Part shown: one piece after another, positions 1-12,648 of the stretch
Layout of the letters: every line of letters begins with the position of its first letter
Numbering within the stretch: the stretch's first letter is position 1
Assembly: GCA_016193115.1 (NCBI GenBank)
Contig: JACPSV010000011.1
Location: forward strand, 1 to 12,648
Reading direction: 5' to 3'
From: Elusimicrobiota bacterium
GTDB lineage: Bacteria; Elusimicrobiota; Elusimicrobia; 2-02-FULL-39-32
Length of the DNA: 12,648 bases
Program-made: the position numbers and the translations under genes
Notes under the pieces: generated by a model
What the model was told of the DNA's origin: nothing
The model's database searches: none
What the model saw: only the letters and a program-made list of their open reading frames with translations

Positions 1-79
1 AAAAAAATGTGGAGGCGGCGAGTAAGGATACGACAAACGCAAAACTGAGAAGCGTTCGGGCTCGATAAGGTCGGAACAT
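1..79 (-). CDS. N-terminus of an exported protein, cut by the window edge
   Basis: An ATG at 79-77 opens a frame of 26 codons that runs off the left edge without a stop. The peptide starts MFRPYRAR and continues TLLSFAFVVSLLAAS. That is a basic n-region followed by a hydrophobic core, as in a signal peptide or a signal anchor. The start is 18 nt after the stop of the lipoprotein gene, the same close spacing seen between the other genes of this group. The ribosome binding site is weak (TAGGG, about 13 nt upstream). The function cannot be read from so short a piece. The call rests on the open frame, the leader-like composition and the operon-like position. Confidence 0.5.
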   Translation of the reverse strand, partial: MFRPYRARTLLSFAFVVSLLAASTFF

Positions 80-97
80 GACCAGTTCTACCCTAAA

Positions 98-559
98 TTA
101 TTGGCCTGCTACTTTGACTTGATCTATGAACTTCTTTTTATCTAACCGGAGAGTGACCACGCACCCGTCGTCTGAAGTCCATTCCCGTTTGACAATGGCC
201 GCTCCGCGCAACGTGTTTTGCACGAGACCCTGAATTTTCTGGTTGGTGGTGATGGCTTGTTCCACCGTGGTGTCCGCGCTGATCATTTGTCCTTTGAGGT
301 AAGCCAACATTTTTTCTTCCGCGATCTTTCTGCCCGCGGATTCGGATAAAGACCGTTTTTGAGACATGTTGGTGATGGTTTGGTCTGCCGCTCCGATTCC
401 ATCGAACTCGATGTACCGGTCGGACTCAACCGTAGGAGTGTCAATCGTGGTGGCAATCTCGCCTTTTTTTACTTTCGAGACCGCTTTCCCGCCCGCGCAA
501 CCCGCCAAACCGACCGCTAAAACGCCAATCCCCAGAACGTAAAGTCTTCTTCGCATCAT
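98..559 (-). CDS. LPP20-family-like outer-membrane lipoprotein
   Basis: This is a 153-residue protein with a lipoprotein signal peptide: MMRRR, a hydrophobic stretch, then the lipobox GLAGC with the lipidated cysteine at residue 21. The next residues are AGGKA, with no aspartate at +2, so outer-membrane sorting is likely. Residues about 52-150 resemble the LPP20 lipoprotein domain: a glycine-containing strand (FDGIGAA), a long Ala/Glu helix with a SESAGRKIAEEKM segment, then a GAAIVKREWTSDDGCVVTLRL strand pair. LPP20-type proteins are surface or periplasmic lipoproteins of mostly unknown function. A strong AGGAGGT (566-572) precedes the start by 6 nt, and a second ATG follows at 556. The gene lies 19 nt after the Pro/Ala-rich gene, so the two are probably co-transcribed. 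The family call is from memory of the fold pattern. The lipoprotein call is firm. Confidence 0.75.
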   Translation of the reverse strand: MMRRRLYVLGIGVLAVGLAGCAGGKAVSKVKKGEIATTIDTPTVESDRYIEFDGIGAADQTITNMSQKRSLSESAGRKIAEEKMLAYLKGQMISADTTVEQAITTNQKIQGLVQNTLRGAAIVKREWTSDDGCVVTLRLDKKKFIDQVKVAGQ

Positions 560-578
560 CCCCTTACCTCCTATGCGT

Positions 579-1334
579 TTATTCTTCTTTGCCGAAAAGT
601 TTGACTTTTTCCATCACTTGCTGGAACCGCTCTTTGACCGATGTTTGACCTTCCTTGCTCAGCTCTTTCAGTTCTGTCAGTAAAGCGTCTTTCTCTTTGC
701 CCATATCTTTGCGAATGGTTTTAAGATCCTTCTTCAGACGGGAAACCTGTTTGTCCAAACGGTTGATCTCTTTCTTATTTTTCTTAGGATCGGACTCCCT
801 CTTGGCGGAAATATCTTTGTTGATCGTTTCAATCTCTCCGTTCAGATTGGATTCTCTTTCCACGATAGACTTGATACGCGAGTTCCACCGTTCCACCAAC
901 TTTTTAAGCGTGATCGCTTCTTCGGTATGAAATATGACTAAATCTTTTAGGAGAGCCACAAATCCGATAGGTTGCGGTTCCGGAGGCGCTTGTTCGACGG
1001 GCGCCGGTTTGATGCCGGTTGGCGTTGGAATTTGAGCGGCGGGCGGTTCGGAAACAGCGGGCGGATTTTGTGCAACGGGGTTCTCCGTCATCACAGGAGC
1101 AGCCGGAGGTACGGCAGCCGGAACAACCGCGGGAGTAGGAGTCTCAGAAACGGGCGGCGCGACGACAACCGGAGACGGCGCTGCCGGCGTTTGCGCCACA
1201 GCCGGCTCCGCAACAGGAGCGGGTTGCGATGCGGGTTCCGCAGATTTCTGTTCCGAGCGAAGGGGCTGGACGGAAACCAAAATTGAAAGAACGAAAAATA
1301 AAAACAGGAACCGCACGCCGGATTTTTGTCTCAT
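579..1334 (-). CDS. secreted Pro/Ala-rich protein with C-terminal coiled coil
   Basis: I do not recognise this protein. I place its start at ATG 1334, giving 251 residues, because GGAGGAGAGG lies just upstream and the protein then begins with a signal peptide (MRQKSGVR, then LFLFFVLSILVSV). The same frame is open to 1418, but the upstream ATGs at 1355 and 1418 have no ribosome binding site. Residues about 28-125 are a low-complexity Pro/Ala/Val segment (repeated APV, PPA and TPA), likely extended and spanning the periplasm or cell wall. Residues about 130-250 are strongly charged with heptad-like spacing (KKEINRLDKQVSRLKKDLK), predicting a long coiled coil. This layout recalls periplasmic spacer proteins, but no enzymatic motif is visible. 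It forms a unit with the downstream lipoprotein gene. Confidence 0.65.
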   Translation of the reverse strand: MRQKSGVRFLFLFFVLSILVSVQPLRSEQKSAEPASQPAPVAEPAVAQTPAAPSPVVVAPPVSETPTPAVVPAAVPPAAPVMTENPVAQNPPAVSEPPAAQIPTPTGIKPAPVEQAPPEPQPIGFVALLKDLVIFHTEEAITLKKLVERWNSRIKSIVERESNLNGEIETINKDISAKRESDPKKNKKEINRLDKQVSRLKKDLKTIRKDMGKEKDALLTELKELSKEGQTSVKERFQQVMEKVKLFGKEE

Positions 1335-1371
1335 GAACCTCTCCTCCGCCCGCATAAAGTGATTAGGGTCT

Positions 1372-1400
1372 AGTGTAGCAGAAATGTCTCCGGAGTGCAA
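1372..1400 (-). promoter_or_regulatory. candidate sigma70-type promoter for the envelope gene pair
   Basis: On the minus strand, TTGCAC (1400-1395) and TACACT (1377-1372) are separated by 17 nt. The -10 is preceded by TG at the right position (TGCTACACT), making an extended -10. The -10 matches 4 of 6 consensus bases and the -35 only 3 of 6. Transcription would start near 1365, about 30 nt before the chosen ATG at 1334. It sits just after the stop of the sensor kinase gene (1411), so it would make the Pro/Ala-rich and lipoprotein genes a separate unit. It was read by eye from sequence only. Confidence 0.4.
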
Positions 1401-1410
1401 GCCACCACTT

Positions 1411-3878
1411 TTATTCATCTTTTTCTTTCGCGTGACGAAGCAGGAAATGGAATGTGGAACCTTTGCCCAGATCCGATTCTACCCAGATCTCTCCGCCATG
1501 CATTTCCACAATGGATTTTGCGATGGCCAGTCCCAACCCCGTGCCGCCCGCCTGGCGGCTCAGAGAGCTGTCCACCTGAAAAAATTTCATGAATATCTTC
1601 ATTTGATCCTGAGGCTTGATTCCGAGACCGGAATCGGAAACGCTGACCAAAACGAAATCGCCCCTGTCTTTGGCGGTCATCGTGATCTTCCCTCTAGGCG
1701 GGGTAAACTTCACCGCATTGCTCAAGAGGTTGTCCATCACCTGCTTGATACGCATGTCGTCCACCAGCACGGGCGGCAGATTGGGAGAAACCTGCAAAGA
1801 AAGTTCAATTCCTTTCGATTGCACGATTGTGAGATAGGCCTCCTGCATGTCGTGTAGAATTTTTCCCAGAGAGGCCGTTTCCATCTTCAACTTGATTTGC
1901 CCCCCTTCGATGCGGGACACGTCCAGAAGATCTGAGATCAGGTAGGTCAACCTCTCCACGGAATGTTGGGCGATCGTGAGCATGCGTTTCTGTTGCGGAG
2001 TCAGTTTTCCCGCCTCGCCGTAATAGACGATGTCCACCGCCCCTTTAAGCGCCGTCGTGGGCGTTTTCAGCTCGTGGCTGACGATGGAAAGAAACTCCAT
2101 CTCACTTTGTTCAATCGGTCCAGCTCTTTGTTCGCAAGCACGAGCTGGTCGTACAAACGCGTGATCTGCACGATCGCGGCCGTGTTCTGCGCCACAAGTT
2201 CCGAGAGGGTCAAATGGTAGGAGTTGAAATAAGACTCTTTCTTGCTTCCCGCCTTCAAAACGCCCATCGTGTCCGGACCCACGCGCATGGGAACAAAAAT
2301 CATGGAGCGAATTCCTTCCACAATTTCTTGCGATTTTTCGTTCATGTCCGGACCCGGAATTTGAGAGATCGTCTTGGATTCGCCCAGACGAAACACGTGG
2401 CTGCTCCAGGCGTCCGGATCCTTGACGGACAACTGCGCCGGGTAGCTTTTGACCGTCAATCTTTCTTCCGTCGTACACCGCGTCACCAGATAGCCCGTGT
2501 TGGGTTCCAAAACCATAAAGGCGCAATAGTCGCAGCCCAACACCCGGACAATGATCTGTCCGATCTTTTCTAAAACAAACTCAAAGACCGGCGTGGAATA
2601 AAACGCTTCGCTGACTTCTTGCAGAGTGGAAAGCACCGTCAAACGGTTTCGAACTTCCAGAAACTGTTGCAAACTCTCAATGGAATTGGCGACCTGAGAG
2701 GCAACCAAACTGAGGGATTGGAGTTCCTCATCTTCTAATCCTTCCGGATCTCTGTCGGGAATACCTTCTTCGTTGAAAAAATCTATCAGAACCATGGCGC
2801 CCAAACTTTCCTGATACCTTTTCAGCGGAACCGCCGCCAGGGAATGAAATATGATCCTTCTAAAACTTTCCGGCAAACCGGAACCTATCTTCCAAGGGAG
2901 TTCCTCATACAAGGATACGGGACGGTCGGCCTTGAACACTTTGATCTCGCCGCTTTCAAACGCGTCCAGAACGCATTTCATGCTGGGCCCGCACTCCGGA
3001 TAATTCTGGGTCGTCAAATGGAGCCAATGCTGCGTGTCGCGGGACAACCCAAAAGACGGGTATTGGGAAACCATGTCCACAAAATCTTTTTCGTTAGAAA
3101 CGTTTACAAAAAAACCGACCATCTTGACGGAGAAGAGGTCTCTCACCCGCGCGGTCACCAGTTCCAGAAACTCGTCTTGTTTCTGAATGGATTGGGCCGT
3201 CGAGCTGATCTCGTAGAGCGCTTTCAAGGAGCGAACCCTTTGAATCAGACGGTGGTTTGTGCGCGTCAGCTCTTGTGTCGTGGCGGAAACTTCCGATTCC
3301 AGACGACGGTTAAATTTTTCCAGCTTTTCCATCAGCAAAGAGTTGCCGATCGTCATCGCCAAAACGCGAACGTAAGGATCCAAGGCGTCAATCTCTTCTT
3401 TACTAAAGGATGTTCTCTGAGGCGTCGCCGCCAGGAAGACCGCGTTCGTCTCGTTCCGAAAAACCACAGGCGCCAGGAAAATTTCTTCCCAACCCTTAAA
3501 GTCCGGATTTCCGCGCGGGAAAGTTTTGCTCAAAAAGTCTTCCGCGGAAATTTTTATTTTCTGGCCGCGCGTGAAACAGTTCCCCATCGGCCCTTCCCCG
3601 ATGGGAATCTGAAGTCCCGAGATCGTATCCGCCGGAAACCCGCACTGGGCGCGCGCGCGGAAAAAACGATCCTCTTCGATCATGAAAACAGCGCAGGCGA
3701 ACGGAAAGGTTTCGCGCATTCCCCGCAAGAAAAATTGGAGAGACTCTTCCAACCCTTTACGGTTGGCGCTTTCCTGGGCAATCAGTAAGAGCCGTTCCAA
3801 TGGCGAAGACGCAGGCTCCGGTTTTGACTCTGAGGGAGACGCAGAGATCAGGCGGGAAAAAAATTCTCTAATTTTCAA
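1411..3878 (-). CDS. multi-GAF sensor histidine kinase, reading frame broken near 2100
   Basis: This is a soluble sensor kinase; I see no membrane segment. The 5' frame (3878-2067) encodes 603 residues with three GAF-like sensory domains at roughly 30-185, 215-400 and 415-575, joined by helical linkers. It reads correctly to LDRLNK (about residue 591), then goes out of frame into a short nonsense tail. The kinase core continues in the next frame from about 2103 to 1411. It shows an H-box (SIVSHELKTP), N-box (DNLLSNAVKF), G1 (DSGLGI), FFQVD and G2 (GGTGLGLAIAKS). Joining the frames with one added base in the GTG codon gives LNKVEMEFLS and about 822 residues, the normal spacing for this family. 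The start is TTG at 3878 with AAGGA/TAGGA upstream, 12 nt after the preceding stop. No response regulator is seen. It follows the BMC genes in the same direction and may regulate them, but this is inference. Confidence 0.8.
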
Positions 3879-3890
3879 TCAATCCTATCC

Positions 3891-4199
3891 TTACTCAAAA
3901 ACAATTTGAATGCCTTTCTCTTGGATCCATTCTTCTGCCAAAGGACTGACGATCGCGGAGGAAGGCAGGACACATTTTTTCTTGCCTCCGGAAAGAAGTT
4001 TTTTTATTTCGTATTCGGAAAAAAACAGGCGCCGCGCGGGTAAATTGGTTTTTCCACGATTGAACGGATCTTTGAGAAAAAATCCCCATTGGCCTGTTCT
4101 GGGAACTTCTTTCTCCAGTTCATTTCTGAAATCCCGCGTTCCCGGAGCAGGCCTTAATTCCTCAAGGAGCATCTCCACAATATCGTCTTCCAAATCCAT
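3891..4199 (-). CDS. 102-residue BMC-adjacent protein of unknown function
   Basis: I do not recognise this protein as a named family. Its N-terminus (MDLEDDIVEMLLEELRPAPG) could form a short acidic amphipathic helix followed by a Pro/Gly break, which is the shape of a BMC encapsulation peptide. The middle (FFLKDPFNRGKTNLPARRLF) is basic. The C-terminus reads SEYEIKKLLSGGKKKCVLPS followed by SAIVSPLAEEWIQEKGIQIV. From memory, a similar 'LP..A..(T/S)P.A.(E/D)...e.gI.i' pattern occurs in EutT-type proteins and in some other BMC-associated proteins. I have not verified that resemblance. The gene starts 30 nt after the last BMC-H gene and ends 12 nt before the kinase start. The start is ATG 4199, with no clear ribosome binding site and a hairpin filling the gap upstream. 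Confidence 0.65.
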   Translation of the reverse strand: MDLEDDIVEMLLEELRPAPGTRDFRNELEKEVPRTGQWGFFLKDPFNRGKTNLPARRLFFSEYEIKKLLSGGKKKCVLPSSAIVSPLAEEWIQEKGIQIVFE

Positions 4200-4200
4200 G

Positions 4201-4229
4201 GGAATTAAGGAGACCCAATACTTAATTCC
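4201..4229 (-). repeat. 9-bp inverted repeat filling the gap before the 102-residue gene
   Basis: GGAATTAAG at 4201-4209 and CTTAATTCC at 4221-4229 are perfect reverse complements separated by 11 nt. They occupy essentially the whole 30-nt spacer between the BMC-H stop (4232-4230) and the ATG at 4199. In the transcript the stem would end one base before the start codon, where a Shine-Dalgarno sequence is missing. It may damp translation of the 102-residue gene, or it may be a protein-binding dyad. There is no U-run, so it does not look like an intrinsic terminator. Confidence 0.5.
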
Positions 4230-4529
4230 TTAGAAAGTTCCTTCCACTCTTTTGAGATACTTTTCTAAATCGCCGTGCGGGCGGGGAATCACGTGCACGC
4301 TGACCAGCTCGCCCACCTTCTGCGCGGCCGCCGCGCCTGCCTCTACGGCCGCGCGCACAGCGCCCACCTCTCCGCGGCAGAGTGTGGTCACCAGTCCCGA
4401 CCCAATTTTCTCATAACCCACCATCCTGACCTTGGCGGACTTGGCCATGGCGTCGCTCGCCTCGATCATGCCCACAAACCCGCGCGTCTCAACCAAACCC
4501 AGCGCTTCCGACCCATTTATTTCTCCCAT
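4230..4529 (-). CDS. BMC-H hexameric shell protein (second copy)
   Basis: A 99-residue single-domain microcompartment shell protein of the BMC-H family (Pfam BMC), forming the hexagonal tiles of the shell facets. The domain begins with [20 protein letters not shown]. The KIGSGL pore loop lies at residues 41-46 and the canonical [15 protein letters not shown] segment follows. The C-terminus [19 protein letters not shown] is typical. It is clearly paralogous to the BMC-H at 8995-8696. It differs by a six-residue N-terminal extension and by Cys instead of Phe before RGEV. The start ATG 4529 lies inside the end of deoC (13-nt overlap), with a strong GAGGAGG about 10 nt upstream. This is one of the best ribosome binding sites in the operon, which fits the high copy number of hexamers. 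Confidence 0.96.
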
Positions 4530-5182
4530 GTTTTAGATTCCTCCTCGATTATTGCTGTTCCCGTCACGATCGCGACGGAGGCGGAACTGCCAATCCGGGT
4601 CGCGCCTGCCTGAACAAATTCTTCCGCTGCGCTCAAACTTTGAATGCCTCCCGCAGCTTTCACGCCCATCCGAGGACCCACCGTCTCACGCATCAAGCGC
4701 ACATCCTCCAGAGTAGCGCCTGACTTGGAAAATCCTGTAGACGTTTTAACAAAGTCCGCACCCGCCGATTGGGCTATCCGGCAAGCCCGCACTTTTTCCT
4801 CCCTGTCCAGAAGCGCGGTTTCCAGAATCACTTTTAAGATTTTCCCTTCCGCCGCCTCACGCACAGACCGTATGTCCTGCAAGACCCGCGCATCGTCCCC
4901 AGACTTCAGAAATCCGAGATTCAAAACCATGTCCAGTTCTTCCGCCCCGTTGGCGATAGCGTCCCTGGACTCCCAAACTTTCGTGCCCGTCGTCTCGGTT
5001 CCCAACGGAAACCCAATCGTGGTACAAACTTTGACAGGGCTCCCGCGCAAAACCTTAGCCGCTAGAGAAACGTATGCGGGGGCGACGCAGACCGCGGCAA
5101 AACTAAACTGTTTGGCTTCGTCACAAACTTTCTCGATCTCTGAAAAAGTGGCCGTAGGCCGGAGAAGCGTGTGATCTATCAA
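4517..5182 (-). CDS. deoC: deoxyribose-phosphate aldolase (DERA)
   Basis: Class I aldolase that reversibly cleaves 2-deoxy-D-ribose-5-phosphate into acetaldehyde and D-glyceraldehyde-3-phosphate. Its catalytic residues are all present: Schiff-base lysine K146 in FVKTSTGFS, the second lysine K175 in GVKAAGGI, and D84 in ELDMVLNLG (numbering from TTG 5182). It has 221 residues, near the usual length for short bacterial DERAs. I see no N-terminal encapsulation helix. The start is uncertain. TTG 5182 leaves only two residues before the conserved DHTLL and has no ribosome binding site. The frame is open upstream, and family members carry a few more residues there ([10 protein letters not shown] is encoded). 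A non-standard start such as ATT 5191, or CTG 5203 overlapping the preceding stop (CTGA), is possible. The gene lies directly after a BMC-P gene. It is the likely signature enzyme of this BMC, producing the aldehyde that the shell contains. Confidence 0.95.
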
Positions 5183-5199
5183 TCGCGCAATCGGGTGGA

Positions 5200-5496
5200 T
5201 CAGTGGTACCGTAAATCTTTCCCCTTGGAATGCACGGTATCCACCACGCCGCAGACCGTCAACCGTACCGGCGCTTTCGCATTCTTAAGTATCTGTCGTG
5301 ACGAATTCCCTTCATCCACAAGCAAGACAGTATCGCCCGGACCGGCCCCAAAAGTTTGCTCCACCGCTAAAACGGCGTCTCCCACGATCTTGCCGTCGTT
5401 GCAATCCATCTTCTGTACCAGAAGCAGTTTAGAACCTTCCAGACCGCTGTGTTTTCTTGTCGCCCAAACGTTTCCCACCACTCGCGCCACAAACAT
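5200..5496 (-). CDS. BMC-P (EutN/CcmL) pentameric shell protein (third copy)
   Basis: A 98-residue shell vertex protein of the EutN/CcmL/PduN family. Pentamers of this fold cap the twelve corners of the polyhedral shell. Recognisable parts are the opening MFVARVVGNVWATRKHSGLE, the KLLLVQ strand, the VGDAVLAVEQTFGAGPGDTV loop region and LLVDEGNSSRQI. It starts with ATG 5496 only 3 nt after the previous BMC-P stop. I see no convincing Shine-Dalgarno sequence, so translation probably depends on coupling. It is clearly distinct in sequence from the other two BMC-P copies, so the three probably have different partners or positions. Confidence 0.94.
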   Translation of the reverse strand: MFVARVVGNVWATRKHSGLEGSKLLLVQKMDCNDGKIVGDAVLAVEQTFGAGPGDTVLLVDEGNSSRQILKNAKAPVRLTVCGVVDTVHSKGKDLRYH

Positions 5497-5499
5497 AAA

Positions 5500-5796
5500 T
5501 TAAAGTGTCTTAGTCCATTCCTGCAGGTTGATTCCGTCTACGATCCCAACGATGGCGGCGTCAACGGGAGGGGTATCTTGAAGGGAGTTTCCTCCCAGCG
5601 AGAACGCCGCTTCTCGGGCAGCGACCCAGAAGACCAGCTCGTTTGCGCCGGCGCCCACCGTATCGGCCGCTACGATCGGGTCTCCCACCTCTTTTTCTTC
5701 CCAACTCAAGGGCTGAATCAAAAGCAGTTTCACCGATTCCAGAGTTTCATATTTTCTGGAAGCGACCACGCGCCCTACGACCCGAGCCGCTTGCAC
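5500..5796 (-). CDS. BMC-P (EutN/CcmL) pentameric shell protein (second copy)
   Basis: A 98-residue EutN/CcmL-type vertex protein. Family features are the ARVVGRVVASRKYETLESVK opening, KLLLIQPL, the VGDPIVAADTVGAGANELVF core and the closing VGIVDGINL. The loop WVAAREAAFSLGGNSLQD replaces the usual GSSAR-type loop and makes this the most divergent of the three pentamers. The start is GTG 5796, with AGGAGG inside the end of rpiB about 11 nt upstream; the gap to rpiB is 6 nt. The GTG start fits the low number of pentamers needed per shell. Confidence 0.92.
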   Translation of the reverse strand: MQAARVVGRVVASRKYETLESVKLLLIQPLSWEEKEVGDPIVAADTVGAGANELVFWVAAREAAFSLGGNSLQDTPPVDAAIVGIVDGINLQEWTKTL

Positions 5797-5802
5797 GTTA
5801 AC

Positions 5803-6246
5803 TCACGCCTCCTGTTCCATCTGGGCAATTTTCCGGATACGACGCAAATGTCTGCCGCCCGCAAATTCGGTTTTCAACCATGCCTGAACCATTTTCTCTC
5901 CTTCATTCAACGAAAGAAGCCGTCCGGACAAACAGAGAACGTTCGCCTGATTGTGCTCGGAAGCGAGCGCCGCGGTTTTGGCGTTCCAGCAAACCGCCGC
6001 TCTCACGTTCTTAATTTTGTTGGCGGCCATCGCCATCCCAATGCCCGTGCCGCACACCAAAATACCGCGTTCCGCGCGGTTCAGAGAGACAGCGCGTCCC
6101 ACCTTCTTGGCGTAGTCCGGATAATCGCAGGAATCTTCGGAATAGCAACCCACATCCACCACGCGGTGACCCATCCTGGAAAGAGCGGTGATCAACTCTT
6201 TCTTCCTCTTAAATCCGGCATGATCCGACCCAATCGCAATTTTCAC
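5803..6246 (-). CDS. rpiB: RpiB-type sugar-phosphate isomerase
   Basis: A 147-residue member of the LacAB/RpiB family, which interconverts aldose and ketose phosphates (classically ribose-5-phosphate and ribulose-5-phosphate). Visible landmarks are IGSDHAGF (residues 5-12), CDYPDYA (40-46), the catalytic-cysteine loop VCGTGIGM with C65, and EHNQANVL with H98/N99. The C-terminal segment EFAGGRHLRRI is normal and complete. The start is GTG 6246 within a GTGA overlap with the BMC-T stop, so the two genes are translationally coupled. RpiB next to DERA in a shell operon is the diagnostic pair of SPU-type BMC loci. The real substrate here may be another sugar phosphate, since DERA needs a 2-deoxy pentose phosphate and nothing in the window makes one. 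No obvious encapsulation helix is present. Confidence 0.94.
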   Translation of the reverse strand: MKIAIGSDHAGFKRKKELITALSRMGHRVVDVGCYSEDSCDYPDYAKKVGRAVSLNRAERGILVCGTGIGMAMAANKIKNVRAAVCWNAKTAALASEHNQANVLCLSGRLLSLNEGEKMVQAWLKTEFAGGRHLRRIRKIAQMEQEA

Positions 6247-6794
6247 TGCGTTAACGCTTTTAACAACGATTTGTGAGCGTAAGGGATGACCACCGAACCA
6301 ATCAGCATGCCTTCTTTTTTGATCGTTTCCACGCCCGCATTCACGGCGGACCTGACCGCTCCCACTTCTCCCGTGAACGTGACAAACCCTTTTCCTCCCG
6401 CTCCTTTTCCCGGAAAAACCTCGATCAACGTGACTGCCGCTTTTTTAACCGCGGCATCGGCCGCGAAGATAGACGCCGCGACGTCTTTGGTTTCAATCAC
6501 TCCGACGGCTTCGATCTCTTTCACCTGAATCCGCGACTGCAGGGCAGGGAGTACCTGCTGGTGCACGTTGGGAATCAGGAAAAAGTCAATCAGGGTTTTG
6601 TCTGCGGTCTGAATGCCCGCCTGCAGAGACTGTTCCACTTCCGCTTGTTCCCCGCCAATCAAAATCGTAAACTTTCCGCGCGGGATGGCCTGAGTTTGGA
6701 GAAGGTCTACCTCCGCCATCTTCATCATCGCGTCCACAGTTTCAATCCCTTTCGAGATGGAACTCAATTCCAGAAAAGCGATCGCTGGTTTCAT
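6243..6794 (-). CDS. BMC-T tandem-domain (trimeric) shell protein, PduT-like size
   Basis: Two fused BMC domains make a trimeric pseudohexamer of the shell facet. I place the start at ATG 6794 (183 residues), because GGGAGG (6807-6802) is 7 nt from it and only 1 nt from the ATG at 6800. Domain 1 spans about residues 1-90 (AIAFLELSSISKGIETVDAM, then PRGKFTILIGGEQAEVEQSL). Domain 2 spans about 91-183 (AVGVIETKDVAASIFAADAA, then GFVTFTGEVGAVRSAVNAG). The pore loop of domain 2 is glycine-rich (FPGKGAGGKG). There is no cysteine in the whole protein, so it cannot bind a cluster through pore cysteines as PduT does. A single-layer trimer is more likely than the double-stacked gated type, but that is inference. 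The gene lies between the inverted-repeat element and rpiB, with a GTGA overlap with rpiB. Confidence 0.93.
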   Translation of the reverse strand: MKPAIAFLELSSISKGIETVDAMMKMAEVDLLQTQAIPRGKFTILIGGEQAEVEQSLQAGIQTADKTLIDFFLIPNVHQQVLPALQSRIQVKEIEAVGVIETKDVAASIFAADAAVKKAAVTLIEVFPGKGAGGKGFVTFTGEVGAVRSAVNAGVETIKKEGMLIGSVVIPYAHKSLLKALTQ

Positions 6795-6801
6795 TCGCAT
6801 T

Positions 6802-6807
6802 CCTCCC
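6802..6807 (-). promoter_or_regulatory. ribosome binding site that decides the BMC-T start
   Basis: On the minus strand, GGGAGG lies one base before ATG 6800 and seven bases before ATG 6794. Only the second spacing is normal, so the protein most likely begins MKPAIAF and not MRMKPAIAF. The site abuts the edge of the 136-bp inverted-repeat element and partly overlaps the 8-bp direct repeat TCCCTATA (6804-6811, plus-strand reading). Confidence 0.6.
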
Positions 6808-6943
6808 TATAAGGGCCTGTTACGAAACGCCCCTTTTTACGTCATTCCCGCGAAAGCGGGAATCTAGTCGGCGGAAAATCCGTTCTGGATTCCCGCTTTC
6901 GCGGGAATGACGGAGTAAAGATCATTTCGCAACAGTCCCTATA
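6808..6943. repeat. 136-bp MITE-like element of nested inverted repeats
   Basis: This fills almost the whole 151-nt gap between the aldehyde dehydrogenase stop (6946) and the BMC-T start. Two 28-nt blocks, 6840-6867 and 6885-6912, are inverse copies differing at one base. Each contains the palindrome ATTCCCGC / GCGGGAAT around a 4-nt loop. Outside them is a second, imperfect pair: AGGGCCTGTTACGAAA (6812-6827) against the complement of TTTCGCAACAGTCCCT (6925-6940), with 2 mismatches in 16. The outermost bases are TATA on both sides (6808-6811, 6940-6943). The 8-mer TCCCTATA is repeated directly at 6804-6811 and 6936-6943. The ATTCCC-N8-GGGAAT core resembles dRS3-like palindromes found in many bacteria (from memory). 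It codes for nothing. In RNA it would fold into two hairpins, one with a GAAA loop, or one long duplex. Confidence 0.75.
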
Positions 6944-6945
6944 AA

Positions 6946-8373
6946 CTAAACAATCCTCAAATATCCGACTAGAGAGCAGTGGAGCGGGCGGCAGAAATGG
7001 CTGGGTTTTGTGAGGCCGTCTCCCGTTGGAGTTCCGATCGTCATCGTGGCAAAACCTTCCCCCATTCCAAGACCCATATAGTTAGGACCGTTCTTGACAA
7101 AAATGGAGCAGGCCAACCCGCGCGCCGCCTGTGTGATGTTGCCCACATGCAAAGAGTAGATGGAAGCGGTGTGATGGTTGCCGCCCTCCGCCCGTTTGGC
7201 CAGATCCACCGCTGCCCTAAAATCCGGGACCCGCGTGATAGGCAAAACGGGCATGAGCTGTTCGATCCAAACGAAAGCATGATCGTTGGGCACTTCTCCC
7301 CACAACAAACGGATGGAATCGGAAATTTCCATGCCCAGCGCCCGCGCAATTACGGACGCGTTCTTGCCGACGAACTCACGATTCAAAACCGGCCCTTTTC
7401 CGTCACCCGCCACCTTAAAAACTTTCTGAGCCAACGCGTCCATTTGTTCCCGTGTCAATTCCTGCGCGCGCGCATCTTTTCTTAAACAGGAAACCAACGA
7501 ATCCGCAATCGCCTGCACGACAATCACCTCTTTCTCGCCGGTGCACAAAACGCAGTTGTCAAAAGATGCGCCATCCACAATCCCTCTGGCTGCGGAGGGA
7601 ACGTCGGCTGTCTCATCCACAATCACGGGCGGGTTACCCGGCCCGGCGCAAATGGTTTTTCGGATGACGCCCAGAGACATGGCTGCTTTGACAATCCCCG
7701 GCCCTCCCGTGACCATATTGAGATGCACGCCCGGATGTTTCAAAAGGTTCAGAGTATTTTCTTCGCTCACCGGCTCGAACGTGGATACCAACCCATGCGG
7801 ACCGCCGGACGCGCAGATGGCTTGATCCAGGACGCGTATCGTCTCTTGACAACATTTTTTTGCCGCCGGGTGCGGAGCGAACACCACCGCGTTGCCTGCG
7901 GAGAGGATCGAGATCGTGTTGTTGATGATCGTGGCGGTAGGGTTTGTGGAAGGCGTGACGCTCGCCACGACGCCAAAAGGCGCCGACTCGATGAGAGTCA
8001 ATCCCTGGTCACCTGTATACGCCTGAACCGGCTGGAGATCTTCCGGGCCGGGAGTCTTTAAGGAGACCAGAACATTCTTCTTAGATTTGTCTTCCCACCG
8101 GCCGAGACCGGTCTCCTCATGCGCCATCTTGGCCAATCTTTCCGCGTTCTCAAATCCCGCTTTACGGATCGCGGCGATCAGATTGCGGCGGAACTCGAAT
8201 CCCTTTTCTTGAAAGAGTATCTGAGATTCCCCCGCCGACCGAACCGCAGACTCAACCGTCGGGTGGACCCCGTTTCCGGAACAGACGGAACCTGTCGCGT
8301 GCTGAGAATCGGATCCCAACCGCTTCAAAACTTCGCGCACCAAGACTTGAATTTCTTCTTCCTGTAACGGCAT
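6946..8373 (-). CDS. BMC CoA-acylating aldehyde dehydrogenase (PduP/EutE-like)
   Basis: Oxidises an aldehyde (here probably acetaldehyde) with NAD+ and CoA to the acyl-CoA. The 475 residues begin with MPLQEEEIQVLVREVLKRLG, an amphipathic helix followed by a Ser/Gly-rich linker to about residue 37: a classic N-terminal encapsulation peptide. The catalytic domain shows the cofactor motif MVTGGPGIVKAAM (220-232), AGPGNPPV (243-250) and FDNCVLCTGEKE, with the likely catalytic cysteine C277. A second cysteine, C274, replaces the more common Asn. The C-terminus (HCSLVGYLRIV) matches the family end, so the protein is complete. The ATG at 8373 is 5 nt after the BMC-P stop and has only a weak ribosome binding site. 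The next gene is BMC-T, across the inverted-repeat element. PduL, encoded upstream, would use the acyl-CoA. Confidence 0.96.
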   Translation of the reverse strand: MPLQEEEIQVLVREVLKRLGSDSQHATGSVCSGNGVHPTVESAVRSAGESQILFQEKGFEFRRNLIAAIRKAGFENAERLAKMAHEETGLGRWEDKSKKNVLVSLKTPGPEDLQPVQAYTGDQGLTLIESAPFGVVASVTPSTNPTATIINNTISILSAGNAVVFAPHPAAKKCCQETIRVLDQAICASGGPHGLVSTFEPVSEENTLNLLKHPGVHLNMVTGGPGIVKAAMSLGVIRKTICAGPGNPPVIVDETADVPSAARGIVDGASFDNCVLCTGEKEVIVVQAIADSLVSCLRKDARAQELTREQMDALAQKVFKVAGDGKGPVLNREFVGKNASVIARALGMEISDSIRLLWGEVPNDHAFVWIEQLMPVLPITRVPDFRAAVDLAKRAEGGNHHTASIYSLHVGNITQAARGLACSIFVKNGPNYMGLGMGEGFATMTIGTPTGDGLTKPSHFCRPLHCSLVGYLRIV

Positions 8374-8378
8374 ATTCT

Positions 8379-8687
8379 TTATTTCTTTGTGAAATCGTCT
8401 CTCTTGGAGAAGATTGTTTCCCTACCCTTTTCAATCGTGTCCACGACGGCAAATATCGTGCAGTCCACCGGGTTCCCTTCCGTCCCGCGCGTCTGTCGCG
8501 CGGAAGAACCCTGCACAATCAAGACGAGCTCGCCTTCGCCGGATCCCACCACATCAATAGCAACCAGCGGAGTCCCTTGGGCGGCCCCTTCCAGATTGAC
8601 TGGCTGCACCAGAAGAAGTTTTGTGCCGACAAGCTTCTCGTCTTTGCGAGTACAAACGACGTTCCCGACTACTCGCGCAAATATCAC
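8379..8687 (-). CDS. BMC-P (EutN/CcmL) pentameric shell protein (first copy)
   Basis: A 102-residue EutN/CcmL-family shell vertex protein. I place the start at GTG 8687, with TAGGA about 7 nt upstream. This gives the standard opening (M)IFARVVGNVVCTRKDEKLVG. The frame stays open upstream to 8900, but that part only overlaps the BMC-H gene and has no family similarity. Other landmarks are KLLLVQPVNLEG, PLVAIDVVGSGEGELVLIVQ and GSSARQT, the latter two typical of EutN. A charged tail (FSKRDDFTKK) extends beyond the fold. The gap to the BMC-H stop is 8 nt, and 5 nt separate its stop from the aldehyde dehydrogenase. Confidence 0.94.
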   Translation of the reverse strand: MIFARVVGNVVCTRKDEKLVGTKLLLVQPVNLEGAAQGTPLVAIDVVGSGEGELVLIVQGSSARQTRGTEGNPVDCTIFAVVDTIEKGRETIFSKRDDFTKK

Positions 8688-8695
8688 TAAATATC

Positions 8696-8995
8696 CTACC
8701 GTTTTCCCCGGTTCAGTGTTTCCGGCAGAGAGATCGGCATCTTGCCTTCCAAGTCCGGATGCGGCTGGGGAATCACATGCACGCTGACGAGTTCGCCCAC
8801 TTTTTGAGCGGACGCTGCGCCCGCATCGCACGCGGCTCTGCATGCGGCCACTTCTCCCCGAAACAGAACCGTCACCAATCCCGACCCGATCTTTTCCCAA
8901 CCCACGATCCGCACATTCGCGGCTTTCACCGCAGCGTCACCCGCTTCCACCAACGCCACTAACCCGCGCGTCTCAATCATGCCTAACGCATCCAT
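8696..8995 (-). CDS. BMC-H hexameric shell protein (first copy)
   Basis: A 99-residue BMC-H shell protein with the canonical opening [20 protein letters not shown], the KIGSGL pore loop at residues 35-40, and [20 protein letters not shown]. It carries two nearby cysteines ([10 protein letters not shown]) that the second BMC-H lacks. The C-terminal tail ([19 protein letters not shown]) is basic and differs from the other copy, so the two hexamers may present different surfaces. The start is ATG 8995 with a strong GAGGGGG 6 nt upstream and a 14-nt gap after the purU-like gene. The good start signal agrees with its expected role as the main facet protein. Confidence 0.96.
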
Positions 8996-9009
8996 GTTCT
9001 ACCCCCTCA

Positions 9010-9867
9010 TTAACGGACATGCACTTTGCCCCAGTAAACTTCCAGCTTCTTTTCCAAAAAGAGTTTGACGCCGTTTAAGAGAGTGCGCGCTTCCTGTTCC
9101 TGGCCCCTTTTACGGATGGAATCCACGTTTTCGTCCCACCGAACCCGAAACGCGTCCTGCCAGAGGATGGGACCCTCATCCAAATCTTCCGTCACAAGGT
9201 GAGCCGTGCAACCGACGATCTGCGCTCCTTTCTCATAGGCTTGACGATAAGCATAGGCCCCGGGAAAAGCGGGCAAAAGGGAAGGATGCACATTGATGAT
9301 TCGGTTTGGATAACGCCAGACAAAGTTGGGAGTCAGAATTCGCATGTAGCGGGCCAGGACGACAAAATCAATATTGAATTTTTCCAGAAGTTTTAGAATG
9401 CGGATTTCTGCCTGCGGTTGGTCGCGGTGAGTGACAGAGAAAAATGAGGTCTTTCCTTTCTGCGCCATCCCCTTCAAGCTTCCTTCACTGCCGACAATCA
9501 GAGGGATATTCACGCGGATTTCCCGCCGGTTCGCGGCGTTCAAGATCGTCTCCAGACAATGCGGTTCCTTGCTGACAAGGATCGCCATGTTTTTGGCTCG
9601 GTCAGGCTCATCAAAATGGACTTTGACCTCCATGCCAAACTTCTTCCCAATCCCTTGCAGTTCCAACCGGAACCGGCTTTCATCCAAAGATTCCCTTCGG
9701 AAAGAAGATTCCAACTGCATCCCAAAGAGACCGCCGATCACATTTTGGTTAATTTTTTCAATGTTGCCCTGACTCTGGAATACGAAGTCCGTGACCGCCG
9801 CCACAATGCCTTTACGGTCAGGACCCACCACCGTGACCTCCGCTAACGTGCGTTTCTTCCGTTTCAA
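9010..9867 (-). CDS. purU: PurU-like formyltetrahydrofolate deformylase
   Basis: A 285-residue protein with an N-terminal ACT domain (about 7-85: AEVTVVGPDRKGIVAAVTDF) and a C-terminal formyltransferase fold (about 93-280). PurU hydrolyses 10-formyltetrahydrofolate to formate and tetrahydrofolate. The catalytic triad of the superfamily is present: N192 and H194 in INVHPSLLPAFPG, and D230 in TEDLDEGPI. The ACT domain separates it from PurN. However, HPSLLP is closer to the PurN/Fmt spelling than E. coli PurU's HHSFLP. The start is TTG 9867, overlapping the pduL stop as TTGA. No encapsulation helix is visible; the N-terminus is basic (MKRKKR). Its place inside a shell operon, between pduL and BMC-H, is unexpected. 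A folate-linked one-carbon role, or a changed substrate, remains open. Confidence 0.88.
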   Translation of the reverse strand: MKRKKRTLAEVTVVGPDRKGIVAAVTDFVFQSQGNIEKINQNVIGGLFGMQLESSFRRESLDESRFRLELQGIGKKFGMEVKVHFDEPDRAKNMAILVSKEPHCLETILNAANRREIRVNIPLIVGSEGSLKGMAQKGKTSFFSVTHRDQPQAEIRILKLLEKFNIDFVVLARYMRILTPNFVWRYPNRIINVHPSLLPAFPGAYAYRQAYEKGAQIVGCTAHLVTEDLDEGPILWQDAFRVRWDENVDSIRKRGQEQEARTLLNGVKLFLEKKLEVYWGKVHVR

Positions 9868-10490
9868 AGAATAGTGACGAGATCTCCGTTCTTAACGTTA
9901 AAACTGTTGCCTTCGTCCGTGTCCAGATGACATTCCAGTTTCATGTCCTCGCGCACGCGGCACAACACCGTGATCGTTCCATCCCGCGGCGGAGCGCCTA
10001 CCCGGACTTTGACCGTTTCCATGTTCTTGACGCCGTACTTTTCCGCTTCCGAAGTGTGGAAATGGATGTGCCGCATTTGGATGATTGCCCCTTCCGGCAA
10101 ACGCGCTTCCCCTTTTGGGCCGACCAAAGTGATGGGCGCAGAACCTTTGACGTTGCCCGAATCCCGCACGGGCGCGTCAATTCCCAAAGCATGGCAATCG
10201 GTTCGGGAAAGTTCAATCTGGTCGTAGGCGCGGAACGGCCCGATCATGCGGACTTTCTTGATTTCACCTTTAGTCCCTCGAAGGGTAACAGTTTCCCTGC
10301 ACGCGAACTGGCCGGGCTGAATAAGGTTTCGAATCGGGGTCGGCTGCGCGCCTTCTCCAAACAATTTTTCAAAAGTTTCCTTTGTGCAATGCCAATGCCG
10401 GTTGGAGATATTGACAACCAAAGGCCACTTGTCGCGTTCAATCCTTTGCATGATTTTCTCCGTCACTCTTTGGACCAGATCGTCAGACAT
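9864..10490 (-). CDS. pduL: PduL-type phosphotransacylase
   Basis: Converts acyl-CoA and phosphate into acyl phosphate and free CoA, regenerating the CoA pool inside a microcompartment. I start it at ATG 10490 (208 residues), which overlaps the tpiA stop as ATGTCTGA. A TTG at 10514 is in frame but buried in tpiA. The N-terminus MSDDLVQRVTEKIMQRIERD is an encapsulation-peptide-like amphipathic helix. Zinc-ligand candidates are H32/H34 in SNRHWHCT, H141/H143 in MRHIHFH and H188 in LECHLDTDEGN. These correspond to the RH.H, RHIH and E.H.DTDE motifs of the family. The bulky and Cys substitutions (HWHC, where V-H-L/V-H-x is common) are mild oddities. Acetyl phosphate would need acetate kinase, not encoded here, to yield ATP. 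Confidence 0.95.
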   Translation of the reverse strand: MSDDLVQRVTEKIMQRIERDKWPLVVNISNRHWHCTKETFEKLFGEGAQPTPIRNLIQPGQFACRETVTLRGTKGEIKKVRMIGPFRAYDQIELSRTDCHALGIDAPVRDSGNVKGSAPITLVGPKGEARLPEGAIIQMRHIHFHTSEAEKYGVKNMETVKVRVGAPPRDGTITVLCRVREDMKLECHLDTDEGNSFNVKNGDLVTIL

Positions 10491-11253
10491 CGCGGTAACG
10501 CACGATACGCTCAAAATCGGCCACTTTTAAGCTGGCTCCGCCCACCAACCCGCCGTCAATGTCCGGTTGCGCCATTAAAGAATCAATGTTGTCCGGCTTG
10601 ATGGAACCGCCATACAGAACTCTTATTTTCTCGGCCGCTGATTTTTCATACAGATCGCCTAGAATTTTGCGGATGGACGCGTGCATCTCCTGCGCTTGAT
10701 CGGGAGTTGCGGTTTTCCCAGTCCCTATAGCCCAGACCGGCTCATACGCGATCACAAGACGCAACGATTCCTGCGCCGTGAGACCGGAAACGCCAACCCT
10801 CAATTGCCGGTCCACCACAGAGAGGTGTGATCCGCTCTCCCGCTCCGCCAAACTTTCTCCCACACAAACCACCGGCAGGAGTCCGTGCTGGAACGCGGCT
10901 TTCATTTTTTTGTGGACAGTATCGTCCGTCTCTCCAAAATATTGTCTGCGCTCCGAATGGCCAATCAGGACATAATCGCAGCCCGCATCTTTCAGCATGG
11001 GAGCGGAAACTTCGCCCGTAAAAGCGCCCTGCATTTCCCAATGCAGATCCTGGGCTCCCAACCGAATCCCGGTCCCTTTCGTGATTTCTTTAACGGAAGT
11101 TAAGGAGGGAAACGGAGGGCAAACCAAAACCTCGCGCCCGTTCACGGCGCGGCAAGCGTTGACCAGATCGCGCGCAAACGACACGGACTCGCTCACGGTC
11201 TTGTACATCTTCCAATTGCCGGCCAACAAAGGAACTCTGGTTTTCATGCTCAT
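10483..11253 (-). CDS. tpiA: triose-phosphate isomerase
   Basis: Interconverts glyceraldehyde-3-phosphate and dihydroxyacetone phosphate. The 256 residues are full length, with all catalytic residues: K15 in AGNWKM, H99 in IGHSERR, and E171 in AYEPVWAIGTG. The phosphate-binding loop VLYGGSIKP and GGLVGGASL are also present. It is the first gene of the shell operon and its stop overlaps the pduL start. No targeting helix is visible, so it likely works in the cytosol on the glyceraldehyde-3-phosphate made by DERA. It could also be simply the housekeeping copy. The start is ATG 11253; a second ATG follows at 11247 and the ribosome binding site is poor (AAGAA). A perfect hairpin lies in the leader just upstream. 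Confidence 0.97.
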   Translation of the reverse strand: MSMKTRVPLLAGNWKMYKTVSESVSFARDLVNACRAVNGREVLVCPPFPSLTSVKEITKGTGIRLGAQDLHWEMQGAFTGEVSAPMLKDAGCDYVLIGHSERRQYFGETDDTVHKKMKAAFQHGLLPVVCVGESLAERESGSHLSVVDRQLRVGVSGLTAQESLRLVIAYEPVWAIGTGKTATPDQAQEMHASIRKILGDLYEKSAAEKIRVLYGGSIKPDNIDSLMAQPDIDGGLVGGASLKVADFERIVRYRDV

Positions 11254-11269
11254 GGTTAATTCTTGAATA

Positions 11270-11294
11270 GCATGTAGCCAAAATGGCTACATGC
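11270..11294 (-). promoter_or_regulatory. perfect 11-bp inverted repeat in the tpiA leader
   Basis: GCATGTAGCCA (11270-11280) and TGGCTACATGC (11284-11294) are exact reverse complements around a 3-nt spacer. On the transcript this is an 11-bp hairpin ending 16 nt before the tpiA ATG. It sits downstream of the candidate -10, and its position fits either a repressor operator or an RNA element controlling the operon. No U-run follows it, so termination is unlikely. It has no resemblance to the 42-nt palindrome next to it. Confidence 0.65.
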
Positions 11295-11325
11295 CGCCCA
11301 TCTTCCCGATGAAATTGACGCTTGG

Positions 11326-11334
11326 ATTATACCA
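11326..11334 (-). promoter_or_regulatory. extended -10 promoter for the BMC operon
   Basis: TGGTATAAT on the minus strand is a perfect TATAAT (11331-11326) with the extended TGn motif. A partial -35 (TTTACC, 11356-11351) lies 19 nt upstream. Better spacing gives only weak hexamers, but an extended -10 can work without one. Initiation would fall near 11319, giving a leader of about 65 nt that includes the 11-bp hairpin. The only other gene-free stretch in the operon is the repeat element before BMC-T, so this is the best candidate for the main operon promoter. Confidence 0.6.
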
Positions 11335-11351
11335 CATTTTCATGAAATTAG

Positions 11352-11393
11352 GTAAATTAGGGACAGCGCCCTAGGGCGCTGTCCCTAATTTAC
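11352..11393. repeat. perfect 42-nt palindrome after the DUF47 gene, possible terminator
   Basis: The sequence is its own reverse complement over 42 nt, centred on CTAG at 11371-11374, with a GC-rich inner part (GGGACAGCGCC) and AT-rich ends (GTAAATTA). It begins on the last base of the DUF47 stop codon (11395-11393). Because A-rich and T-rich ends flank a strong stem, it could terminate transcription from either side, although a true U-run is lacking. AAATTAGG is also repeated directly just beside it (11345-11352, 11354-11361). The style recalls REP-like dispersed palindromes, which would need genome-wide copies to confirm. Confidence 0.65.
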
Positions 11394-11995
11394 TATGCGG
11401 TTTTGACAAGGATGTCGCCGATGATGTCGGCGGCCTCGTCGCCACGGTCCGCCGCGTTAGACAAGTGGCGGTAAATCTCCCTGAGCTTTAGGATTTGTAA
11501 GACGTCAGAGGTTTTAAACAGTTCCGCTAATGCCGCTCGATAAAGGTGCTCCATATAATTTTCTGTCTTCTTGGCGGAGACGACCTTCTCGTTGGCTAAA
11601 CGCGGATTCGAATGCATCAGGCGCACGGCCTCATCAATATCTTTGGAAGCGCGGTGCAGGACTTCCGTCATCTTCTTGATATGATCGTTGGTTCCCGCTT
11701 CAAAGAGCATCATTTCTTCAACGGTAGATTTGGCGTAATCGCACATATCGTCTATGGCGCGCGATAGAGCAAAAATGTCTTCCCGGTCTATGGGCGTGAC
11801 AAACGTCCGGTTCAATTCCTCAATCAAAATCCGGCGTAGGTCGTCCGCTTCGTTTTCTATGCGGCTGACCGTCTCTCCTTTTTCCTGAGCCGGATCTTGA
11901 GCAAAATCAAAAAGCGCTTGCATGCCTTCCTCTACTTTTTGGGACTGGTTCGCAAGCATCTTATAAAAATCCCTCTTCTTCGGAAATGGCCACAT
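11393..11995 (-). CDS. DUF47/PhoU-like accessory protein of a Pit phosphate transporter
   Basis: A 200-residue all-helical protein of the PhoU-like DUF47 family. Such proteins are often encoded beside Pit-type phosphate transporters and are thought to modulate them. Visible features are MWPFPKKRDFYKMLANQSQK at the N-terminus, the acidic metal-ligand-type segment SRIENEADDLRR (about 44-55), FVTPIDREDIFALSRAIDDM (about 65-84), and a C-terminal ENYMEHLYRA...DRGDEAADII helix. PhoU relatives bind metal clusters through such E/D-rich motifs. The start is ATG 11995, 4 nt after the transporter stop, so the two form an operon. This pair is ordinary phosphate handling and probably unrelated to the shell genes, apart from lying upstream of them. 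Confidence 0.92.
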   Translation of the reverse strand: MWPFPKKRDFYKMLANQSQKVEEGMQALFDFAQDPAQEKGETVSRIENEADDLRRILIEELNRTFVTPIDREDIFALSRAIDDMCDYAKSTVEEMMLFEAGTNDHIKKMTEVLHRASKDIDEAVRLMHSNPRLANEKVVSAKKTENYMEHLYRAALAELFKTSDVLQILKLREIYRHLSNAADRGDEAADIIGDILVKTA

Positions 11996-11999
11996 GGTT

Positions 12000-12648
12000 T
12001 TACGGAACTAACACGCCTTTTAAGATGCGGCACAAGGACGCGGAGAGAATGGCCGTCACGGGGATCGTGATCAGCCAAGTCAACACAAATTCTCCGGCAA
12101 TCGTCCAACGCACCGCTTTAGGCCGAAATGCGGCGCCGGCTCCGAGTACGGAGGAAGAGAAGATCACATGCGTGGTCGAAAGCGGAATTCCTAATGCGGA
12201 CGCGGATAAAAGAACCGTTCCGGAAGAAAACTGGGAGGCAAAAGAATGAATCGGCCTTACGACGTAAAGACTATAACCTAAACGTTTGATCACTCGCCAT
12301 CCTCCTATAGAAACGCCTAACGCTAACGATAAAGCAGTGGAAACGATCGTCCAGTTCGGTAACCAAACTCCTCTCTCTCCCGTGTTTCCATACAGAAATG
12401 TCAGGGAAAGAGCAATGATACCCATCGCTTTTTGGGCATCGTTGCTGCCATGCGCTAACGATTGAGCCAACAAAGAAACAATTTGAAATCCGCGGAAAAG
12501 GCGGTTCGCCTGTGGCGTGGCAACTTGGGTTAGAAAAAATGTGACTCGCGTAAAAAGGTAGGTCAGCAGGAATCCGCACAGAGGCGCAATGAACATGGCC
12601 ACCAGAATTATTTTCAAAGTCCCCCATTGAAGCGACCTCAATCCAAAC
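12000..12648 (-). CDS. Pit-family inorganic phosphate transporter, C-terminal part
   Basis: Only the last about 215 residues are in the window. The frame remains open to the right edge, and the leading TTG at 12641 is not a real start, because family members are far longer and have two homologous halves. The second-half signature is clear in QSLAHGSNDAQKAMGIIALS (PHO4/Pit GxNDxxK-type motif). Hydrophobic segments alternate with short loops: IILVAMFIAPLCGFLLTYLF, ALSLALGVSIGGW, VLLSASALGIPLSTTHVIFS and FVLTWLITIPVTAILSASL. Pit carriers move phosphate, often as a metal complex, with protons or sodium. Stop to DUF47 start is 4 nt. Substrate specificity cannot be told from this half. Confidence 0.93.
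   Translation of the reverse strand, partial: FGLRSLQWGTLKIILVAMFIAPLCGFLLTYLFTRVTFFLTQVATPQANRLFRGFQIVSLLAQSLAHGSNDAQKAMGIIALSLTFLYGNTGERGVWLPNWTIVSTALSLALGVSIGGWRVIKRLGYSLYVVRPIHSFASQFSSGTVLLSASALGIPLSTTHVIFSSSVLGAGAAFRPKAVRWTIAGEFVLTWLITIPVTAILSASLCRILKGVLVP

Follow-up and report, generated by a model that had tools for sequence, protein, structure and literature searches.

How does a locus that unites a deoxyribose-phosphate aldolase (DERA) and the isomerase homologue RpiB with a bacterial microcompartment (BMC) shell make a living, and which of its enzymes act inside that shell? The locus lies in a window, the whole stretch of 12,648 nucleotides analysed here, from a draft genome, approximately 80% complete, of an uncultured Elusimicrobiota bacterium. 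The original prediction described a complete operon of thirteen genes with tiny gaps at positions 4230-11253. In this interval, 12 genes were counted, all on the minus strand, encoding two BMC-H, three BMC-P and one BMC-T shell proteins, DERA, RpiB, an acylating-type aldehyde dehydrogenase (AldDH), PduL, triosephosphate isomerase (TIM) and PurU; the locus does have one more gene, its thirteenth, sm102 (102 aa), placed just outside at 3891-4199. The gaps are tiny except one of 145 nt between AldDH and BMC-T, which holds an inverted-repeat element. The description as complete has to be qualified: DERA lacks an N-terminal extension, and the locus showed no gene for an alcohol dehydrogenase. The features are as follows:

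12000-12641, minus strand: PHO4/Pit phosphate transporter, truncated at the contig end (PF01384, 153.6 bits)
11393-11995, minus strand: DUF47/PhoU-like protein, upstream neighbour (PF01865, 71 bits)
10483-11253, minus strand: TIM, locus gene 1, sole copy found in the genome (PF00121, 332.5 bits)
9864-10514, minus strand: PduL phosphotransacylase with an encapsulation-peptide-like (EP-like) N-terminal helix, N-termini compared (PF06130, 217.4 bits; PRK15070 above cut-off)
9010-9867, minus strand: PurU-family formyltetrahydrofolate deformylase, 4-nt overlap with pduL (PF00551, 144.1 bits)
8696-8995, minus strand: BMC-H shell protein H2 (PF00936, 96.0 bits)
8379-8687, minus strand: BMC-P shell protein P3, GTG start set by sequence (PF03319, 99.8 bits, scored in the longer frame 8379-8900)
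6946-8373, minus strand: acylating-type AldDH with an EP-like N-terminal helix (PRK15398, 553.8 bits, cut-off 403)
6812-6940, no strand: MITE-like inverted-repeat element in the gap from AldDH to BMC-T, 56-nt arms, 82% complementary
6243-6800, minus strand: BMC-T shell protein, PduT-like (PF00936 twice, 136 bits; TIGR02526, 134.4 bits, below the cut-off of 250.3)
5803-6246, minus strand: canonical RpiB of type b with the catalytic Cys65, no second RpiB found in the genome (PF02502, 193.4 bits)
5500-5796, minus strand: BMC-P shell protein P2 (PF03319, 86.6 bits)
5200-5496, minus strand: BMC-P shell protein P1 (PF03319, 82.1 bits)
4517-5182, minus strand: DERA, catalytic domain only, starting at TTG or at an ATT upstream of it (TIGR00126, 274.4 bits)
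4230-4529, minus strand: BMC-H shell protein H1 (PF00936, 97.5 bits)
3891-4199, minus strand: sm102, 102 aa, with an EP-like helix at the N-terminus and a match to the C-terminal part of the Eut protein model TIGR02536 (27.2 bits)

The predicted shell kit was borne out by these scores, and hexamer, pseudohexamer and pentamer types are present together in one locus. In a profile search, all six shell proteins and the DeoC, LacAB_rpiB, Aldedh, PTAC, TIM and Formyl_trans_N domains exceeded their Pfam cut-offs. The BMC-T of the window lacks the CPGKY cysteine found in loci L063, L095 and L099. The AldDH belongs to the PRK15398 subfamily, which we take to be the EutE/PduP type, and PduL scored 226.3 bits against PRK15070 (cut-off 209). 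PurU scored 232.7 bits against PRK06027 (cut-off 223) and 228.9 bits against TIGR00655, under the cut-off of 285.95. DERA exceeded the TIGR00126 cut-off (117.3) and scored 77.8 bits against pfam01791, also above the cut-off, and the motifs at what are presumably its three catalytic positions (the Schiff-base Lys, a second Lys and an Asp), LDMV among them, are intact. RpiB scored 172.6 bits against TIGR01120 (cut-off 138.65) and retains Asp8, His9, Cys65, Thr67 and His98; the roles of the catalytic Cys, the ring-opening His and Asp8/His9 are described in passages of PMC3755991 and PMC4783025. The claim that the catalytic residues of four core enzymes are intact thus holds residue by residue for DERA and RpiB, and AldDH and PduL were judged by profile scores and inspection. 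Within the window, Rfam gave nothing above the gathering score, and promoter and terminator scans stayed at chance level. A DUF47/PhoU-like gene also lies upstream of TIM in several relatives.

By its defining enzymes, the locus belongs to an already published kind, the sugar-phosphate-utilising (SPU) metabolosomes, as the original prediction had it. According to the passages of PMC8217296 on SPU BMCs, all seven subtypes combine shell genes with both pfam01791 and pfam02502, and SPU ranks as one of the most widespread BMC types predicted, with more than 280 loci in 26 phyla. The SPU passages of Axen 2014 (PMC4207490) and Sutter 2021 (PMC8217296) describe, like the window, a DeoC-type aldolase, RpiB, AldDH, PduL (in most loci) and shell genes, with no alcohol dehydrogenase mentioned in the locus; the former places TIM, which the window shares, in an Atribacteria locus. 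The predicted path from deoxypentose phosphate to acetaldehyde and glyceraldehyde-3-phosphate, then to acetyl-CoA and acetyl phosphate, is the one proposed in those passages. The class was also said to be little studied biochemically, and no biochemical study of an SPU compartment was found among the titles and abstract openings of part of the matching literature. Set against SPU loci as those passages describe them, the window differs by its extensionless DERA, a PurU gene in the operon, a canonical RpiB only and sm102. The EUT and PDU systems share with the window a PRK15398-type AldDH, PduL and EutM/EutN/PduT-like shell proteins; unlike them, the window has no recognised B12-dependent or other known signature lyase, and DERA would supply the aldehyde.

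An arrangement like this is far from what chance would produce, since its gene order recurs in 56 of the 58 other loci fetched from Elusimicrobiota, and a chance operon was ruled out on this ground. The two exceptions (L057 and L058) carry a different BMC set from family f15. In all 58 loci, the locus genes found lie on one strand; these counts omit L053 and L054, placeholders of 1 kb, as well as L042, which shares a contig with L039. TIM occurs in 52 of the 58 and sm102 in 41, and PurU occurs in three, which with the window makes four loci, all of the window's family. A concatenated tree covered 20 loci. The alternative that DERA and RpiB are unrelated housekeeping copies present by chance was half right: DERA, TIM and RpiB were each found as one copy in the genome (G000), as housekeeping genes might be, but chance is contradicted by an order conserved across the phylum.

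The source of the sugar phosphate is indeed absent from the window, as predicted, yet an upstream route is present elsewhere in the same genome. A small contig (C91) carries deoB (483.9 bits), a purine nucleoside phosphorylase (315.6 bits), a pyrimidine nucleoside phosphorylase (525.8 bits) and both halves of transketolase. We therefore hold, with moderate confidence, that the locus is an SPU-type metabolosome operon for the acetaldehyde branch of nucleoside (DNA sugar) breakdown, with DERA, RpiB and TIM acting at least partly outside the shell. Deoxynucleosides would be converted by the two nucleoside phosphorylases to deoxyribose-1-phosphate, from which the next step or steps would lead to acetaldehyde; tagged AldDH inside the shell would turn acetaldehyde into acetyl-CoA, and PduL would return CoA and release acetyl phosphate. 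TIM would drain the triose phosphate, and RpiB, with transketolase, would handle the ribose-5-phosphate that ribonucleosides and the pentose phosphate pathway provide. The DERA reaction is reversible and this DERA is the only one found in the genome, so an anabolic use in which acetyl phosphate yields acetaldehyde, and DERA joins it to glyceraldehyde-3-phosphate to form deoxyribose-5-phosphate, was considered; nucleoside phosphorylases and DeoB beside transketolase read naturally as a catabolic set, and we regard the reverse direction as highly improbable.

For the catabolic reading, we also count that deoB lies within 25 kb of DERA or shell genes, by hand-measured distance, in six of the 17 BMC-bearing genomes with deoB above the cut-off (G053, G124, G018, G006, G009 and G035). 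Against it counts the phylum-wide distribution: a deoB match above the cut-off is present in 17 of the 99 genomes that bear a BMC versus 124 of the 195 others, which gave no support to DNA-sugar supply as a general partner of the shell. When eight genomes (families f3, f7 and f8) were rechecked, four had a divergent DeoB-like match below the cut-off and four had none. The pyrimidine phosphorylase domain was found in 89 of the 99 (G271 below cut-off) versus 132 of the 195. It also counts against the reading that no iron-type alcohol dehydrogenase, a candidate for NAD recycling and the only alcohol dehydrogenase family searched, exceeded the cut-off in the window's genome; one of six genomes of the window's family had one (36.3 bits), and the enzyme was rejected as a missing core component.

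Which enzymes enter the shell was judged from their N-termini. By inspection, EP-like N-termini are present on AldDH (for which the N-termini of the window and ten other loci were read), PduL and sm102. The hydrophobic moment was weak for AldDH (reached by 222 of 5000 shuffles) and PduL (149) and not significant for sm102 (504/5000) or the RpiB helix (665/5000); the DERA extensions gave strong values in L063 (4/5000) and L079 (32/5000). The helix-moment test is weak by itself, and encapsulation peptides were called from their position and conservation. Of the other locus DERAs read, 49 of 49 have an N-terminal extension bearing a GxxGKxF motif, and the window's DERA has none; an EP-like extension is a feature expected for cargo, and passages of the SPU literature do not state it as a defining trait. 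The window's RpiB starts at its own domain. These N-termini and the sole copies give no support to DERA and RpiB being evidently encapsulated cargo. From sequence, AldDH and PduL alone look targeted to the shell, and at least part of the activity of DERA, RpiB and TIM is probably cytosolic.

An SPU metabolosome of the standard form, the one given by the original prediction and the catalogue papers, in which all four enzymes sit in the shell, sugar phosphate enters via pores and the untagged DERA is recruited, for example by sm102 or by enzyme contact, is possible, if unlikely. Operon order and co-inheritance favour it, the 49 extended DERAs suggest that an encapsulated DERA is the phylum rule, and sm102 with its EP-like N-terminus is widespread. 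This protein matches only positions 162-206 (the C-terminal 45) of TIGR02536, short of the cut-off of 152.6; its alignment had 36 members, and among the best 120 of 319 database matches, all with an organism name are Elusimicrobiota. The bare DERA, sole copies of DERA and RpiB that probably serve the cytosol as well, and the divergence of DERA described below speak against the standard form. Under our preferred reading, too, the window's DERA may be carried in by a partner, or its missing extension may be an assembly error of one draft. That a stretch was lost between BMC-P1 and DERA we consider quite improbable. In its favour, the evidence comes from a single contig of a single 80%-complete draft, a frame change that four family relatives do not show interrupts a histidine kinase of the window, and DERA starts at TTG or ATT with no ATG; P1, however, is full length and ends 17 nt ahead of DERA, and in the closest relatives the extension is already shorter or DERA is missing.

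In the window's family, the divergence of DERA is unusually rapid. Its mean identity is 54.8% within the family (6 pairs) versus 75.3% among other families (91 pairs), and it is the only one of 11 locus genes compared that is less alike within the family than among others, the other ten showing the opposite (RpiB and PurU were not among the genes, and L041, a near-copy of L040, was omitted). The extensions in the family measure 65, 65, 44, 41 and 0 aa. The window's DERA is 70% identical to the f10 copy versus 55-60% to its own family; foreign replacement was nevertheless rejected, as the tree puts DERA with no other family and the family copies are long-branched, and rapid in situ evolution is the simpler explanation. 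The tree was made by a quick method and is weak at the window, where long branches meet and no starred set includes it. Pseudogenisation was ruled out by the catalytic motifs, which are retained in all five family copies. In the family member G280 (81% complete), no DERA was found, and shell, AldDH, PduL and RpiB are kept, so the aldehyde may come from elsewhere there, a further count against our reading. A change of substrate or loss of the DERA step in this family, with shell, AldDH and PduL using another acetaldehyde and DERA left over for nucleoside salvage, would account for the divergence, the shortened extensions, G280 and the absence of RpiBa (below) from all six family loci. We consider it improbable in view of the retained motifs, the nucleoside genes in the genome and the lack of any other recognised aldehyde-forming enzyme in the locus.

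The remaining question is why RpiB is present. The commonest form in the phylum, RpiBa, has Cys65 replaced by Asp in all 49 loci that possess it, and the ring-opening His98 is kept. Most loci read in the phylum thus have a Cys-to-Asp RpiB, whereas the window and its family keep only the canonical Cys form (RpiBb). Among the best 120 of 1334 database matches to RpiBa, position 65 was Asp in 118, Asn in 2 and Cys in none (115 read by pattern, the remainder by eye), and the named organisms are Elusimicrobiota save two termed only "bacterium". The RpiB tree covered 33 of the 55 loci that have RpiB, L108 and, of 20 off-locus stretches, the 14 that met the start pattern. RpiBa and RpiBb are neighbours in nine loci of other families, an arrangement reminiscent of the LacAB galactose-6-phosphate isomerase as described in passages of PMC3755991, with RpiBb keeping the Cys half-site and RpiBa His98; unlike LacAB, the window has RpiBb alone, and the RpiBa of L079 resembles RpiB (132.6 bits to 3he8) more than LacA (56.5 bits to 4lfk_A). 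No RpiA was found in the 50 genomes searched, and RpiB is the sole copy found in the window's genome, so it probably serves ordinary pentose metabolism too.

Our preferred catabolic reading finally draws on the profile matches, the conserved order, the C91 genes, the EP-like N-termini, the bare DERA, the sole copies and the missing RpiA. New here are the upstream route in the genome, a DERA that combines a missing extension with fast divergence, a family that keeps only the Cys RpiB, and the sole copies of TIM, DERA and RpiB. The BMC-less Elusimicrobiota family f2 also has TIM and DERA, adjacent by position in 13 of 13 genomes, and its DERA, like the window's, lacks an extension (9 of 9 read); unlike the window, f2 has no shell, AldDH or PduL between the two.

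As a tentative and rather unlikely idea, RpiBa might act on the furanose ring, opening it and passing the aldehyde on to DERA. The BMC RpiB would then be no isomerase for the compartment's own substrate, because deoxyribose-5-phosphate has no C2 hydroxyl; loss of RpiBa in the window's family would have released DERA, which lost its extension, evolved fast and is missing in one genome, with RpiBb kept as the only ribose-5-phosphate isomerase found, and the window would represent a compartment losing its signature step. The Cys-to-Asp paralog poses a specific and cheap question, namely why a compartment for deoxyribose should include an isomerase homologue. Moreover, the extended DERAs, the bare DERA of the window, the shell of G280 with no DERA found and the shell-less TIM-DERA pair of f2 offer a natural test set of an organelle at work and in decay.

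The locus in the window belongs to the sugar phosphate utilising (SPU) type of bacterial microcompartment (BMC), as the original prediction held, and is of a kind already known. Among the open-licence papers listed on Elusimicrobiota and microcompartments, none was, by title or abstract opening, on such a locus. The operon and its neighbouring genes all lie on the minus strand, and transcription thus runs from high to low coordinates. In gene order, the operon reads as follows:

10483-11253, minus strand, triosephosphate isomerase (TIM), first gene of the operon
9864-10514, minus strand, PduL
9010-9867, minus strand, PurU
8696-8995, minus strand, BMC-H shell protein H2
8379-8687, minus strand, BMC-P shell protein P3
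6946-8373, minus strand, acylating-type aldehyde dehydrogenase (AldDH)
6243-6800, minus strand, BMC-T shell protein
5803-6246, minus strand, ribose-5-phosphate isomerase B (RpiB)
5500-5796, minus strand, BMC-P shell protein P2
5200-5496, minus strand, BMC-P shell protein P1
4517-5182, minus strand, deoxyribose-phosphate aldolase (DERA)
4230-4529, minus strand, BMC-H shell protein H1
3891-4199, minus strand, 102-aa protein (sm102), last gene

Thirteen genes had been placed within 4230-11253; this span was counted to hold 12, and sm102 lies outside it. The tiny gaps described earlier agree with the close packing, in which several adjacent genes share a few bases at their ends, except for one sizeable gap at 6801-6945. 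This gap, between AldDH and BMC-T, contains an inverted-repeat element (6812-6940; 56-nt arms, 82% complementary), the first 20 bases of which had no exact copy in any other fetched locus outside the window. Larger gaps were seen at the same place in two loci of the window's family, L039 and L043. A perfect 42-bp palindrome (11352-11393) lies between the DUF47 gene and TIM and is perhaps a terminator separating operons; no exact copy of its 32-bp core was found in any other fetched locus outside the window. Upstream of the operon, 11393-12641 encodes a DUF47 protein and, next to it, a phosphate transporter of the Pit type; both also stand beside the operon in several relatives. Phosphate would be consumed by both phosphorolysis and PduL. 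The frame of a GAF-domain histidine kinase at 1411-3878 (minus strand) is broken into two that overlap, through an error in the sequence or because the gene is defective; in four family relatives (L039, L040, L043 and L044) it is one long frame of 806-840 aa.

The window is one contig (C248) of a 1.50 Mb draft genome of 321 contigs that is 80% complete. Scanning with the AldDH gave one named relative, from an Elusimicrobia MAG, and the phylum is taken as Elusimicrobiota. A BMC-P gene was present in 99 of 294 sampled genomes of the phylum, this genome included, and the window's proteins were compared with loci from 58 of the 98 others, the SPU comparison lying within Elusimicrobiota. The genes present followed the window's order in 56 of these 58 loci (tandem RpiB, a split AldDH and an additional BMC-T at the front were treated as single genes or disregarded), and in every locus the genes found shared one strand. 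All 12 core genes (PurU excluded) occurred in 38, and some of the others run off their contigs. The two order exceptions (L057 and L058, family f15) represent a different BMC set with several BMC-H genes and an AldDH only 32-34% identical to that of the window. PurU was found in just three of the 58, all from the window's family (f1); in a concatenated tree of 20 loci, the PurU-bearing loci joined the window with 97/98 support, within a family that itself had full support. In L048, L049, L060, L063 and other loci of family f3, TIM is preceded by a second BMC-T, PduT-like, whose CPGKY cysteine was seen in L063. A putative PduS/RnfC-like protein, so assigned from its sequence, neighbours 22 loci. 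The window lacks this electron-export pair.

The operon TIM was the only TIM found in the window's genome at its 80% completeness. One full-length TIM was found in 35 of 36 BMC-bearing genomes searched, in 33 on a shell-gene contig as judged by hand; further partial matches in G053 (family f1) and G102 lay within a frame some 4,000 residues long. DERA was found as one copy in the window's genome, and was found neither in the genome search nor in the locus of another family member, G280. Six family genomes, three of them just 80-82% complete, each yielded one RpiB-family gene, always the operon's copy, and RpiA was found in none of 50 genomes searched and in 8 of 14 control genomes. Therefore, the triose phosphate isomerase, ribose phosphate isomerase and DERA found in this family all belong to the operon.

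A 6-kb contig of the same genome (C91) encodes both transketolase halves, followed by deoB, a purine nucleoside phosphorylase and a pyrimidine nucleoside phosphorylase; a further gene is, by its sequence, presumably RecJ-like. In G053, a single contig carries DERA, deoB at a distance of 11.5 kb from it and a pyrimidine phosphorylase domain at 13.8 kb. Among the 17 BMC-bearing genomes whose deoB passed the cut-off, six had it within 25 kb of DERA or shell genes (by hand). A nucleoside route is thus well supported for the window's genome. It is not well supported as a phylum-wide rule, because deoB over the cut-off was absent in 82 of 99 BMC-bearing genomes, including those of f3, f7 and f8. Divergent DeoB-like proteins (L120-L127) were seen in four BMC-bearing genomes of f3 and f7, with best pieces of 117.5-136.3 bits against a cut-off of 341.2.

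Among 55 loci with RpiB, window included, 40 carried only a variant whose catalytic Cys is replaced by Asp (RpiBa; that of L092 missed the pattern and was read by eye), nine carried RpiBa adjoining the canonical form (RpiBb), and six, all in the window's family, carried RpiBb only. In RpiBa (48 rows), Asp8, His9, His98 and Arg136 were invariant, Cys65 was always Asp, Asn99 was Asp or Glu, and Thr67 was Phe in 42; in RpiBb (15 rows), Cys65, His98 and Asn99 were invariant. A quick-method tree recovered RpiBa (27 rows) and off-locus RpiBs (14 rows) each as one supported group (99), and did not show RpiBb to be a single group. The enediol mechanism needs a C2 hydroxyl, which deoxyribose-5-phosphate lacks; given this chemistry, the retention in RpiBa of the ring-opening His without the Cys is at least suggestive. 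In the RpiB relative LacAB, as described in passages of the cited papers, the active site joins LacB Cys-65 and LacA His-96 (PMC3755991), with ring opening by His and isomerisation by Cys (PMC3755991; PMC4783025). Alternatively, Asp65 could be a different catalytic base, since a passage of PMC3755991 describes the M. tuberculosis enzyme as using Glu at another position.

All 49 other locus DERAs read have an N-terminal extension in frame with the catalytic domain, 41 residues or longer when measured from the first ATG upstream, which carries GxxGKxF (47 by pattern, two by eye); two or more cysteines lie near the domain in 43. A helix resembling an encapsulation peptide begins six of the nine extensions printed in full (by eye). 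The extension reaches about 280-300 residues in some families, and long N-terminal domains fused to DERA were seen in L095, L098, L099, L046 and L047. Two of three long extensions scanned matched the N-terminal part of TIGR02536, an ethanolamine-operon protein (L095, 9e-9; L099, 2e-4), and that of L046 gave no such match. The C-terminal part is matched by sm102, a separate small gene in most loci, and the two are perhaps a split accessory protein. In the window, on a single draft contig, no upstream ATG precedes the DERA domain, and the gene begins 17 nt past P1; extension lengths in its family are 65, 65, 44, 41 and 0 residues. Mean DERA identity was 54.8% within this family (6 pairs) versus 75.3% among 14 other-family loci (91 pairs), whereas the other ten genes compared showed the reverse trend (e.g., AldDH 66.8/60.2, TIM 64.1/55.7, BMC-T 74.9/48.0). 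The DERA catalytic motifs are intact.

TIM and DERA were adjacent in all 13 BMC-less genomes of family f2 searched (by hand), and the nine DERAs read there were bare (211-218 residues). Two other f2-placed genomes have a BMC locus, complete in G130 and running to the contig end in G134. On the simplest interpretation, the BMC-less f2 genomes lost the shell, AldDH and PduL genes that had separated TIM from DERA, and the DERA extension disappeared together with the shell; this supports a function of the extension in targeting. In G032 (family f4, no BMC-P match), TIM stands beside an RpiB.

For AldDH and PduL, the position and conservation of N-termini like encapsulation peptides give fair evidence of encapsulation; for DERA, RpiB and TIM the evidence is poor. 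The locus is therefore called a variant. As judged from one draft contig, it is a variant in which the shell is retained with AldDH and PduL and the aldolase lacks the module of its relatives. In this genome the locus probably serves the acetaldehyde half of nucleoside-sugar catabolism.
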